Assembly (NCBI RefSeq): GCF_004339595.1
Contig: NZ_SMFU01000007.1
Coordinates: 1,362,658 to 1,426,657 of the forward strand
DNA length: 64,000 bases
Direction of reading: 5' to 3'
Source: Marinobacterium mangrovicola
Lineage (GTDB): Bacteria; Pseudomonadota; Gammaproteobacteria; Pseudomonadales; Balneatricaceae
In this document: positions 1-64,000 of the stretch, piece by piece
Layout of the letters: each line of letters starts with the position of its first letter
Numbering within the stretch: the first letter of the stretch is position 1
Position numbers and translations under genes: made by a program
Notes under the pieces: model-generated
Told to the model about the DNA's origin: nothing
Seen by the model: only the letters and a program-made list of their open reading frames with translations
Database searches by the model: none

Positions 1-728
1 GAGGCCATTATCTTTTTGGTAGAATTCCCCTGGATATATTCAACACCAACCGCCCGGCCGTTTTCGATCAAGATGCGCGACACGAGCGCCTTGGTGATGA
101 CATTAAGGTTGTTTCGATTTTTGATATTCGAGATATAGCAGCGAGAAACACTGGAGCGGATACCGTCAGCGACGGTGCTGTCACAGGGACCCAAACCTTC
201 CTGACGGCCACCATTCAGGTCATCATTATAGGGGAAGCCCATCTGAACACCCGCTTCAATGAACGCCTTTGCAACCGGGTTTTTAATGCCAAAACGGCTT
301 GTTTTTAGCGGCCCGTGCCCACCATGCACTGGTGTTGCACCGCCAGCCCAGGTTTCCGCTTTGCGAAAATAAGGGAGAACCTCATCATAGCTCCATCCCC
401 TATTACCCATCGCAGCCCAGTTATCGTAATCAGTCTGGTCTCCGCGGGTATAGATCATGCCATTAACGGTGGTACAGCCACCGATCGATTTCGCTCGCGG
501 AATAAACATTGAACGGTTATTAACATGGCGCTGAGGTACCGTGTGATAACCCCAATCCAGCTGACCGGTTTGCATGAGTCTAAAATACCCTGCCGGCATA
601 TGGATAAATGGGCTTTTATCCCAGCCACCCGCCTCGATCAATGTCACATTAATACTTGGATCTTCTGATAAGCGATTAGCAAGCACGCTACCTGCTGACC
701 CAGCCCCGATGATAATGTAGTCAGTCAT
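1..728 (-). CDS. GMC-family FAD oxidoreductase (choline dehydrogenase-like), N-terminal part
   Basis: Partial gene: it starts at ATG 728 and runs off the left edge after about 242 codons. The N-terminus reads MTDYIIIGAGSAGSVLANRL, the Rossmann FAD-binding GxGxxG motif of glucose-methanol-choline oxidoreductases. It is followed by the family's EAGG segment and, near residues 83-92, the signature around SIGGCTTVNGMIYTRG. These enzymes oxidise primary alcohols, such as choline or aliphatic alcohols, to aldehydes using FAD. The substrate cannot be read from this half. It lies 428 bases downstream of a TRAP importer on the same strand, so it may act on the imported compound; that is inference. There is no RBS conflict: AAGGAGTTATC precedes the ATG. 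Confidence 0.9.
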   Translation of the reverse strand, partial: MTDYIIIGAGSAGSVLANRLSEDPSINVTLIEAGGWDKSPFIHMPAGYFRLMQTGQLDWGYHTVPQRHVNNRSMFIPRAKSIGGCTTVNGMIYTRGDQTDYDNWAAMGNRGWSYDEVLPYFRKAETWAGGATPVHGGHGPLKTSRFGIKNPVAKAFIEAGVQMGFPYNDDLNGGRQEGLGPCDSTVADGIRSSVSRCYISNIKNRNNLNVITKALVSRILIENGRAVGVEYIQGNSTKKIMA

Positions 729-1156
729 GATAACTCCTTATAATTATTTGATACTCATGTACTTTTACTAACGCACATTTGGTTGGCTGACGTGCCATTA
801 ACTGAACTTAAAAGACGATCTTTTATCCGCGACCGCTTAAAAGCTCTATCACAAGATTTTTTGCGTAAGGCACATACTAAAACTTGCAATGAAATTCAGT
901 ATACGCAGCACAAGTTTTACGGCTCGCCTTCCAGCGCCATTTTTCCTTGATTGTAGGCGCCAGACATATGCCGCCTCATAAGGGCTGGTGACAGTAGAAT
1001 CAGGTATGTTAATAGGCGCGAAACAGGCCTCGGCCGCGGCATCAAGCAGATAACAACGGGAGAAGCGGACGGCAACAGCAAGAGAGATCTGAGTAACGTA
1101 TTTCTCATGCCGCCCGCTTACAGGAGCAGGTGGGAAGGCTTATCTGTATAGGCAGA
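729..1156. other. Intergenic gap between dctM and the GMC oxidoreductase
   Basis: No convincing gene lies here. A 63-codon minus-strand frame (917-1108) starts 48 bases after the dctM stop, but it has no clear ribosome-binding site and its leucine-, proline- and arginine-rich sequence resembles no family I recognise. The part next to the GMC gene is AT-rich and probably carries its promoter and leader. Confidence 0.5.
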
Positions 1157-2458
1157 TCAGACGATCAATGAGGGTAACCAAAGTGTCAGCGCAGGGAACA
1201 GTATCAGCAGCGTTACACGCACAACATCCGCCAACAAAAAGGGTATGACACCGAGGTAGAGAGACTTCAGTCTAATCTCGGGATAGGCCGCCATAATGAC
1301 AAAGAGATTCATACCCACCGGAGGGGTGATCAAACCAATCTCGACGACCGAAAGCACCACGATGCCAAACCAGATCACATCGAAATTCAGGGCCTGCACC
1401 ACTGGAAACAGCACAGGAAGTGTCAACAAAATCATGCTGAGCGAATCCATAAAACAGCCCAGAATCACGTAGAACAGCAGTATGCATAGCAGGATTGCCA
1501 TGGGACTGAGTGAGGACGAGACAATCCAGTCTGCCAACAGGGTCGGCAGCATGGTGGTTTCGATGAAGAAGTTGAACACCGCGGTACCGATGAGAATCAA
1601 AAAGATCATCCCCGACGTCGCAGCGGTCTCCTTAAGACAGCCAAGGAAAGTACCCAGCCCTATCCTGCCCACGGTAAGCGCCAGGAAAAAGGCGCCGAAG
1701 ACCCCGACAGATGCGGCTTCCGTTGGCGAAAACCAGCCAACATAGATGCCTCCAATCACCAGCACAAACAGCACAACGATATGCCAGATGCTCACCAGTG
1801 CAGCGATACGCTCTCCCCAGCTGCGACGCTCGCCTCGTGGGCCCAGCGCCGGGTTTAGCCATGTGCGAATCGAGATTGCGAGCATATAGAGGATGACCGC
1901 CAGGCACCCCGGCAGCAGTGCCGCTGCGAACAGTTTGCCTATCGAGGCCTCGGTCAGAATGGCATAGATGATAATAATGATGCTCGGCGGGATCAGTACG
2001 CCCAGAGTTCCCCCCGCGGCGATTGAGGCACTGGCCAGACCCTCGTCGTACCCGCGTTTCCTCATCTCGGGCATCGACACTTTGGTCATCGTCGCAGCGG
2101 TGGCCAAACTCGACCCACAGATAGCACCAAAGGCACCACAGGCCCCCACCGTTGCTATCGCCAGCCCTCCACGAAAGTGTCCAATCCAGGTATAGATGGC
2201 CTTATACAAACTTCCGGAGAGACCTGCATGCGTTGCGAAAGCGCCCATCAAAATAAATAGTGGCACCACCGATAGTCCGTAGGGAAACACCGTTTCAAAT
2301 GGCGTCGCACCCAAAACAAAACCGATACTGTCGGGGCCATTGATGATATAGCCGCCGACTAAGCCCACTATCCCCATCGCTATCGCCACCGGCACCCTGA
2401 ACGCGATCAACAATAACAGTGATACAAAACCGATAACCCCAATAATCTCAGGTGCCAT
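1157..2458 (-). CDS. dctM: TRAP transporter large permease (DctM type)
   Basis: 433 residues, the usual DctM length, made almost entirely of hydrophobic helices (about 12). It is the channel-forming subunit of a tripartite ATP-independent periplasmic importer, which uses the sodium or proton gradient. Typical DctM segments are visible, for example the glycine- and alanine-rich GACGAFGAICGSSLATAATM near residue 100 and IPPSIIIIIYAILTEASIGK near residue 155. I chose ATG 2458 over an in-frame TTG six bases upstream because GGGAG lies seven bases before the ATG. It overlaps the end of dctQ by 11 bases, so the two are translationally coupled. Substrate unknown. Confidence 0.93.
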   Translation of the reverse strand: MAPEIIGVIGFVSLLLLIAFRVPVAIAMGIVGLVGGYIINGPDSIGFVLGATPFETVFPYGLSVVPLFILMGAFATHAGLSGSLYKAIYTWIGHFRGGLAIATVGACGAFGAICGSSLATAATMTKVSMPEMRKRGYDEGLASASIAAGGTLGVLIPPSIIIIIYAILTEASIGKLFAAALLPGCLAVILYMLAISIRTWLNPALGPRGERRSWGERIAALVSIWHIVVLFVLVIGGIYVGWFSPTEAASVGVFGAFFLALTVGRIGLGTFLGCLKETAATSGMIFLILIGTAVFNFFIETTMLPTLLADWIVSSSLSPMAILLCILLFYVILGCFMDSLSMILLTLPVLFPVVQALNFDVIWFGIVVLSVVEIGLITPPVGMNLFVIMAAYPEIRLKSLYLGVIPFLLADVVRVTLLILFPALTLWLPSLIV

Positions 2459-2969
2459 GTTCAACTCCCTGCCGCAAATTTGAACTGCAAAGAGCTGCCA
2501 GACAGACCATTAACCTGGACATACAAAGCAGTGTAGAAAGCCCCATCCCCGCCAGCAGCGGTATCCAGTAATAAAGTTTAGGTATGCCCAACGTCTGTGA
2601 TACATCTCCGTAGCTCAGCTCCAGCATCGCCTGCTGCCAGGAAAACCAGTCGATCAAGCCCACAAAGATTGCCGCCAACACTAGCCCAGCAACTTCGATC
2701 AGCTGCCGGCCTACGGGACCAAATTGGTCGCTTAGCAAGGATACAAAGACGTGACTTCCCTGTTTAAAGGCGTAGGGAATAGAAAAGAAAGCGGCAAACA
2801 TCACCGCAAGCTGTGTCAGGTCGACAACGCCAGAGATTGAGTAACCGGCGAAGAGGCGTAGCAGTATATCCGTCACCGTGAGCAGAACCGCACCCAGAAG
2901 AGCCAGCATACCCGACAGGGTAAGTGCGGTAGCTACCCAGGCTAGAAGATTATCAAAAGAACGTAACAT
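2448..2969 (-). CDS. dctQ: TRAP transporter small permease (DctQ type)
   Basis: 173 residues with four predicted membrane helices (about residues 14-37, 45-65, 90-110 and 130-155), the normal shape of DctQ subunits. DctQ pairs with DctM in the inner membrane and helps dock the loaded DctP binding protein. It lies 127 bases after dctP, a gap that holds an imperfect GC-rich hairpin (about 3070-3090) and could lower membrane-subunit expression relative to DctP, as is common in TRAP operons. It overlaps dctM. Confidence 0.9.
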   Translation of the reverse strand: MLRSFDNLLAWVATALTLSGMLALLGAVLLTVTDILLRLFAGYSISGVVDLTQLAVMFAAFFSIPYAFKQGSHVFVSLLSDQFGPVGRQLIEVAGLVLAAIFVGLIDWFSWQQAMLELSYGDVSQTLGIPKLYYWIPLLAGMGLSTLLCMSRLMVCLAALCSSNLRQGVEHGT

Positions 2970-3096
2970 CGATTCAGAAACCTATGAACGAGAGCGCGAC
3001 CAGAGCGCCAGAAGCCCTGATACCCCGGATCGCGCCCGGCGCTGATAAAAGCAGGGTTACGAGGAGGCCTAAAAAGAAGGCTCCGACAGCCCAGGC

Positions 3097-4119
3097 CTAC
3101 TCGTAGTTGGCGACAGCCTTTTGCGCTGCATCATAAAGTCCCTGAGGATCTTCCACGCCATCCGCTTTCAGACTCTCAAGGGTGGAGTTCACCACAGGTT
3201 CAAGCTGTTCGCGCCAGCGTTGACGTTGTTCATCGGACACATCGATGATCTCGTTACCTCGCTCCACTGCCGCTTCGTACCCCGGTTTATCGGCGTCGTT
3301 CCACCAACCGCCCAGCTGGTCGATCAACGCCTGACCACTGTAGGTATCGATACAACCGCGAACCTTTTCAGGCAGCATGTTGTATTTACGCTCGTTCATC
3401 ACATAGAAAAAAGAGGTGGTATAAGCCTTGGCATCGAGGTGATACTTCAACACCTCATCCAGCTTGAAGGCACCTACGGCATCCCAGGGGAAGACCGTTC
3501 CATCGATCGCACCCTTAGACAGGTTTTCATAGACCTGGGTAGGCGGCATTCCAATGGCGGAGGCCCCGTAAGACTCCAGCATCGACTTAGTGGTCACACT
3601 CGGAAATCGGATCCTCAAGCCCTGAAGCTGGCTCAGATCATCGATACGCTTGTCACGGGTATGAATCAGACCCGCGTTATGGGCATGCAGCGCCAACACT
3701 TTAAGCCCCTTGAAGTCATCGGCGATATAACCCTGCTGGTACAGATCCCATAATGCGCGTGTGGCCGAATCGCTACTTTTCACCAGAAACGGCATATCAA
3801 TTATATTGGTGCGCGGCAGGCGTCCCCGCGGCACACCCGACAAACCGTGTGCAATATCGACCACCCCGGCCTTCACCTGGTCCAGCTGTTTAGCCACATT
3901 GCCAAACGCCGATCCGCCAGGAAATATCTGGAACTTCACCTCTCCACCGGCACACTCCTCAACCTCTTTAGTCCAGGGCTCGATGAAGGTGTCATGGATA
4001 AAGTGACTGGGCGGCAAGAAGTGACTGACCTTGAGCGTCGTCTGCGCATTAGCACTAACCGATGCGCACAGAGAGACACTCACAGCAGATACTAGACAAG
4101 ACTTTTTCACACTGTTCAT
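3097..4119 (-). CDS. dctP: TRAP transporter substrate-binding protein (DctP family)
   Basis: 340 residues. A Sec signal peptide (about residues 1-25, ending SANAQ) is followed by the DctP fold. The family's conserved arginine/ligand region LRIRFPSVTTKSMLESYGAS lies near residues 168-187 and the family's AIDGTVFPWDA segment near 205-215. The protein captures the solute in the periplasm and hands it to DctQM. The LRIRFPS segment is shared by many carboxylate binders, but the ligand cannot be assigned. It is first in the dctP-dctQ-dctM operon and lies downstream of a LysR-type regulator on the same strand. Confidence 0.93.
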   Translation of the reverse strand: MNSVKKSCLVSAVSVSLCASVSANAQTTLKVSHFLPPSHFIHDTFIEPWTKEVEECAGGEVKFQIFPGGSAFGNVAKQLDQVKAGVVDIAHGLSGVPRGRLPRTNIIDMPFLVKSSDSATRALWDLYQQGYIADDFKGLKVLALHAHNAGLIHTRDKRIDDLSQLQGLRIRFPSVTTKSMLESYGASAIGMPPTQVYENLSKGAIDGTVFPWDAVGAFKLDEVLKYHLDAKAYTTSFFYVMNERKYNMLPEKVRGCIDTYSGQALIDQLGGWWNDADKPGYEAAVERGNEIIDVSDEQRQRWREQLEPVVNSTLESLKADGVEDPQGLYDAAQKAVANYE

Positions 4120-4564
4120 TATGGTTTCCCGGGTTTCTAGTTTTAGTTATTGGAGAACAAAGCGACGGGCAGCAGAAAACCACCCCGTAATCGATAAATT
4201 TTTCAACGCAGTATCAAGCGGCTCCAAGCCTGAAGAGCGATCATAAAATGGTGGTCGATACGAGCTTAAGAACTGCCATAAGAATGGCAGTGAGATAAAA
4301 AGACGAGAAATAAGCCAATTGTCGGGGGCGACAAACACAGAATCATTATCGAGACAGGTTTGCTGAAAGGATGCACCACTACTCATGCCCGTATGTATCT
4401 TTATAGTTAGTATTTTTGATAGCTAATTACGGATCATCCTCGTTAAATAAGCTTTCCCCTTCAACATCAGGCGAGAAAAAGACTATTTCAAAAATGGAAT
4501 AGTGTTATCGGGCGGGTGCAGCAGCCACAGACCTCTAGCCTCTGGCCGCTGTGCATTCAGCATT
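4120..4564. other. Intergenic control region upstream of dctP
   Basis: 445 bases without a believable gene. It lies between the lysR stop and the dctP start and must hold the dctP promoter. The clearest signal is a perfect inverted repeat at 4272-4291, listed separately. The stretch near 4395-4440 is AT-rich. A 79-codon minus-strand frame (4147-4386) shows no family resemblance. Confidence 0.5.
4272..4291. promoter_or_regulatory. Perfect 8-4-8 inverted repeat, possible operator of the TRAP operon
   Basis: ACTGCCAT and ATGGCAGT are separated by AAGA. The repeat is about 155 bases upstream of the dctP start, a fitting place for an activator site. LysR and AraC regulators are encoded next door; which of them would bind is not shown by the sequence. 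Confidence 0.4.
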
Positions 4565-5464
4565 TCAAATAAAACTCTTCTGAACCTCGGCCAACTCCTG
4601 CGTTATAAAATTCAGGAAAAGGTCGACTTTTTTCGGCTTTTGTCGATCCGGGTACAGCGCGTATAGACCTATATCAAAGGCCTTCCAATCCTCGAAAAGG
4701 GTAACTAATCGCCCCGCCTTCACATCTTCAGAGACTACCGAGGAAGGCAGTAGACCTATACCCAGGTCACTCAGTGAAGCCTTGAGTACCAGATCCAGGC
4801 TATTCGTTTTCAGCTTGACCTGCCCTTGAAGCGCAACGCTCTCATTGCCGCGACTTAGCCGTAACGGTAGCGCAGAGGGAGTGGGATAAACTATGAGTAC
4901 GTGACCCATCAATTCCTCGGGGTGTGCTGGAGTACCGTGCTTTTTCAGGTAGTCCGGCGTACAGCACAAGTGCAGCTTGGTCGACATCACCTTTTTGGAA
5001 ACAAGATTCGAATCCTTAAGTGCCCCACCGCGAATCGCCACATCGAACCCTTCCTCAACAATGTCGATCAGGTCATTGCTCAGATTGATATCGAGACAGA
5101 TCAAAGGATAACGTTGCGAGAAACGGCAGATAATATCGTTCAATATTCGGGTGCCGATCTCCACAGGCATAGTGACACGAAGATTACCCGACGGAATATC
5201 CTGAAAGCCCGATACGGCGCGCTCGATATTCTCTAACCCTTCCAGCATGGGTTTCGATTGCAAATGCAGGAAGCGGCCCGCCTCCGTCAGGCTGAACTTA
5301 CGCGTATTTCGGTTAATAAGACGTACCCCCAGGGCTTCCTCAAGCGCCTTGATACGCCGACTTAACGTTGCCTTGGGGATATCAAAATAATCGCACGCTC
5401 GCGAATAACTGCCGGACTCTGCAACCTTAATGAACAGCTCTATATCATTCAGGTTCGACACCAC
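4565..5464 (-). CDS. LysR-type transcriptional regulator
   Basis: 299 residues, a typical LTTR length. The N-terminal winged helix-turn-helix (about residues 5-64) includes FIKVAESGSYSRACDYFDIP and the usual RIKALEEALGVRLINRNTRK. The rest is the effector-binding domain (about 90-290), with features of the group that includes DsdC/CrgA-like regulators. It starts at GTG 5464 or the adjacent GTG 5461, with GGGAGAG upstream. It lies just upstream of the TRAP operon in the same direction and may control it in response to the imported solute; this is inferred from position only. Confidence 0.92.
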   Translation of the reverse strand: MVSNLNDIELFIKVAESGSYSRACDYFDIPKATLSRRIKALEEALGVRLINRNTRKFSLTEAGRFLHLQSKPMLEGLENIERAVSGFQDIPSGNLRVTMPVEIGTRILNDIICRFSQRYPLICLDINLSNDLIDIVEEGFDVAIRGGALKDSNLVSKKVMSTKLHLCCTPDYLKKHGTPAHPEELMGHVLIVYPTPSALPLRLSRGNESVALQGQVKLKTNSLDLVLKASLSDLGIGLLPSSVVSEDVKAGRLVTLFEDWKAFDIGLYALYPDRQKPKKVDLFLNFITQELAEVQKSFI

Positions 5465-5577
5465 GAAGACGCTCTCCCGTTGAGATTAAAAGCGGCATAT
5501 GCGTTCAAGGTACTAGACCCGGGCAGCTCAATCCGCCCGGGCACCCGGCCTCTAATCTTGCACCTTGCCCAGCAACA

Positions 5578-6522
5578 TCAGTGACTTCGCGCCCGCAAGA
5601 TCATGTTCGGAGTAACGCCATAGGTATCCTTAAAGGTTCTACTAAAGTGAGAAACACTCTTAAACCCAAGATTTAAAGCAACTTCGGTGACCTGAGTCGC
5701 ACGTCCTTCGCTTAATATACTGCGACTCTGTTCGAGCCGCTCTTTCCATAACCACCGCATCACCGGCGTGCCTTCAGATGCGAAGAGGCGGTTCAGCGTT
5801 CTCGGTGACACAGCCACCGCGTTAGCTACGGCTTCTACATTAAGATCGGGATCGTCGATGTTCGCCCGAATGTAATTTTTTGCCCGCTGCAAGAGACTGG
5901 CATGCCGGTCATCCATCACATCAAGACCCGCCATCTGGGTCTCGATGGCCGCAGACAGCACATCGACGATTGATGCCCCCACCCTGGAAGCGGCGGAACT
6001 ATCCTTTGGAACATCAACCGATGCCGCACTCAGCATCATGCTTCTCACCAGCGCGCCCATATCAGCCTCGCTGCTCATCGCCACCGAGGTTAGGTTTTCT
6101 GCGCCAGGGAATCGACTGAGCAGAGATCGGCGGGGTATTCGAAGGACAATAGCGTGGTAAGGCTTGGTAAACTCATATACGAACCCGCGCGCACTGTCAT
6201 AGAAGACAATGTCACCGGGCTTTTGCCTGGTGCGCCTTCCGGCCTGAGACATATTTGCTTCGCCTTCAAGCATAAGACTCACAAGAAAATCTTCGTTGGG
6301 CGCGGATTGGAGAGTTCCCGAGGAGCGTTCATACCGGACAGCTTCACAGCGGATTTCGCTCAGACCGAGACAGCCCAACTGATTCCAGACCAGCGATGCA
6401 TCCAGGAAGTTTTCACTCAACTGCTGGGTTTCAACCCGGCAGAAATAGCGAAAAATCAGTTCATGCCAGTAGTCGTAACGTTCTTCTTCTTTAACGTTAT
6501 ACACGTCAAATAGAGCACTCAT
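5578..6522 (-). CDS. AraC-family regulator with AraC-binding-like N-terminal domain
   Basis: 314 residues. The N-terminal half (about 1-180) resembles the AraC-binding-like (FeaR-type) sensor domain. The C-terminal double helix-turn-helix (about 215-312) contains the family signature VTEVALNLGFKSVSHFSRTF and ends YGVTPNMILRARSH. The start is well supported by CCAGGAG before ATG 6522. FeaR-type proteins activate genes for amine or alcohol breakdown, so a target among the neighbouring TRAP and GMC oxidoreductase genes is plausible but unproven. A GC-rich inverted repeat (CCCGGGC, 5518-5541) separates it from lysR. Confidence 0.9.
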   Translation of the reverse strand: MSALFDVYNVKEEERYDYWHELIFRYFCRVETQQLSENFLDASLVWNQLGCLGLSEIRCEAVRYERSSGTLQSAPNEDFLVSLMLEGEANMSQAGRRTRQKPGDIVFYDSARGFVYEFTKPYHAIVLRIPRRSLLSRFPGAENLTSVAMSSEADMGALVRSMMLSAASVDVPKDSSAASRVGASIVDVLSAAIETQMAGLDVMDDRHASLLQRAKNYIRANIDDPDLNVEAVANAVAVSPRTLNRLFASEGTPVMRWLWKERLEQSRSILSEGRATQVTEVALNLGFKSVSHFSRTFKDTYGVTPNMILRARSH

Positions 6523-7264
6523 GCTAACTCCTGGGCTTTATGCCCTTTTATTTTTTTTATAAATCCTAACGCGAGCTAACCTGTATTTTCTTCTGAGCAA
6601 GTGCACCAAATTTGGGGTACATAGGCGCTGCCCAGCTTTTAAGCCACTCAGGTCCTTCGGAAACTCTCTGCCTAGCGCAGCCAGATCCACTAACCTGAAA
6701 GTATTGGCGCGAGCTCGACAGCTTTATTTCCACTGTCTCTTTGGCCGGGGTGGCGCGCCGCACAGCATTACGACCTGCTCAACCCAAGCATGAGCCCTGC
6801 CGAAACCCTATTGCCATCACTTCAATTTGTCAAATTCTAATGCATCATATAATAACGAACGCTATCGATTAGCTCCCCACCCTGGCTGGAGAGCCCATCA
6901 CCGCTGGTCCTCGGTTTATTCCTCGCCTTACAGCCAGCTTCTCTAGAAGCATACATACTTAATAACCCACCCCTTCAAACACTGTTCGCTGTGGCGCACA
7001 GATTCAATCATTGGCGCTCGAAGACAAAAGTGTTTGTCCGCTGCAGCGAAGCGATGAGCTGCGTAAGCCGCTAGATTCTGTTGCGTGATTATTAAGGTGT
7101 TCATGGCTCATCAGCTGCCCTTAACACTCATCTATCAAGCTCTTAAGGATGATGAAAAACATAAAGGCAGCGACCAAAGCTTTATGAGCAGCCGGTCACT
7201 CTCCTTGATCTTTTAGCAGACCTAAAAAATAAAAATCGATATTCATCTATCGGAGAAAGGAATT
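6523..7264. other. Long gene-poor region upstream of the ABC sugar importer
   Basis: 742 bases with no accepted gene. A 65-codon minus-strand frame (6566-6763) ends in a plausible protein-like tail (EGPEWLKSWAAPMYPKFGAL) but has no ribosome-binding site and no recognised family; it could be the remnant of a gene end. A promoter-like pair lies at 6827-6853. The rest, 6860-7240, shows nothing I can identify. The composition is more AT-rich than the core genes to the right. Confidence 0.45.
6827..6853 (+). promoter_or_regulatory. Sigma-70-like promoter, orphan
   Basis: TTGTCA (6827-6832) and TATAAT (6848-6853), separated by 15 bases, slightly shorter than ideal. It points toward the ABC operon but lies about 410 bases before the first plausible start codon, so it implies either a long leader or an unannotated RNA. 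Confidence 0.3.
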
Positions 7265-7462
7265 ATGAATAATAAGAAAACACTTCCTAGTACCCTCTCA
7301 CGTTTCATGCGTGAGTCAGCCAGCACAACCGGGAAATTTCCCGCTTCCTCTGTTTCCGGGACGCCAATGGCGCTGGGAGCAGAACCTTGTTTCAATCTCG
7401 TTTGCAGTGGTAATCCTAGCCCTGTTTTAAGCACAAACAGATCGTTGATATTCGCGCCCTAA
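7265..7462 (+). pseudogene. Short ORF with strong RBS before the ABC genes; possible remnant of the missing binding-protein gene
   Basis: A 65-codon frame begins MNNKKTLPSTLSRFM after an excellent ribosome-binding site (GGAGAAAGG, six bases before ATG). It ends 52 bases before the ABC ATPase. The lysine-rich start resembles the head of a signal peptide, but no hydrophobic core follows and the rest matches no family I know. In RbsABC-type operons the periplasmic binding-protein gene normally sits first, exactly here, and none is found elsewhere in the block. I read this as either the stump of that gene after a deletion or an unrelated leader peptide; the sequence does not decide. Confidence 0.3.
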
Positions 7463-7514
7463 AACCCGCAGAAGATACTCAAAAAACCTGTAATTCGTTT
7501 TAGGAAGCACAAAT

Positions 7515-9992
7515 ATGCAAAGTTCTATACTGCTGAAAGTCGATAGCGTGACGAAGCTATTCCCAGGCGTCCGCGCGCTCGACAACGTAACGTTTGAAGT
7601 CAGGGCCGGTGAAGTACACGCCCTGGTTGGCGAAAATGGTGCCGGTAAATCCACACTTATGGGCGTCGCCTCTGGTGCCCTGATGGCAGACGAGGGAAGC
7701 GTGGCCATTTGTGGTGAGCGGGTTCTAGGTGATCCGGAAGTCGCCCGAGACCTGGGCCTCGCGATTGTGAGACAGGAACCCGCCCTGATGCCCGATCTGA
7801 CCGTCTCGGAAAACCTCTATCTTGGCGTTCCTCCAAGGTGTCGCCCTCCCATCAACCAAACAAAGCAATGGGCACGCGAACTGCTCGGGAGGTGGAGCCA
7901 GGATGTTTCTGTTGATCCCGGCGACCGAGTCAACACACTAAATCCTGAACAGCGCTTTATCGTCGAAATCGTCAAAGCGCTTGCGGCAGAGCCCAAGGTA
8001 TTGGTGCTGGATGAGCCAACAGAGCACTTGCTACCTGAAGACGTCGAGCGCCTATTCCAACGAATTAAACAAGTAACAGCGCGTGAATGCGCGGTGGTTT
8101 ACATCTCACATCGTATACGCGAAGTACAAAAGGTCGCCGATCGACTTACCGTTTTGAGGGACGGCCAGGGCCAGGGAACCTATGATGCAACCTCCATGGA
8201 TGAGCATCGAATCGTCGAGCTTATCGTCGGCGGAGAACTGGATCGTGAGTTTCCGGCCAAGGCCGCCGGCACCGACTCCGAACCCAGAGTACTGGAGGTC
8301 AAAGACCTGCGAGGCCCAGGCTTTTCAAACGTAAATATGCATGTCAGAAGAGGCGAGATTGTTGGCCTCGCCGGCATCGATGCTAATGGCCAACGGGAGT
8401 TCATGCGTGCATTGGCGGGCATTCTGCCGAGTTCGGGCCACCTCTCAATCAACGGCAAAAAAGCCAGTAATGCCAACCCGATCAAAGCAACATCCAGCGG
8501 CATCCGATACCTTCCCGGTGACAGGCACCAGGAAGGCATTCTGGCAGAGCTGTCAGTGCGGGAAAACTTCTCGCTACGCAGCTTGTTTAAGGATCTAGCC
8601 GCAGGCCTTACCAGCCGCCGAAACGAGACGCAAAGGGCGCAACAGGCCGTTGACCAGTTTGCAGTCAAGACACCCAACGTCGAAACGCCCATTGGATCAC
8701 TGTCCGGCGGTAACCAGCAGAAGCTGGTACTCGCGAGCGTTTTAGCAGGCGATCCGAAAGTCCTCCTGGTCGATGAGCCGACTCAAGGTGTCGACATCGG
8801 CACCCGCATGGAAATCTACAAAACACTCCGCCAAGTCGCCTCCCGCGGCGTTGCCGTTATAGTGGTCTCTTCCGATCAGCAGGAGATTGCCGGACTTTGC
8901 GACAGGGTGATGATCTTCTCGCGGGGCCATGTGGTTAAAGAGCTAAGCGGCCCAGAGGTTGTTGAAAGCAAGATCACCGCGGCCGTGCTGACATCGACCA
9001 CGACGCGTGAACGCACCTCAAGCAGCACATCCGGCTTCTGGAAATGGACCGCCGGTGACCTCGCCCCCATCATCATGCTCGCTATCGCCATCATTGCGCT
9101 TGGCGCCTACACGGGCTCCGTAAACGAGTATTACTTCACTGAACGCAACCTGGCCGGTGTTCTCCCACTGGTCGCCACCTTGGCTCTGGTGGCGTTTGGC
9201 CAGCAGATTTTGATGCTGGTTGGCGGTATCGACCTCTCTGTCGGGCCACTGATGGGGCTGGTGTTAGTCCTTCAATCATTCTTCCTTATCGAAGGCGCTC
9301 CACCTGAAACCCAGGCTTTAGGCTGGACCATTGTGCTCGGGGTAGTCGTTCTCGTTGGCACCCTCAACTGGATTCTCGTCGACCCGTTAAAGATGCACCC
9401 CATGGTGGCAACGCTTGTGACTTTCATGGCCTTGCAGGCCGTGTCATTGCAGCTTCGTCCAATACCCGGCGGGCTGTTCTCGGACGGCGTGCTTGAATCC
9501 CTCGACTCAACGATAGGTTTAGTCCCTCTCACGCTGGCAGCCGCTGTCATCTTGGGCTTCGCTCTTGAGTTCGGCCTGTTCCGTAGTCGCTGGGGGCTAT
9601 CTTTCCGGGGCCTGGGCTCACGCCCTGAAGCTGCCCGGGTAGCTGGCATCAAACCACGCATGACGCGCCTAGGCGCCTACATTGGCTGCTCTTTATTTGC
9701 AGGTCTGGCTGCGATTCCAATGATGGCTCAGGTGGGCTCAGGTGACCCGAACTCGGGTACTTCCTACACCCTGACAAGCATCGCAGCAGTCGTCATAGGC
9801 GGTGCAAGCCTGTTCGGCGGTCGAGGCTCTTTCATCGGAGCGCTGTTGGGAGCTCTGCTGATTACGCAGGTCAACGTAGTAACCAGCTTTCTGGGCGTCA
9901 CCGATGCGTGGCAATCCTACCTACTGGGCGGGATGATACTGGCTTCAGTGGCCCTGTATTCGAAGAGTCGGCAAATGGCGGTGGCAAAATGA
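7515..9992 (+). CDS. Sugar ABC importer: RbsA-type ATPase fused to an RbsC-type permease
   Basis: 825 residues in one frame. Residues 1-500 form a double ATPase as in RbsA/XylG. NBD1 has Walker A GENGAGKST (39-47) and Walker B VLVLDEPT, but its signature is degraded (LNPEQ). NBD2 has a degenerate Walker A and a good LSGGNQQK signature (about 395-402) with VDEPTQGVD. One composite ATP site is therefore intact, as is usual for this family. Residues about 515-820 are a carbohydrate permease with the family's VGGIDLSVGP motif. RbsA and RbsC are normally separate proteins. The stop overlaps the next permease gene (ATGA). RBS AGGAAG precedes ATG 7515. It probably imports a sugar or a related compound. 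Confidence 0.9.
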   Translation: MQSSILLKVDSVTKLFPGVRALDNVTFEVRAGEVHALVGENGAGKSTLMGVASGALMADEGSVAICGERVLGDPEVARDLGLAIVRQEPALMPDLTVSENLYLGVPPRCRPPINQTKQWARELLGRWSQDVSVDPGDRVNTLNPEQRFIVEIVKALAAEPKVLVLDEPTEHLLPEDVERLFQRIKQVTARECAVVYISHRIREVQKVADRLTVLRDGQGQGTYDATSMDEHRIVELIVGGELDREFPAKAAGTDSEPRVLEVKDLRGPGFSNVNMHVRRGEIVGLAGIDANGQREFMRALAGILPSSGHLSINGKKASNANPIKATSSGIRYLPGDRHQEGILAELSVRENFSLRSLFKDLAAGLTSRRNETQRAQQAVDQFAVKTPNVETPIGSLSGGNQQKLVLASVLAGDPKVLLVDEPTQGVDIGTRMEIYKTLRQVASRGVAVIVVSSDQQEIAGLCDRVMIFSRGHVVKELSGPEVVESKITAAVLTSTTTRERTSSSTSGFWKWTAGDLAPIIMLAIAIIALGAYTGSVNEYYFTERNLAGVLPLVATLALVAFGQQILMLVGGIDLSVGPLMGLVLVLQSFFLIEGAPPETQALGWTIVLGVVVLVGTLNWILVDPLKMHPMVATLVTFMALQAVSLQLRPIPGGLFSDGVLESLDSTIGLVPLTLAAAVILGFALEFGLFRSRWGLSFRGLGSRPEAARVAGIKPRMTRLGAYIGCSLFAGLAAIPMMAQVGSGDPNSGTSYTLTSIAAVVIGGASLFGGRGSFIGALLGALLITQVNVVTSFLGVTDAWQSYLLGGMILASVALYSKSRQMAVAK

Positions 9993-10999
9993 CTATGAAT
10001 TCTGCAATCAAGTTAGACGGAAGCGCTTCAGCCTCTGTCGATAATCAGACCAACAAGTCCTCTGGATTCCGGCTACAGATCAACGAATTTGCATGGGTAT
10101 GGATCGGAACGGCGGTTCTGTTCGCGATCAGCGCTATTGTTGCTCCTGGTACCGTTACCAAAGGCGCACTGCTTGCGATGCTGCCGTTTGCCGGCATCCT
10201 TGCCATCGTCGCCACCGGTATGACTGTGGTTATCCAGCAACGCGGACTCGACATGTCTGTCCCGGGCATGGTGTCTCTCGCGGGCATAGTGGCAGCCGAA
10301 GTCGGCTTTGCGACCGGATCATTTCTGGTAGCGATTGTTGCCACCCTCGCGATGGCGGTCGTCGTGGGTATTATCAACGGGCTATTAACCGCACGCGTTA
10401 ACATTACCCCTCTTATTGCGACCCTGGCTGTCAATGCACTGCTTATAGGCGGCGTAAGAGCGATAACCGGCAACTCTCCGGTCGCTGTACCGGAGAGTAT
10501 CCAGGCTTTTGCTAAACAAAACTTCCTGGGCATGCCCAGCAGTCTGTGGCTGGCCGTAATGTTTGTTGTAATCGTCGCACTGATTACCAAGCTTTCCATT
10601 ATCGGCAGACGTTTTGTAGCCGTGGGTGTAAACCCCCGTACCGCGACTGCCACCGGCATCATGACCTTGCGTTATCAGGTCGGCGCCTATGTTCTCTCTG
10701 CTATCTGCTTCGCTTTGGGGGGCATTTTACTCGCCGGTTATATCGGCAACGCATCGCATACCGCAGGTAACGATTACCTGCTACCTGCGATAGCAGCCGT
10801 TGTCATCGGTGGAACGCCTTTCACCGGTGGTAAAGGGAGCGTCGTAGCCAGCGGCGTCGCAGCGCTGTTTATGGCGCAGCTGGCCCAGCTCGTACTGGCA
10901 CTCGGCGCAGGTCCGGCAATGCAGTTGCTCGTTCAATCCATGGCAATACTCCTTGCCGTTACGATCCGGGTCCTGCCCTCTCTTATGAGCGGGAAATAG
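9989..10999 (+). CDS. Sugar ABC importer permease (RbsC type)
   Basis: 336 residues from ATG 9989, which overlaps the TGA of the preceding fused gene, so translation is coupled. A 27-codon upstream extension of the frame lies inside the previous gene and is rejected. About ten hydrophobic helices are present. The family motifs are GMTVVIQQRGLDMSVPGMVS (about 78-97), the permease counterpart of the GIDLSVG motif, and AAVVIGGTPFTGGKGSV near residue 270. It would pair with the permease half of the fused protein to form a heterodimeric channel. The binding-protein gene is missing nearby. Confidence 0.92.
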   Translation: MTMNSAIKLDGSASASVDNQTNKSSGFRLQINEFAWVWIGTAVLFAISAIVAPGTVTKGALLAMLPFAGILAIVATGMTVVIQQRGLDMSVPGMVSLAGIVAAEVGFATGSFLVAIVATLAMAVVVGIINGLLTARVNITPLIATLAVNALLIGGVRAITGNSPVAVPESIQAFAKQNFLGMPSSLWLAVMFVVIVALITKLSIIGRRFVAVGVNPRTATATGIMTLRYQVGAYVLSAICFALGGILLAGYIGNASHTAGNDYLLPAIAAVVIGGTPFTGGKGSVVASGVAALFMAQLAQLVLALGAGPAMQLLVQSMAILLAVTIRVLPSLMSGK

Positions 11000-11007
11000 C
11001 CTTTAGA

Positions 11008-11040
11008 ACACCAGCCCCTGGGTAACATCAGGGGCTTCTA
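11008..11040 (+). terminator. Rho-independent-like terminator after the ABC operon
   Basis: AGCCCCTG (11013-11020) pairs with CAGGGGCT (11029-11036) around an eight-base loop, followed by TCTATTC. The stem is good but the T-tract is poor. Confidence 0.6.
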
Positions 11041-11130
11041 TTCACCATCCAATTTTGTTGATTGTCAGGCGGCATAACGCTTGGCCGACTTCGCTCGTCC
11101 TTAAATTACCGGCTGGCGACCGACAGATAA

Positions 11131-11155
11131 TATTTATCTTTTGAAAAGATAAATA
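11131..11155. promoter_or_regulatory. 25-base perfect palindrome upstream of lamB-like porin gene
   Basis: Arms TATTTATCTTTT and AAAAGATAAATA flank a central G without a mismatch. It ends 33 bases before the porin start codon, in an AT-rich leader. The position suggests a repressor operator at or just after the promoter; in RNA it would be a weak AU hairpin. The IclR regulator encoded 2.7 kb away is one candidate ligand. Confidence 0.5.
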
Positions 11156-11188
11156 AAAAATAAAGTATAAAAATAAAAAGGAAAAAAC

Positions 11189-12415
11189 GTGAAAACAAAC
11201 CTCATAAAACCTTCAGCTCTATTCTTTGGTGCCATCTTTTCTACCACTCAGGTAAACGCACTTGAAATGGTAGATAACTACCTGCGTACCGGATTCGGCA
11301 CCTCCGATTGGACGGGCTCACAAAGCTGTTACCAACTATCCGGTTCTGGTGCGAAATATCGTTTAGGTAATGAGTGCGAACAATATATAGAACTGGGTTT
11401 CAAACAGGACTTTGGAACATTTAATGATGGTTCAACTGTTGGCTTCTACACCATGCCAGCCGCCCTAAACCCATTCAACCAAAAGGTCACATTTAAAACG
11501 GACGACGGGGGCTATGCTAAATTTCTGCAAGCCTACGCTTATTGGAACGATATCAGCGCTCTAAATGGCGGGAATATTTGGGTAGGCAACCGATACTACA
11601 AGCGAAAGTTTTCTTATCTTTCCGATTTTTTCTATTGGAATCAGAGCGCTATAGGTTTTGGCCTGGATAGCATTCCTATTGGTGGCCTGAAATACAGCTA
11701 TGTATTTTCTCGTAGAGATAACATCTTCCAAAAAGACTATGTCACACGACACGATTTCAACATCGCCGGCTTCGATACTAACAAAGGGGGGGAGCTGGAG
11801 GTCGGCCTGAACTACCTTGCCAAGCCATCCAATGACGACAACGCTCATAGCGGTTGGTCGGTGAGTCTTCAGCATGTTCAATCGGGAATATTCGACCAGA
11901 ATATCAGCAACACTTTTGCCGTTCAGTATGGTGTTGGGCCTGGCACCGCACTTGGCTATACGGGTGATATGTCTCTGGACAACACAGCAAAAAGCTGGCG
12001 CATGGTCGATCACTTCCTCTGGACTCACTCACCGAAGTTCCAGACAGCCTTCCAATTCGTATATCAAAACGACTCAGGACGGGGACAAGCGGATCAGAAG
12101 TGGATTTCTCTCGGCTTCCGCCCCGTTTATGCAGTCACTGAAACCTTTAAGCTGAGCTTTGAAGCGGGACTCGACTACGTAGATACAGATCCTGAAGACA
12201 AATACCTTGGCAAATTTACACTCGCCCCAACCTGGTCACCCGGCGGTCCCGGTTTCTGGACCAGGCCAGAGGTTAAACTTTATTACACCTATGCCACATG
12301 GAATGAAGCTGCACGCGATGCCGCCGAACCAGGCTCAGGCCTATCCAGTACAGGGCCTGCTGAGGGAGATACCCATTCGACGACCGTCGGCCTTCAGGTG
12401 GAATATAGTTGGTAA
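11189..12415 (+). CDS. LamB-family maltoporin-like outer-membrane sugar porin
   Basis: 408 residues with a signal peptide (about 1-24, ending QVNA) and then the LamB pattern: DNYLRTGFGTS near the mature start and KYRLGNECEQYIELGF around residues 56-71, close to the conserved KYRLGNECETY of maltoporins. The remainder alternates as beta strands and ends in an aromatic residue (EYSW), typical of outer-membrane barrels. It would let a sugar cross the outer membrane for the ABC importer encoded upstream. It starts at GTG 11189 with AAAAGGA in front. The substrate may differ from maltodextrin, because the locus has no maltose genes. Confidence 0.88.
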   Translation: MKTNLIKPSALFFGAIFSTTQVNALEMVDNYLRTGFGTSDWTGSQSCYQLSGSGAKYRLGNECEQYIELGFKQDFGTFNDGSTVGFYTMPAALNPFNQKVTFKTDDGGYAKFLQAYAYWNDISALNGGNIWVGNRYYKRKFSYLSDFFYWNQSAIGFGLDSIPIGGLKYSYVFSRRDNIFQKDYVTRHDFNIAGFDTNKGGELEVGLNYLAKPSNDDNAHSGWSVSLQHVQSGIFDQNISNTFAVQYGVGPGTALGYTGDMSLDNTAKSWRMVDHFLWTHSPKFQTAFQFVYQNDSGRGQADQKWISLGFRPVYAVTETFKLSFEAGLDYVDTDPEDKYLGKFTLAPTWSPGGPGFWTRPEVKLYYTYATWNEAARDAAEPGSGLSSTGPAEGDTHSTTVGLQVEYSW

Positions 12416-12471
12416 TAAAGCGATAAATCCCCCATAAAAGGCGTTATTACGATTGGCATAACGCTACTCTT

Positions 12472-12504
12472 AGTGCCTATTCCAGCGAGGATAGGCACTT
12501 CTTT
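12472..12504 (+). terminator. Terminator of the porin gene
   Basis: AGTGCCTAT (12472-12480) pairs with ATAGGCACT (12491-12499), followed by TCTTTC. A nine-base-pair stem with a modest T-tract lies 56 bases after the porin stop. Confidence 0.6.
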
Positions 12505-12535
12505 CAAAGCGATATAATTCATTAAGCCTGCGCGG

Positions 12536-12565
12536 CTTAAATCGAATATTAATATTCGATTTAAG
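12536..12565. repeat. 30-base perfect palindrome without spacer
   Basis: CTTAAATCGAATATT is followed directly by its exact reverse complement. It lies between the two convergent terminators, so it is not needed to end either gene. It could be a protein site or a cruciform-forming element. I do not recognise it as a known repeat family. Confidence 0.6.
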
Positions 12566-12622
12566 TGCATAAAAATGCGTCTTATTTTTAAGATTGAATA
12601 AATATAGACGTATAAGATGAGC

Positions 12623-12664
12623 AAAAAATGCAAGAGTTCAAGCCGACACACCTGAAACTCTTGC
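12623..12664 (-). terminator. Terminator of the SDR gene
   Basis: On the minus strand CAAGAGTT and AACTCTTG pair around a 17-base loop and are followed by CATTTTTTG. The loop is long, so efficiency is uncertain. Confidence 0.5.
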
Positions 12665-12720
12665 GAGGAGTGCCCGAGCCGTGGGCTAAAAGAATGTGTA
12701 ACTAGAGCGCAGAAAACTAC

Positions 12721-13491
12721 TCAGGCTGCTAAAAAACCGCCGTCTACCGGAAGAGTGACACCGTTAATATATGAAGACATGGAAGAAGCGAGGAATACGA
12801 CGGGGCCGATCAGCTCTTCTGGTGTACCGACTCGACCTGCAGGGGTACGGCTCAAAAATCCCGACAGGCGCTGCGGATTGTTTCGCGTCGCCTCGGTCAT
12901 AGGCGTTTCGATAACCCCCGGTGCTATCGCATTTACCCGTACACCGTAAGATGACAGCTCACGAGCGAGAGCCTGAGTCAGCATTTTCACTCCGCCTTTC
13001 GAAGGTGAGTAGCCAAGCGTATCCGCTACGCCAACAAAGGAAGCGATGGAGCCAACATTGATCACTGTGCCCCGGGTTTCCTTCAAAGCATCCAGCCAGG
13101 CGTAAGTAACGTTAAATGTTCCATTGAGATTAACGTCGATCACTTTCTGCCAATTCTCGACGGCCCGCTCACTATCGATGCCTTCCCGAATAATGATTCC
13201 GGCATTGTTTACGATAATATCGACTGCGCCAATTTCAGCGCCTACGCTTCTCGCCAAAGCCAAGCAGGCATCAGAAGAGGTAACATCGAGTAAGAAAGCC
13301 CAGGCTTCACCGCCATCCTGGCGAATTAGCTCAGCAGTTTCGTGGACAGTGGCATTATTCACATCAGTCACAATTACTCGTGCGCCAGCCGCAGCAAGCC
13401 CGAGCGCTATTGCTCTGCCATTTCCCTGCCCTGCTCCTGTGACCAATGCTATGCGTCCCGCTAACAATGGGTTGTTAGTGTGGTGAGTCAT
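12721..13491 (-). CDS. Short-chain dehydrogenase/reductase (SDR, classical)
   Basis: 256 residues from ATG 13491; the longer frame begins with TTG and is less likely. Classical SDR features are visible: TGAGQGNGRAIALGLAAAGA (nucleotide-binding TGxxxGxG), NNAGI (about residue 90), catalytic Ser in VGSIAS and the YSPSKG YxxxK pair near residue 155, and a C-terminal GVTLPVDGGF. It is an NAD(P)-dependent oxidoreductase, close to the glucose/sorbitol/3-oxoacyl reductase type. Its position between a sugar porin and an IclR regulator suggests that it oxidises the imported sugar or polyol. It is transcribed divergently from iclR. Confidence 0.9.
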   Translation of the reverse strand: MTHHTNNPLLAGRIALVTGAGQGNGRAIALGLAAAGARVIVTDVNNATVHETAELIRQDGGEAWAFLLDVTSSDACLALARSVGAEIGAVDIIVNNAGIIIREGIDSERAVENWQKVIDVNLNGTFNVTYAWLDALKETRGTVINVGSIASFVGVADTLGYSPSKGGVKMLTQALARELSSYGVRVNAIAPGVIETPMTEATRNNPQRLSGFLSRTPAGRVGTPEELIGPVVFLASSMSSYINGVTLPVDGGFLAA

Positions 13492-13897
13492 GCTATTCGA
13501 ACCCTCATGTTTTTTGTTATTTGAAGAAATGTTCGTCAACTTGATCAGGTCTTCGCGTTACTCACCGCTGAACCTTCACAACCCTGCAATAGAATAAAGC
13601 TCCGAAACTTAGCCTCTCAGGTCACCCCAATCGGAGTTATGCCTTGTCGTGCTCCAGGGTTACCGCGCTAGAGGAAAACGCGAGTATGTCGACGCACTCC
13701 AGCTAACCGCCTGACTATTTTCAGGGATAGGATCACACTAACATCATAATTCATCATTAGCAAATGCATTAGTTATTAACTATTTTATTAGTTTATAGAG
13801 TGTTTATTAGATATTAACTCAAAGGAGCCATCCCAATGGCCCGTGCATCTCTGCTATCATCCGTACCTTCTATGTGTATATCCAAGGTACTAATTGA
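13492..13897. other. Divergent control region between SDR and iclR genes
   Basis: 406 bases without a gene. The iclR-proximal part (13740-13830) is very AT-rich and contains repeats of TTAGTTATTAACT-like sequence, suggesting promoters and regulator sites. The SDR-proximal part has higher GC and no clear signal. A spaced inverted repeat immediately before iclR is listed separately. Confidence 0.5.
13863..13890. promoter_or_regulatory. Spaced inverted repeat before iclR
   Basis: GTACCTT (13863-13869) and AAGGTAC (13884-13890) are separated by 14 bases. The right arm ends seven bases before the GTG start of iclR, so a bound protein would block its translation start region. Autoregulation by the IclR protein is a reasonable guess. 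Confidence 0.4.
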
Positions 13898-14692
13898 GTG
13901 AAAACACGTCGCGGAATTCAGTCGATAGAGGTCGGGGGACAGCTTCTCCGAGTGCTGGTCACCTGTGGTAAACCCATGGCATTACGCGATGTCGCAAAAC
14001 AGGCTGATATGACAACAGCAAAAGCGCATCCCTATATGGTCAGCTTTTGCAACCTCGGCCTGGTCAAGCAGGATCCAGATAACGGTCTTTACGAGCTTGG
14101 CCCTTTCGCTCTGCAGTTAGGACTGGTCTGCCTGCAGCGTTTAGACGCCGTTCAGGAGGCCCGCCCCGAACTCAAAGAGCTGGCGGCGAAAACCGGCCAA
14201 TCGATCGCCATAGCGATCTGGGGAAATATGGGGCCCACCATTGTGGCAATGGAGGAATCAAGCTACCCGATCCATGTAAACCTTCGGGTCGGTGCGGTGA
14301 TGTCACTGATGGATACCGCCACTGGACGGGTATTTGGCGCTTTCCTGCCGCCGAAGATGACCGAGAAGCTCGCAAACGAGGAAAACAAAAGACTTTCCCC
14401 TGAAGATGCAACGAAGCGGGGCAACGTCATGAAAGAGTTTGAGGAGTCACTCAATGACATACGTGCACACATGCTCGCACAAGCTGTCGGCTACCCTGTC
14501 CCCGGTATAAACGCACTTAGCGCGCCTATATTTAATCACGATGGAAACGTGGTCCTCGCCCTGACCGCGATGGGTCCTGCTGGAGCGTTCGATGCATCAC
14601 TGGATGGCGATATAGCCAACCGGTTACGTCAGGCAGCGCAAAACGTTTCTGAACGACTTGGGTACGGCGTAGGCGAACAAGCACTCTCATAA
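13898..14692 (+). CDS. IclR-family transcriptional regulator
   Basis: 264 residues. The N-terminal winged helix (about 5-65) has the IclR layout, with GIQSIEVGGQLLRVLVTCG and ALRDVAKQADMTTAKAHPYM. The C-terminal effector domain (about 75-255) contains NLRVGAVMSLMDTATGRVFG, a conserved family segment, and ends with a typical INALSAPIFNHDGNVVLALT region. IclR proteins usually repress catabolic genes until a metabolite binds. It starts at GTG 13898. It lies divergent to the SDR gene and near the sugar importer and porin, which are its likely targets. Confidence 0.92.
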   Translation: MKTRRGIQSIEVGGQLLRVLVTCGKPMALRDVAKQADMTTAKAHPYMVSFCNLGLVKQDPDNGLYELGPFALQLGLVCLQRLDAVQEARPELKELAAKTGQSIAIAIWGNMGPTIVAMEESSYPIHVNLRVGAVMSLMDTATGRVFGAFLPPKMTEKLANEENKRLSPEDATKRGNVMKEFEESLNDIRAHMLAQAVGYPVPGINALSAPIFNHDGNVVLALTAMGPAGAFDASLDGDIANRLRQAAQNVSERLGYGVGEQALS

Positions 14693-14867
14693 GGGCCAGC
14701 GCTTTTAGCGATCAGCCCCCTACTACACTTGTCCGCAGACCCTATGCAGAAGTTGACGGCCTCAATCAGCTCACCCTCTGCAGTCTGAAAAATGGAATCA
14801 AGAGCCCGAGGTGGGATGGGCATACTGGACGCATTTATCTGACCGGCGCACCAGAGAGCTCACCAAA

Positions 14868-15230
14868 CTACAGGCTATCAAGCATCTGGTTGCAGGTGGC
14901 CAGCGGCGCTGCGAACGGCGAATACTCTGTGGCCGACACATCCACATTGATCGCCTTTTCACCCTCGAAGGTGATGATCATCTCGCACTTTCCCTGGGTC
15001 GCCTTTTTGTTCTGGATCATATCTGAGTGATAGGTCCAGACACTTCTGTTACCTCCGATGTTCTCTACGGTGCGGGGCTCGCCCAGCGCCTGATGCAGTG
15101 CTTCAGGGTTCTGTTTGATCAGGTAATCGCTGACCTCATCGGCAGTGACAAAACGGCTGTTTGTCGTCGTACAGCTTGCTGCAACGAGGCCAAACATACT
15201 CACAGTGAAAAGTCTCTTGAGGTTAACCAT
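14868..15230 (-). CDS. Small putative lipoprotein, BamE/SmpA-like fold possible
   Basis: 120 residues. A signal peptide of about 19 residues ends at VAASC, an imperfect lipobox, so lipid attachment at Cys20 is likely but not certain. The mature part has LIKQNPEALHQALGEPRTVE and SVWTYHSD, a pattern like the helix-then-strand 'LGxPxxv...WxY' region of SmpA/OmlA-domain proteins. Function unknown; probably a periplasm-facing membrane-anchored protein. It stands alone between iclR and an exported coiled-coil protein gene on the other strand. Confidence 0.7.
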   Translation of the reverse strand: MVNLKRLFTVSMFGLVAASCTTTNSRFVTADEVSDYLIKQNPEALHQALGEPRTVENIGGNRSVWTYHSDMIQNKKATQGKCEMIITFEGEKAINVDVSATEYSPFAAPLATCNQMLDSL

Positions 15231-15445
15231 CGAGCCTGGTCCTTCTGGTATCCGGTGTTATGAAATATCTACTGAGTCTCACTTTCTGCGAAACAGTTCA
15301 CTGATCCGCCTCTTTAATCTTTGTGTCGCGCTGACTCCTTAACCTAAGCCTTAACCAAAGTGCACCTGCCCCCTTCGGAAATAGCAGGTAATCTGCTACT
15401 TTAAACGCCCGTTGGGATTTTGCGTCGAACAGGGAAGCGATACGC

Positions 15446-16204
15446 ATGAAGGATTCGCGGTTAACTGGGCATACTTTAGTGAACAAATTTTTGGGTTTCA
15501 GCACGGCTGCGCTCTTCTGTCTGGCGACCAGTATTGAGGTCAGTGCCGCAGGTGAGAGCGCTAGCAAGACTCCTCGACTCACCTCTGAGCAATTCAAGAT
15601 TCAGGCACGCATGGCTCAGCTGCATGCTGAAGCGGATGGGCAACCGAGCATCAGCTTCAGCCCCGAACTTATGGCCGCAGCGGCGGCGGACCCTTCGCTT
15701 GCATCGGTGCTGGATGACGCCCAAGAGCGGTTTAAACTGATCAAAGCTGAGCGCGGAGAAAAACAGGCTGAGCTGCGCCGCCGAATAGAAAGCGCCAAGA
15801 ACTCTATCGACGTTCAGCAGCAAGAGTTGACGGATAACCGTAACCGTCTGGCGATGGTGAGCCGGAAGCTTGAAAGCCTGGAACCCGCGGTTGAGAAAGG
15901 GCTGATCGGGGAAAATTACCTATCCGCTCTGAACAGCGAGGTTGAGCAACTGACCGCGCAATGCGATGGCCTGGAAGATAACATCGCCCAGATCAAATGG
16001 AACGTAGCGGAGTATTCGCTGCAGCTATCGGAACAGGATGCGGACAGACGCAGAGTCGTTCAGGCACAACTCGAGGCCCTTGAATCACGCAAACGTCAGG
16101 CCGAGAGATTCGAGGAAGAGTTGGTTGCCAGTGAAACGTCGATCCAGCGGCAAGCCTATCCGGCTCCCGAGTCGCAGAGTTACCCGCACAGCTCCATGGA
16201 GTAG
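15446..16204 (+). CDS. Exported coiled-coil protein of unknown function
   Basis: 252 residues. A signal peptide spans about residues 1-35 (hydrophobic FSTAALFCLATSIEV, cleavage near SAAG). From about residue 95 to 230 the sequence is charged and heptad-like, rich in Glu, Gln, Arg and Leu, and predicts a long coiled coil. No family is recognised; the pattern recalls periplasmic scaffolding or envelope proteins of the TolA/CpoB kind, without any diagnostic motif. The next small gene begins 40 bases downstream and may be cotranscribed. Confidence 0.65.
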   Translation: MKDSRLTGHTLVNKFLGFSTAALFCLATSIEVSAAGESASKTPRLTSEQFKIQARMAQLHAEADGQPSISFSPELMAAAAADPSLASVLDDAQERFKLIKAERGEKQAELRRRIESAKNSIDVQQQELTDNRNRLAMVSRKLESLEPAVEKGLIGENYLSALNSEVEQLTAQCDGLEDNIAQIKWNVAEYSLQLSEQDADRRRVVQAQLEALESRKRQAERFEEELVASETSIQRQAYPAPESQSYPHSSME

Positions 16205-16244
16205 CGAACGCTGCTCCAGCCCCCGCTTAGGAACACAATTCCGC

Positions 16245-16589
16245 GTGAGAAAAACCGATAAAAAGACCGAGAACGCCATACGCCTGGCATTAACCGAGGC
16301 CTGCGAGATCGCTCTGACCCGGTACCCTGGCTTTGAGTGGCTGACTCATCTGGTCGATTACAACCGCTTCCCCGAGTCGCTGACGGTGGTCTGTGTCTTT
16401 GACACAACTGCCAATCTGGCAAAGACCGACCAACAGGCGCTCAGTACACTTATTCAGGACAAGCTGGCCGCGATTGAAATCCGCGTTAAAAATCCGCGTC
16501 GACTGGTTCGCTTTGATTCCGAGGAAAGCTGCCTCGCTCAGCATGAAGGTCGCTGGCAGGAGCGACTGAGCCGGTTCACTGTCCACTGA
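16245..16589 (+). CDS. Conserved hypothetical protein, Fis-like name not supported
   Basis: 114 residues from GTG 16245, chosen because TTAGGA precedes it and because residues further upstream in the open frame lie inside the previous gene and look random. The protein is soluble, with segments IRLALTEACEIALTRYPGFEWLTHLVDYNRFPESLTVVCVF and a basic C-terminal part. I recognise no catalytic motif. It lies 40 bases after the coiled-coil gene and about 100 bases before csaA, so it may form a short operon with the former. Confidence 0.65.
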   Translation: MRKTDKKTENAIRLALTEACEIALTRYPGFEWLTHLVDYNRFPESLTVVCVFDTTANLAKTDQQALSTLIQDKLAAIEIRVKNPRRLVRFDSEESCLAQHEGRWQERLSRFTVH

Positions 16590-16686
16590 TAAGCCCCTCT
16601 CATACGCCCACAGATAGATCGGATGGAGTCAGGTGCTGTCGTCGTGCGCCCAGCAAACCCCAGCCAACTTGAATGAAGGGAGTGTT

Positions 16687-17025
16687 ATGGAACCTATAGA
16701 CTGGAGCGATTTTCAGAAGATCGATATCCGCGTTGGTACGATCGTCGAGGTAGAGGATTTTCCGGAAGCGCGCCGCCCGGCTTACAAGCTCAAGGTCGAC
16801 TTCGGTGAGGAGCTTGGCATCAAGAAATCCAGCGCCCAGATCACCGATCTGTATACGAAGGAGTCTCTGCTCGGCAAACAGGTGCTGGCGGTGGTGAACT
16901 TCCCGCCGAAGCAGATCGGCCCGATCATGTCCGAGTGCCTGGTGACCGGCCTGCACCGCCCCGATGGGTCGGTCGTGCTTTCCAGCGTGGATATGGACCT
17001 GCCCAACGGGGCTCGGCTGGCATAA
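16687..17025 (+). CDS. csaA: tRNA-binding protein, CsaA/YgjH type
   Basis: 112 residues from ATG 16687, preceded by AAGGGAG. The whole protein is one OB-fold tRNA-binding domain of the EMAP-II/Trbp111 type: it has DIRVGTIVEVEDFPEARRPAYKL, SSAQITDLY and LLGKQVLAVVNFPPKQIGP. This is the same fold as the C-terminal domain of some MetRS enzymes, here as a free protein that binds structured tRNA as a dimer. Its exact role is not established; Bacillus CsaA was linked to protein export. It is convergent with prpE. Confidence 0.9.
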   Translation: MEPIDWSDFQKIDIRVGTIVEVEDFPEARRPAYKLKVDFGEELGIKKSSAQITDLYTKESLLGKQVLAVVNFPPKQIGPIMSECLVTGLHRPDGSVVLSSVDMDLPNGARLA

Positions 17026-17081
17026 ACCGCTGAGCACTCTGGGCCAGCGTAGATTGACCCGCTTTGCGCGAACAAAACGCA

Positions 17082-17110
17082 TAAAAAAGCCGCGTCCTTA
17101 CAGACGCGGC
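17082..17110 (-). terminator. Rho-independent terminator of prpE
   Basis: On the minus strand GCCGCGTC and GACGCGGC form an eight-base-pair stem with a six-base loop, followed by TTTTTT. It lies about 42 bases after the prpE stop codon. Confidence 0.85.
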
Positions 17111-17151
17111 CCTAACACTCCGGTGATTAATCTTATTCTTATCAGCGCATC

Positions 17152-19047
17152 CTATGCGTGTTGCACCAATCCGTGGCCGTCCATGATCTCTTCAATCTCT
17201 GCCAGGCTCGCCGGATCATCGATGGTGGACGGAATGGTGTATTCCTGACCATCGGCGATCTGACGCAACAGCTTGCGCAGGATTTTGCCTGAGCGGGTTT
17301 TTGGCAGACGCTGTACGATGATCGCCCGGCGGAAGCAGGCGATCGGACCGATCTCCTTACGCACCATCGCAACCAGCTCGGTCTGCAGCTGCTCTTCATC
17401 CTCTTCGGCACCATCTTTCAGCAGCACCAGGCCGATCGGCTCCTGCCCTTTCAGCGGATCGTTGATACCGATCACCGCACACTCAGCCACGGCCGGATGC
17501 GCGGCTACGATCTCTTCCATCTCGCCGGTGGAGAGACGGTGGCCGGCCACGTTTATCACGTCATCGGTGCGCCCCATGATGAAGACGTAACCCTCTTCAT
17601 CCTTGTAACCGCCATCACCCGAGGTGTAGTAGCCGGGGAAGTCAGATAGATAGCCGGTGCGGAAACGCTCGAAGTCGCCCCAGATGGTCGGCAGGCAGCT
17701 CGGTGGCAGCGGCAGCTTCAGAGCGATGGAGCCTTGCTCGCCGGCTGGCAGTTCCTGGCCGTCGACACCGAGAATTTTGACGTTGAAACCCGGCACCGGC
17801 AGCGTGGACGAACCCGCCTTCGGCTCTTTCGGTTCGATACCCATCAGGTTACCGCAGATGGCCCAGCCGGTTTCGGTCTGCCACCAGTGATCAACGACCG
17901 GCTTGCCGGTTTTAGCGACGGTCCAGTCATAGGTAGGTGGGTCCAGACGTTCGCCAGCCATAAAGATGGTCTGTAGTGAAGACAGATCGTATTTGTTGAT
18001 CTGTTCCGCTTCCGGGTCTTCCTTCTTGATGGCACGGAAGGCGGTCGGTGCGGCAAACAGCGCCTTCGCCTTGTACTCTTCAACCACGCGCCAGAAAGCG
18101 CCGGCGTCCGGAGTGCGTACCGGCTTGCCCTCGTAAACGATGGTGGTGCAACCGGCCAGCAGCGGGCCATAGACGATATAGGAATGGCCAACAACCCAGC
18201 CCACATCCGAAGCGGCCCAGAACACGTCGCCCGGCTGCATGTTGTAGATCGCCTTCATGGAGTATTTCAGTGCCACGGCGTGACCGCCGTTATCACGCAC
18301 TACCCCTTTCGGCTTGCCGGTGGTACCTGAGGTGTAAAGGATATAGAGCGGATCGGTGCCTTTGACCGGCACGCAGTCGGCTGGCTCGGCCTTTTCCATC
18401 TCGAGCGCCCAGTCCAGATCGCGGCCTTCCGTCAGATTGGCGATCGCCTGTTCGCGCTGCAGGATGATGCAGGCATCCGGTTTGTGCGCCGACATCTCGA
18501 TCGCCTGATCCAGCATCGGCTTGTACTCGATTACTTTGGCGACTTCGACACCGCAGGAGGCAGACACCACCACCTTGGGCTCCGCATCGTCGATACGTAC
18601 CGCGAGTTCATGGGGCGCAAAGCCACCGAATACAACGGAGTGGATCGCACCGAGACGCGCCACTGCCAGCATGGCGATCAGCGCTTCCGGTATCATCGGC
18701 ATGTAGAGCACAACCCGGTCGCCCTTGGTCACGCCCTGCGCCTTAAGCACGCCGGCAAAGCAGGCAACCTGATCGCGCATCTCGCGGTAGGTCAGCTGGC
18801 TTTTAGTGCTGGTAACGGGGGAATCATAGATAAGAGCTGCCTGGTCGCCCCGACCATTCTCAACATGATAATCCAGCGCCATGTAGGCAGTGTTCATCTC
18901 ACCATCGGCGAACCAGCGGTAGATGCCGTTTTCATCAGTAGAGAGGATCGTTTGGGGTTGGGTGTACCAGGGAAGATCAGACGCTTTTTCCGCCCAGAAA
19001 CCTTCCGGATTCTCGACAGACTTGCTGTATTCGGCTTGGTAGGACAT
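17152..19047 (-). CDS. prpE: Propionyl-CoA synthetase (PrpE-like acyl-CoA synthetase)
   Basis: 631 residues, the usual PrpE length. It belongs to the AMP-forming acyl-CoA synthetases: P-loop YTSGTTGKPKGVVRD (about 235-249), WWQTETGWAICGN (about 390), YYTSGDGG and the C-terminal lysine motif PKTRSGKILRKLL (near 590), whose Lys is a common acetylation site. It makes propionyl-CoA from propionate, ATP and CoA; acetate may also be used. PrpE and acetyl-CoA synthetase are hard to separate by eye, but GVVRDNGGHAVAL is typical of PrpE. No prpBCD genes are adjacent. It has its own terminator and a 458-base upstream gap. Confidence 0.88.
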   Translation of the reverse strand: MSYQAEYSKSVENPEGFWAEKASDLPWYTQPQTILSTDENGIYRWFADGEMNTAYMALDYHVENGRGDQAALIYDSPVTSTKSQLTYREMRDQVACFAGVLKAQGVTKGDRVVLYMPMIPEALIAMLAVARLGAIHSVVFGGFAPHELAVRIDDAEPKVVVSASCGVEVAKVIEYKPMLDQAIEMSAHKPDACIILQREQAIANLTEGRDLDWALEMEKAEPADCVPVKGTDPLYILYTSGTTGKPKGVVRDNGGHAVALKYSMKAIYNMQPGDVFWAASDVGWVVGHSYIVYGPLLAGCTTIVYEGKPVRTPDAGAFWRVVEEYKAKALFAAPTAFRAIKKEDPEAEQINKYDLSSLQTIFMAGERLDPPTYDWTVAKTGKPVVDHWWQTETGWAICGNLMGIEPKEPKAGSSTLPVPGFNVKILGVDGQELPAGEQGSIALKLPLPPSCLPTIWGDFERFRTGYLSDFPGYYTSGDGGYKDEEGYVFIMGRTDDVINVAGHRLSTGEMEEIVAAHPAVAECAVIGINDPLKGQEPIGLVLLKDGAEEDEEQLQTELVAMVRKEIGPIACFRRAIIVQRLPKTRSGKILRKLLRQIADGQEYTIPSTIDDPASLAEIEEIMDGHGLVQHA

Positions 19048-19505
19048 GACACAGGTCCCTTTTATCTAATTGTTAGACGCTGAATTTGTCAGGGGTATTA
19101 TGATTTATTGTTGACACATCCCCATCGTCGCCATGCCACTGTAGCTAAAGAATTGGATAAAAGAGATACGACAAAAGGCGTAATTTTTGTATGCATTATC
19201 AACAAATACTGCAACTGCAGTAATCAGAGCGTGATTTCGGTGACCGACGTCAATTTTTCTACCCTATTCATGAAAGAGGCAAAGTGTCGACACTTTAACA
19301 ATCTACCCGCTAACCCAGACACTTCGGCCTTCGTCTCGGAAAACACCAGCGCCGACAAATCCACAGATACTCTCACCGGGCCCCCAGCAACCCGATGAGC
19401 ACGCCCCCCATCCATTGCAACAACGGCTGCTTAAATAGTCTCTTGTCATAGATAAACCCCTACCGCTATGCTCCTAAAAACAACGTTTGTGATGGGCAAC
19501 AGTTA
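19048..19505. other. Intergenic region between divergent prpE and a GGDEF gene
   Basis: 458 bases with no convincing gene; a 96-codon plus-strand frame (19108-19398) has no RBS and no recognisable sequence. It should contain the prpE promoter (AT-rich at 19085-19110) and that of the GGDEF gene. No strong inverted repeat was found. Confidence 0.45.
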
Positions 19506-21185
19506 ATGGGTCTCGGTTGGGTTTCAGCGCTGGTGGGTATTGCGGTTCTTGCCGGCGTTACGGTCAGAAAACGGGCCTCTATGCCCCCCGCCGACGTACC
19601 GCTGACGGACCATCTCACTCAGGCGATCCTGCGCATAGAAGCCGACGGCCTTATCAGCTACGCCAACCCCGCTGCCGCCCGCCTGCTCGGCTACGAGCTG
19701 AGTGCGCTGATAGGCCTCAGTGTTGAAGCCCTGGTACCTGAGCAGCACCGTCATCATCACGACCACTGGCGCAAGGCATTCAACCAGTCCGGTCGTTCAC
19801 GCCCCATGAATCAGCTCGGCTCTCTAATCGCCCGTCACCAGTCGGGCCGTGCAATCCCCGTGCATATCGAACTCTCTTCAATTCCAGGCCCTGCTTCTAA
19901 ACGGGTTGTTCTGGCTACGCTGATCCCCCGAGACGATAACGCCGTGGTAATGGAGCAGCTGCAGCAGGATGCCGGTGTCGGCACCTGGGAATGGGACCGT
20001 GAAAAGGACCAACTCAGCTGGTCAGAGGGCGTCTATGCCATGTTTGGCCTGGATCCGAACAAGTTCGAAGCCAGCTATGAAGCGTATATCAGCGTGGTAC
20101 ATCCCGAAGACCGAGAATCAGTAACGCGCCACGTTAACGCTTCAATGGAAAACAACGAAGCCTACGAAATCGAGTACCGAATTATCCGCGACGGCGAAAC
20201 CCGCCATCTGCTGGAGCGCAATTACCTGCATCCCGATAGCGATGGCGTGATCCGTCATATGTGGGGCAGCATTCTCGATATCACCGATAAGCGCCGCTCC
20301 CAAAGACGGCTGCAACTGGCAGAAACCGTATTCAGCCACTGCGCTGAGGCTATTCTGGTGTTTGATGAACAGCAGCAACTGGTGCGCACCAACCGCGCAT
20401 TGCTGGATATGATCCACTGCAATGAGGAGCAGGCCAGCAGCCTCAGTGTATCCGCGCTGCTCAGCCGGCCCGACTTCTCCGCACCGCTTGATCTGGCGAC
20501 ACTGCTGGAAAACACCAGCGGCCAGGAATGGCGGGGCGAACTGCTGCTGTTATCCCGCGCCGGAGAACCTGTGCCTGTTCTCGCATCGCTGGTCCGGCAG
20601 GAAACCGCCGAAGAGCAGCACCGCCCGTACATTCTGGTCTGCACCGATATCCGACAGCTCAAAGCCCAGCAGGCCAGGTTGCGTCATCAGGCGATGCACG
20701 ATGTGCTGACCGGACTGCCGAACCGGCGTCTGTTTGCCGAGCACCTGGAAAAGACGATCGCCGCCAGCAAACGCTCCGGCAAGCGGCTTGCGGTGATCTA
20801 TATCGACCTGGATGGTTTCAAGAATATCAACGACACCTATGGCCATGAGGCGGGCGATACGCTGCTAAGGGAGATCGCTAGCCGACTCCGGTCGCTGATT
20901 CGTGAAAGCGACACCCTGGCGCGCATCGGTGGCGATGAATTCGCCCTCATCCTGCCGGAATGTGGCAATGACGAGATGCTGGAAGAGGTACTGGAACGTT
21001 TGGTCAGCCACGGCGCCTATCAATTCAATCAGCTGGCGGTCACCCTGAGCCTGGGTGCTGTCTGTTACCCGGACCACAGCCGGGAGAGCACCGAACTGCT
21101 GATCCTCGCCGACCAGACCATGTACCGTGCCAAATACAGCGGCAAGAACCGATACCTGTATGAGCGTAAAGGCTGCAGCGATTAG
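19506..21185 (+). CDS. Membrane-anchored PAS-PAS-GGDEF diguanylate cyclase
   Basis: 559 residues. One short N-terminal membrane segment (about 3-20) is followed by PAS domains (about 37-140, 150-260 and possibly 265-385) and a GGDEF domain (about 395-556). The active-site loop is intact (GGDEF, near residues 475-479), preceded by RESD, the RxxD inhibitory site. It should make cyclic di-GMP and be product-inhibited. No EAL domain follows. HDVLTGLPNRRLF marks the GGDEF start. The ribosome-binding site is weak, so the start is moderately sure. Confidence 0.9.
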   Translation: MGLGWVSALVGIAVLAGVTVRKRASMPPADVPLTDHLTQAILRIEADGLISYANPAAARLLGYELSALIGLSVEALVPEQHRHHHDHWRKAFNQSGRSRPMNQLGSLIARHQSGRAIPVHIELSSIPGPASKRVVLATLIPRDDNAVVMEQLQQDAGVGTWEWDREKDQLSWSEGVYAMFGLDPNKFEASYEAYISVVHPEDRESVTRHVNASMENNEAYEIEYRIIRDGETRHLLERNYLHPDSDGVIRHMWGSILDITDKRRSQRRLQLAETVFSHCAEAILVFDEQQQLVRTNRALLDMIHCNEEQASSLSVSALLSRPDFSAPLDLATLLENTSGQEWRGELLLLSRAGEPVPVLASLVRQETAEEQHRPYILVCTDIRQLKAQQARLRHQAMHDVLTGLPNRRLFAEHLEKTIAASKRSGKRLAVIYIDLDGFKNINDTYGHEAGDTLLREIASRLRSLIRESDTLARIGGDEFALILPECGNDEMLEEVLERLVSHGAYQFNQLAVTLSLGAVCYPDHSRESTELLILADQTMYRAKYSGKNRYLYERKGCSD

Positions 21186-21646
21186 AGCGTCAGCTCGTAA
21201 TGGAGGAATTCACAATCCTCCTGATAACCTTCGGACTTGTAGAGCCGCTGAGCGACTCTGTTGCTCCTGGCGGTAAACAGCTCCACCAGGCAGCACTCTT
21301 CAGCAGCTGCGACCTCCCTGACATGCCTCAGCAACGCCCTGCCAGCACCTAGCCCTCGAGCCTCTTGCACCACATACAGATCGCTCAACAGCCAGCTTGG
21401 CCTGCACTCAAGTGAGGCGAAACCCGGGTAGCACTGCACGAAACCACAGATCTCCGCCCCCTTTCGCGCAACAAAAAGAGAGCTATCACCCGCAGCCAGC
21501 CGTGCGCCGATAAAGCGCTCGGCTTTATCCCTGTCCGCCGGGTAACCGTAAAACTGGCGATATTGATCAAACAACTGGGCCAGAGCGGCTCTATCGGTGT
21601 CACGTGCGGGCTGTATTTCGATACCGCTGGATCTAACACGCTGCAT
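21182..21646 (-). CDS. GNAT-family N-acetyltransferase
   Basis: 154 residues, one GNAT domain. The acetyl-CoA-binding motif A reads LYVVQEARGLGAGRALLRHV (about 91-110), with the RGxGxGxxL core. It transfers an acetyl group to an amine; the substrate is unknown. It converges on the GGDEF gene, overlapping its end by four bases. Confidence 0.88.
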   Translation of the reverse strand: MQRVRSSGIEIQPARDTDRAALAQLFDQYRQFYGYPADRDKAERFIGARLAAGDSSLFVARKGAEICGFVQCYPGFASLECRPSWLLSDLYVVQEARGLGAGRALLRHVREVAAAEECCLVELFTARSNRVAQRLYKSEGYQEDCEFLHYELTL

Positions 21647-21826
21647 ACTTCGCTCCTGAAGGTTTGCAAGAAATCTAACACAGCGAGAGTGCTGCCGCTG
21701 AACGCCTTAGCGCTTGAGCCAAGCCATTAGCTCATTACCCAAACAAGCCGCCTGCGCTTTACCCCAACCTGCTGCAACTGCTAAAACCTTGCATTCAAGC
21801 CGCACGCAGAAAACAGGGAGATTCTG

Positions 21827-22861
21827 ATGAACAACCGTATTCTGGAGATCCACGGTATAGATCCGCGTATCAAGGCAACCTTCGGCGCCCTGCCGCCCAA
21901 CAACATGCGCGATTTCGACAGCCGTGAAGATCTGATCGGCGCCGCGAACAGCGACAAGGCCAACGCTACCCGCGCTTTGTTCAATCAGTTTCTCGAGGCT
22001 AACGATAGCCCGGCGATCTCTCCGGATAGCGGACTGTTGATCCAGGATTACCAGTTCACCTCTCAGCCTGACGGCAACCGCTGTAACCTGCGCTTCATCC
22101 GCCCGGATACTGGCGAACGCCTGCCCTGCGTTTACTACATCCACGGTGGCGGTATGCAGTTCATGTCCTGCTATGACGGTAACTACCGCGCCTGGGGCAA
22201 GCTGCTCGCGCGCAGAGGTGTGGCAGTGGCCATGGTGGATTTCCGTAATGCGGTCGTGCCCTCCTCGGTACCGGAGATCGCGCCTTTCCCCGCCGGGTTG
22301 AACGACTGTGTCAGTGGACTGGAGTGGCTCTGGCAGGAACATGCTGCACTGAATATCGACCCTGCCCAGGTGGTGATTTCCGGCGAAAGCGGCGGCGGTA
22401 ACCTGGCGATCGCAACGACCATGAAGCTTAAGCAGATGGGGCAGCTGGACCGAATCAAGGGACTGTTTGCGCTCTGCCCCTATATTGCCGGCGAGTGGCC
22501 TCAGGCAAAGTACCCCTCCTCATCGGCGCTGAATGGCGTCATGCTGGAGCTGGATAACAACCAGGGAAGAGTCGGCTACGGCATAGAAGCCTTTGAACAG
22601 AAGAACCCGCTGGCCTGGCCGGGGTTTGCCACTGAAGAGGATGTGACCGGCTTCCCGCCCACGGTGATCAGCGTTAACGAATTCGACCCGCTGAAAGATG
22701 AGGGGATCGAGTTCTATCGACTGCTGTTGCGGGCCGGGGTGCCGAATGTGCGCTGTCGCGAAGTAAAGGGCACGATTCACGGAACCGAGCTGTTCCCGAT
22801 GGTGTGCCCGGAGATCTCGGCGGACACGGCGGCATGTCTGGTGGACTTCTGCCGCCGCTAA
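21827..22861 (+). CDS. Alpha/beta-hydrolase, hormone-sensitive-lipase type esterase
   Basis: 344 residues. HSL-family marks are clear: the oxyanion-hole HGGG (near residue 106), the nucleophile elbow GESGGGN (about 187-193), the acid in EFDPLKDEG (near 286) and the base histidine in TIHGTE (near 318). It probably hydrolyses short-chain esters. The start is well placed (AGGGAGATTCTG before ATG). It is convergent with the PepSY-flavoprotein gene, nine bases apart. Confidence 0.9.
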   Translation: MNNRILEIHGIDPRIKATFGALPPNNMRDFDSREDLIGAANSDKANATRALFNQFLEANDSPAISPDSGLLIQDYQFTSQPDGNRCNLRFIRPDTGERLPCVYYIHGGGMQFMSCYDGNYRAWGKLLARRGVAVAMVDFRNAVVPSSVPEIAPFPAGLNDCVSGLEWLWQEHAALNIDPAQVVISGESGGGNLAIATTMKLKQMGQLDRIKGLFALCPYIAGEWPQAKYPSSSALNGVMLELDNNQGRVGYGIEAFEQKNPLAWPGFATEEDVTGFPPTVISVNEFDPLKDEGIEFYRLLLRAGVPNVRCREVKGTIHGTELFPMVCPEISADTAACLVDFCRR

Positions 22862-22870
22862 TCCAACCAA

Positions 22871-25039
22871 TCAGTCGAAAAGATCGCGGCTGATGGAGCC
22901 CGCTACAACCAAGCTGTCCAGTTTCTGCCGGGCAGCCGTCTCATCAAGGCCGTAGCGTTCGGCGATCAGGACGATAAAGGCCTCATCGGCGCTGCGGCCC
23001 AGGGTGGATGCACGGCCACAGATATAGACTCGGGCGCCCTTCTCGATCCACTCCATGACATCGCTGCCGGCCTCTCTGAGACGGTCGGTGACATAATGAC
23101 GATCTTCCGGATCCCGGGAGAAAGCGGTATCCAATCGTGAAATCACACCGGAACCTTGCCAGTCAGCCAACTCCTGGGCATAGAGATAATCGCCATTACG
23201 AAAGCGGTTGCCGAACATCAGCCAGACCGGCCCGGCATTTTTGATCGCTGCACGCTGCTCGATAAAGCCGATAAAGGGAGCAATACCGCAACCTGCCGCG
23301 ATCAGGATGATCGGGGTGCTGACATCCTGTGGCGGGTTGAAACGTTCATTATGTGCCACCTGCACACGGCGCTTTTCGCCGGGCTGAAGATTCAGACAAA
23401 GATCGCTACTGGCGCGACCCAGCACCTCTTTCCCCTGTTCATCCTGATAGCTCAGCAGGGAGACACTCAGGCGAATACGGCCCGGTGTAACCGCAGAATC
23501 GGAACCGATGGAGTAACTGCGCGGACGCTCGCCTTCACCGGGCTGATGCATCAGCAGGTCACCGGGTTTGAAGCTGACATTTTCCGGCACCTGCAGCTCA
23601 ATGCTGTAGTTCGCAGGGCAGCTTTCATGCTGAGTCTGATCGAGCTGTTTACGGCCAACCAGCACCGCGTCCTGGCCGGTATCGACCGCATCGACAGCAG
23701 CACCATCCACATCAAGTTTCCAGCCAAAACGCTGCGACAAACCGTTCAGCCAGTCACGCCAGGGCTGTTCCGGTGACTGATCCACTTTAACCGGTGCCTC
23801 CAGTTCATCGGCACCCGCCTCAAGCAGTGCACGGCGCAGTTTCATACCACCGCCGCAGAAGTCGTCATAACGGCTGTCACCCAGAGCGACGATACTGAAT
23901 TTAGCCCCCGCCATCGCTCCAGCATTCAAAGCGGATGCCCAGCCGCGGGTGTTCTCCGGCAGCTCACCTTCACCGGTGGTGGAGGCCAGCACCAGCACCT
24001 GATCGTAACGCTGCCACTGTGCCGGACCGAAAGCCGCCAGACCGCCAAAGTCCACCGGGATATGACGACGTTTGAAGCAATCCAGCGTGGTTTCCGCCAA
24101 ACGCTGGGCAGTGCCGGTCTGAGAGGCGTAGACAATGAGGGTTTTCGCGCCTTCGCTGAGGCTTACCTTGCGCCCAGCCGCACGGCGGCGATACCAACTA
24201 ATAAAGCCGGTTACACTGAGGCCCAAAAGCAGTGCTCCGGCGACAAAGTTCAGCCAACCCGACCAGGCGCCAGCCCAGGTACCCTCATGCAAAGACTTGG
24301 AAGAAAACTGCTGCGGCTGTAAAAGATGAACCTCTGAGGCTGTCACCAAAAGCGTTTGATCTGCGGTAGAAAGCATCACCGAGCCAAATTTGAATCGGCG
24401 CGCGCTCTCCAGCGTAGAGAGATCCACCCGGTCTCCGGCAAGCCGCAGTGCGTCAGTCAGCTTAACGGTTTCATGCCGTCCCGGGCTGATCGGTAGCGGC
24501 GTCTGCCAGATATGCTGCGTCATCATGACGCCGGTGAGTGGCAACAGCAGCGCCAGCGGAAACAACCAGGCCCCCAGCTGGTGATGCCAACCGATCAGCG
24601 TCTTGCGAAACTTCGGCCAGCCCAGAAAAATGCCGGCAACGACAATTCCAAGCATCGCCCAGGTGGCGATTTCAATAAACCAACCCAAGCCCAGCAACAA
24701 CGATTTGTGGAAGGATTTGGTCACTCCAAAAACCTCCGCCGCAACATCGCTCTCACCGGGGAGTTGTTCCCCCGTCCGCAGATCCACAACGCCCATCGGC
24801 CCCAGATTCCAGGCGGTTTCGCCGGCACGACTGAGGCTACGCACACTCTGCTCCGGGTCCATCGATTCGAGTGCCGCTGTCAATGCCGTGGTATCCACGG
24901 CCGTCTGATAGCTCACGGCTCCACCACCCTCAACCACAGGCTTAAGCGCAAGCACCATCCCGCTGACAATGATAAGAACGAAAACTGGAAACAACACCAG
25001 TCCGATCCAGCGGTGCAGCTGCAGTAACAGAGCTTTCAT
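22871..25039 (-). CDS. PepSY-flavodoxin-FAD/NADPH reductase fusion, membrane flavoprotein
   Basis: 722 residues. Residues about 1-295 are a PepSY-associated membrane region with four helices (LLLQLHRWIGLVLFPVFVL at the start). A flavodoxin domain follows (about 305-440; TLIVYASQTGTAQRLAETTL), then a ferredoxin-NADP reductase module (about 470-722) with RPRSYSIGS for FAD binding, IAAGCGIAPFIGF and a C-terminal NADPH part. The layout is like a sulfite or cytochrome P450 reductase set on membrane anchors, so it should pass electrons from NADPH to a membrane or periplasmic acceptor. Related proteins are often linked to iron-siderophore reduction; no siderophore gene is adjacent. Confidence 0.88.
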   Translation of the reverse strand: MKALLLQLHRWIGLVLFPVFVLIIVSGMVLALKPVVEGGGAVSYQTAVDTTALTAALESMDPEQSVRSLSRAGETAWNLGPMGVVDLRTGEQLPGESDVAAEVFGVTKSFHKSLLLGLGWFIEIATWAMLGIVVAGIFLGWPKFRKTLIGWHHQLGAWLFPLALLLPLTGVMMTQHIWQTPLPISPGRHETVKLTDALRLAGDRVDLSTLESARRFKFGSVMLSTADQTLLVTASEVHLLQPQQFSSKSLHEGTWAGAWSGWLNFVAGALLLGLSVTGFISWYRRRAAGRKVSLSEGAKTLIVYASQTGTAQRLAETTLDCFKRRHIPVDFGGLAAFGPAQWQRYDQVLVLASTTGEGELPENTRGWASALNAGAMAGAKFSIVALGDSRYDDFCGGGMKLRRALLEAGADELEAPVKVDQSPEQPWRDWLNGLSQRFGWKLDVDGAAVDAVDTGQDAVLVGRKQLDQTQHESCPANYSIELQVPENVSFKPGDLLMHQPGEGERPRSYSIGSDSAVTPGRIRLSVSLLSYQDEQGKEVLGRASSDLCLNLQPGEKRRVQVAHNERFNPPQDVSTPIILIAAGCGIAPFIGFIEQRAAIKNAGPVWLMFGNRFRNGDYLYAQELADWQGSGVISRLDTAFSRDPEDRHYVTDRLREAGSDVMEWIEKGARVYICGRASTLGRSADEAFIVLIAERYGLDETAARQKLDSLVVAGSISRDLFD

Positions 25040-25314
25040 ACTTTCTATCCCTGGTAATACGTTGATTAATCTACATTCCCCGATATTTTAAAGGGATTAC
25101 TAATTAAGCTGCGTAAAATGAACGTAAAGTTGGGTTAAGATTCAGTGATCTAGGCTGATTATGGACATCGCCAAGCGGGCCCAAACGAAGACTGACAGAT
25201 CACTGTTGCGGTGCCATTTTCTAGATAGAGAGGAGTTGCCGGCGACTGCCCTCAACCCGTCCGACATAAGCGCAGAACAACACTAAGACAGACCTTTAGA
25301 CTAGGGAAAGCCAA

Positions 25315-26430
25315 ATGCGCCAGGTCACACAAGCATCCCTGTTCGGCAGGGTCGATACCCTGAGCGAACGCCTCTACCAACTGCACCATGACCTGCTGGA
25401 TCACATCCCGCATATAGCCCGCATCGCCTGCGCGCTCTATGACCCCGACACCGATCTGTTGAAGACCTTCATCAACTGCACAACTGAAGGTAAGGCGATC
25501 AACGCTTACGAATACCGGCTAGCGGCCAGCCCGACGCTGTCCGAGCTGGCCAGGAACAGAACCTGCCGTGTCATCGATCAGATCAGCAGCGAAATTGCGC
25601 CGGGCAGCGCCCACTCGGACTGGCTGCTGGAACAGGGTTACCAATCATCCTTCACCATGCCGATGTTCAGCGGCGAACAGCTGCTGGGATTTATTTTTGT
25701 CGACAGCAAACTGACATCATGCTTCAACGCCAAGGCCCAGCGCGATCTTGCACTCTTCTGTAACCTGATCGTGATGGCGATCGACTCGGAGTTCCGCGCC
25801 ATTAAATCTCTGCTGGCCACAGCCCAGGCGGCCCGCGAGTTCGCTCACCTGAGAGACTTCGAAACCGGTTCTCATCTTAAACGGATGGCGCGCCTGTCAC
25901 GCCTGATCGCCAGAGCCGTTGCCGAACGACACCAGCTCAGCGACGAAGTAATCGAACACATCTATCTTTTCGCGCCGCTGCACGATATCGGCAAGATCGG
26001 CATTCCCGACCGAATTCTGTTGAAACAGGGCAGCCTCAGCGATGATGAGCGGGTCATCATGGAGCAGCACGTCGAGAAAGGGGTGCAGATTCTGCACAAG
26101 GTACTGGGCGACTATGAACTGGAGCACCTGAGCGATTCAAAGCTGATGCTGAACATCGTCGCCTATCACCATGAATTTATGGATGGCTCTGGCTACCCCA
26201 ACGGCCTGCTCGGTGACGAAATCCCGGTCGAGGCGCGTATTATCACCGCCGCCGATATCTTCGACGCTCTCACCAGCGCACGCCCTTATAAGGCGCCCTG
26301 GTCACCAAGCGATGCGCTTGAAGAACTGGAGCGGATGGCCAGGGCCGGCAAACTCGATCCCGAGTGTGTCGATGCGATCCGCAGTAATTTCGATGAGGCG
26401 TGCCGGATTATTACCGAGCTTTCCGATTAA
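25315..26430 (+). CDS. GAF and HD-GYP protein, probable cyclic di-GMP phosphodiesterase
   Basis: 371 residues. An N-terminal GAF-like sensor (about 15-165) precedes an HD-GYP domain (about 180-365). The metal and catalytic motifs are intact: HDIGKIGIPD and, downstream, YHHEFMDGSGYPNGL with the GYP triplet, then ADIFDALTSARPYK. This family opens cyclic di-GMP to pGpG/GMP. It has no membrane segment, so it is cytoplasmic. AGGGAAAG precedes ATG 25315. It is divergent from the PepSY-flavoprotein gene. Confidence 0.92.
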   Translation: MRQVTQASLFGRVDTLSERLYQLHHDLLDHIPHIARIACALYDPDTDLLKTFINCTTEGKAINAYEYRLAASPTLSELARNRTCRVIDQISSEIAPGSAHSDWLLEQGYQSSFTMPMFSGEQLLGFIFVDSKLTSCFNAKAQRDLALFCNLIVMAIDSEFRAIKSLLATAQAAREFAHLRDFETGSHLKRMARLSRLIARAVAERHQLSDEVIEHIYLFAPLHDIGKIGIPDRILLKQGSLSDDERVIMEQHVEKGVQILHKVLGDYELEHLSDSKLMLNIVAYHHEFMDGSGYPNGLLGDEIPVEARIITAADIFDALTSARPYKAPWSPSDALEELERMARAGKLDPECVDAIRSNFDEACRIITELSD

Positions 26431-26523
26431 GTGAGGGAAAGTTGGCGACCGGAAAATAGCCGCTGCGGCATGCTGACCCAGAAGACACGACACGCTTATA
26501 ACCATAGCGATAAGAGTAAAGAT

Positions 26524-26615
26524 CCACCTGCTATGCAGGTGGCTTTGCATCAAGCTCCCGATAAGGGAGCCTGGGTAAACCTACCGACGAATGCCGGGAT
26601 CACCGATGCTCGGCT
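26524..26615 (+). other. Tandem hairpins, possible structured RNA or IS200/IS605-type end
   Basis: CCACCTGC-TAT-GCAGGTGG (26524-26542) is followed 11 bases later by GCTCCC-GATAA-GGGAGC (26554-26570), and then by GCCG...CGGC around 26593-26614. Two perfect hairpins this close are unlikely by chance. The layout recalls the subterminal hairpins of single-strand transposons of the IS200/IS605 group, or a small RNA. No tnpA frame is visible, so it would be a solo end or an RNA gene. Confidence 0.35.
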
Positions 26616-26749
26616 GCACCGAAGGGGATGGATTGCTGCGCTCAGATAGCCATGAGACCTCGAGCCCCGTTATCGATATGGCATGAGAAAAAGCATGGCC
26701 TCGACTAAACGATCACCATCTCCATAAGAGGTGTTTTAAGAGCGACAAT

Positions 26750-26773
26750 AAAAAAGGACGCCCCAAGGCGCCC
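26750..26773 (-). terminator. Terminator of the iron alcohol dehydrogenase gene
   Basis: On the minus strand GGGCGCC pairs with GGCGTCC (one G-U pair), followed by TTTTTT, about 25 bases after the stop codon. Confidence 0.75.
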
Positions 26774-26798
26774 TTTCTATGCGTTACAAACCCAGGTC

Positions 26799-27950
26799 TT
26801 ACAACGCTGAGCGGAATACCTCGGCCACTTCCGCGTCAGTCAGAGTACGCGGGTTGGTCAGGCGGCAAACGTCTTTCTGCGCGTTTTCCACCATGGTCGG
26901 GATATCTTCCTCCTTCACGCCCAGCTCAGACAGGGTTTTGGGAATACCCACATCCTGCGCCAGCGCTTCGATGGATTCGATCGCCAGCATGGCGGCTTCG
27001 CGTTCAGACAGTCCTTCGGTGATCTCACCCAGGGCGTCGGCGATATCGGCGAAACGCTCGGTTTTGGCGATCAGGTTAACGCGGCAAACATGCGGTAGCA
27101 GCAGCGCGTTGCAGACACCGTGCGGCAGGTTATAGAAACCCCCGAGCTGGTGCGCCATGGCATGCACATAACCGAGGCTTGCGTTGTTGAACGCCATACC
27201 GGCCAGATACTCCGCGTAGGCCATCTTGTCGCGGGCTTCCATGTCTTCGCCACGGGCCACTGCTTTCCGCAGGTACTGGCCGATCAGGCGGATCGCCTGC
27301 AGCGCACAGGCATCGGTGATCGGGGTTGCGGCGGTGGATACATAGGCCTCTACGGCGTGGGTCAGTGCGTCCATACCGGTAGCGGCGGTCAGTGCCGGCG
27401 GCATATCGACCATCAGCTCCGGATCGTTGATAGCGATATCCGGTGTCACACGCCAGTCCACGATCGCCATTTTCACATGGTTAGAGGTGTTGGTGATGAT
27501 AGTGAAACGGGTCATTTCGCTGGCGGTACCGGCGGTGGTGTTAACCGCGATGTACGGTGGCAGTTTTTCCTTCGCCTGATCCACACCTTCGTAGTCATGA
27601 ATCTTGCCGCCACCGGTGGCTACCAGGCCTACCGCTTTACAACAGTCATGGGCGCTACCGCCGCCCAGAGAGATCAGCATATCGCAGCCGTGTTCCCGGT
27701 AAACCGCCAGCCCCTCTTCCACATTGGTATCTGTGGGGTTGGGCACGGTGCCGTCGTAAACCACGCTCTCGATACCGTCACTACCGAGTAGTTCGGTCAG
27801 GCGTGCGGTGTAACCCAGTGCAGTCATACCCTTATCTGCAACTACCAACGGCTTTTTGCCACCGAGCGCGCGCACGCGGTTCGGCAGATCCTGAAAGCAT
27901 CCAGCCCCCATCAGGGATACATTGGGGACAAAAAATTCCTGAGTAGCCAT
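26799..27950 (-). CDS. Iron-containing (group III) alcohol dehydrogenase
   Basis: 383 residues from ATG 27950; an ATG 15 bases upstream overlaps the ribosome-binding site GGAGG, so the inner start is preferred. Family marks: GGGSAHDCCKAVGL (NAD-binding, near residue 97), the metal-ligand histidine region with ALTHAVEAYVS, and HAMAHQLGGFYNLPHGVCNALLLPHV (about 258-283), which carries the conserved iron-ligand histidines. The enzyme interconverts alcohols and aldehydes with NAD(H). An acetaldehyde- or ethanol-type substrate would fit the ethanolamine operon 7 kb away, but that link is speculative. Confidence 0.93.
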   Translation of the reverse strand: MATQEFFVPNVSLMGAGCFQDLPNRVRALGGKKPLVVADKGMTALGYTARLTELLGSDGIESVVYDGTVPNPTDTNVEEGLAVYREHGCDMLISLGGGSAHDCCKAVGLVATGGGKIHDYEGVDQAKEKLPPYIAVNTTAGTASEMTRFTIITNTSNHVKMAIVDWRVTPDIAINDPELMVDMPPALTAATGMDALTHAVEAYVSTAATPITDACALQAIRLIGQYLRKAVARGEDMEARDKMAYAEYLAGMAFNNASLGYVHAMAHQLGGFYNLPHGVCNALLLPHVCRVNLIAKTERFADIADALGEITEGLSEREAAMLAIESIEALAQDVGIPKTLSELGVKEEDIPTMVENAQKDVCRLTNPRTLTDAEVAEVFRSAL

Positions 27951-28246
27951 GGTACGTACCTCCATTTATGTCATTAACGGATGCTGCAATCCAACACATA
28001 GAGCAACTGCATCACTGGTAACCAGTGTAGTGACCGAAATCGGTTAACACGTTGATCTGAAGCGGGAAAAAGCTTGAAAACCGACACTCTTTTGCAAACG
28101 CTCAGTTGCATAAAATGTATTTGAAACACATCTGCGACATATGTGAGCGGTTCTCACGACAAAATGAGAGAGGCTCAGGGAGTTAGCGGTCGTTTTGCAG
28201 TACAATGTGCGCCCTGAGTTTTAACCGGACCTATGGAAAGCGACAC

Positions 28247-31200
28247 GTGAGCGACACCAATTTGCCAAACACCCTGCGCGCCACTCTGGAAAGCACCCTG
28301 AAAAACCGCATCATGATTCTTGATGGCGGTATGGGCACACAGATTCAGTCACTGGGGCTGGAAGAAGCCGATTACCGTGGCGAACGTTTTGCCGACTGGC
28401 ACCTGGATGTAAAGGGTAACAACGACCTGCTGGTGCTCACCCAGCCGACCATGATTCGTGATATCCACCGCCAGTATCTCGAAGCGGGCGCCGATATCAT
28501 CGAGACCAACACGTTCAACGCCACGCAGATCGCTATGGCGGACTACGAGATGGAATCGCTTTCGCGCGAGATCAACGTGGTGGCCGCGCGTCTGGCAAAA
28601 GAGGCCTGCGCCGAGGTTAGCGCCAAAACAGGTACGCCCCGTTACGTGGCTGGTGTACTGGGCCCAACCAACCGTACCGCCAGTATCTCACCGGATGTGA
28701 ACGACCCGGGCTACCGTAACGTTACCTTCGATGCACTGGTGGAAGCCTACACCGAGTCCGTCGACGGACTGGTCGAGGGTGGCTCCGATATCATCCTGAT
28801 CGAAACTATTTTTGACACCCTGAACGCCAAGGCGGCGATCTTTGCGGTCGAGCAGTACTTCGACGATCACGATATCCGTCTGCCGGTGATGATCTCCGGT
28901 ACCATCACCGACGCGTCCGGCCGTACCCTTTCGGGCCAGACCACCGAAGCGTTCTGGAACTCCATTCGCCACGCAAATCCGATCAGCGTCGGCCTCAACT
29001 GTGCACTCGGTCCGAAGCAGCTGCGTCAGTATGTCGAAGAGCTGTCCCGCGTGGCAGATACCTTTGTATCCGTGCACCCCAACGCGGGTCTGCCCAACGC
29101 CTTCGGTGAATACGATGAAACGCCGGAAGAGATGCGCGACGAGATCCGCGAATGGGCCCAGTCTGGCCTGGTGAACATCGTCGGCGGCTGCTGCGGTACC
29201 ACACCCGAGCATATCCGCGTGATCCGCGAAGGCCTGCTGGATCAGGACCCGCGTGAACTGCCGGAACTGGCGGTTGAGTGCCGCCTGTCCGGTCTGGAGC
29301 CGATGAACATCGGCGCCGACACCCTCTTTGTGAACGTCGGTGAGCGTACCAACGTCACCGGTTCCGCCCGCTTCCGCCGCCTGATCAAGGAAGGCGACTA
29401 CGAGACCGCGCTGGAAGTGGCGCGTCAGCAGGTGGAGAACGGCGCCCAAGTGATCGATATCAACATGGATGAGGGGATGCTCGACGCCATCGCGGCGATG
29501 AACCGTTTCCTCAACCTGATCGCCTCCGAGCCCGATATCTCGCGTGTGCCGGTGATGCTCGACTCCTCCAAGTGGGAAGTGATGGAAGAAGGCCTGAAGC
29601 GTATTCAGGGCAAGGGGGTGGTCAACTCCATCAGCTTGAAAGAAGGCGAAGAGAAGTTTATCGCCCAGGCACGCAAGATCCGCCTTTACGGTGCTGCCGT
29701 GGTCGTAATGGCGTTTGATGAGACCGGCCAGGCCGATACTTACGAGCGCAAGATCGAGATCTGCGAACGCTCCTACCGGGTGCTGGTCGACAAGGTTGGC
29801 TTCCCGCCGGAAGATATCATCTTCGACCCGAACATCTTCGCCATCGCCACCGGTATCGAAGAGCACGACAACTACGCCGTGGACTTCATCAACGCCACCG
29901 GCTGGATCAAGAAGAACCTGCCCTACGCCAAGGTGTCCGGCGGCGTCTCCAACGTGTCGTTCTCCTTCCGCGGCAACGACAAGGTGCGTGAGGCGATCCA
30001 CTGCGTATTCCTCTACCACGCCATCCAGAAAGGGATGGACATGGGTATCGTCAACGCCGGCCAGCTGGCGATTTATGACGACCTGCCGGAAGATCTGCGC
30101 GAACACGTTGAAGATATCGTGCTGAACCGTCGTGAAGACGGTACCGAACGGATGCTGGAGCTGGCCGAGAAATACCGGGGCGGCGCGTCTGAATCCTCCG
30201 TGCAGCAGGATCTGGCGTGGCGCGACTGGCCGGTCAACGAGCGTCTGTCTCACGCCTTGGTCAAGGGCGTGGCCGACTATATCGACGAAGACGTTGAAGA
30301 GTGCCGCCACAACTATGAGCGCCCGCTTCAGGTGATCGAAGGCCCGCTGATGGACGGCATGGGCATCGTCGGCGACCTGTTCGGTTCCGGTAAGATGTTC
30401 CTGCCGCAGGTGGTCAAGTCCGCCCGCGTCATGAAAAAGGCCGTGGCCTACCTGATGCCTTACATCGAGGAAGAGAAAGCAGGCAACGCCAGCAGCTCCG
30501 CCGGTAAGGTGATCATGGCCACCGTTAAGGGCGACGTGCACGATATCGGCAAAAACATCGTCGGCGTGGTGCTGCAGTGTAACAACTTCGAGATCATCGA
30601 CCTGGGCGTCATGGTGCCGGCCGAGAAGATCCTGCAGACCGCCCGTGACGAGAATGCCGATATCATCGGTCTCTCCGGCCTGATCACACCGTCACTGGAT
30701 GAGATGGTCCACGTAGCGAAAGAGATGCAGCGTCAGGGCTTCACCATTCCGCTGATGATCGGTGGCGCCACCACCTCCAAGGCGCACACCGCGGTGAAGA
30801 TCGAGCCGAACTACAAGAACAACCAGGTGGTGCATGTCACCAACGCCTCCCGTTCTGTCGGCGTTGCCTCCGCCCTGCTGTCGGAAACCCGCCGCGAAGC
30901 GTTCGTTACCGAGATTCAGGCCGACTATGCCGCGGTACGTGAGCGTCACGCAGCGCGTCAGAACGACCAGCGCCGGGTAACCATCGAAGCCGCCCGCGAC
31001 AACTGCTTCAAGATCGACTGGGATAACTACACCCCGCCGAAGCCGATGCAGCCAGGCATCCAGGTGTTCGATGACTACGACCTGGAAGAGCTGAGCCACT
31101 ACATCGACTGGACGCCGTTCTTCCAGTCCTGGGAACTGGCCGGCCGCTTCCCGCGCATTCTCGATGATGAGATCGTCGGCGAAGAAGCGCGCAAGCTGTA

Positions 31201-31966
31201 TGAAGACGCCAGGGTGATGCTGCGCGATATCATCGACAACAAGAAGCTCAAGGCCCGTGCCGTCATCGGTCTGTTCCCGGCCAACTCTGTCGGCCACGAC
31301 GATATCGAGCTCTACACCGATGACAGCCGCGATACCGTGAAGATGCGCCTGCATCACCTGCGCCAGCAGATGCAGAAGGTCGAAGGCAAGCCGAACATGT
31401 GCCTCACCGACTTTGTCGCACCGAAAGAGAGCGGCAAAGAGGATTACGTCGGTGCCTTCGCGGTGACCGCCGGCATCGGTATCGACGAGATCGTCGCCGC
31501 GTATGAAGCCGATCACGACGACTACAACTCGATCATGATCAAAGCGCTGGCCGACCGTCTGGCGGAAGCCTTTGCCGAGCGCATGCACGAGCGCGTGCGT
31601 AAAGAGTTCTGGGGCTACGCTGCCGAAGAGAGCTTCGAGAACGACGATCTGATCCGCGAGCGCTACACCGGCATCCGTCCGGCACCGGGTTACCCCGCCT
31701 GTCCGGATCACACCGAGAAGGCACTGCTGTGGGAACTCCTCGACGTGGACAACACCGCTGGCATGACCCTGACCGACAGTTACGCCATGCTGCCGACCGC
31801 CGCGGTCAGCGGCTGGTACTTCAGCCATCCTGACTCCACCTACTTTGGTGTAGCCAAGATCAGCGAAGATCAGGTCGAAAGCTACGCCAAGCGCAAAGGC
31901 ATGAGCATGGATGAAGCCGAACGCTGGCTGGCGCCGAACCTGGGCTACGAGCCGGAACAGGGCTGA
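28247..31966 (+). CDS. metH: Cobalamin-dependent methionine synthase
   Basis: 1239 residues from GTG 28247, supported by GGAAAG seven bases upstream; E. coli MetH is 1227. Domain order is standard. Homocysteine-binding (about 10-335) has zinc cysteines in GLNCALG and GGCCGTT. Pterin-binding follows (about 350-640; [16 protein letters not shown]). The B12 module (about 650-900) has the cobalt-ligand histidine in GDVHDIGKN. The C-terminal AdoMet reactivation domain (about 920-1239) has [15 protein letters not shown]. It methylates homocysteine from 5-methyl-tetrahydrofolate. I saw no cobalamin or SAH riboswitch in the 296-base upstream gap. Confidence 0.97.
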
Positions 31967-31986
31967 TAACCGATAAGAAAGATCAA

Positions 31987-32020
31987 ACGGCGCGGGCTAA
32001 TCCCCGCGCCGTTTTTGTTT
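31987..32020 (+). terminator. Rho-independent terminator of metH
   Basis: CGGCGCGGG (31988-31996) pairs with CCCGCGCCG (32003-32011) around a six-base loop, followed by TTTTTGTTTT. It begins about 20 bases after the metH stop. Confidence 0.9.
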
Positions 32021-32060
32021 TATGGCCGTCAGATCTCTAAGGTCCGCCTTGGCCACCCAC

Positions 32061-33515
32061 CTATCTGCCAGCACACCAGGTTCGGCTCATCATCGCCAGA
32101 AGCATGCAAACCAGTACAGCTGCCACCAGGTTGTATAGCATCCCCGCAACGAAGGCCGATACATACTGACCCGCTTGCACGCCCATCTCCTGATCAGCTC
32201 CCAGCTCCGCAACAAACAAAATACCGACCACCGCCACACCTAATGCCGCGCCGACCTGCTGAACCGTCGAAATTACACCCGATGCCATCCCTGCCTGCGA
32301 CTCCTCGACAAAGCCGAGCACCAGGTTAAGCAGCGGCGTCATGATAATGCCCTGTCCGGCGCCTACCATTATCAATACAGGAATTAGCCTGGTCGGTTCC
32401 AACGCTGCACCCGCCAGATATACCTGCGTAATCAGCAACCCAATCGACACCGCATACACCAGTGCGCCAAAGACTAAGGCACGGGAACCCAAGCGCGCCA
32501 CCTGACCTGGAGCAGCCAGGGATGCCAGTAGAAAGCCGAGGCTGCAGGGGGCAAAGATGCTCCCTGCGATAAACGGATCAAGCCCTAACCCGTTCTGCAC
32601 CAGCAGAGCGAAACAGAGAAAAAATGAACTGGACGTTGAATAGACCAGTAGCACCAGCACAGCGCCCAGTGCGAAACGTCGCTCTGTGATTAAACCCATA
32701 TTCACCAAGGGTAGTCGCCCAGCAATACGCCTCCGCTCCTGTTGCCGGTAAAACAGCAGGAGAACGAGCACCCCGGCACACAACGCCCATAGGCTCCAGG
32801 CTGGCCAGCCCTGTCCGGCTCCCTCGATCATCGGCACCAGTAATAGCGTAAGCGCCGTGCTGACCAACGCAACGCCCGTCCAATCCAGGGCCGAGCGCTG
32901 CGGAGATCGGGATTCTGGGATGTGACGCGCCATTGCGATGGCGATTAGGCCGATAGGCACATTGATGAGAAAAATGCTGCGCCAGCCCGACCCAAACAGG
33001 TCGATATATACCAGCCATCCACCCAGCACCTGGCCAGCAATAGCAGCCAGCCCCAGTGTCATACCCAGCAGACCGAAGGCACGGGAGCTGTCGTTTGCAT
33101 CGAAGTTAACCCGGATGGAGGCATAAACCTGCGGGAACAGCAAAGCAGCCGCCAGCCCCTGTAACACCCTCGCGCCGATCAGGAAGGTGGCGCTGGGCGC
33201 CAGTCCGCATAACGCTGACGCCAGGGTGAAGCCTGCCATACCGATAACAAACAGGCGCCGGCGGCCAAACAGGTCGCCCAGCCGACCACCCGTAATCAGC
33301 ATAACGCCGAACGCCAACTCGTAACTGACAACGATAAGGCTTATCTGCGCAAAGCTCGTTCCCAGTCCGGCCTGCATACTGGGAATGGCGACATTGACTA
33401 CAAACAGGTCGAAAATTGTCACAAAGCCCGCCAGTAACAGCACCGACAAACCAAGCCAGGGTGGGCTACTGATAGCCTGCGCGGCCATGGCGGAAGGACA
33501 GAAATTTGATCTCAT
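32061..33515 (-). CDS. MFS multidrug exporter, DHA2 (14-helix) family
   Basis: 484 residues with about 14 hydrophobic helices, the DHA2/EmrB-QacA layout. The MFS loop motif reads GGRLGDLFGRRRLF (about 75-90), and the antiporter motif C region is GVALVSTALTLLLVPMIEG-like further on. It probably exports drugs or toxic compounds by proton antiport. GGAGATACTAG precedes ATG 33515. The XRE-type regulator gene starts 107 bases away on the other strand and is its likely controller. Confidence 0.9.
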   Translation of the reverse strand: MRSNFCPSAMAAQAISSPPWLGLSVLLLAGFVTIFDLFVVNVAIPSMQAGLGTSFAQISLIVVSYELAFGVMLITGGRLGDLFGRRRLFVIGMAGFTLASALCGLAPSATFLIGARVLQGLAAALLFPQVYASIRVNFDANDSSRAFGLLGMTLGLAAIAGQVLGGWLVYIDLFGSGWRSIFLINVPIGLIAIAMARHIPESRSPQRSALDWTGVALVSTALTLLLVPMIEGAGQGWPAWSLWALCAGVLVLLLFYRQQERRRIAGRLPLVNMGLITERRFALGAVLVLLVYSTSSSFFLCFALLVQNGLGLDPFIAGSIFAPCSLGFLLASLAAPGQVARLGSRALVFGALVYAVSIGLLITQVYLAGAALEPTRLIPVLIMVGAGQGIIMTPLLNLVLGFVEESQAGMASGVISTVQQVGAALGVAVVGILFVAELGADQEMGVQAGQYVSAFVAGMLYNLVAAVLVCMLLAMMSRTWCAGR

Positions 33516-33622
33516 CTAGTATCTCCAGTGTTATCCAGGCTTCAGATGCGATCATTCTCACCGCCCTTTTAAAGGGTTACAATTTAACCATTTATACTAT
33601 TACTAAAAGCAACTCGATAACG

Positions 33623-34426
33623 ATGCGAACACTCAAGCGAACCCGTCACGACCTGGCTGACTTCCTGCGTGCACGCAGGGAGCGGCTATCACCTGCCGAA
33701 GTAGGCCTGCCCAGCGGAAGCCGTCGTCGCACCCCGGGACTACGCCGGGAAGAGGTCGCGGCACTAGCCGGTGTTGGTCTCACCTGGTACACCTGGTTGG
33801 AACAGGGACGTGACATTGGAGTTTCGGCGGCGTTTCTGGACAGTCTGGCTCGAGTACTCAAGCTGAATGCGGCAGAGCGACGTCATCTGTTCTTGCTGGC
33901 CCATGAGCGCCCGCCGGCCGAACCGGGAAAAACCTGGTGCGTACTACCGCCGATGGTGCGCCGCCTAATGCACGATCTGCCGCATCCTGCTTTTGTGCTC
34001 AATCTGCGATGGGACGTACTGGGATTCAATGCGCACGCCGAGCGGGTCTTCAGCTTTGAAAAGCATCCCCCGGAACGGCGCAACCTGCTCTGGCTACTGT
34101 TCACCGATGCAACGCTGCGCGAACTGTTCGTCAATTGGGACGAGCAGGTACCGCTCATGCTGTCGAGTTTCCGCCGTGACTTCGCACGCGCCACAAATGA
34201 ACCCGATATTAAGGAGTTGGTGGACGAACTCGAAAGGGTCTCGCCCGAGTTCAAGTCATTTTGGCGCCAGCACGATGTCCATGCCCCCTGCACGGGCGTG
34301 CGCCGGTTGATGCTCAATGGTAAAGCTGAGTCATACGAGCATACCTCTCTGACCATCGATGAAGATCGACACCTGCGACTGGTGATCTACATGCCGCAAC
34401 AAGGCGGCACTATATCCTCCGCCTGA
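33623..34426 (+). CDS. XRE-family regulator with MmyB-like ligand-binding domain
   Basis: 267 residues from ATG 33623; 39 upstream codons in the same frame overlap the divergent promoter region and are rejected. The N-terminal helix-turn-helix (about 8-80) reads LADFLRARRERLSPAEVGLP, then RRTPGLRREEVAALAGVGLTWYTWLEQGRD, the typical start of this family. The C-terminal domain (about 110-260) matches MmyB-like, PAS-fold ligand-binding regions (NLRWDVLGFNAHAERVF). It is paired divergently with an MFS exporter, a common regulator-exporter arrangement, and probably represses it. Confidence 0.92.
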   Translation: MRTLKRTRHDLADFLRARRERLSPAEVGLPSGSRRRTPGLRREEVAALAGVGLTWYTWLEQGRDIGVSAAFLDSLARVLKLNAAERRHLFLLAHERPPAEPGKTWCVLPPMVRRLMHDLPHPAFVLNLRWDVLGFNAHAERVFSFEKHPPERRNLLWLLFTDATLRELFVNWDEQVPLMLSSFRRDFARATNEPDIKELVDELERVSPEFKSFWRQHDVHAPCTGVRRLMLNGKAESYEHTSLTIDEDRHLRLVIYMPQQGGTISSA

Positions 34427-34624
34427 ACCAAATCGAGTTATTCACGACGTTCATCCCCGTTGCAAAGAAGCAGGCGGATCTACTTTTACAGTTCCTCCAG
34501 TGGGCGCTCCCTTCAGGCATTTGCCGGTTATTCACCTAGCAAGCCACCTGCTCTACTCTTTGACCTTTAATGCACTCTATTGAGGTTACATAGCTGACGG
34601 ATACTGCACTTGATGATGCATGCC

Positions 34625-34639
34625 GCACCCAATAAGTGC
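34625..34639. promoter_or_regulatory. NtrC-like binding site (GCAC-N7-GTGC)
   Basis: GCACCCAATAAGTGC has the exact GCAC-N7-GTGC core of NtrC sites and lies about 130-150 bases upstream of the sigma-54-like promoter, the usual enhancer distance. One site of this kind can occur by chance; NtrC targets often have two. Confidence 0.4.
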
Positions 34640-34761
34640 ATCCAGGTCGCTTCAACGACTGCGCGTGTCGCCGTTAAAACAGCCCTTCCTGTTCGTATAC
34701 ATACAGAAAAACATCTATAGCCAATTGTTTTTATTAAACAAAAACGATTTTGCCAATTTGC

Positions 34762-34778
34762 GATACCGTTTTGGTATC
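34762..34778. promoter_or_regulatory. Perfect 6-5-6 palindrome overlapping the eut promoter
   Basis: GATACC and GGTATC flank GTTTT. Its right arm overlaps the -24 element of the sigma-54-like promoter, so a protein bound here would block RNA polymerase. Candidate repressor site. Confidence 0.4.
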
Positions 34779-34787
34779 TACTTTGCA
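34771..34787 (+). promoter_or_regulatory. Sigma-54-like promoter of eutBC-amt
   Basis: TTGGTATCTACTTTGCA has GG (34773-34774) and GC (34785-34786) separated by ten bases, the invariant sigma-54 spacing, plus TTGCA at -12. Three consensus bases in the middle differ. Transcription would start near 34798, leaving a leader of about 62 bases. Confidence 0.5.
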
Positions 34788-34860
34788 AATACACTACTGA
34801 GCACAAAAAATTCCCCTGAGTATATTTTTTAGGGGCCAAGCGGTCGGTAGAGGTTTTTCC

Positions 34861-36297
34861 ATGGTAGCGACATCCGGGTCACAAACTACCCAGAGCCAGG
34901 GCTACAAATATATGTTGGGTAGCCGCACCTATCAGTTCTCTGATCTTAAAGAGCTGATGGCCAAGGCCACTCCCGCCCGTTCCGGTGACCGGCTTGCCGG
35001 TGTCGCCGCCGAATCCGCCGAGGAACGAGCCGTCGCCCAGCGTGTACTCGCCGAGGTACCGCTGAAGCAGTTTTTGCAGGAAGCGCTGATCCCCTACGAA
35101 CAGGACGAGATCACCCGTCTTATCATGGACGATCATAGCGCCGAGGCTTTCGCACCGATCTCTCACCTGACGGTAGGCGACTTTCGGAACTGGCTGCTCA
35201 GCGATGAAGCCAGCAGCGAAGTGCTTACCAGCGTGCGCGACGGTATCACGCCGGAAATGGCTGCTGCGGTAAGCAAGTTAATGCGTAACCAGGACCTGAT
35301 ACTGGTCGCAAAAAAATGCCATGTCGCCAGCGCATTCAGAGACACCATCGGCCTGCCGGGCCACCTTTCCACCCGCATCCAGCCCAATCATCCTACCGAT
35401 GATGCCACCGGTATCGCCGCCAGCATTCTCGATGGCCTGCTCTACGGTAATGGCGATGCGGTGATCGGTATCAACCCGGCAACCGATAACGTCGCCCAGG
35501 CCACCAAACTGATGCAGATGATGGATGCGGTCATTCAGGAATATGAAATTCCGACCCAGTCCTGCGTCCTCACCCATGTAACCAATACGCTTGAAGCGAT
35601 CGAACAAGGCGCTCCCGTGGACCTGGTGTTCCAGTCTATCGGCGGTACTGAAGCCACCAACTCCAGCTTCGGCTTCAATCTCGCCAACCTGGCCGAGGCT
35701 CGCGACGCCGCCCTGTCGCTGAAACGCGGTACCGTGGGCGACAACGTTATGTATTTCGAAACCGGCCAGGGCAGCTCACTGTCGGCCGATGCCCACCATG
35801 GCCTGGACCAGCAGACCTGTGAAGCCCGCGCCTACGCGGTCGCCCGCAAGTTCAAGCCGCTGCTGGTTAATACCGTGGTCGGCTTTATCGGCCCCGAGTA
35901 CCTGTTTGACGGCAAGGAGATCATCCGCGCCGGTCTGGAAGACCATTTCTGCGCCAAACTGCTCGGTCTGCCGATGGGCTGCGACATCTGCTACACCAAC
36001 CACGCCCAGGCCGATCAGAACGATATGGATACCCTGTTGACGCTGCTGGGAGTCGCCGGATGCACGTTCATCATGGGGATCCCCGGCTCCGACGACATCA
36101 TGCTCAATTATCAGACCACCTCCTTCCATGATGCGCTCTACGCTCGCCGCGCTCTGGGCCTGAAACCGGCTCCGGAGTTTGAGCAGTGGCTGACGCGGAT
36201 GCAGATTTTCCAGGACGCCGGTCGCTTCACGCCCAGCGCCGAGCTTCCCGCTTCTTTTGTTAAACCCCTGCAGCGTGCACTGGGAGGCAACCACTGA
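34861..36297 (+). CDS. eutB: Ethanolamine ammonia-lyase large subunit
   Basis: 478 residues, about 25 longer than the E. coli protein because of an N-terminal extension of roughly 18 residues. Adenosylcobalamin-dependent; it splits ethanolamine into acetaldehyde and ammonia together with EutC. Conserved segments match EutB: STRIQPNHPTDD (substrate Arg/Gln region), YFETGQGSSLSADAHHG, VGFIGPEYLFDGKEIIRAGL and CYTNHAQADQND, then GSDDIMLNYQTTSFHD. Its TGA overlaps the eutC ATG by one base. No microcompartment shell genes and no EutA reactivase gene are adjacent, so this is a shell-free form used probably for nitrogen supply. Confidence 0.96.
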   Translation: MVATSGSQTTQSQGYKYMLGSRTYQFSDLKELMAKATPARSGDRLAGVAAESAEERAVAQRVLAEVPLKQFLQEALIPYEQDEITRLIMDDHSAEAFAPISHLTVGDFRNWLLSDEASSEVLTSVRDGITPEMAAAVSKLMRNQDLILVAKKCHVASAFRDTIGLPGHLSTRIQPNHPTDDATGIAASILDGLLYGNGDAVIGINPATDNVAQATKLMQMMDAVIQEYEIPTQSCVLTHVTNTLEAIEQGAPVDLVFQSIGGTEATNSSFGFNLANLAEARDAALSLKRGTVGDNVMYFETGQGSSLSADAHHGLDQQTCEARAYAVARKFKPLLVNTVVGFIGPEYLFDGKEIIRAGLEDHFCAKLLGLPMGCDICYTNHAQADQNDMDTLLTLLGVAGCTFIMGIPGSDDIMLNYQTTSFHDALYARRALGLKPAPEFEQWLTRMQIFQDAGRFTPSAELPASFVKPLQRALGGNH

Positions 36298-37139
36298 TGA
36301 GCCAGACCGATAAGCAGTTCGTCACTCCCAACCCCTGGCAGGCACTGCGCAGCTATACCGATGCACGTATCGGCCTCGGCCGTGCTGGGGTGAGCCTGCC
36401 CACGTCCGAGCTGCTCGACTTTCAGCTCGCCCATGCCCTGGCACAGGACGCGGTGCACCAGCCTCTGGATGTGGCGGCGCTGCTGGAACAGCTTAATCCA
36501 CTGATTTACGACTGCGGGCTTGATCCCTGCCATACGTTGCAGAGCCGGGTACCGGATCGCCCCACCTACCTGCAGCGCCCCGACCTGGGCCGCCGTCTGG
36601 ATGAGAACTCCGCCGAACTGTTACGCCAGTACTCCTTCAGCAACCACCGTGCCTATGACCTGGCGATAGCGGTGGTCGATGGCCTCTCCTCCCGCGCGAT
36701 TGCCGAAAACACCCTGCCGTTTCTCTCAGAACTCTGCGCCTCGCTGAAGGACGATGCCGAAGAGTGGAGCGTGGCACCTTTGAGCATAGTCACCCAGGGC
36801 CGCGTGGCGATCGGAGATGAAATTGGCGATCTGATTAACGCCCGCGCGGTGCTGGTGATGATCGGTGAACGTCCGGGGCTCAGCTCTCCCGACAGCCTGG
36901 GTCTTTACCTGACCTGGGACCCGCGTGTGGGCCTGAACGATGCCCGCCGAAACTGTATTTCCAACGTCCGCAAGGCGGGCCTGGATTACCCCGACGCGGT
37001 ACGCAAGCTGATGTACCTGCTGAAGGAATCACGCCGGATGCAGCTATCCGGTGTGCAGCTGAAAGAGCGCTCCGAAGAGCCGGTGATCGACGGTGCGCAA
37101 ACGCAACAAAACTTTTTGATTTCAGACGTAAAACCCTAA
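36297..37139 (+). CDS. eutC: Ethanolamine ammonia-lyase small subunit
   Basis: 280 residues. It contributes to the cobalamin-binding part of the lyase. EutC-type segments include YTDARIGLGRAGVSLPTSELLDFQLAHALAQDAVH (near residue 20), AIAVVDGLSSRAI and the C-terminal DARRNCISNVRKAGLDYPDA, which matches the family. The start overlaps the eutB stop (TGATG), implying coupled translation at equal amounts. The amt gene follows after 18 bases. Confidence 0.95.
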   Translation: MSQTDKQFVTPNPWQALRSYTDARIGLGRAGVSLPTSELLDFQLAHALAQDAVHQPLDVAALLEQLNPLIYDCGLDPCHTLQSRVPDRPTYLQRPDLGRRLDENSAELLRQYSFSNHRAYDLAIAVVDGLSSRAIAENTLPFLSELCASLKDDAEEWSVAPLSIVTQGRVAIGDEIGDLINARAVLVMIGERPGLSSPDSLGLYLTWDPRVGLNDARRNCISNVRKAGLDYPDAVRKLMYLLKESRRMQLSGVQLKERSEEPVIDGAQTQQNFLISDVKP

Positions 37140-37157
37140 AAAACCGAGGACAGTACT

Positions 37158-38525
37158 ATGGATGAAACTCCAACCCTGCAGTCGTTGCAGGCTGCTCTTG
37201 ATGCCCAGCAAGCGGTATTCGAGATGCACCAGTCAATGAACGTCGAGGTGTTCTATTGGTGGTGCACCGCGATCATGATCATGATCCACGCGGGCTTCCT
37301 GGCTTATGAAATGGGTGCTTCGCGCAGCAAGAACGCGCTGGCCGCCGGTATCAAAAACATTCTCGCCCTCGCGGTGATTATTCCGACCTTCTACCTGTTT
37401 GGCTGGTGGATCTACAACGCGATGCCGAACGGTCTGATCCCGATCGACGCCTCTTTCGCCCTGCCCTGGTCGCAGAGCATGGGTCCGGACGTTCAGGATA
37501 TGGGTAGCGGTATCTTCTGGGCGGCCTTTGCGCTGTTCGGTGCCACCACAGGTTCGATCCTGTCCGGTGCGGTTATCGAACGTATCCGCGTCAGCTCCTT
37601 CCTGATTCTTACCATCGTGCTCGGTAGCGGCGCCTGGATTCTGGCCGGTGCCTGGGGCTGGCATCCGGACGGCTGGCTGCTGACCAAAATGGGCTACCAT
37701 GATCTCGGCGCGTCCGGTGTCGTTCACGCCGTTGCCGGCTTCTTCACCCTGGGTGTTTTGATGAACCTCGGCGCCCGTAAAGGCAAGTTCATCAACGGCG
37801 TCGCACAGACCATTGCTCCGCACAGTCTGCCGATGACCCTGATCGGTCTGATGATGATCATCTTCGGCTTCTTCGGCTTCCTCGGTGGCTGCATCATCTT
37901 CAACGGCGGTGAAACCGGCTGGACCACCATCTACGGTAACCCGACCAACCTGTCTGCCTTCGCCTTCAACACCCTGATGGGCTTTGCCGGCGGTATCATC
38001 GGCTGCTACGTCGCCACTCGCGATCCGTTCTGGACCATGTCCGGCGGCCTGGTCGGCATCATCTCCGTCGCTGCGGGTCTCGACCTGTACGATCCGGCGC
38101 TGGCCTTCATCATCGCTACCTGCATGGGTCTGCTGGCAGTATGGTTCGCCAAGTTCCTGGAAAACCGCGGTATCGATGACGCCGTTGGCGCTGTTGCGGT
38201 ACACGGCTTCACCGGTTTCGTTGCTGTTGTGCTGGTGGGCGTTTTCGCTGGCGGTACTCCGAACGTAGGCGACCTGCCTGCTATCAGCTTCGTCGGTCAG
38301 CTGACCGGTGCGGTTGTGATGGTACTGCTGGGCTTCATCCCGGGCTACGCGGTATCCGCTGCCCTGAAAGCCGCCAACATGCTGCGTGTACCGGAGAAAG
38401 CGGAAGTAATCGGTATCGACGAAGTCGAACTGATCGCCAAGCCTTACCCGGAATCCTCCACTCCGGCATCCGTGCCGAGCGAGGTTCCTAACAAACTGGC
38501 TAACACCGAGCCGCAAGGAGTCTAA
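37158..38525 (+). CDS. amt: Ammonium channel (Amt family), third gene of the eut operon
   Basis: 455 residues with about 11 membrane helices. Residues that line the NH3 path in E. coli AmtB can be aligned by eye: the F107 position (ALFGATTG), twin histidines in SGVVHAVAG and VAVHGFTGF, and F215 in GFFGFLGG. The substrate-side aspartate is kept (HDLGASGVVH), in a form closer to plant AMT1 than to AmtB. The C-terminal tail is cytoplasmic and rich in Pro and Ser. GAGGACAG precedes the ATG. Its place right after eutBC suggests that it retains or recovers ammonia released by the lyase. No glnK is adjacent. Confidence 0.92.
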   Translation: MDETPTLQSLQAALDAQQAVFEMHQSMNVEVFYWWCTAIMIMIHAGFLAYEMGASRSKNALAAGIKNILALAVIIPTFYLFGWWIYNAMPNGLIPIDASFALPWSQSMGPDVQDMGSGIFWAAFALFGATTGSILSGAVIERIRVSSFLILTIVLGSGAWILAGAWGWHPDGWLLTKMGYHDLGASGVVHAVAGFFTLGVLMNLGARKGKFINGVAQTIAPHSLPMTLIGLMMIIFGFFGFLGGCIIFNGGETGWTTIYGNPTNLSAFAFNTLMGFAGGIIGCYVATRDPFWTMSGGLVGIISVAAGLDLYDPALAFIIATCMGLLAVWFAKFLENRGIDDAVGAVAVHGFTGFVAVVLVGVFAGGTPNVGDLPAISFVGQLTGAVVMVLLGFIPGYAVSAALKAANMLRVPEKAEVIGIDEVELIAKPYPESSTPASVPSEVPNKLANTEPQGV

Positions 38526-38527
38526 TC

Positions 38528-38692
38528 ATGGGTACATCAATTACCAGCTGGGAAAATGTAAGCGCCTATTTCACCTTTGCTGACAACCCGATGGCACTGG
38601 TCCTGTTTGCGGTCGGCGTGGTTGGCATCGTTGGCGGCCTGATCGGCTCCATCGTGAAGCACGAAAACGAGGCATTCGAAGCACACAAGTGA
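38528..38692 (+). CDS. 54-residue single-helix membrane protein at the end of the eut operon
   Basis: Short gene starting two bases after the amt stop: MGTSITSWENVSAYFTFADN, then one hydrophobic helix (about residues 21-44, glycine- and valine-rich, LVLFAVGVVGIVGGLIGSIV) and a charged tail ending EAHK. The upstream bases AAGGAGTC inside the end of amt make a strong ribosome-binding site. The intact frame, RBS and following terminator make a real gene likely. I do not recognise a family. A small partner of the Amt channel is a natural hypothesis; the alternative is an unrelated membrane peptide that only shares the transcript. Confidence 0.8.
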   Translation: MGTSITSWENVSAYFTFADNPMALVLFAVGVVGIVGGLIGSIVKHENEAFEAHK

Positions 38693-38720
38693 TCGAATAA
38701 CGCCAGCGTAAGTAGTCATA

Positions 38721-38750
38721 AAGCCGCGCCTTCGGGTCGCGGCTTTTTTT
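38721..38750 (+). terminator. Rho-independent terminator of the eut operon
   Basis: GCCGCG (38723-38728) and CGCGGC (38738-38743) enclose a CTTCGG-type loop region, followed by TTTTTTT. It lies about 30 bases after the small membrane-protein gene. Confidence 0.9.
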
Positions 38751-38779
38751 CGCGATAGCCGCTGCTTGCCGTATATCTG

Positions 38780-39802
38780 TCAGCCGAGCATCAACACCAA
38801 ACCCAGCACATAAATTCCGATTACGCCGACACTCTCAAACCCTATACCGCCCGGCCCCTGTTCCTGACGGCGGATCTGCCCCATCAGCAGCACGCCGGAC
38901 ATCAGTAGCGTTAACACCAGCCACACAATGGTCTCCTGCGGGATATGATGGTAGATCGAGCCCGGCCGGTAAGCGATATCTGATGCTGCGGTAAACAGCG
39001 TATCAAAGGCATTGCCGCCAATGATGCCGCCCACCGCCAGTGTCAGCGCCCCACGGCGCACCGCCGCCACAGAGGTAACCAACTCCGGAATCGACGTACT
39101 GATAGCCGTCAGTAATACCCCTACTACCGTTTCGCCTATGCCGCTTTTCGCGGCAATATTCGCGGCTGCTGGCTCCAGCCACCAACCGGCAAGTCCGAGC
39201 ACCAGCATCAATACAACGAACTCGCCCCAAAGCCTCCCCAGGCTCACATGTCGGTTATGGGTGTCGGGCTCGTCGGCCCGGGTTTCTCGTGTCCGGGAAG
39301 GCAGCCACATGGGGCGCTCAAATGCACTTTGAACCAGCTTGATACCGTAGATGTAGAAGATGAAGAGCACAGGAGTGATCGGATGAATAGAAAAGAAGGT
39401 CAGATCCGGCGTGATGGGCCCAAGCAGAATGAGCGCCAGCAGTACGATCAGCAGTGCGTTCTGCAGCATGTTAGGGGCCGAGGCCGCTGCGTGCTCAAGA
39501 TTAGCGCGGCGATAAAAACAATCTGCTACAGCCAGAAATAAAGTCTGCACGGCGATGCCACCGATCGCATTACTCACCGCAAGCGTCGGGTGACCGTTCC
39601 AGGCTGCCGTAACCGAAAGCACAGAACCAGACAGCGAGGTAGCGGCGCCAAGAAACAGCGCGCCGGCAACGGCCTCTCCCACACCAGTCCTGTCCGCAAG
39701 CTGATCCACTACCCGGGTAATCCGTGTTCCGAACAGCATGATTGCCAGCGCACCGCTGGCAAAAATCAGAATACTGGCCGTGAGTGTTCCATCGTCTGCC
39801 AC
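38780..39802 (-). CDS. Sodium/calcium exchanger family membrane protein (CaCA)
   Basis: 340 residues with about ten hydrophobic helices in two similar halves. Each half carries a family repeat: VGEAVAGALFLGAATSLSGSVLSV with SNAIGGIAVQTLF in the first, and GETVVGVLLTAISTSIPELVTSV with GGNAFDTLF in the second. The second alpha-repeat keeps the Pro-Glu pair of classical exchangers; the first has SLSG there instead, a notable departure. It starts at GTG 39802. Likely a cation antiporter; the ion is uncertain. Confidence 0.85.
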   Translation of the reverse strand: MADDGTLTASILIFASGALAIMLFGTRITRVVDQLADRTGVGEAVAGALFLGAATSLSGSVLSVTAAWNGHPTLAVSNAIGGIAVQTLFLAVADCFYRRANLEHAAASAPNMLQNALLIVLLALILLGPITPDLTFFSIHPITPVLFIFYIYGIKLVQSAFERPMWLPSRTRETRADEPDTHNRHVSLGRLWGEFVVLMLVLGLAGWWLEPAAANIAAKSGIGETVVGVLLTAISTSIPELVTSVAAVRRGALTLAVGGIIGGNAFDTLFTAASDIAYRPGSIYHHIPQETIVWLVLTLLMSGVLLMGQIRRQEQGPGGIGFESVGVIGIYVLGLVLMLG

Positions 39803-39891
39803 TCAGCGCTCCCCGCTCTGGATACTCTCTGCTGTTTTCAGGCTAGCAGATACTTCCAGGGCGTTGAGCACTCAAGGAACGAGACTGGGGC

Positions 39892-42459
39892 TCAATTGAG
39901 CACTTCGATATCCACCCGGTTACGACCTGCATTCTTCGCCCGGTACAGCGCCGCATCGGCGCGACTGAGCAGTTCGCGGACGCTGTCACCCGGTTTGATA
40001 GCGGCAACACCAAAACTGCAGGTCTTTTCACCGATCACCGGAAACTCGGTGTCGGCGATCTTCTGGCGCAGATTTTCCGCCAGCTGGTATGCCCCTTCCG
40101 CTGTGGTATGGGCGCAGACCAGCATAAACTCTTCCCCGCCCCAGCGTCCGGCGTGGTCGCTGCGGCGTGTCGACTGACTCAGCAGCTTGCCGATCCGGCG
40201 CAACACTTCGTCACCCACCGCGTGGCCACAGGTATCGTTAACCAACTTGAAGTGATCCACATCCATCATAATGACGGCGCAGCAGGCTCCATAACGCTCG
40301 AAACGGTGAACCTCTTTCTCTAGAACATACTCAATATTGGCCCTGTTGCTTAAGCCGGTCAGCATATCGGTGGTGGAAAGACGCTCCAGCTCGATATTTT
40401 TGCGCTCAAGCAGCTCCCGGCTTTCAGTTTCCTGAGTGATGTCTCGCAGCGTGCCAATATAACGCTGCAAACCATGGCCACTGCCCTGGTAGCGTTTGGC
40501 GGAGATAGCCACCCAACGCTGCTCCCCCTGCGGAGTCAACAAACGCGCCTGGGATGACCACTGACTTTGGGCTGCAGCGATGCAAGCCTCCCAGCTATCG
40601 ACCACTCTCTGACGATCCTCGTCGGCCAGAGAGCTCACCCAGGTTTCGGCGTCGAGCTCCTTAAGGTCACGGCCAAAAATTTCGCTACAGCGCCGGTTAG
40701 CGTAGAGAATCTGGCCTTCGCTATCGGTTTCAAACAAGCCCTGAGGCAGGTTTTCTGACAGCGCCCGGAAACGGGTTTCGCTGAGGCTCAGAGCCTCCTC
40801 TGATTCCCGACGCTCGGTCAGGTCCACCATACTGATCGCTACCGTATCGATTGTCTCACCCGCATCGATAACAGGCTTGCCCGTTACCCGGATGAACCGC
40901 TTGCCAACACCGCTAAACTCGATCCACTTTTCCTGAACGATGCGCTCACCTTGGGCAATGCGGTCAACAAACGGTTTAATCTCCTGTTCGAACTCCTGCT
41001 GGCCATACAGAGATTTAACGTGCTGGCCCTCAATCTCTTCGCGGGAGAGGCCAAGATAATCCATATGACGACGGTTCACCTGCCGGTAGTGGTAATCGGT
41101 TCCCAGCATCGCCAGCAACTCGTCGGATACGTTAACGATCTCGCGATAGCGTATCAGACGCTTTTCTGCATCACGTTTTTCGGTCACATCGGTGCCGATC
41201 GAGATATAGCAGGACACCCGGCCATCCACATCCTGGACCGGAGAGATCAGCAGCTCTTCAATTCGCTCGCTGCCATCCTTCATCCGGTTGATGAACTCAC
41301 CTTCCCAGGTGCATCCGCGCTCCAGCGTCTGCTTCATATGGTCGATAGTCGCTGCCGGCGTGTGCCCGGAGACGAGGAAATCCGGTGTCTCACCGATCAC
41401 CTCATCCAGCCGGTAGCCTGAACGTTCGAGAAAACTGCGATTAACGTAAGTGATGCGACGGCTGAGGTCGGTCACCATCACGGCAGACGGCATCTGCTCC
41501 ACCGCCTGGTAAAGGCGATAAAGCTCATTATTGGCCTCGCGCTCACGCCGGGCGCTGCGTTGCCAGTAACGCATAAATGCCACAGAGAGCAGCACCAGCA
41601 GTGTAAATCCAGCAACGGCAATACCGGAACGTTGTGCCCAGGGGATCAGCACATGGCGACGATCCAGCACTGCAATGGCTCGCAGCGGCTGCAGAGTCAC
41701 CTGCCGGATCGCAACCAAACGGCCGCCGCTTTCGATCACCTGATTACGGGTATCGAAGCCCGCCAGGTGCAGATCCTGAATCAGGCTACTGGCGGCTTCC
41801 GCCGCATCGGGCTGGTCATAGATAGCTTCTACATGGTTGTTCACGTCGACCATGAAGAGCTGCTGGTGGGAGTACAACCCGCCGGTTTCCAGTTGCGCCA
41901 GCACAGCCTCACGATCCAGTTCAGCCACCAAAACACCCAGCGGCTCTTCCCCCTGACGCCCCACAAGCACTGCGGCCGAAAGGTGGCCATTACGTACGTT
42001 CATCTGGGATTGAATCCGCTGGTCGAACATCTGCGCCAGCGATACCGGCATACCGTCGCTACCTGTACCTTCGCCCACGGAGATCACCGTACTACCGTCC
42101 GGGTCGTAAAAACTGACGTTGGACAGGTAGGATGATTCCAGAATATGTCGGAACATCAGTCGCCTCAGCCCCGGCATCTCAGCGATCGGGCCTTCGTACC
42201 TTTCCATCTCTTCACGCACGGAGTGCAGCGTATGGTCGGCACCCACAAACGCCATATCGAAAGCACTGGTGAACGCTCTGACCTGGAGCTGCAGCCGTCC
42301 TCCGGCTTTCTCCAGGGTCTGTCGATAGTCCCAATATAGCCCCCAGAACAACCCCACAGCCATGGCAAAGAGCAGCACTACAAGCACGCTGACTACTGGA
42401 ACACCCGGCGTTTTGACATGCCCGGATTTTGGAATACGACGCAACAGGCGGCTCTTCAT
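39892..42459 (-). CDS. Sensor diguanylate cyclase: periplasmic domain, three PAS domains, GGDEF
   Basis: 855 residues from ATG 42459. A membrane helix (about 22-43) and another (about 284-303) enclose a periplasmic sensor domain of the Cache/CHASE kind. Three PAS domains follow (about 315-440, 440-560 and 560-690), then GGDEF (about 695-855). The active loop reads GGEEF (near 774-778), preceded by RRSD, the RxxD inhibitory site; the enzyme should be active. The start codon shares one base with the stop of the upstream TRAP-like binding-protein gene (TGATG), so the two proteins are made together. This points to a binding protein feeding a signal to the periplasmic domain. Confidence 0.92.
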   Translation of the reverse strand: MKSRLLRRIPKSGHVKTPGVPVVSVLVVLLFAMAVGLFWGLYWDYRQTLEKAGGRLQLQVRAFTSAFDMAFVGADHTLHSVREEMERYEGPIAEMPGLRRLMFRHILESSYLSNVSFYDPDGSTVISVGEGTGSDGMPVSLAQMFDQRIQSQMNVRNGHLSAAVLVGRQGEEPLGVLVAELDREAVLAQLETGGLYSHQQLFMVDVNNHVEAIYDQPDAAEAASSLIQDLHLAGFDTRNQVIESGGRLVAIRQVTLQPLRAIAVLDRRHVLIPWAQRSGIAVAGFTLLVLLSVAFMRYWQRSARREREANNELYRLYQAVEQMPSAVMVTDLSRRITYVNRSFLERSGYRLDEVIGETPDFLVSGHTPAATIDHMKQTLERGCTWEGEFINRMKDGSERIEELLISPVQDVDGRVSCYISIGTDVTEKRDAEKRLIRYREIVNVSDELLAMLGTDYHYRQVNRRHMDYLGLSREEIEGQHVKSLYGQQEFEQEIKPFVDRIAQGERIVQEKWIEFSGVGKRFIRVTGKPVIDAGETIDTVAISMVDLTERRESEEALSLSETRFRALSENLPQGLFETDSEGQILYANRRCSEIFGRDLKELDAETWVSSLADEDRQRVVDSWEACIAAAQSQWSSQARLLTPQGEQRWVAISAKRYQGSGHGLQRYIGTLRDITQETESRELLERKNIELERLSTTDMLTGLSNRANIEYVLEKEVHRFERYGACCAVIMMDVDHFKLVNDTCGHAVGDEVLRRIGKLLSQSTRRSDHAGRWGGEEFMLVCAHTTAEGAYQLAENLRQKIADTEFPVIGEKTCSFGVAAIKPGDSVRELLSRADAALYRAKNAGRNRVDIEVLN

Positions 42460-43499
42460 CAATTATCCAACTCGTTTTCAGCCTGTATCACCAACTGCGG
42501 ATCGATACCGACCTGCTGTACGATCTCCGGCTCTTTTTCCCGGGCGATGAGGCGCCACTTTGCCAGCGCATCGGCATCCGGTGTGGCGATCTGAATCCCC
42601 TGCGAAGCCAGCGTCTCACGCGCCTCGTTCTGCGAAGCGATGGCGTCCTCACGTTCCTGGTCCACGACCTGTTCCCAGCTGCTGTCGATCACGGCTTTCA
42701 GATCATCGGGTAACCCCTGCCAGAAACGCCCCCCTATCAGCGGCACATACTGCGCAAAGTACTCCTTGTCCTCAAACACGTAGCTGACGCCACTCTCCCA
42801 AAGCTCAGCACTGCGCACCGTCTCATGGGTAGTAATCATTCCGGCCACACGCCGGTCTCGCAGCGCCTGAGGAAGGTCAGGCCAGGCGATCACTGTGGGT
42901 TTGGCGCCAAAGGCCTCTATGCGCGCCGCGTTTGCGATACCGCCCGGCACCCGGATACGCAGATCCTTTAGATCCTCGTGGCGGCGCACCTGCTGATCGG
43001 TAAAGAAAAGGTGGGCATAGCCCAGATCCAGCCAGCGCCCTGGCACATGCACTCCCAGGTCGGATTCTATGCGCCGGCTGATCTCATCACCCAGGGCACC
43101 ATCACGTACCTGGTGGTGCTGCTCAACCGTACGACCGTAGAACAGCGGCAACATGTAAACGCCCATGTCCGGCACAAAGCGATCGAGCTGCCAGGTGCCA
43201 GGCACCGCCATTTCCACCTTGCCGGCAGCCAGCGCGGAGATGACATTGCGGTCCCGGAACAGCTGCGCACTATGGTAGAACTCCACATCGATACGGCCGT
43301 CACTGGCCGCTTCGACGCTTTCGGCAAAGCGGCTCAGCGCGCGCGTCTGCACATGACTGGGAGTATTTTCCGATGAAATACGCAACAGGTAGGTCTGGGC
43401 GCTACTGGAAGGGGTATAAAACAGCGAAGCCATTGCAAGGACAGCAGTGACACCGATTGTTGAACGCAGATTGAATGAAGTCTTGCGCAGCCGTTTCAT
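42459..43499 (-). CDS. Orphan DctP-family solute-binding protein coupled to a diguanylate cyclase
   Basis: 346 residues from ATG 43499, with AAGGA seven bases upstream (an earlier in-frame start lacks an RBS). A signal peptide (about 1-35, ending SSSAQ) precedes a DctP fold. Conserved marks include LRISSENTPSHVQTRALSRF near the mature start and LKDLRIRVPGGIANAARIEAFGA (about 160-182), which contains the family's ligand-binding arginine region. No DctQ or DctM permease gene is adjacent. Instead the gene overlaps the sensor diguanylate cyclase by one base. I infer a periplasmic ligand sensor; import through permeases elsewhere remains possible. Confidence 0.9.
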   Translation of the reverse strand: MKRLRKTSFNLRSTIGVTAVLAMASLFYTPSSSAQTYLLRISSENTPSHVQTRALSRFAESVEAASDGRIDVEFYHSAQLFRDRNVISALAAGKVEMAVPGTWQLDRFVPDMGVYMLPLFYGRTVEQHHQVRDGALGDEISRRIESDLGVHVPGRWLDLGYAHLFFTDQQVRRHEDLKDLRIRVPGGIANAARIEAFGAKPTVIAWPDLPQALRDRRVAGMITTHETVRSAELWESGVSYVFEDKEYFAQYVPLIGGRFWQGLPDDLKAVIDSSWEQVVDQEREDAIASQNEARETLASQGIQIATPDADALAKWRLIAREKEPEIVQQVGIDPQLVIQAENELDN

Positions 43500-43603
43500 C
43501 CCCGTTTCCTTGTCCGCTAAAAACGACAATTCTATTGCATCCGCAACGCGGGATGAACGCTGCGGCGCCTTAGATACAACAAAGATTGATCTGAATTACA
43601 GGT

Positions 43604-44398
43604 TCAATCGGGCCGGGCCAGCCGCTGCACCTCCACATGCTGCACAATCGGGATCACCGGCGGGCCAAACTGGTTATAGATCGCCACATCGGCGGCGTCA
43701 CGACCGTAGCCGATGGTGACGTAACCACCTCTGAGCTCGGGCTGGGTCGGATCAAAGGTGTACCAGCGCCCGCCCACATACGCTTCAAACCATGCATGAA
43801 GATCCATGGGATAAAGCTCATGCAGATATCCGACGACCATGCGTGCGGGAATGCTGAGACTGCGGCACAGGGCTATGCCGAGGTGAGCCAGATCGCGGCA
43901 GACTCCGGCGCCACGCTGGTTGATTTCCGCCGCCGAAGCAGGCACCGCACTGGTGGCCGGCTCATAACGGATATTGTTTCTCACCCAGGCCTCAATCGCT
44001 GCGACCTGATCGTATCCGAGATAGCAGCCGGCGGTGATTTCCGTAGCCATATCACCGAAACGGTCAGACTCGCAGAAGCGGCTGGGTAACAGGTAGTGCA
44101 GCACCGCATCCGGCAGATTCTGAATCTCGATAAAGGGCGCACCAAAACCCCGGTCCATTTCATCGGAGGTTTTTACATCGGTACGGGTGGCGATGCAGAA
44201 CGGCCCCGGCGGTGCGACAAGGCGCTGACAGAGGTTACCGTAGGCATCGGAGAATTCGAACACAGGTACATTGGGTTCGATACGGTACTCCTCCCGCGAT
44301 ACCCACTGCTGGGCACCACTACGTGCTCTCAGCATCAAGATGAAAGGGGTCGGAAAGGTGATATCGAATTTCAGCTCACAGCTAGTCTGCAACCACAT
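43604..44398 (-). CDS. Transglutaminase-fold cysteine protease-like protein
   Basis: 264 residues from ATG 44398, with GCGGAG nine bases upstream; a longer frame overlaps the next gene. An N-terminal beta domain (about 1-115) precedes the transglutaminase core. The catalytic triad is intact: Cys167 in [10 protein letters not shown], His201 in [10 protein letters not shown] and Asp216 in YTFDPT. Many bacterial proteins of this type are peptidases or amidases rather than cross-linkers. No signal peptide is visible, so it is probably cytoplasmic. It lies 56 bases downstream of a GGDEF gene on the same strand. Confidence 0.88.
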
Positions 44399-44454
44399 GA
44401 ATGCTCCGCTTCGATGGTTAACGCTGTGCCAGTTTGGACCATCCTGCCCGGGAT

Positions 44455-45696
44455 TTAAACCGTGTCCTCGCGGGTATCGGCTACGCAAACACGGTCCCGC
44501 CCTTCCCGTTTGGCTCGGTAGAGCTGTTTATCCGCTAATGAGAGGTTTTCTTCCAGCGGCCGGTCGATCGCTACTTCAACCACGCCAATGGAAACGGTCA
44601 TCTTTACCTGGGCACCGCGAGCAGCAAAGCTTGAGTTGCGCAGGCATTCGCAAAGCCGCTCGGCAACGCCTGCCGCCTCATCCAATTCAGTTTTTGCCAG
44701 CAGCACATAAAACTCCTCACCGCCAACCCTGAACAGATGATCCTCTTCGCGCAGCAGCGAAGCACATTTTGCGACCATAAACTGGAGTGCACGATCGCCT
44801 ACCGCGTGACCGAAGTTATCATTAATCGATTTGAAGTAATCCACATCCAGCAGGAGAAGACTCAACGGGAGCTCTGCCCCCCGGTGTTCACTGACAGCTG
44901 CCTTGGCCATCAGCGTGAATTGACGGCGATTGCCGATTCCGGTCAGGGGATCGGTCAGCGACGCGACCTCCAATTGCTGGACCAACTTCTTGCGCTCGGT
45001 CACATCAAGCATGGCTCCGACCTGACCGGCCGGACGACCATCCGGGTGGAAAAATACCGCCTTATTGAATTCAATCTCACGCAATTGACCATCAGCACAA
45101 CGAACCGGCGCTTCATAACGCTGGTGGCCACCCGTGGCCAGCAGGTCGCAGTCGGCGCGATAATACCGATCTGCCAGTTCAGCGGGGGCTACATCGTAAA
45201 CCGAATGGCCAACGACTTTGTTCAGGGGAAGCCCGATGAACTCGGAAAAGGCGATATTGCAGCCACGATAAACATGGTGCTCATCCTTGAAGAAGATCGG
45301 TACCGGGATCGCATCGATCACGGTCTGCAGCATGCCGCTGTCCGCTACATTTTCCGGCTCACGCCGGCGCTGGGTTTCCAGAGCAACGATTTCCAGCGCG
45401 ATTCTTTCCAGATCATTGATCGGCAAACAGGTTAGTGCACCACCCTCAACCGCACGGATCGAAGCCGCAAAGTCGGTGCTTTCGGCAAGAAGAATGACCC
45501 GCCGCGCAGCGAAAAGAGCCTGCTCTTTCTGCTCGAGATCGGCGTCGACCAACAGAATCAGCGCGCCCACCGGGGTCTCACTGATCGCGCTACAGCAGGA
45601 CCACTCAATAGCGAGCCCGGCCTGGGTCAAGAGTCCTTCCAACGACCCCACGAGGGTACCTGCTGCAGGCAGGTAATAGATTGCCAGCTTATCCAT
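44455..45696 (-). CDS. PAS-GGDEF diguanylate cyclase with receiver-like N-terminus
   Basis: 413 residues from ATG 45696, a start without a clear Shine-Dalgarno. Residues about 1-110 look like a degenerate receiver or receiver-like domain. A PAS domain (about 120-245) includes [20 protein letters not shown], and the GGDEF domain (about 250-410) has an intact GGEEF loop (near 325-329) with REED as the RxxD site. It should be an active, product-inhibited cyclase in the cytoplasm. It shares its strand and short spacing with the transglutaminase-fold gene downstream, so the two may form one transcript. Confidence 0.9.
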
Positions 45697-45851
45697 CAAG
45701 GAGTACGAATAGCCTGAAAGAAGTTAATGTCGGTATATCGGTACAGGCGATCATCCTTGACCAGCTGCTCAAGATTTAAACTTTATCCGGCCTTATATAA
45801 GCGAATCAAGTATATATACGAGCAATCTTAAAACAGCCGTTTAAACACCAA

Positions 45852-47297
45852 TCAGCACTGCATCACTGCCTCAGCGCCGGTCTGCTTGTCGGTGTATGTG
45901 ATACGGGCCGTTTTAAAGTTCAGATCCACGAACAGACGGCAGAAATGTTCGCCATGACGCCAGGCCATAGCCACACTTGTATCGCTGGAGTAATGCAGCT
46001 CAAAGCGCCCCTCAAAGGCGGGATGGGTATTGCGGAAACGCATCAGCTCAAGCAGCCGTTTAACCACCGGCGTCTGCATCGCTTCGTCGATCTCTTCGAA
46101 GCTGTAGTAGTGACGGTTGATATCTCGAGCCTCACCGGTCTCCTCCATCAGGTCGTAATCATTGCAGCCCGCAAACAGACCCACGTAATACACCTGCGGA
46201 ATCCCTGGCGCGAAGAACTGTATCGCCCGCGCAGCGATATAGGCATCGTCGTTCTTCATCAGGGCTTCATAGAAGGTACAGGTCAACTGATAGATAGCGC
46301 CGACGCTGTGAGCATTGACCGCGGAACGGCGCAGAATGGGATCGGCGCTACGGGTCGATACCGTATCGATCAACCCCTTGATCAGATCATCGGGCAATAC
46401 ACCTTCCACATCGGGAATGCAGATACCATCGTGGGTATCGAGCACCGTCACCATGTTGCGCGGCGCCATGCGTAGCCAGTGTTTGAGATACACGCTGTTG
46501 TCATCGAGCAGCGTGTAGAGCATCAATGGCGGCAGCGCGAAGCCGTAAGGATGCATATCGCGGCGACCGATAGCGTACTGATAGCTGGAGTGGTCATGCA
46601 CCTCGGGCAGCAATTCGGTGTTGTGCATATGCGCAACCTCGTTGAACCAATCCAGGTTGCGATACACATCCGGCTCCACCAGAAAACAGCTGGTACCGAT
46701 CTTTTTGGTGGTGTAGCCGAAGGCATCCAGGCGGAACAGTTTCACGCCCTTGTGCGCCAGGAAGGCGATGTAGTGCCCCATCAACTCGTGGGTTTTCTCG
46801 GATTCGTAGTTCAGATCGATCTGGTGCTCGGTAAAGGTGCACCAGACGCGGCCCTTGGAGCCGTCGGCGAACTTCACTTCACGGAACGGCTCCTTCTCTT
46901 TGCGGATATGGATCTTCGCCAGATCATCATGAGTGATCGGCTCTAGGTCATCCACATTGATAAAAAGTTCGACGTAGTCCGAGTCGTACCCTTTCTCGAT
47001 GAAGTCCTTGAACTCCACCGATTCATCGGAAATATGGTTAAGTATCAGGTCAACGCAGAGATCGTAACGGCTGGATATATGCTCGATATCCTGCCAACTG
47101 CCAAAGCGCGGATCGACCTCGGTATGGGTCAGCGGCGAGAAACCGGCATCGGCATTGGAGGGGTAGAACGGCAGAATATGGACACCGCCCACGGCGTCCC
47201 CCAGATACCTTTCCAACACCCTGTCCAGATCTTTCAGGTCCTTTCCCATCCGGTCCGGATAGCAGATCAGCTGTACCTGGTTACGAAGTACCGTCAT
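45852..47297 (-). CDS. GH13 (subfamily 18) sugar phosphorylase, sucrose- or glucosylglycerol-type
   Basis: 481 residues, close to sucrose phosphorylases. The catalytic residues fall at almost the same numbers: nucleophile Asp191 (FRLDAFGY), acid/base Glu232 (LPEVHDH) and Asp290 (LDTHDG). The start has the family's QVQLICYPDRMGKDL and a GGVHILPFYPSNADAGFSP segment. The enzyme would split a glucoside with phosphate, giving glucose 1-phosphate. The acceptor specificity (fructose, glycerol, glycerate) cannot be read here; in marine bacteria of this group glucosylglycerol phosphorylases are known, and glucosylglycerol is an osmolyte. It is flanked by a transglutaminase-fold gene and a GGDEF gene. 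Confidence 0.9.
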   Translation of the reverse strand: MTVLRNQVQLICYPDRMGKDLKDLDRVLERYLGDAVGGVHILPFYPSNADAGFSPLTHTEVDPRFGSWQDIEHISSRYDLCVDLILNHISDESVEFKDFIEKGYDSDYVELFINVDDLEPITHDDLAKIHIRKEKEPFREVKFADGSKGRVWCTFTEHQIDLNYESEKTHELMGHYIAFLAHKGVKLFRLDAFGYTTKKIGTSCFLVEPDVYRNLDWFNEVAHMHNTELLPEVHDHSSYQYAIGRRDMHPYGFALPPLMLYTLLDDNSVYLKHWLRMAPRNMVTVLDTHDGICIPDVEGVLPDDLIKGLIDTVSTRSADPILRRSAVNAHSVGAIYQLTCTFYEALMKNDDAYIAARAIQFFAPGIPQVYYVGLFAGCNDYDLMEETGEARDINRHYYSFEEIDEAMQTPVVKRLLELMRFRNTHPAFEGRFELHYSSDTSVAMAWRHGEHFCRLFVDLNFKTARITYTDKQTGAEAVMQC

Positions 47298-47446
47298 ACC
47301 CTTCCTCCTGTTGAACCTTTTTACCTACCTTAGAGGGCTGAACGGCATTGATGCAAATATCTGACCGCATTTCTCGGATATAAGGCGCTCTACTCTCATT
47401 CGATAGAAGCGCCAGCCATACCGGGCCCGGCAATAAGCTTTACGAG

Positions 47447-48301
47447 TCAACCCTCAAGCAGCGTGATCCAGACCCCCACTTTCAGCGACGATCCTTCAGG
47501 CCCCAGAAAGGAGCCCTCAACCGGGGGGACAGTGTCGGGATTACGCGCCACAGCTACCGGAATATGGGTAACTCCGGTGATCTCACCGCTGGTGGGATCG
47601 AAGCCTTTCCAGCCGGCACCCGGAATATACACCTCGGCCCAGGCGTGGGTAGTACCGAAAAACTCTGGGCCCGGCGGCACAAACAGGTAACCGCTGACAA
47701 AGCGGGCGGCAAACCCCAGATGACGCACGGCGGCGATATAAAGGTTGGCAAAATCGCGGCAGGAGCCGCAACCCAGCGACAGAGTCTCTTCCGGTGTCTG
47801 CACCCCTGGTTCTTCCCGCACCTTGTACTCGAAGTTCGCCTCAATGGCATCACAGAGCCGGCGCAGCAATCCATAGGACTGGATCGGCTCATTTCCATCC
47901 CAGAGCGCAGCGATCCACTGCGTCAACGCTTCCGAGCTATCCCCTTGGGCGAAATAGGGGTTAAGGATCAGCCGATCCTCTTCGAGATAATCGAAGGGAT
48001 AATCGACCGCATAATCTTCCACTAGAAAGTCCAGCGGATGCTGATCGAAATGCTCAAGCTCCACTTCGCTCAGGATCTCAAACTCCGTACAGGGAGTATC
48101 AAACTCTGCCACCGCCACGGAGTTGTTCTCCACATCTCTATACCAGTGCACATTACTCGCTGGCGGGTTCAGCGTAAGCGTGGCCGACAGTATGCGCACA
48201 TCGTGATCTTCTCGCGGCCGGATTCTGAGCCAGTGCGGATCCAGGTTCGCCTCACCATTGAAGCCATACCAGGTGCTGTGTTTGATCCTGTAGCGTTTCA
48301 T
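47447..48301 (-). CDS. Transglutaminase-fold protein (second copy, different subtype)
   Basis: 284 residues. An N-terminal beta-sandwich region (about 1-110, beginning MKRYRIKHSTWYGFNGEANL) precedes the catalytic core. The triad is Cys181 (GCGSCRDFANL), His219 (TTHAWAEVY) and Asp235 (GFDPTSG). This is the type often found in clusters with alpha-E and ATP-grasp proteins, but neither is adjacent here. Probably a cytoplasmic peptidase- or amidase-like enzyme of unknown substrate. It starts at ATG 48301, about 150 bases upstream of the GH13 gene. Confidence 0.88.
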   Translation of the reverse strand: MKRYRIKHSTWYGFNGEANLDPHWLRIRPREDHDVRILSATLTLNPPASNVHWYRDVENNSVAVAEFDTPCTEFEILSEVELEHFDQHPLDFLVEDYAVDYPFDYLEEDRLILNPYFAQGDSSEALTQWIAALWDGNEPIQSYGLLRRLCDAIEANFEYKVREEPGVQTPEETLSLGCGSCRDFANLYIAAVRHLGFAARFVSGYLFVPPGPEFFGTTHAWAEVYIPGAGWKGFDPTSGEITGVTHIPVAVARNPDTVPPVEGSFLGPEGSSLKVGVWITLLEG

Positions 48302-48426
48302 CTAGGTACCTCATCCAGAAAGTCGGCGATGCCGGGGGCTCATCGCTGAACTTCACTATACTCCGTGCAGTCGTACTCGTGTCGAGCGTCAGTTTCCTCG
48401 CTTTTTATTTGATTAGGAGTATCCGC

Positions 48427-49191
48427 GTGCAGATCCATTCCCTGACTTCTGCTATCACACTTTGCAGTCTGCTTGCATTCAGTACAACCAGCCAGGCGGG
48501 CCTTGGCGATCTGCTCAACCAGGGTGCTGAGCTGCTGAAAGAGACCACCGGCGAGACAACCTCGAGTACGGACGCAGCGTCCAATCTTTCCACTGACACC
48601 CTTGCTTCGGGCCTCAAAGACGCGCTTCAGGTAGGTACTCAGCGCGCCGTTGAAACCCTCGCGTCCACCGATGGCTACTATGGCAGCAAGGATGTGAAAA
48701 TTCCGCTACCGTCGTACCTGGAGACCACCCGCAGCATGCTGGTGGGCGCTGGTTTTGGAACCCAGGTGGAAGCGTTCGAACTGAGTATGAACCGCGCCGC
48801 TGAAGATGCCGTTACTGAAGCTGCGCCAATTTTTGTCGATGCGGTCGAGGCGATGACCATAGAGGATGCCCGCAAGATCTACAGCGGTGGCGACAATGCG
48901 GCCACCGACTATTTCCGTGATCACACCTACACCGAATTGAAAGAGCGCTTCCGCCCCCGTATCGAAACCGCCATGGCCAGCAGCGGCGTCACGGCGGCCT
49001 ACCAGGGGCTGATGGATATGGCGGAATCTCAGGTTTCCCTGCTCAGCAACTTCAACCTGGACCTGCCCGACTATGTCACCGAGCAGGCACTGGACGGTCT
49101 TTTTCTGCGTCTGGCGGAAGAGGAAGCCCTGATCCGTACCGAACCCGTGGCACGCACCACCGATCTGCTGAAAGAAGTGTTTGGCAACTGA
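48427..49191 (+). CDS. DUF4197-family exported protein
   Basis: 254 residues from GTG 48427, with TTAGGAG eight bases upstream. A signal peptide (about 1-25, ending TTSQAG) precedes a helical domain. The DUF4197 pattern is visible: ALQVGTQRAVETLASTDGYYGSKDVKIPLP, GFGTQVEAFELSMNRAAEDAV and ARKIYSGGDNAATDYFRDHT. The family is widespread in proteobacteria, with unknown function and a periplasmic location. It stands divergent from the transglutaminase gene; the mini flagellar-rod-like gene follows 90 bases later. Confidence 0.88.
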   Translation: MQIHSLTSAITLCSLLAFSTTSQAGLGDLLNQGAELLKETTGETTSSTDAASNLSTDTLASGLKDALQVGTQRAVETLASTDGYYGSKDVKIPLPSYLETTRSMLVGAGFGTQVEAFELSMNRAAEDAVTEAAPIFVDAVEAMTIEDARKIYSGGDNAATDYFRDHTYTELKERFRPRIETAMASSGVTAAYQGLMDMAESQVSLLSNFNLDLPDYVTEQALDGLFLRLAEEEALIRTEPVARTTDLLKEVFGN

Positions 49192-49281
49192 CCCAACACC
49201 AAAGTACAGTTGCAGCTGTGTACCCCGCCCGGGGACACTGCTCTCAGATTGAACCGGGACTAACCGGTCGACGGGTAGATT

Positions 49282-49521
49282 ATGAATACCATTTCAGCCT
49301 TCAATTCGGGTGTGCAGGCGTTTCAGACCGCCAACAACCAGATTGAACAGAACGCGCAGAATATCGCTCGTCAGACCACGGGCCTGGCTTCCAGCTCAGT
49401 GCCTTCGCTGGAAGAGTCTCTTGTCAGCCAGTCTCAGGCCGAGACTTATGCTCTGGCCGGGGTCAAGGTCGTGCAAAGTGCTGACGAGGTACTCGGTACT
49501 CTGCTCGATATTTCTGTCTGA
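49282..49521 (+). CDS. Miniature flagellar-rod/hook-like protein of 79 residues
   Basis: The protein starts MNTISAFNSGVQAFQTANNQ and ends QSADEVLGTLLDISV. The first part resembles the N-terminal helix of flagellar rod and hook proteins (FlgB/FlgC/FlgE type, 'AxNxIENIAN...'). The last part resembles their C-terminal helix (FlgC-like MKxADQMLGTLLDI). The large middle that forms the hook or rod body is absent. The frame is intact, and the RBS is weak. Such short proteins exist in several gammaproteobacteria as unnamed genes; the role is unknown. No flagellar gene is adjacent. Confidence 0.65.
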   Translation: MNTISAFNSGVQAFQTANNQIEQNAQNIARQTTGLASSSVPSLEESLVSQSQAETYALAGVKVVQSADEVLGTLLDISV

Positions 49522-49608
49522 GTCTGAGCGCCTTAAGACTGCCGTATCGACAGTTAACATCCCGAAAGCAACGCCTGAATAACAACAATAAAACAAGGAA
49601 TTGTGCCC

Positions 49609-50460
49609 ATGAGTTCAGGCCGCCTCTTCGCTCTGGTCTGCCTGGCTATGCTCGCCTTTGCCGGCAACTCACTGCTCTGTAGAGTCGCTCTGCGCGATAC
49701 CGATATCGATCCCGCCAGTTTCACTGCCATCCGCCTCTGCTCCGGTGCGCTGACCCTCTGGCTATTCCTGCTGCTGCGATCCCAGGGCAGGCAAGCCACC
49801 GGTAACTGGCCCTCCGCGCTGGCACTGTTTCTGTATGCCGGGCTTTTCTCCTACGCCTACACCCAACTGGAAGCCGGTGCCGGAGCTCTGCTGCTGTTTG
49901 GTGCGGTACAGGTCACGATGATCGGATACGCACTCTTCCAGGGTGAGCGTTTCACCCCGTTGCGCTGGCTGGGTCTTGGGATCGCGCTGGCGGGATTGAT
50001 CGGCCTGCTGCTGCCGGGTCTCAGTGCGCCACCGCTGGCCTCGTCCCTGTTGATGGCGGGCGCCGGGATCGCCTGGGGCGTTTATACGCTGCGCGGTCGC
50101 ACTGGCGGCAGCCCGGCGCTGGCCAGTGCCGGCAACTTTATCCGCTCGGCACCGCTGGCACTGCTGCTGCTCGGCGCCGCCTGGCTCTTTGGTGAAGTAG
50201 AGATCGATACAGCGGGAGTACTCTGGGCACTGGCCTCCGGTGCCCTGGCATCTGCCGTGGGTTATCTGATCTGGTATGCCGCCCTGCCGCATATAAGTGC
50301 AACCAACGCAGCGACGATCCAGCTCAGCGTACCGGTGATCACCGCCATCGCCGGCATAATTCTGCTAAGTGAAACACTGTCACTGCGTCTGCTGCTGACC
50401 TCCGTCGCGATCCTCGGCGGTATTGCGCTGGTCATTCGGCAGAAGCCGGCTGCAACCTGA
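49609..50460 (+). CDS. EamA-family (DMT superfamily) transporter
   Basis: 283 residues from ATG 49609, chosen because AAGGA lies nine bases upstream (a GTG six bases earlier is too close). Ten hydrophobic helices form two EamA repeats. Typical features include GNSLLCRVALRDTDIDPASFTAIRLCSGAL at the start and GYLIWYAALPHISATNAATIQLSVPVITAIAG in the second repeat. Probably exports a metabolite or amino acid; substrate unknown. It converges on the sugar dehydrogenase gene, overlapping its end by 29 bases. Confidence 0.88.
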   Translation: MSSGRLFALVCLAMLAFAGNSLLCRVALRDTDIDPASFTAIRLCSGALTLWLFLLLRSQGRQATGNWPSALALFLYAGLFSYAYTQLEAGAGALLLFGAVQVTMIGYALFQGERFTPLRWLGLGIALAGLIGLLLPGLSAPPLASSLLMAGAGIAWGVYTLRGRTGGSPALASAGNFIRSAPLALLLLGAAWLFGEVEIDTAGVLWALASGALASAVGYLIWYAALPHISATNAATIQLSVPVITAIAGIILLSETLSLRLLLTSVAILGGIALVIRQKPAAT

Positions 50461-51556
50461 GAATCCGACCACTATCGGTGGAGAGATAGATCAGCCCATC
50501 AGGGCCCTGCTCCACATCACGGATACGCTCGTTCATCTCATCGAGCAGCCTCTCCTCGGCTACTGCTTCGCCGCTGGCATCGAGCTCCACTCGGTTCAAA
50601 TGAGTAAGCGCCAGCGCCCCGGAAAACAGGTTGCCACGCCACTCGGGAAAAGCAGCGCCTGTGTAAAACATCAGGCTGCCCGGCGCAATTGAGGGGATAT
50701 AGACCTTCACCGGCGATTCCATGCCGGGAGCCTCTTCACCCTCGCCTACATCAATCGGTCCCCAGTATTCCTTGCCATGGGAGAGCGTCGGCCAGCCATA
50801 GTTGGCACCGGACTTAATCAGGTTGATCTCATCGCCACCGCGCGGGCCGTGCTCGTTTTCCCAAAGCAGGTCATGCTCGGCATCGTAGGCCAGGCCCTGG
50901 GGATTTCGGTGGCCATAGCTCCAAATTTCGGGCTGCGCGCCGGCCTTACCGATAAACGGATTATCACTCGGTATCTGACCACCGAGCGTCAAGCGCATAA
51001 TAGTGCCCGCATGGGTCTGCAGGTTCTGGCCATTCGGACGCTCGCCACGATCGCCGGTGGAGAAGTAGACGTGACCCTTGCCATCGAACGCGATGCGCCC
51101 ACCGAAGTGGCGGCTAGTGCCAGTCCCGGAGCGAGTGATCAGCAGATCCTGCCAGTCCGTGAGTTCAGTTCCATCAAGCCTGGCGCGCGATAGCACCGTG
51201 ACGCCGCGATTCTCCACCGAGGCGACCCAGGTCAGGTAATACCACCCCGGTGCTTCCGGCGTGGAGGCCAGGTCGAGCAATCCGCCCTGACCACCGCTTC
51301 TGACTTCAGGCAGACCGGTCACTTCTGTCAGTTCACCGGTGTCGATATTGAGTAACTTAACCCGCCCCTCGCGCTCGGTGATCATCAGCCGGTTTTCATC
51401 CAGAAACTCCATGCCCCAGGCAACACCCAGCCCGGAAGCAAGCTGTTCAACCTCAACCGCGCCTGATTCAGTGCTTTCTCGGTGCACTATCTCTGCCTGA
51501 GCAAACTGCGCGGCGAACACCAGCCCCAAAGCGAGGGATATGGATCTGCGCAACAT
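50432..51556 (-). CDS. PQQ-dependent sugar dehydrogenase-like protein (YliI/Asd type)
   Basis: 374 residues. A signal peptide (about 1-22, ending AQA) precedes a six-bladed propeller of the soluble glucose/aldose dehydrogenase family. Diagnostic segments: GMEFLDENRLMITEREGRV, the active-site region TSRHFGGRIAFDGKGHVYFSTGDRGERPNGQNLQ and the HGPRGGDEINLIKSGANYGWP motif near residue 235. It would oxidise a sugar in the periplasm using PQQ and calcium. The substrate is unknown. PQQ biosynthesis genes are not in this window. Confidence 0.9.
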   Translation of the reverse strand: MLRRSISLALGLVFAAQFAQAEIVHRESTESGAVEVEQLASGLGVAWGMEFLDENRLMITEREGRVKLLNIDTGELTEVTGLPEVRSGGQGGLLDLASTPEAPGWYYLTWVASVENRGVTVLSRARLDGTELTDWQDLLITRSGTGTSRHFGGRIAFDGKGHVYFSTGDRGERPNGQNLQTHAGTIMRLTLGGQIPSDNPFIGKAGAQPEIWSYGHRNPQGLAYDAEHDLLWENEHGPRGGDEINLIKSGANYGWPTLSHGKEYWGPIDVGEGEEAPGMESPVKVYIPSIAPGSLMFYTGAAFPEWRGNLFSGALALTHLNRVELDASGEAVAEERLLDEMNERIRDVEQGPDGLIYLSTDSGRILRLQPASAE

Positions 51557-51647
51557 TTTGAGCCTCCCTGATCCTATTTACGCCATTTAAGGGATTTTGA
51601 CCCTGGACGGCGACTCTGGTTCGCAATACTGCTGCACAGCCCCCGAA

Positions 51648-52514
51648 TTAGTGAGCTCGGCCAGCCGTTTTCGGTGCCGGCCGATTAAGCGTCAGCACCC
51701 CACCGGCGAATACCAGCAACATGCCGAATACCGTCAGCAGGGCAACACTTTCATCCCAAAGCAACCAGCCCACACCGGCCGCCAACACTACCGAACTATA
51801 GGTGAAGGGGCCCAGTTGCGCCGCCGGAACCAGAGTATAAGCACGGCTCATGCTCAACTGTGCCAGCGTCGACGTAGCACCGAGCCCCAGCAACCAGACA
51901 AGCGCCTCAGTGCTTGGCGTCACCCAGTACAGCACGGCCGGCACCACCGAAAACAGCGATCCGAACAGCGCAAAGTAGAACACGATCCGCTGCGGCGGTT
52001 CGGTCAGGTGCATACGCCGCACGGTGACCTTGGCCAAGGCACTGAGCGAGGCACCCAGCAATGCCACCAACAGCCCCAGATTGATCTCCCCCTGCTGGGG
52101 ATTAAGAATCAGCGCGACACCGGCAAAGCCAACCAGCAGGGCCAGTTTGACCCGCGCCGGCACGCTTTCACTCAACCACCAGAACGCGATTACCGGAACG
52201 AAAAATGGGGCCGTCTGTTTCAGCAGCGCGGCTTGCCCCAGGGGCAGCACCGACCAGGAGTAATAGAGGCATGACATGGCGGAGATACCCACCACCGCCC
52301 GCATCAGGTGCAGGTGGATATTGTTTGTCGCCATGGCACGAGAGGCACGCAACAGAAAAGGCAGCATCAGGATCAGGCCCATCAGGTTGCGCATAAAGAC
52401 GATCATCGGTGTACTCAGCTCCTCGCTGACAACACGGATGATCACCCCGGCGCCCACCAGCATCGATTCAGAAAGAACGATGAGCGCGGCCGCCCTGAGT
52501 AACACGGGATTCAA
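51648..52514 (-). CDS. EamA-family (DMT superfamily) transporter, second
   Basis: 288 residues from TTG 52514, with GGAGAG ten bases upstream. A longer start (GTG 52550) would lie within the terminator of the M16 gene, so the TTG start is preferred but not certain. Ten helices in two EamA repeats; marks include GVIIRVVSEELSTPMIVFMRNLMGLILMLPF and LPLGQAALLKQTAPFFVPVIAFW. The two EamA proteins of this window share no close sequence. Substrate unknown. Confidence 0.85.
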   Translation of the reverse strand: MNPVLLRAAALIVLSESMLVGAGVIIRVVSEELSTPMIVFMRNLMGLILMLPFLLRASRAMATNNIHLHLMRAVVGISAMSCLYYSWSVLPLGQAALLKQTAPFFVPVIAFWWLSESVPARVKLALLVGFAGVALILNPQQGEINLGLLVALLGASLSALAKVTVRRMHLTEPPQRIVFYFALFGSLFSVVPAVLYWVTPSTEALVWLLGLGATSTLAQLSMSRAYTLVPAAQLGPFTYSSVVLAAGVGWLLWDESVALLTVFGMLLVFAGGVLTLNRPAPKTAGRAH

Positions 52515-52529
52515 CGTTGAAGACTCTCC

Positions 52530-52571
52530 AAAAAAATCGCCCCGATTCACGTTATTCCGTGACGGGGCGAT
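52530..52571 (-). terminator. Strong terminator of the M16 peptidase gene
   Basis: On the minus strand ATCGCCCCG pairs with CGGGGCGAT, with a further TCACG/CGTGA inner stem, followed by TTTTTTT. It lies between the M16 stop and the next gene and also sits just before the second EamA gene. Confidence 0.9.
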
Positions 52572-52593
52572 ATCTAACGCGTGAGGTTGGCGA

Positions 52594-55512
52594 TCAGATT
52601 TCGATACGCTCGAAATGCTCCGGCAACTCTTCGGCACCCTTGCTGCTGGTTACCACCGCAACGGCGGCACGCTCAGGCTGCAGGTATTCCAGTGCAACAC
52701 GGCGCAGATCGTCGACACCTACCGCCAGAATCTGGCTGCGGAAGCGCTGACGCTGCTCCGGTGTACGACCGAACAAGGTGGAGTGATAGGTCTGCTTCGC
52801 CTCACCGGCCGGAGAACCCGGTTTATCGATGGAGCTGACCACACCCAGTACCGCCTCTTCCAGCTTTTGCGGTTCGATGCTGTTTTCGCTGATCCAGCGA
52901 GCCGCCGCATCGAAATCATCCAGAGTGCCGCTGATACGCGGATCACGGTAGGAGAAGAAACGGAACACCGCATCACCACTGTCCTGAGACGCGCCGGCGC
53001 CATAGGCACCGCCCTTCTCACGGATCGCACGATGCAGGTAGTTATTGCGCAGGAACTCACCCAATACGGTCAGCGGCGCAGCATCCGGATGCTCTACAGT
53101 AACGGTCGGGAACGCCTTGGCGCAGAAGTTAACCTGGGTGCTCGTCATCCAGACCTGCTGCACAGCCTCACGGGTTTGCGGCAGGCTGAATCCGGTAAAC
53201 GCTTCGCCAGTAGCAGCCTGGGACCAGCGCTGTTCAATCGCCTTGGCCATCGCTTCGCTGTGCTCCTCTTCACCGACGCTGAGGAAACGACGCGGTGCCT
53301 TAGCCACCAGACGATGGATCTCAGCCAGGCGCTCGGCCAGGGCATTCAGTTCATCCTGCTCCGCCAGTGAGCGATCCAGAGCCTTCAGGCGACGCACGCC
53401 TTCAAGACCGCGGGACAGATGCGCCAGCTTCGAGGCCGGAGAAAAACCAGCGCAGGCAGCCAGCATCGCCATGCCATGGCCCTGGCCGGTGATCGACTGC
53501 TCACGGCGGCTGCGCATATGAGAGACGATCTCTTTGAGGCGCTGGGTTTCATCGAAACGGGCCTTATCCAGGGTTTCCACCATCAGATCCGCCAGCGGAT
53601 CGCGGTTAACCGCCAGCGCTTTGCCAGACAGAACCAGATACGCAGATACATTCTGCTCGTCATCAGGCATACCACGCACAGAGGTATATGCGGAGAAGCC
53701 ACCGGTAATCTGACTCTGGTAAGCCTGGTTCTCGCGGTAGTCGCGCTCACCACAACCCAGCTCGGTCAGGCAGTGGGTATAGAGCGGTAGCAGCGCCTGC
53801 TGTTCATCGCTCAGCGCCGGCAGGTCAAGAATAATCTGTTCGTAGATCAGGCCGTTGGTACCTGCCGAGTACCAGGTGCTATCCAGGTTCGGCAGCCCCA
53901 TGGAAGCACCCTGGGGCAGGTTCAGTTCGGTCGGAACATCCTCGAGGGTCACCTTCGGCAGGATCGACTCGTCATCCACCTGCATCTGACGCGCTTCCAG
54001 CTGCTCCGCCAGTAGGATCACTTCCGCCTTTTCAGTTTCGCTCATGGCCGCTTTCATTGCTGCCAGATGATCCGCCTCGGCCTGATCCCGGCGGCTCGAA
54101 AGCTGATTGTCCGGACGCAATGTCAGGCGCACGCGGTGCGGGTTATCCAACAGCCAGCGACGCACCAGTGACGGAATGTAATCCGGATCCTTGATCGCCT
54201 CGCGCAGTTTCTCCAGCGCCGGATCCACGTTCAGCGCCGCCAGGGCGTCGCCGCGATGGATACCAGCAGACAAAGCACCAAGGATCAGCTGCAGACCGAA
54301 GGGATAGCTGTCACCGGTGATTTCACGCTGGCTGAGTTCCAGCTGATGCAGCTGCGCTTCAACCATCTCCTGTGACACACCATCACGAGCAACCTGCTCG
54401 AGCGTATCCAGCACCAGTTTTTCGAATTCGGCCGCTTTCTCCGGCTCGCTGCCTTCCAGGCCGCACATGAAGCTCATTTCACGGTTGGAATCTTCCAGAC
54501 CGCAGAGCGGTGACGGCGCCGTACCTATGTCGCTGGATTCCAGCGCCGCGCGCAGCGGTGAGCTGGAGTTATCCAGCAGCACGCGAGACAGCAGGTGCGC
54601 CTGCATCAGCTCATCCAGATCGATCGACCTTGGCAGCAGCCAACCCATCACATGATGGGTATGGGCTGCAAGATCTTCCTGATCCAGCGCGTATGCTTCC
54701 TCAATGCGGACAGGGGCGAAGTAGCGCTTTTCATCCGGTACGGAGATCTCTTCGTCATTACGTTCGAAGTGCGACAGCGCCAGGGTGTCGAAACGCTCCT
54801 GCAGCTCCACCGCCTCGATATCGCCGAAAGTCATGAAGACCGCGTTACTCGGGTGGTAGTGGCTGCGGTAGAACTCAACCAGCTCCTCGTAGCTCAGGTC
54901 TGGGATACAGCTCGGCTCGCCACCACTGTTGTGGTGGTAGGTTGTGGTCGGGAACAGGTAACGGGTCAGCGTCTGCCAAAGCGTCGATACCGGCGAGCTC
55001 ATCGCCCCTTTCATCTCATTGAAGACCACACCCTTGTAGACCAGATCAGATTCAGGGTTGCCGGTCTCGGCGAACTCCACACGATGACCTTCCTGGGCAA
55101 AATCCAGCGGATCCAGGCGAGAGAAGAACGCCGCATCGAGATACACATCAAGCAGGTTGAAGTAATCCTTGCGGTTCTGGCTGGCAAAGGGGTAGGCGGT
55201 CCAGTCTGAGCTGGTGAACGCGTTCATGAAGGTATTCAGCGAACGACGCGTCATCATGAAAAACGGGTCACGTACCGGGTAGCGCTTGCTGCCGCACAAC
55301 GCGGTATGTTCCAGCATGTGGGCCACGCCGGTGGAATCCTCCGGCACCGTGCGGAACGCTACCAGGAAAACATTCTCATCCCTGTCGGCGGCAATATGGT
55401 AATGGCGCGCGCCGGTGGCCAGGTGTTCAAACTCCTGCACCTCGACATTGAGGGAGTCGATGGTCTGATTACGCAGGAAGCGAAAGCTCTGATGACTGTT
55501 AACAGCTTGCAT
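52594..55512 (-). CDS. M16C zinc metallopeptidase, presequence-protease/insulinase-like
   Basis: 972 residues from ATG 55512, the usual length of presequence-peptidase relatives. An upstream extension of 63 codons reads poorly and has no RBS. The zinc-binding motif HxxEH is present (HMLEHTALCGS, His65-Glu68-His69), and the third ligand glutamate lies about 75 residues downstream. The C-terminal half (about 500-970) is the second, inactive-type domain pair of the family. It probably degrades peptides in the cytoplasm, as no signal peptide is visible. Confidence 0.92.
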   Translation of the reverse strand: MQAVNSHQSFRFLRNQTIDSLNVEVQEFEHLATGARHYHIAADRDENVFLVAFRTVPEDSTGVAHMLEHTALCGSKRYPVRDPFFMMTRRSLNTFMNAFTSSDWTAYPFASQNRKDYFNLLDVYLDAAFFSRLDPLDFAQEGHRVEFAETGNPESDLVYKGVVFNEMKGAMSSPVSTLWQTLTRYLFPTTTYHHNSGGEPSCIPDLSYEELVEFYRSHYHPSNAVFMTFGDIEAVELQERFDTLALSHFERNDEEISVPDEKRYFAPVRIEEAYALDQEDLAAHTHHVMGWLLPRSIDLDELMQAHLLSRVLLDNSSSPLRAALESSDIGTAPSPLCGLEDSNREMSFMCGLEGSEPEKAAEFEKLVLDTLEQVARDGVSQEMVEAQLHQLELSQREITGDSYPFGLQLILGALSAGIHRGDALAALNVDPALEKLREAIKDPDYIPSLVRRWLLDNPHRVRLTLRPDNQLSSRRDQAEADHLAAMKAAMSETEKAEVILLAEQLEARQMQVDDESILPKVTLEDVPTELNLPQGASMGLPNLDSTWYSAGTNGLIYEQIILDLPALSDEQQALLPLYTHCLTELGCGERDYRENQAYQSQITGGFSAYTSVRGMPDDEQNVSAYLVLSGKALAVNRDPLADLMVETLDKARFDETQRLKEIVSHMRSRREQSITGQGHGMAMLAACAGFSPASKLAHLSRGLEGVRRLKALDRSLAEQDELNALAERLAEIHRLVAKAPRRFLSVGEEEHSEAMAKAIEQRWSQAATGEAFTGFSLPQTREAVQQVWMTSTQVNFCAKAFPTVTVEHPDAAPLTVLGEFLRNNYLHRAIREKGGAYGAGASQDSGDAVFRFFSYRDPRISGTLDDFDAAARWISENSIEPQKLEEAVLGVVSSIDKPGSPAGEAKQTYHSTLFGRTPEQRQRFRSQILAVGVDDLRRVALEYLQPERAAVAVVTSSKGAEELPEHFERIEI

Positions 55513-55837
55513 AAATTGGGCTTCACTCCGAAAAACTGAATGGAGGCGCGATGTCTGCGCCATGAAAGACACGGCCAGATAAGTCCATGGCCTATCAGGC
55601 TTATCGGCTGCGTGCTTTCTTAACTGCCCACCATTGTAACTTCTAATGGCAGGGAATCTACGCATAACTCCAACGCAGCTTAGATCCGGCGGATTCACCA
55701 CCCTTCATCACCTCAGCCCTGGGCTGCGAGGTCACGCCGGCCGCACACCGGAAATTTAATTTTGCGTCGCAACATAATGATCACATTAGCCAGATAAAAA
55801 GAAGTCATATCGATTAAAAACACGATGAAAATTATTT

Positions 55838-55852
55838 TTGTGCAGCGCACAA
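55838..55852. promoter_or_regulatory. TGC-rich palindrome upstream of the phasin 1 promoter
   Basis: TTGTGCAGCGCACAA: arms TTGTGC and GCACAA with an AGC spacer. It ends seven bases before the -35 box. Related sites occur at three other places (55898, 56472, 56534). PhaR repressors of polyhydroxyalkanoate genes are known to bind intermittently TGC-rich DNA. Confidence 0.6.
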
Positions 55853-55859
55853 AACAGGC

Positions 55860-55888
55860 TTGACAGGCTGCACTACTGATCATAAAGT
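55860..55888 (+). promoter_or_regulatory. Sigma-70 promoter of phasin 1
   Basis: TTGACA (55860-55865), a 17-base spacer and TAAAGT (55883-55888). Transcription would start near 55895, with the second palindrome covering the first transcribed bases. Confidence 0.65.
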
Positions 55889-55897
55889 GAACTCAAA

Positions 55898-55912
55898 TGT
55901 TGCAGCGCACAA
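55898..55912. promoter_or_regulatory. TGC-rich palindrome downstream of the phasin 1 promoter
   Basis: TGTTGCAGCGCACAA, matching the upstream site in its right part. It starts nine bases after the -10 box, over the predicted start of transcription. Confidence 0.55.
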
Positions 55913-55962
55913 ACCAACGCAACTAACCGATGTTCATTGGTACACATTCAAAGGTGATAGCT

Positions 55963-56331
55963 ATGTACGAAGATATGAAAGACAAGATGAAGCCGGTTAT
56001 GGATATGGCCGAGATCAACAAGAAGACCACTGAAACTCTGATCGCTCTGCAGTCTCAGTATGTGTCTGACTTCGTCAACTCCAGCCTGTCTCAGATGAAG
56101 GCTCTGACCGAGACTAAAGAGCCGAAAGCGGCTTTTGAAGCTCAGGTTCAGTACCTAAAAGACGTTGAAGCCAAGCTGACCGACGTAGCCGAAAAAGAGA
56201 TGGCTGCCCTGACCAGCGCCCGTGAAGAACTGACCGGCATCATCGAGAAGAGCGTCACTGACATGAGCTCCTCTCCTTACTTCGCTGAACTGCAGAAGTT
56301 CATGAAGCCGATGGATATGAAGGCCAAGTAA
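55963..56331 (+). CDS. Phasin family protein 1
   Basis: 122 residues from ATG 55963, with AAGGTGA seven bases upstream. Alpha-helical throughout and amphipathic, with no cysteine and few aromatic residues. Segments typical of the phasin_2/PhaP family: MDMAEINKKTTETLIALQSQYVSDFVNSSL and EAQVQYLKDVEAKLTDVAEKEMAAL. Phasins coat polyhydroxyalkanoate granules. It shares about half its residues with the next phasin, so the two arose by duplication. It ends in its own terminator. Confidence 0.9.
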   Translation: MYEDMKDKMKPVMDMAEINKKTTETLIALQSQYVSDFVNSSLSQMKALTETKEPKAAFEAQVQYLKDVEAKLTDVAEKEMAALTSAREELTGIIEKSVTDMSSSPYFAELQKFMKPMDMKAK

Positions 56332-56373
56332 ACGGCCTTGAGGTTCCCTGCTCGACCCAGCAGTAAACCCATT

Positions 56374-56400
56374 ATGGCCGCTCTGCGGCCATCTTTTTTG
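56374..56400 (+). terminator. Terminator of phasin 1
   Basis: ATGGCCGC and GCGGCCAT pair around TCT, followed by CTTTTTTG. About 42 bases after the stop. Confidence 0.85.
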
Positions 56401-56471
56401 CACCGCCGTTGTCACGGAAGAGTCAATCGGTGCCGACACTGGAAAGTCACGCTGTTCAACGCCTCAAGAAC

Positions 56472-56486
56472 TTGTGCACCGCACAA
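56472..56486. promoter_or_regulatory. TGC-rich palindrome upstream of the phasin 2 promoter
   Basis: TTGTGCACCGCACAA has the same arms as the phasin 1 upstream site, with spacer ACC. It ends eight bases before the -35 box. Confidence 0.6.
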
Positions 56487-56494
56487 AAAATAAC

Positions 56495-56523
56495 TTGACG
56501 AATAAAAAACTGGCGTTTAACGT
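56495..56523 (+). promoter_or_regulatory. Likely promoter of phasin 2
   Basis: TTGACG (56495-56500), a 17-base spacer and TAACGT (56518-56523). The -10 match is poor, but the spacing relative to both palindromes copies that of phasin 1. Confidence 0.5.
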
Positions 56524-56533
56524 GCGGGTATAT

Positions 56534-56548
56534 TGATGCACTGCACAA
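56534..56548. promoter_or_regulatory. TGC-rich palindrome downstream of the phasin 2 promoter
   Basis: TGATGCACTGCACAA, related to the other sites (GCAnyGCACAA). It starts ten bases after the -10 box. Confidence 0.5.
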
Positions 56549-56582
56549 CGCCAACTGAACATTTTTATCTGAGGATGCAAAC

Positions 56583-57074
56583 ATGTACGACGATATGCTG
56601 AAAGAGATGAAAGAGAAAATGGCTCCGGTTGTCGAGATGGCCGAAATCAACAAGAAGACCGCAGAGACTCTGATCTCCCTGCAGTCCGACTACTTCTCCG
56701 ACTTCGTGAACTCCAGCCTTGCCCAGGTCAAAGCTCTGACCGAAGTGAAGGATCCGAAAGAAGCGTTCGACCTGCAGGTCAAATACTTCAAGGATCTGGA
56801 AGGCAAGATGACCGGCGTTGCCGAAAAGGAAATGGCCGCTCTGACCCAGGCTAAAGACGAGCTGACCAGCGTCGTTGAGAAGAGCGTATCCGAGATGGGC
56901 GAAATGCCCTACTTCGATATGGAAAAATTTGCTGATATGAGCAAGTTCGACTTCTCCGCTTTTGACATAACCAAGTTCATGCCGGAAGCCGCTGCACCGA
57001 AGGCGAAGCCTGCCGCCAAGACTACTACCCGTAAGACCACTGCGGCTTCTGCTTCTACTTCCGCATCCGCTTGA
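56583..57074 (+). CDS. Phasin family protein 2
   Basis: 163 residues. The first 110 residues closely match phasin 1 (MAEINKKTAETLISLQSDYFSDFVNSSLAQVKAL). A C-terminal extension follows, from about residue 117, that is rich in Phe, Asp, Ala, Pro and Lys and ends in an Ala-Lys-Thr-rich tail (AKPAAKTTTRKTTAAS). Alanine- and lysine-rich tails of this kind occur in phasins that bind DNA, so a link between granules and the nucleoid is possible. ATG 56583 follows GAGGATGC. It has its own promoter and terminator. Confidence 0.9.
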   Translation: MYDDMLKEMKEKMAPVVEMAEINKKTAETLISLQSDYFSDFVNSSLAQVKALTEVKDPKEAFDLQVKYFKDLEGKMTGVAEKEMAALTQAKDELTSVVEKSVSEMGEMPYFDMEKFADMSKFDFSAFDITKFMPEAAAPKAKPAAKTTTRKTTAASASTSASA

Positions 57075-57093
57075 TTCTTAACGGGAATCGAGA

Positions 57094-57127
57094 AACGGCA
57101 GCCCTCGGGCTGCCGTTTTTGTTTTTT
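57094..57127 (+). terminator. Terminator of phasin 2
   Basis: AACGGCAGCCC and GGGCTGCCGTT form an 11-base-pair stem with a two-base loop, followed by TTTTGTTTTTT. Confidence 0.9.
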
Positions 57128-57157
57128 AGCTCGCTGAGTTCAGCGGGAACTCCGTTC

Positions 57158-58372
57158 CTACAACTCCTGCGCCATGGCTGGCAGATCGCCCTCTAAACCC
57201 ATGGCAAAACGCATCACCCGATCCTTGGCTAGCGGCAATCTGCCGGCCAAACCCAGACCCAGATTACGCACCAGCTTCAGCGGGCCGACCTGATTGCTGA
57301 ACATGCGATAGAACGCATCCATGGTCTGCATCATCACCAGATTATGGCGGCGGCGCCTTCCCTCGTAGCGTTCCAGCACCTGCAGTGACTCCACTGGCTC
57401 ACCGGCAGCAATGGCTTTAAGCAGCTCTTCCGCCAGCACCGCAGCATCCAGCAAGCCGATATTAACGCCCTGACCGGCCAGGGGATGAATCATATGCGCA
57501 GCATCTCCCGCCAAGGCAACGCCTTCAGCCACATAGCGCTGCGCATGCTGACGCTGCAGCGGGAAAAAGCCACGCTCCAGCAGTTCCGGGATCGGCCCAA
57601 GACGACTCGGAAAGGTGTCACGCAGCTCCGCCATAAAGCGTGCCTCCGGCAGCTCCATCAGACGGCGAACTTCATTGGGTGTGTTGTACCAGACCAGGGA
57701 GGCGCAGGAGCCGCTTAACGGAAGAAACGCCAGTGGACCTGTCGGGGTAAACTGCTGCCAGGTGATATCCTGCTGCTCGTAACCGGTTTTCACCGAGGCC
57801 ACCAGCGCATACTGATCGTAATCCCATTTATGGGTGCCGATACCCACCGCATCACGCACGCGGGAGCGGCCACCATCCGCCGCTATCAACAGGCGTCCAA
57901 CGATCTCCTGACCGTTTTCCAGCTGCACGATCGAAGCGCCGGGGGAATAATCGATACTGGTGATGCGCGCAGGACAGATCAGATCGACATTCTGGATCTC
58001 TCTCACGCGATCCAGCAGCGCCAGCTGGATAACCCGGTTCTCGACGATATTACCCAGGTAAGGATGGCCGATACGAGCGGCATCGAACTCGGTAGCGCCG
58101 CGCTTGTCGCTGGCCTCCCAGACACGCATACGGCTATAGGGGCACAGCCTGCGCGACTCTATCCCCTGCCAGGCACCGACATGGCGGAGAATGCGTTCCG
58201 ACGCCAGGCTTAACGCGGAAACGCGCAGGTCGTGCGGTTGCTCCGGCGAAAAAGCGGGGGGATGCTGCTGCTCAATCACCGCGATGGATAGATCAGAGTC
58301 GGCAAGTGCGCAGGCGATGGTGGCGCCCACCATACCGCCGCCGACGATTACCACGTCATAGCGCTGGTTCAT
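57158..58372 (-). CDS. UbiH/UbiF/VisC-family FAD monooxygenase (ubiquinone biosynthesis)
   Basis: 404 residues. FAD-binding VVIVGGGMVGATIACALADS at the N-terminus, the mid-domain DG motif in LLIAADGGRSRVRDAVGI (about 165-180) and the C-terminal GDAAHMIHPLAGQGVNIGLLDA (about 290-311) are all family signatures. It hydroxylates the ubiquinone ring precursor; which position (UbiH, UbiF or UbiI type) cannot be told with certainty. Closely upstream of serS on the same strand. A terminator-like hairpin (58463-58486) separates them, so it is probably transcribed on its own. Confidence 0.9.
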   Translation of the reverse strand: MNQRYDVVIVGGGMVGATIACALADSDLSIAVIEQQHPPAFSPEQPHDLRVSALSLASERILRHVGAWQGIESRRLCPYSRMRVWEASDKRGATEFDAARIGHPYLGNIVENRVIQLALLDRVREIQNVDLICPARITSIDYSPGASIVQLENGQEIVGRLLIAADGGRSRVRDAVGIGTHKWDYDQYALVASVKTGYEQQDITWQQFTPTGPLAFLPLSGSCASLVWYNTPNEVRRLMELPEARFMAELRDTFPSRLGPIPELLERGFFPLQRQHAQRYVAEGVALAGDAAHMIHPLAGQGVNIGLLDAAVLAEELLKAIAAGEPVESLQVLERYEGRRRRHNLVMMQTMDAFYRMFSNQVGPLKLVRNLGLGLAGRLPLAKDRVMRFAMGLEGDLPAMAQEL

Positions 58373-58455
58373 CCTGAAATTTCCTTAGAACTGGATCTGT
58401 CCTGCGCAGTATACGCAACTGATCCTTGGATGCTTTGTGACAGGTCAAGGCCCAC

Positions 58456-58486
58456 AAACAGAGAGGCCCCGACACAGCGGGGCCTC
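58456..58486 (-). terminator. Terminator hairpin after serS
   Basis: GAGGCCCCG and CGGGGCCTC form a nine-base-pair stem around a six-base loop, followed on the minus strand by TCTGTTTGT. The T-tract is broken, but the hairpin is strong. Confidence 0.7.
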
Positions 58487-58502
58487 TTCATGCAGCTCAG
58501 AT

Positions 58503-59807
<1,305 letters not shown>

Positions 59808-59834
59808 TCAGTAATGAAGGTATCCACCACCCGG

Positions 59835-60206
59835 TTAGATCATCCGGGTCAGCGACAGCCCGGCATAAAGCGCCACCAGGCATAAAATGAGGCTCAATGA
59901 TATATAAATCAAGGCAGACATTATATGCCCCTCCTGAATCATCGCCACCGTCTCCAGCGAGAAGGTGGAAAAGGTGGTAAACGCACCCATAAAGCCGGTC
60001 ATCAGCAGCGGCCGCATCTCCGGCGACAGTTTCACCTTTTCAAGGATCAGGACAAAACAGACGCCCATCAGGAAGGAACCGAGCACGTTGACCGTCAGGG
60101 TGCCAAACGGCAGCCGGTGCTCGGCGTTGTTCAATACACCACTGACCCAGTAGCGTCCCAGAGCTCCCAGCGCACCGCCAACGGCGATCAGTATCCAGTG
60201 AATCAT
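59835..60206 (-). CDS. crcB: Fluoride channel (CrcB/Fluc)
   Basis: 123 residues with four membrane helices, the Fluc size. Conserved marks: [14 protein letters not shown] (about 10-23), the [15 protein letters not shown] region (about 35-49) with the pore asparagine, and [15 protein letters not shown] (about 71-85), which contains the pore phenylalanines. It works as a dual-topology dimer that lets toxic fluoride leave the cell. Its ATG overlaps the rarA stop by four bases (ATGA). No fluoride riboswitch is visible, as expected inside an operon. Confidence 0.95.
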
Positions 60207-61564
60207 CGGCCGTTCCCTTTCTGCCCCGAATAGCGCTGTTTCGGACTCTGCGCATCCCAGGCACGCAGACGCTCCATCTTCTCGCCCAGTTTGATCTCCA
60301 GGCCGCGATTTTCCGGCTGGTAGTAGCTACGTTCGGCAATCTCTTCCGGCAGGTATTTCTCACCGGCCGCGTAGGCATCCGGTTCATCGTGGGCATAGCG
60401 GTACTCGGCGCCGTAGCCCATATCCTTCATCAGCGAGGTAGGCGCATTACGCAGATGCTCGGGCACCGCATAGCTCGGGTCTGAGCGTACATCGGCCATG
60501 GCCTGGGCAAACGCCTTGTATACGGCATTACTCTTAGGTGCCAGTGCACAATACACAGCAGCCTGTGCGATAGCGCGTTCGCCCTCGGAGGGGCCGACCC
60601 GCTCAAACGCATCCCAGGCGGAAAGCGCCACCTGCATGGCGCGGGGATCCGCGTTGCCAATATCCTCGGAGGCGATAGCCACCAGCCGCCGAGCTACATA
60701 AAGCGGATCACAACCGCCATCAAGCATACGGCAGTACCAGTAAAGCGCACCGTCCGGCGATGAACCCCGTACCGACTTGTGAAACGCAGAGATCTGATCG
60801 TAAAACAGATCACCGCCCTTATCGTAACGACGCCCGCCAGCCTGCAGTACCTCTTTAAGTATCTCAGCATCAACGGTCTCGCTCGCCCCTTCGGCGCGGG
60901 CCAGATCGGCAGCGATCTCCAGCAGGTTCAGCGCCCGGCGTGCGTCGCCGTCAGCCGCTTCCGCCAACCGATCGATTACCCCTTCGCCGAACACCAGGTT
61001 GCGCCGTCCCAGGCCACGCTCGGAATCCTGCAGCGCGGTTTCAATAATCTGGCGCAGGGCCGGCGTTTCCAGCGAACGCAGCAGATAGACCCGCGCCCGG
61101 GATAGCAGTGCGTTGTTCAGCTCAAACGACGGGTTCTCGGTGGTGGCGCCCACAAAGATAACCGTGCCGTCCTCCACGTAGGGCAGAAACGCATCCTGCT
61201 GCGACTTGTTGAAGCGGTGCACCTCATCAACGAAGAGGATGGTCTTACGGCCACTCTGCATCTTCACCTGGCTCGCCTGATCCACCGCCTGGCGAATATC
61301 TTTCACACCGGACAGCACCGCTGAAATGGTGACGAAGTGGGCATCCACCAGGTTGGCAATCAGTTTCGCCAGGGTGGTTTTGCCAACGCCAGGCGGGCCC
61401 CAGAGCACCATGGAGTGCACCGAACCCTGCTCCAGGGCCTGGCGCAGCGGTTTGCTGCGCCCAAACAGGTGCTCCTGACCGATATATTCATCCAACGTAC
61501 GGGGACGCATCCTTGCCGCCAGCGGCTCATAGCCGCCGGACTGATCCGCGAACAGATCCTGCAT
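60203..61564 (-). CDS. rarA: AAA+ replication-associated recombination protein RarA (MgsA)
   Basis: 453 residues. AAA+ clamp-loader-like ATPase: Walker [15 protein letters not shown] (about 55-68), Walker [17 protein letters not shown] (about 108-123) and sensor-1 [11 protein letters not shown] (near 133). The C-terminal tetramerisation domain includes [23 protein letters not shown]. It starts [22 protein letters not shown], typical for the family, and ends KQRYSGQ. It acts at stalled replication forks. Its ATG shares one base with the lolA stop (TGATG). Confidence 0.97.
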
Positions 61565-62196
61565 CAGACCCCCGGATCGAGAATAACGTCCACCCCATCG
61601 GGAGGAACAAAGTTGAAACGCGAATCATCCACGGTCGGATCGACCTTGATATCGCCCAGCATGATCGACGTGCGCTGACCCAATGAATCTTCCAGCAGCA
61701 GCTCTGTAAGCAGCTCACCGGTAAACAACAGCCGGATCCGAACGAAACCGCTTTCCGCCTCCTGGGGAATCAGCTCGAACACTTCACGCTCTGGCGTTTC
61801 GTCGAGCTGACGAACATCGAACTGCTCTTCAAGCGCTTCGATATTACCGCTGAGAATCATTGCCGGGGCACTGCCCACCTGGTTGTCGGCGGACTTACGT
61901 GTCACCTGCTCAAGATCCGGATCATAGATCCAGATATATTCACCATCGCTGACGATACGCTGCTCGTAGGGCAATTCAGTGTGCCAGTCAAAGCGTGCGG
62001 GGCGTTCGAGTACAAACTCACCGCTGGAGTGTTCCTGGCGAGCCCCCTCTTCGGAGACCGTATATTGCTCAAAATCCGCCTGGATACCATCGTGGCGGGT
62101 CAAAAGATCGCTGAGTCGATCCACTGCGCTGGCATGCAGTGCGGTACTGATACTGAACAGAGCGCTGATCATCGCGCCCTTGAGATAGGTAGGCAT
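61564..62196 (-). CDS. lolA: Outer-membrane lipoprotein carrier LolA
   Basis: 210 residues from ATG 62196; a longer frame would run into ftsK. A signal peptide (about 1-22, ending LHASA) precedes a half-barrel fold with [19 protein letters not shown] and [32 protein letters not shown], a conserved LolA segment. It carries lipoproteins across the periplasm from LolCDE to LolB. GAGAG lies upstream of the ATG. It sits directly after ftsK (four bases between them), as in many gammaproteobacteria. Confidence 0.96.
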
Positions 62197-62200
62197 AGCT

Positions 62201-64000
62201 TTAATCTCTCGGTGGAGGCGGCGCCAGCACTTCGCGCTGGCCGTTGGAACCCGCTTCTGAAATGACACCGGCGGCTTCCATGGATTCAATCATTCGTGCA
62301 GCGCGGTTATAGCCGATCTTCAGCTTACGCTGAACCGATGAGATCGAGGCCTTGCGCGTTTCGGTCACAAAGGCCACGGCTTCGTCATACAGAGGGTCTG
62401 CCTCATCATCAAACAGATTACCACTGCCACCCGCGCCGTCACCGCCGGGCTCGCTGAGAATTTCATCGATATAGACCGGCTCACCCATCGCCTTCCAGGC
62501 TTCAACCGTGCGGTGCACCTCATCATCGCTGACAAAGGCGCCATGCACGCGGTTAGGCAGACTGGTGCCGGCCGGCAGGTAGAGCATGTCACCGTAACCC
62601 AGCAGGTTTTCCGCGCCGGACTGATCGAGAATGGTGCGCGAATCGATCTTGGACGACACCTGGAACGCGATACGGGTCGGCACGTTCGCCTTGATCAGGC
62701 CGGTAATAACATCCACTGACGGACGCTGGGTCGCCAGGATCAGGTGAATACCGGCCGCCCTCGCCTTCTGGGCGATACGGGCGATCAGCTCTTCCACCTT
62801 CTTGCCGACCATCATCATCATGTCGGCAAACTCGTCGACCACAACAACGATGTAGGGCAGGGTTTCCAGGAAAGGCGCAGGTTCAGAGGGGTCCAGCCCC
62901 TGCTCCTGCGGATTCCAAAGCGGATCACGCAACGGCTCACCGCGTTCCTGCGCCTTGGCCAATTTCTCGTTGAAACCGGCGATGTTGCGCACTCCCATCT
63001 TCGCCATCAGACGGTAACGACGTTCCATTTCGGCCACACACCAACGCAGACCGCCGGCCGCCTCTTTCATGTCGGTGATAACCGGCGTCAGCAGATGCGG
63101 AATGCCATCGTAGATCGACAGTTCCAACATCTTCGGGTCCACCAGCATCAGCCGCACCTCATCCGGTGTGGCCTTGAACAGCAGACTAAGCAACATCGCA
63201 TTAACGCCAACTGACTTACCGGAACCGGTGGTACCGGCCACGAGCAAGTGCGGCATCTTCGCCAGGTTAGCCACCACCGGATTGCCGGCAATATCGTTAC
63301 CCAGCGCCAGCGTCAGGCGAGAGCTGGCTTCCAGATAGGGCTTAGCGTTAAGTACTTCGCTCAGGCGAACGGTCTGGCGGGTTGAGTTGGGAATCTCAAT
63401 ACCGATAACGGACTTACCCGGAATAACCTCGACCACTCGCACGGCGGCCACCGCCATGGAACGCGCCAGATCACGTGCCAGGTTGGAGATCTTGCTGGCT
63501 TTAACACCCGGCGCGGGTTGAATCTCGAAACGGGTAATCACAGGGCCCGGATTTACCTCTACAACTTCGGCAACCACACCGAAATCTTTCAGCTTGGCCT
63601 CCAGCAGGCGCGAGAAGTCTTCGAGCTCCTCCTCGGTATAACCGTGATCGCTCTGCAGCTCTGGCGGATCAAGCAGATCCAGCGATGGGAGTACCGGCGG
63701 AGCCTTGCGGCTGGTGGTACCGGAGGGCTGATTCCCCGGAGGCTCGTCATCGACCAGTGGCTTATGCGATTCTGACAGCGGTACGATTTTAACGCCCTTG
63801 CGGCTGGCTCCGGCCTGCTGGTCCGCTGCCGGACTTGGCTGCGCAGGTGCTTCCCAGGGCGGCATCTCCTCTGCACTTTCAGGTTGGGGCTGCGGCTCGC
63901 TGAGGGGCTCTGCCGGTTTAGTCTCAGGTGCGGGTTCTGGCTGGACCACTGGTCTTGGCGCAGCTGCTTCGGCGGCCTGAGGCACATCGGGTTCCTCTAT
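62201..64000 (-). CDS. ftsK: DNA translocase FtsK, C-terminal part
   Basis: 600 codons are visible; the membrane-anchor part lies beyond the right edge and the start codon is not in the window. The first about 120 visible residues are a Pro/Glu/Ala-rich linker. The motor follows: Walker [16 protein letters not shown] (about 250-265), Walker [18 protein letters not shown], then [23 protein letters not shown]. The C-terminal gamma domain reads [41 protein letters not shown]. It pumps DNA at the septum to help resolve chromosome dimers with XerCD. Confidence 0.97.

Follow-up and report, generated by a model that had tools for sequence, protein, structure and literature searches.

A divergent Amt-family protein and its paired single-helix partner as a candidate importer of small organic amines

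The genes for ethanolamine ammonia-lyase in Marinobacterium mangrovicola raise the question of how the substrate of this enzyme enters the cell. They lie in a four-gene operon, within the 64,000-nt stretch of DNA analysed here (the window), alongside genes for an Amt-family protein and a 54-residue membrane protein. The initial annotation read the operon as a system for retaining ammonia released from ethanolamine, and pointed out that it contains no ethanolamine permease, EutA, aldehyde dehydrogenase or shell gene. Inside the operon the latter statement is borne out, and a comparison of related genomes suggests that the permease missing from it is probably the Amt itself.

The operon and its recurrence

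The order eutB-eutC-amt-small gene across 34861-38692 is real, with all four genes on the plus strand, and the junctions are as first described: a 1-base overlap between eutB and eutC, and gaps of 18 bases between eutC and amt and 2 bases between amt and the small gene (Table 1). EutB and EutC both exceed the Pfam and NCBIfam cut-offs, identifying them as ethanolamine ammonia-lyase, EutBC. A probable terminator comes after the small gene: a hairpin with a U tract, for which 7 of 200 shuffled sequences fold equally well. It is absent from a strict terminator scan, probably because the stem is bulged. A sigma-70 scan across the operon found 1 promoter versus 2.1 expected, and an Rfam search of the window gave no match.

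Table 1. Features of the operon and its flanks, in window coordinates
Feature	Position	Strand	Evidence
Perfect inverted repeat GATACC-N5-GGTATC, possible operator	34762-34778	.	Upstream of eutB; read by eye
eutB	34861-36297	+	PF06751 739.9 bits; NF011649 738.2 bits vs cut-off 554
eutC	36297-37139	+	PF05985 299.3 bits; NF003971 330 bits vs cut-off 230
amt, divergent Amt-family transporter, 455 aa	37158-38525	+	PF00909 179.9 bits vs cut-off 23.2
Gene for 54-aa single-helix membrane protein	38528-38692	+	Family member downstream of subfamily amt in 80/80 loci (best 80 of 189)
Hairpin and U tract, probable intrinsic terminator	38720-38750	+	Fold z -2.1

Searches of the whole genome returned no microcompartment shell protein (PF00936), no EutH (PF04346) and, at E <= 1e-100, no Eat (TIGR00908). 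The search for EutA gave two stretches of 43-44 residues, covering positions 139-182 of the 475-position profile; with their neighbours these score 28.6 and 31.2 bits against a cut-off of 27. Ethanolamine catabolism by EutBC that is shell-free and independent of EutA has already been reported in Acinetobacter, where ethanolamine is a nitrogen source; the accessible part of that report describes an operon ald1-eutH-eutB-eutC and no Amt or small gene (PMC9426561).

Confinement to a single genome had been set beforehand as grounds for rejecting the module. The order eutB-eutC-amt-small gene was found in 23 of 80 loci, the best 80 of 189 homologous loci found, counting one locus in which eutBC is a single ORF (L029). 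The module is thus not rejected on those grounds, and the recurring loci support the proposal that a shell-free eutBC module, which includes an Amt and a small membrane protein, is conserved.

A rewritten Amt entrance and a strictly paired small gene

Membership of the Amt/Mep/Rh superfamily is given by the PF00909 match (Table 1). The score against the NCBIfam amt model TIGR00836 is 187.9 bits, below its cut-off of 343.3 bits, and other curated cut-offs are likewise not reached (TIGR03644, 161.5 versus 514 bits; PRK10666, 42 versus 657 bits). The fold is predicted with an AF2 pLDDT of 86.5, and the eight best Foldseek matches to the model are all Amts (TMt 0.79-0.86), the closest solved relatives in both sequence and fold being the sensor or receptor Amts 6eu6 and 8qj3. 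Identity to seven other Amts is 25-30%. The genome encodes five additional Amts, three of them of ordinary length. In the Amt tree, a quick tree from which the long Amt L111 was left out, the outgroup branches are very long.

As had been claimed, the pore phenylalanines (F127 and F241) and histidines (H190 and H349) are kept. Residue counts over the divergent subfamily, L111 included, find the twin histidines and the Phe gate in 85 of 85 members, at the equivalents of H168, H318, F107 and F215 in AmtB numbering. Since these residues, together with W148 and D160, are retained, the protein may still conduct ammonium. The substrate entrance has been rewritten: F103A, at a position that lines this entrance in AmtB, and S219C occur in all 85 members, whereas the comparison set of seven other Amts retains Phe and Ser throughout (7/7). 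At the entrance, W212 and N216 have also become Phe and Leu, respectively, and W148, F107 and D160 are unchanged. The S1 ammonium site of AmtB involves S219, W148 and F107, and an S219A substitution in the Escherichia coli protein increased, rather than decreased, uptake of ammonium and methylammonium (PMC10433425). In the operon Amt this site is incomplete, S219 being Cys, and F103 is Ala.

The small gene follows the subfamily amt in all 80 loci (best 80 of 189), with no instance upstream and none antisense within 450 bases, and a chance small ORF was rejected on this basis. The first model of the small gene contained about 29 of the 80 loci's own sequences; a model made from ten eut-type rows still recovered it in 79 of these best 80. 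Across 293 genomes all 16 strong matches adjoin this Amt, with none found away from it, and the gene is present in a single copy in the window's genome. The linkage to one transporter is strict, as for a small transporter subunit. The 54-residue protein has no Pfam or NCBIfam match, and its N-terminus, judged by charges, is probably outside. Matches among 34 members of its family to DUF3185 (four members, best E 0.0021), DUF3309 (one) and MscL (one) were judged to be chance; the best PHROGs match to the small protein has E 0.043. Five distant Amt relatives are each followed by a one-helix protein of different sequence. Homology of the 70-78-residue proteins beside distant Amts to the 54-residue family is unsupported (best E 1.6), the two being alike only in position, length and outline.

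Amine-gene neighbourhoods and exchange with Eat

Genes for amine catabolism accompany the amt-small pair in 63 of the best 80 of 189 loci: eutB is nearby in 33, and the other 30 lack eutB but have genes for tri-, di- or monomethylamine. In many loci the nearest neighbours of amt are tmm, tdm or dmm. The remaining 17 of these best 80 have no recognised amine gene by the labels applied here. Of the 33 eut loci, 26 have a gene for an EutR-like regulator; L057, in which the contig ends within eutB, is not counted among the 33.

The key evidence on function is an exchange of genes: in related genomes the slot beside eutBC is occupied by the permease Eat, whose job is presumed to be the same as that of the Amt. 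We sampled 48 Marinomonas genomes, 42 of them with EutB, scoring Eat within 6 kb of eutB: Eat lies beside eutB in 28, the Amt and small gene in 9, both in 1 and neither in 4. On the EutBC tree the Amt state changes four times, at least three times on well-supported branches, or five times when the genome that has both is included. The same exchange is seen between relatives in two further families (L156 versus L157; L158 and L159 versus L160). In an order-wide sample EutB is found in 77 of 293 genomes, and Eat or EutH occurs in 0 of the 9 with this Amt less than 3 kb away versus 43 of the 68 others, a count that leaves out four TIGR00908 matches below the cut-off, from G095, G306, G229 and G162 (one per genome). 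Fisher p values for the association of Amt and Eat ignore kinship, and a kinship-corrected sign test, with 3 pairs only, is not significant. The evidence for exchange comes from eut loci, methylamine loci contributing none. EutR-like genes are present with both the Eat and the Amt arrangements. In the Marinobacterium loci L051, L054, L057 and L064 the Amt-small pair and Eat occur together, with Tdm directly upstream.

This Amt, above-cut-off Eat and EutH are all absent from 22 of the 77 EutB genomes, and a known permease is therefore not obligatory. G162, with its sub-cut-off Eat relative, is among these 22, and in three of the 22 confirmed or likely TRAP genes adjoin eutBC. Ethanolamine can also enter by diffusion (PMC9397018).

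A candidate amine importer

The loss of S219 and F103, the five other Amts, the methylamine loci and the replacement by Eat together point to amine import, and ammonia retention, as proposed in the initial annotation, is probably not the best reading. We consider with reasonable confidence that the Amt and the 54-residue protein would form a two-component importer of small organic amines, the substrate here being ethanolamine. That the Amt is an ammonia channel, recapturing or venting what EutBC and, in the other loci, methylamine breakdown release, seems unlikely. Such a channel would fit the retained Amt fold and conduction residues, the ammonium transporter label that plasmid records give to this subfamily, and the fact that ethanolamine and methylamine breakdown both finish in ammonia; however, both entrance residues are replaced in every member, five other Amts are already available, mutual exclusion with Eat from one slot is unexpected for recapture, and the tmm, tdm and dmm steps encoded beside many of these amt genes release no ammonia of their own.

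From comparative genomics we infer an amine substrate and an inward direction of transport; the mechanism, the wider pore and the physical association that follow are proposed on the same grounds. The protonated amine would dock in a periplasmic entrance widened by the changes at F103, S219, W212 and N216, in which W148, F107 and D160 stay. It would then shed its proton and, now neutral, pass the Phe gate and the twin histidines on its way through the hydrophobic pore; the proton would travel by a histidine relay like the one suggested for AmtB. EutBC would split the imported ethanolamine into acetaldehyde and ammonia, for nitrogen. The small protein may be an obligate subunit serving assembly, gating or substrate choice. 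That the importer is correctly assigned and the small protein is an independent membrane peptide travelling with amt is improbable: in its favour, a fusion model of the two proteins gives a confident helix and no contacts, but the pairing holds in all of the best 80 of 189 loci, strong matches away from this Amt are absent from the 293 genomes, and the five distant Amts have one-helix followers of their own. Least probable is an amine sensor or transceptor governing the neighbouring operon, to which the 6eu6 and 8qj3 kinship and the EutR-like genes of the eut loci might point, since Pfam and NCBIfam find no extra signalling domain in either protein, a permease replaces the Amt and EutR-like genes go with both arrangements.

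The proposed importer has the fold, twin histidines, Phe gate, W148 and D160 in common with E. coli AmtB, 8qj3 Sd-Amt1 and 6eu6, and differs from Amt/Mep/Rh proteins in its replaced F103 and S219, its strictly paired small gene and its place with amine catabolism genes rather than glnK. AcrZ, so far as the available account goes, and MetS are likewise small membrane proteins belonging to transporters, with no Pfam or NCBIfam kinship to the 54-residue family. Methylammonium, in the role of an analogue of ammonium, is a known substrate of Amt/Mep/Rh proteins (PMC10433425). The named ethanolamine transporters Eat (TIGR00908) and EutH (PMC9397018, PMC3542024) belong to separate families by curated models. 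TmaT, a Na+/trimethylamine symporter of the BCCT family, is also a small-amine importer of a marine bacterium but differs from the Amt in family, and no small subunit is described in the accessible part of its report (PMC11708041). Roseobacters and relatives carry amt/amtB inside tmm-dmm-gmaS clusters (PMC5520151, PMC4744692, PMC7574528); these are possibly of the same type, and the available portions of those papers call them ammonium or ammonia transporters and mention neither a small partner nor the import of amines. Ala and Cys occupy the two entrance positions in a pair of plasmid-borne Amts from dmm-mgs-gmaS clusters (L108 and L109). Searches of an open-access library turned up neither an Amt-type importer for ethanolamine or methylated amines nor a small subunit of an Amt. 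The word amt is absent from the texts of a Ruegeria paper (PMC13390433) and a Ruegeria transporter-mutant screen (PMC10130141), which lend the importer no support.

On balance, we lean towards regarding the Amt-small pair as a further kind of ethanolamine transporter and a route of methylated-amine uptake in many proteobacteria. Methylated amines are an abundant fraction of the organic nitrogen dissolved in the sea and contribute to the formation of aerosols (PMC13390433, PMC5520151). Of the 126 importers of organic compounds predicted in one model marine bacterium, only four had been confirmed by gene knockout before 2023 (PMC10130141). If the proposal is correct, cells would have a new uptake route for ethanolamine and related small amines, and the Amt superfamily would gain organic amines as physiological substrates together with a dedicated small subunit. 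Many "ammonium transporter" labels would mislead if this subfamily carries amines, and the F103A/S219C entrance would offer a direct handle on the selectivity of Amts for ammonium.

The operon and its genome

The four genes of the eut operon lie on the forward strand, exactly at the positions and with the junctions described in the initial annotation. A hairpin with a U tract (fold z −2.1) is situated 3′ of the small gene and is absent from the strict terminator scan. The large ORF upstream, by eye a B12-dependent methionine synthase, would be a second cobalamin enzyme near eutB.

Features of the eut operon and its upstream region in the window
Feature	Position	Context	Database result
Putative methionine synthase ORF	28205–31966	about 3 kb upstream of eutB	
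Perfect inverted repeat GATACC-N5-GGTATC	34762–34778	5′ of eutB	
eutB	34861–36297		passes curated cut-off
eutC	36297–37139	1-base overlap with eutB	passes curated cut-off
amt	37158–38525	18-base gap after eutC	passes Pfam
Small gene, 54 codons	38528–38692	2-base gap after amt	no match in Pfam and NCBIfam searches

The operon had also been called shell-free and devoid of a known permease. This is borne out across the genome, G000 (completeness 99.64%), in which no match was obtained for shell proteins, for EutH or, at E ≤ 1e-100, for Eat; the EutA search returned two short stretches only. G000 has six Amt genes. The window Amt scores 180 bits against PF00909 versus 319–361 bits for the other five, and it lies far under the NCBIfam ammonium-transporter cut-offs, although over that of Pfam. 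Three of the other five are ordinary frames (409–424 residues) and two are long (724 and 1175 residues). No small ORF is found 3′ of the four with downstream sequence in view, and a whole-genome profile search gave a single small-gene copy, adjoining the window Amt.

The Amt subfamily and its small partner

Scanning one genome per species revealed 189 places with relatives of the window Amt; the best 80 of these, mostly from Gamma- and Alphaproteobacteria, were kept as loci. In every one of these best 80, the Amt gene is followed by a same-strand ORF of 52–80 codons with a hydrophobic stretch, and the profile of the small-gene family matched downstream in 80/80, upstream in none and on the antisense strand in none. 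A profile built from ten eut-type rows matched 79 of the 80, missing L092. The consensus of the small protein is SPITSWEGxxAYFTFADxP, a helix and HExxAF. Among 293 genomes of the order, 17 have a window-type Amt (E ≤ 1e-60), and the small-gene profile gave 16 strong matches, all directly adjoining Amt, together with a weak 17th (E 5e-4, inside a 497-residue frame) that was taken as noise. A different one-helix protein of 70–78 residues occupies the same place in G087, the remaining Amt-bearing genome (46% identity), and at four further distant Amts (L108, L109 and the second Amts of L074 and L080); it has no detectable sequence kinship to the window-type small family. A quick tree splits 89 subfamily and distant rows from six others with an SH-aLRT of 100, the outgroup branches being very long.

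Tandem Amt genes occur in L069 (7959–11607), with a small gene after both, and in L074 (7929–11354), where the second Amt (45%) belongs to the distant type and has the other type of small protein after it. Four Oceanobacter loci (L049, L050, L052 and L055) have a second Amt of another kind (29–31% identity) some 2–4.5 kb 3′ of amt-small; in two of them, L050 and L052, it is on the far side of eutBC.

Residues of 85 rows (the window, the best 80 of 189 loci and four plasmid records) were mapped onto E. coli AmtB, whose numbering we take for these positions. F107, W148, D160, H168, F215 and H318 are retained in all 85. F103, which we take to be an entrance residue, is replaced by Ala, Q104 by Phe and S219 by Cys in 85/85, and W212 by Phe and N216 by Leu in 84/85; F103, W212, N216 and S219 are retained in all seven other Amts compared (five paralogues, one Phaeobacter Amt and AmtB). 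The S1 ammonium site is delineated by S219, W148 and F107, according to PMC10433425. The conserved and replaced positions indicate that the conduction path is kept and the entrance changed. An AlphaFold2 model of the window Amt has the Amt fold (pLDDT 86.5, pTM 0.87), its nearest solved structures being the sensor/receptor Amts 8qj3 and 6eu6, then AmtB. In the model of a read-through fusion from L094, the small protein forms a helix whose pLDDT is about 90 over residues 491–510.

Gene neighbourhoods and the permease swap

With neighbours labelled by BLAST to references named through NCBIfam or record annotation, eutB is present in 33 of the best 80 of 189 loci. Conservation across genomes, on which the initial annotation had rested its case for a distinct system, is found: 23 of the 33 have the exact order eutB-eutC-amt-small, counting L029 from Methylophaga, where one 774-residue ORF (5673–7997) matches both EutB and EutC and is a possible fusion. 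Elsewhere amt-small lies just 5′ of eutBC (6), is separated from it by Eat (1, L060) or stands apart (3; L051, L054 and L064). An EutR-like gene is present in 26 of the 33, and none was seen among the family-tested neighbours of the window operon. Nine of the 33 have methylated-amine genes too, and a further 30 of the 80 lack eutB and carry genes for trimethylamine (tmm, tdm), dimethylamine (dmm) or monomethylamine (gmaS, mgs). Plasmid records agree with this amine context: that of Thioclava has a DUF1989 protein (Tdm-like on reading), Amt, the small gene, an aminomethyltransferase and DmmA with partners, and those of Ponticoccus and Ruegeria have dmm genes, Amt, the small gene, glutamate-synthase-like genes and glnT; no clear amine gene is seen in L104.

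The other 17 have neither eutB nor methylated-amine genes by the labels used. Three of these, L041, L045 and L097, have a common gene set directly upstream of amt-small that could encode a gamma-glutamyl route for an amine; in L045 (3809–7995) it comprises a member of the glutamine-synthetase family together with a PhyH dioxygenase and a class-I GATase. Upstream of amt-small in L095 (4222–6987) lie a gene resembling glutamine synthetase and one for a cytochrome P450, possibly another amine route.

EutB is encoded in 77 of the 293 genomes. Eat or EutH occurs anywhere in none of the nine with Amt less than 3 kb from EutB, versus 43 of the 68 others (Fisher p 3e-4, kinship ignored); Amt, Eat and EutH are all missing from 22 of the 77. 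Among these 22, TRAP genes adjoin eutBC in L132 (6574–9544; DctP, DctQ and DctM by Pfam) and L136 (1391–4413; DctM by Pfam), and L137 has a set likened to them by gene sizes; such transporters might be yet another type of carrier for ethanolamine.

In Marinomonas, 42 of 48 genomes have EutB, with Eat beside eutB in 28, Amt in 9, both in 1 and neither in 4 (p 1.4e-5, kinship ignored). The gene maps read EutR, eutB, eutC and then Eat (26) or Amt-small (7), with Eat on the opposite side of eutBC in two genomes and Amt-small in two. L182, from the same record as L060, has both after eutBC and is perhaps an intermediate of the swap. Two of the "neither" genomes, G355 and G321, have a subfamily Amt elsewhere, in trimethyl-/dimethylamine loci (L075, L081). 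Four changes of Amt state fall on the EutBC tree, at least three of them on well-supported branches, or five changes counting the "both" genome; a kinship-corrected pair test had three pairs only, placing significance out of reach. Relatives in two other families show the same swap, all of this evidence coming from eutBC loci.

Amine import or ammonia retention

In the sources cited here, the routes named for ethanolamine entry are EutH, Eat and diffusion (PMC9397018, PMC3542024), trimethylamine is carried by the BCCT symporter TmaT (PMC11708041), methylammonium is carried by Amt/Mep proteins as an analogue (PMC10433425), the amt gene of methylamine clusters is called an ammonia or ammonium transporter (PMC5520151, PMC4744692, PMC7574528) and Acinetobacter uses eutBC without a shell or EutA (PMC9426561). 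The open-access listings and passages searched contain no proposal of Amt as an importer of ethanolamine or methylated amines in these pathways, or of a small Amt subunit.

The gene linkage and the residue changes are observed, and from them we infer the following mechanism. EutBC needs intracellular ethanolamine, for which Amt and its small partner are the only candidate carrier within the operon; this role is suggested because, in addition, G000 has no Eat or EutH match and relatives have Eat in exactly that slot. Ethanolamine and methylamines resemble ammonium in being weak bases that sea water keeps largely in protonated form. The Amt would dock the amine cation, strip its proton and pass the neutral amine, needing mainly a roomier entrance and pore, which fits a subfamily that has changed at the entrance. 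The strict linkage to Amt argues for the small protein as a predicted subunit. Of the earlier interpretation, the conserved nitrogen-scavenging module stands and the ammonia-retention channel is the less likely part: judged from sequence, Amt and its small partner are more probably a built-in amine importer.
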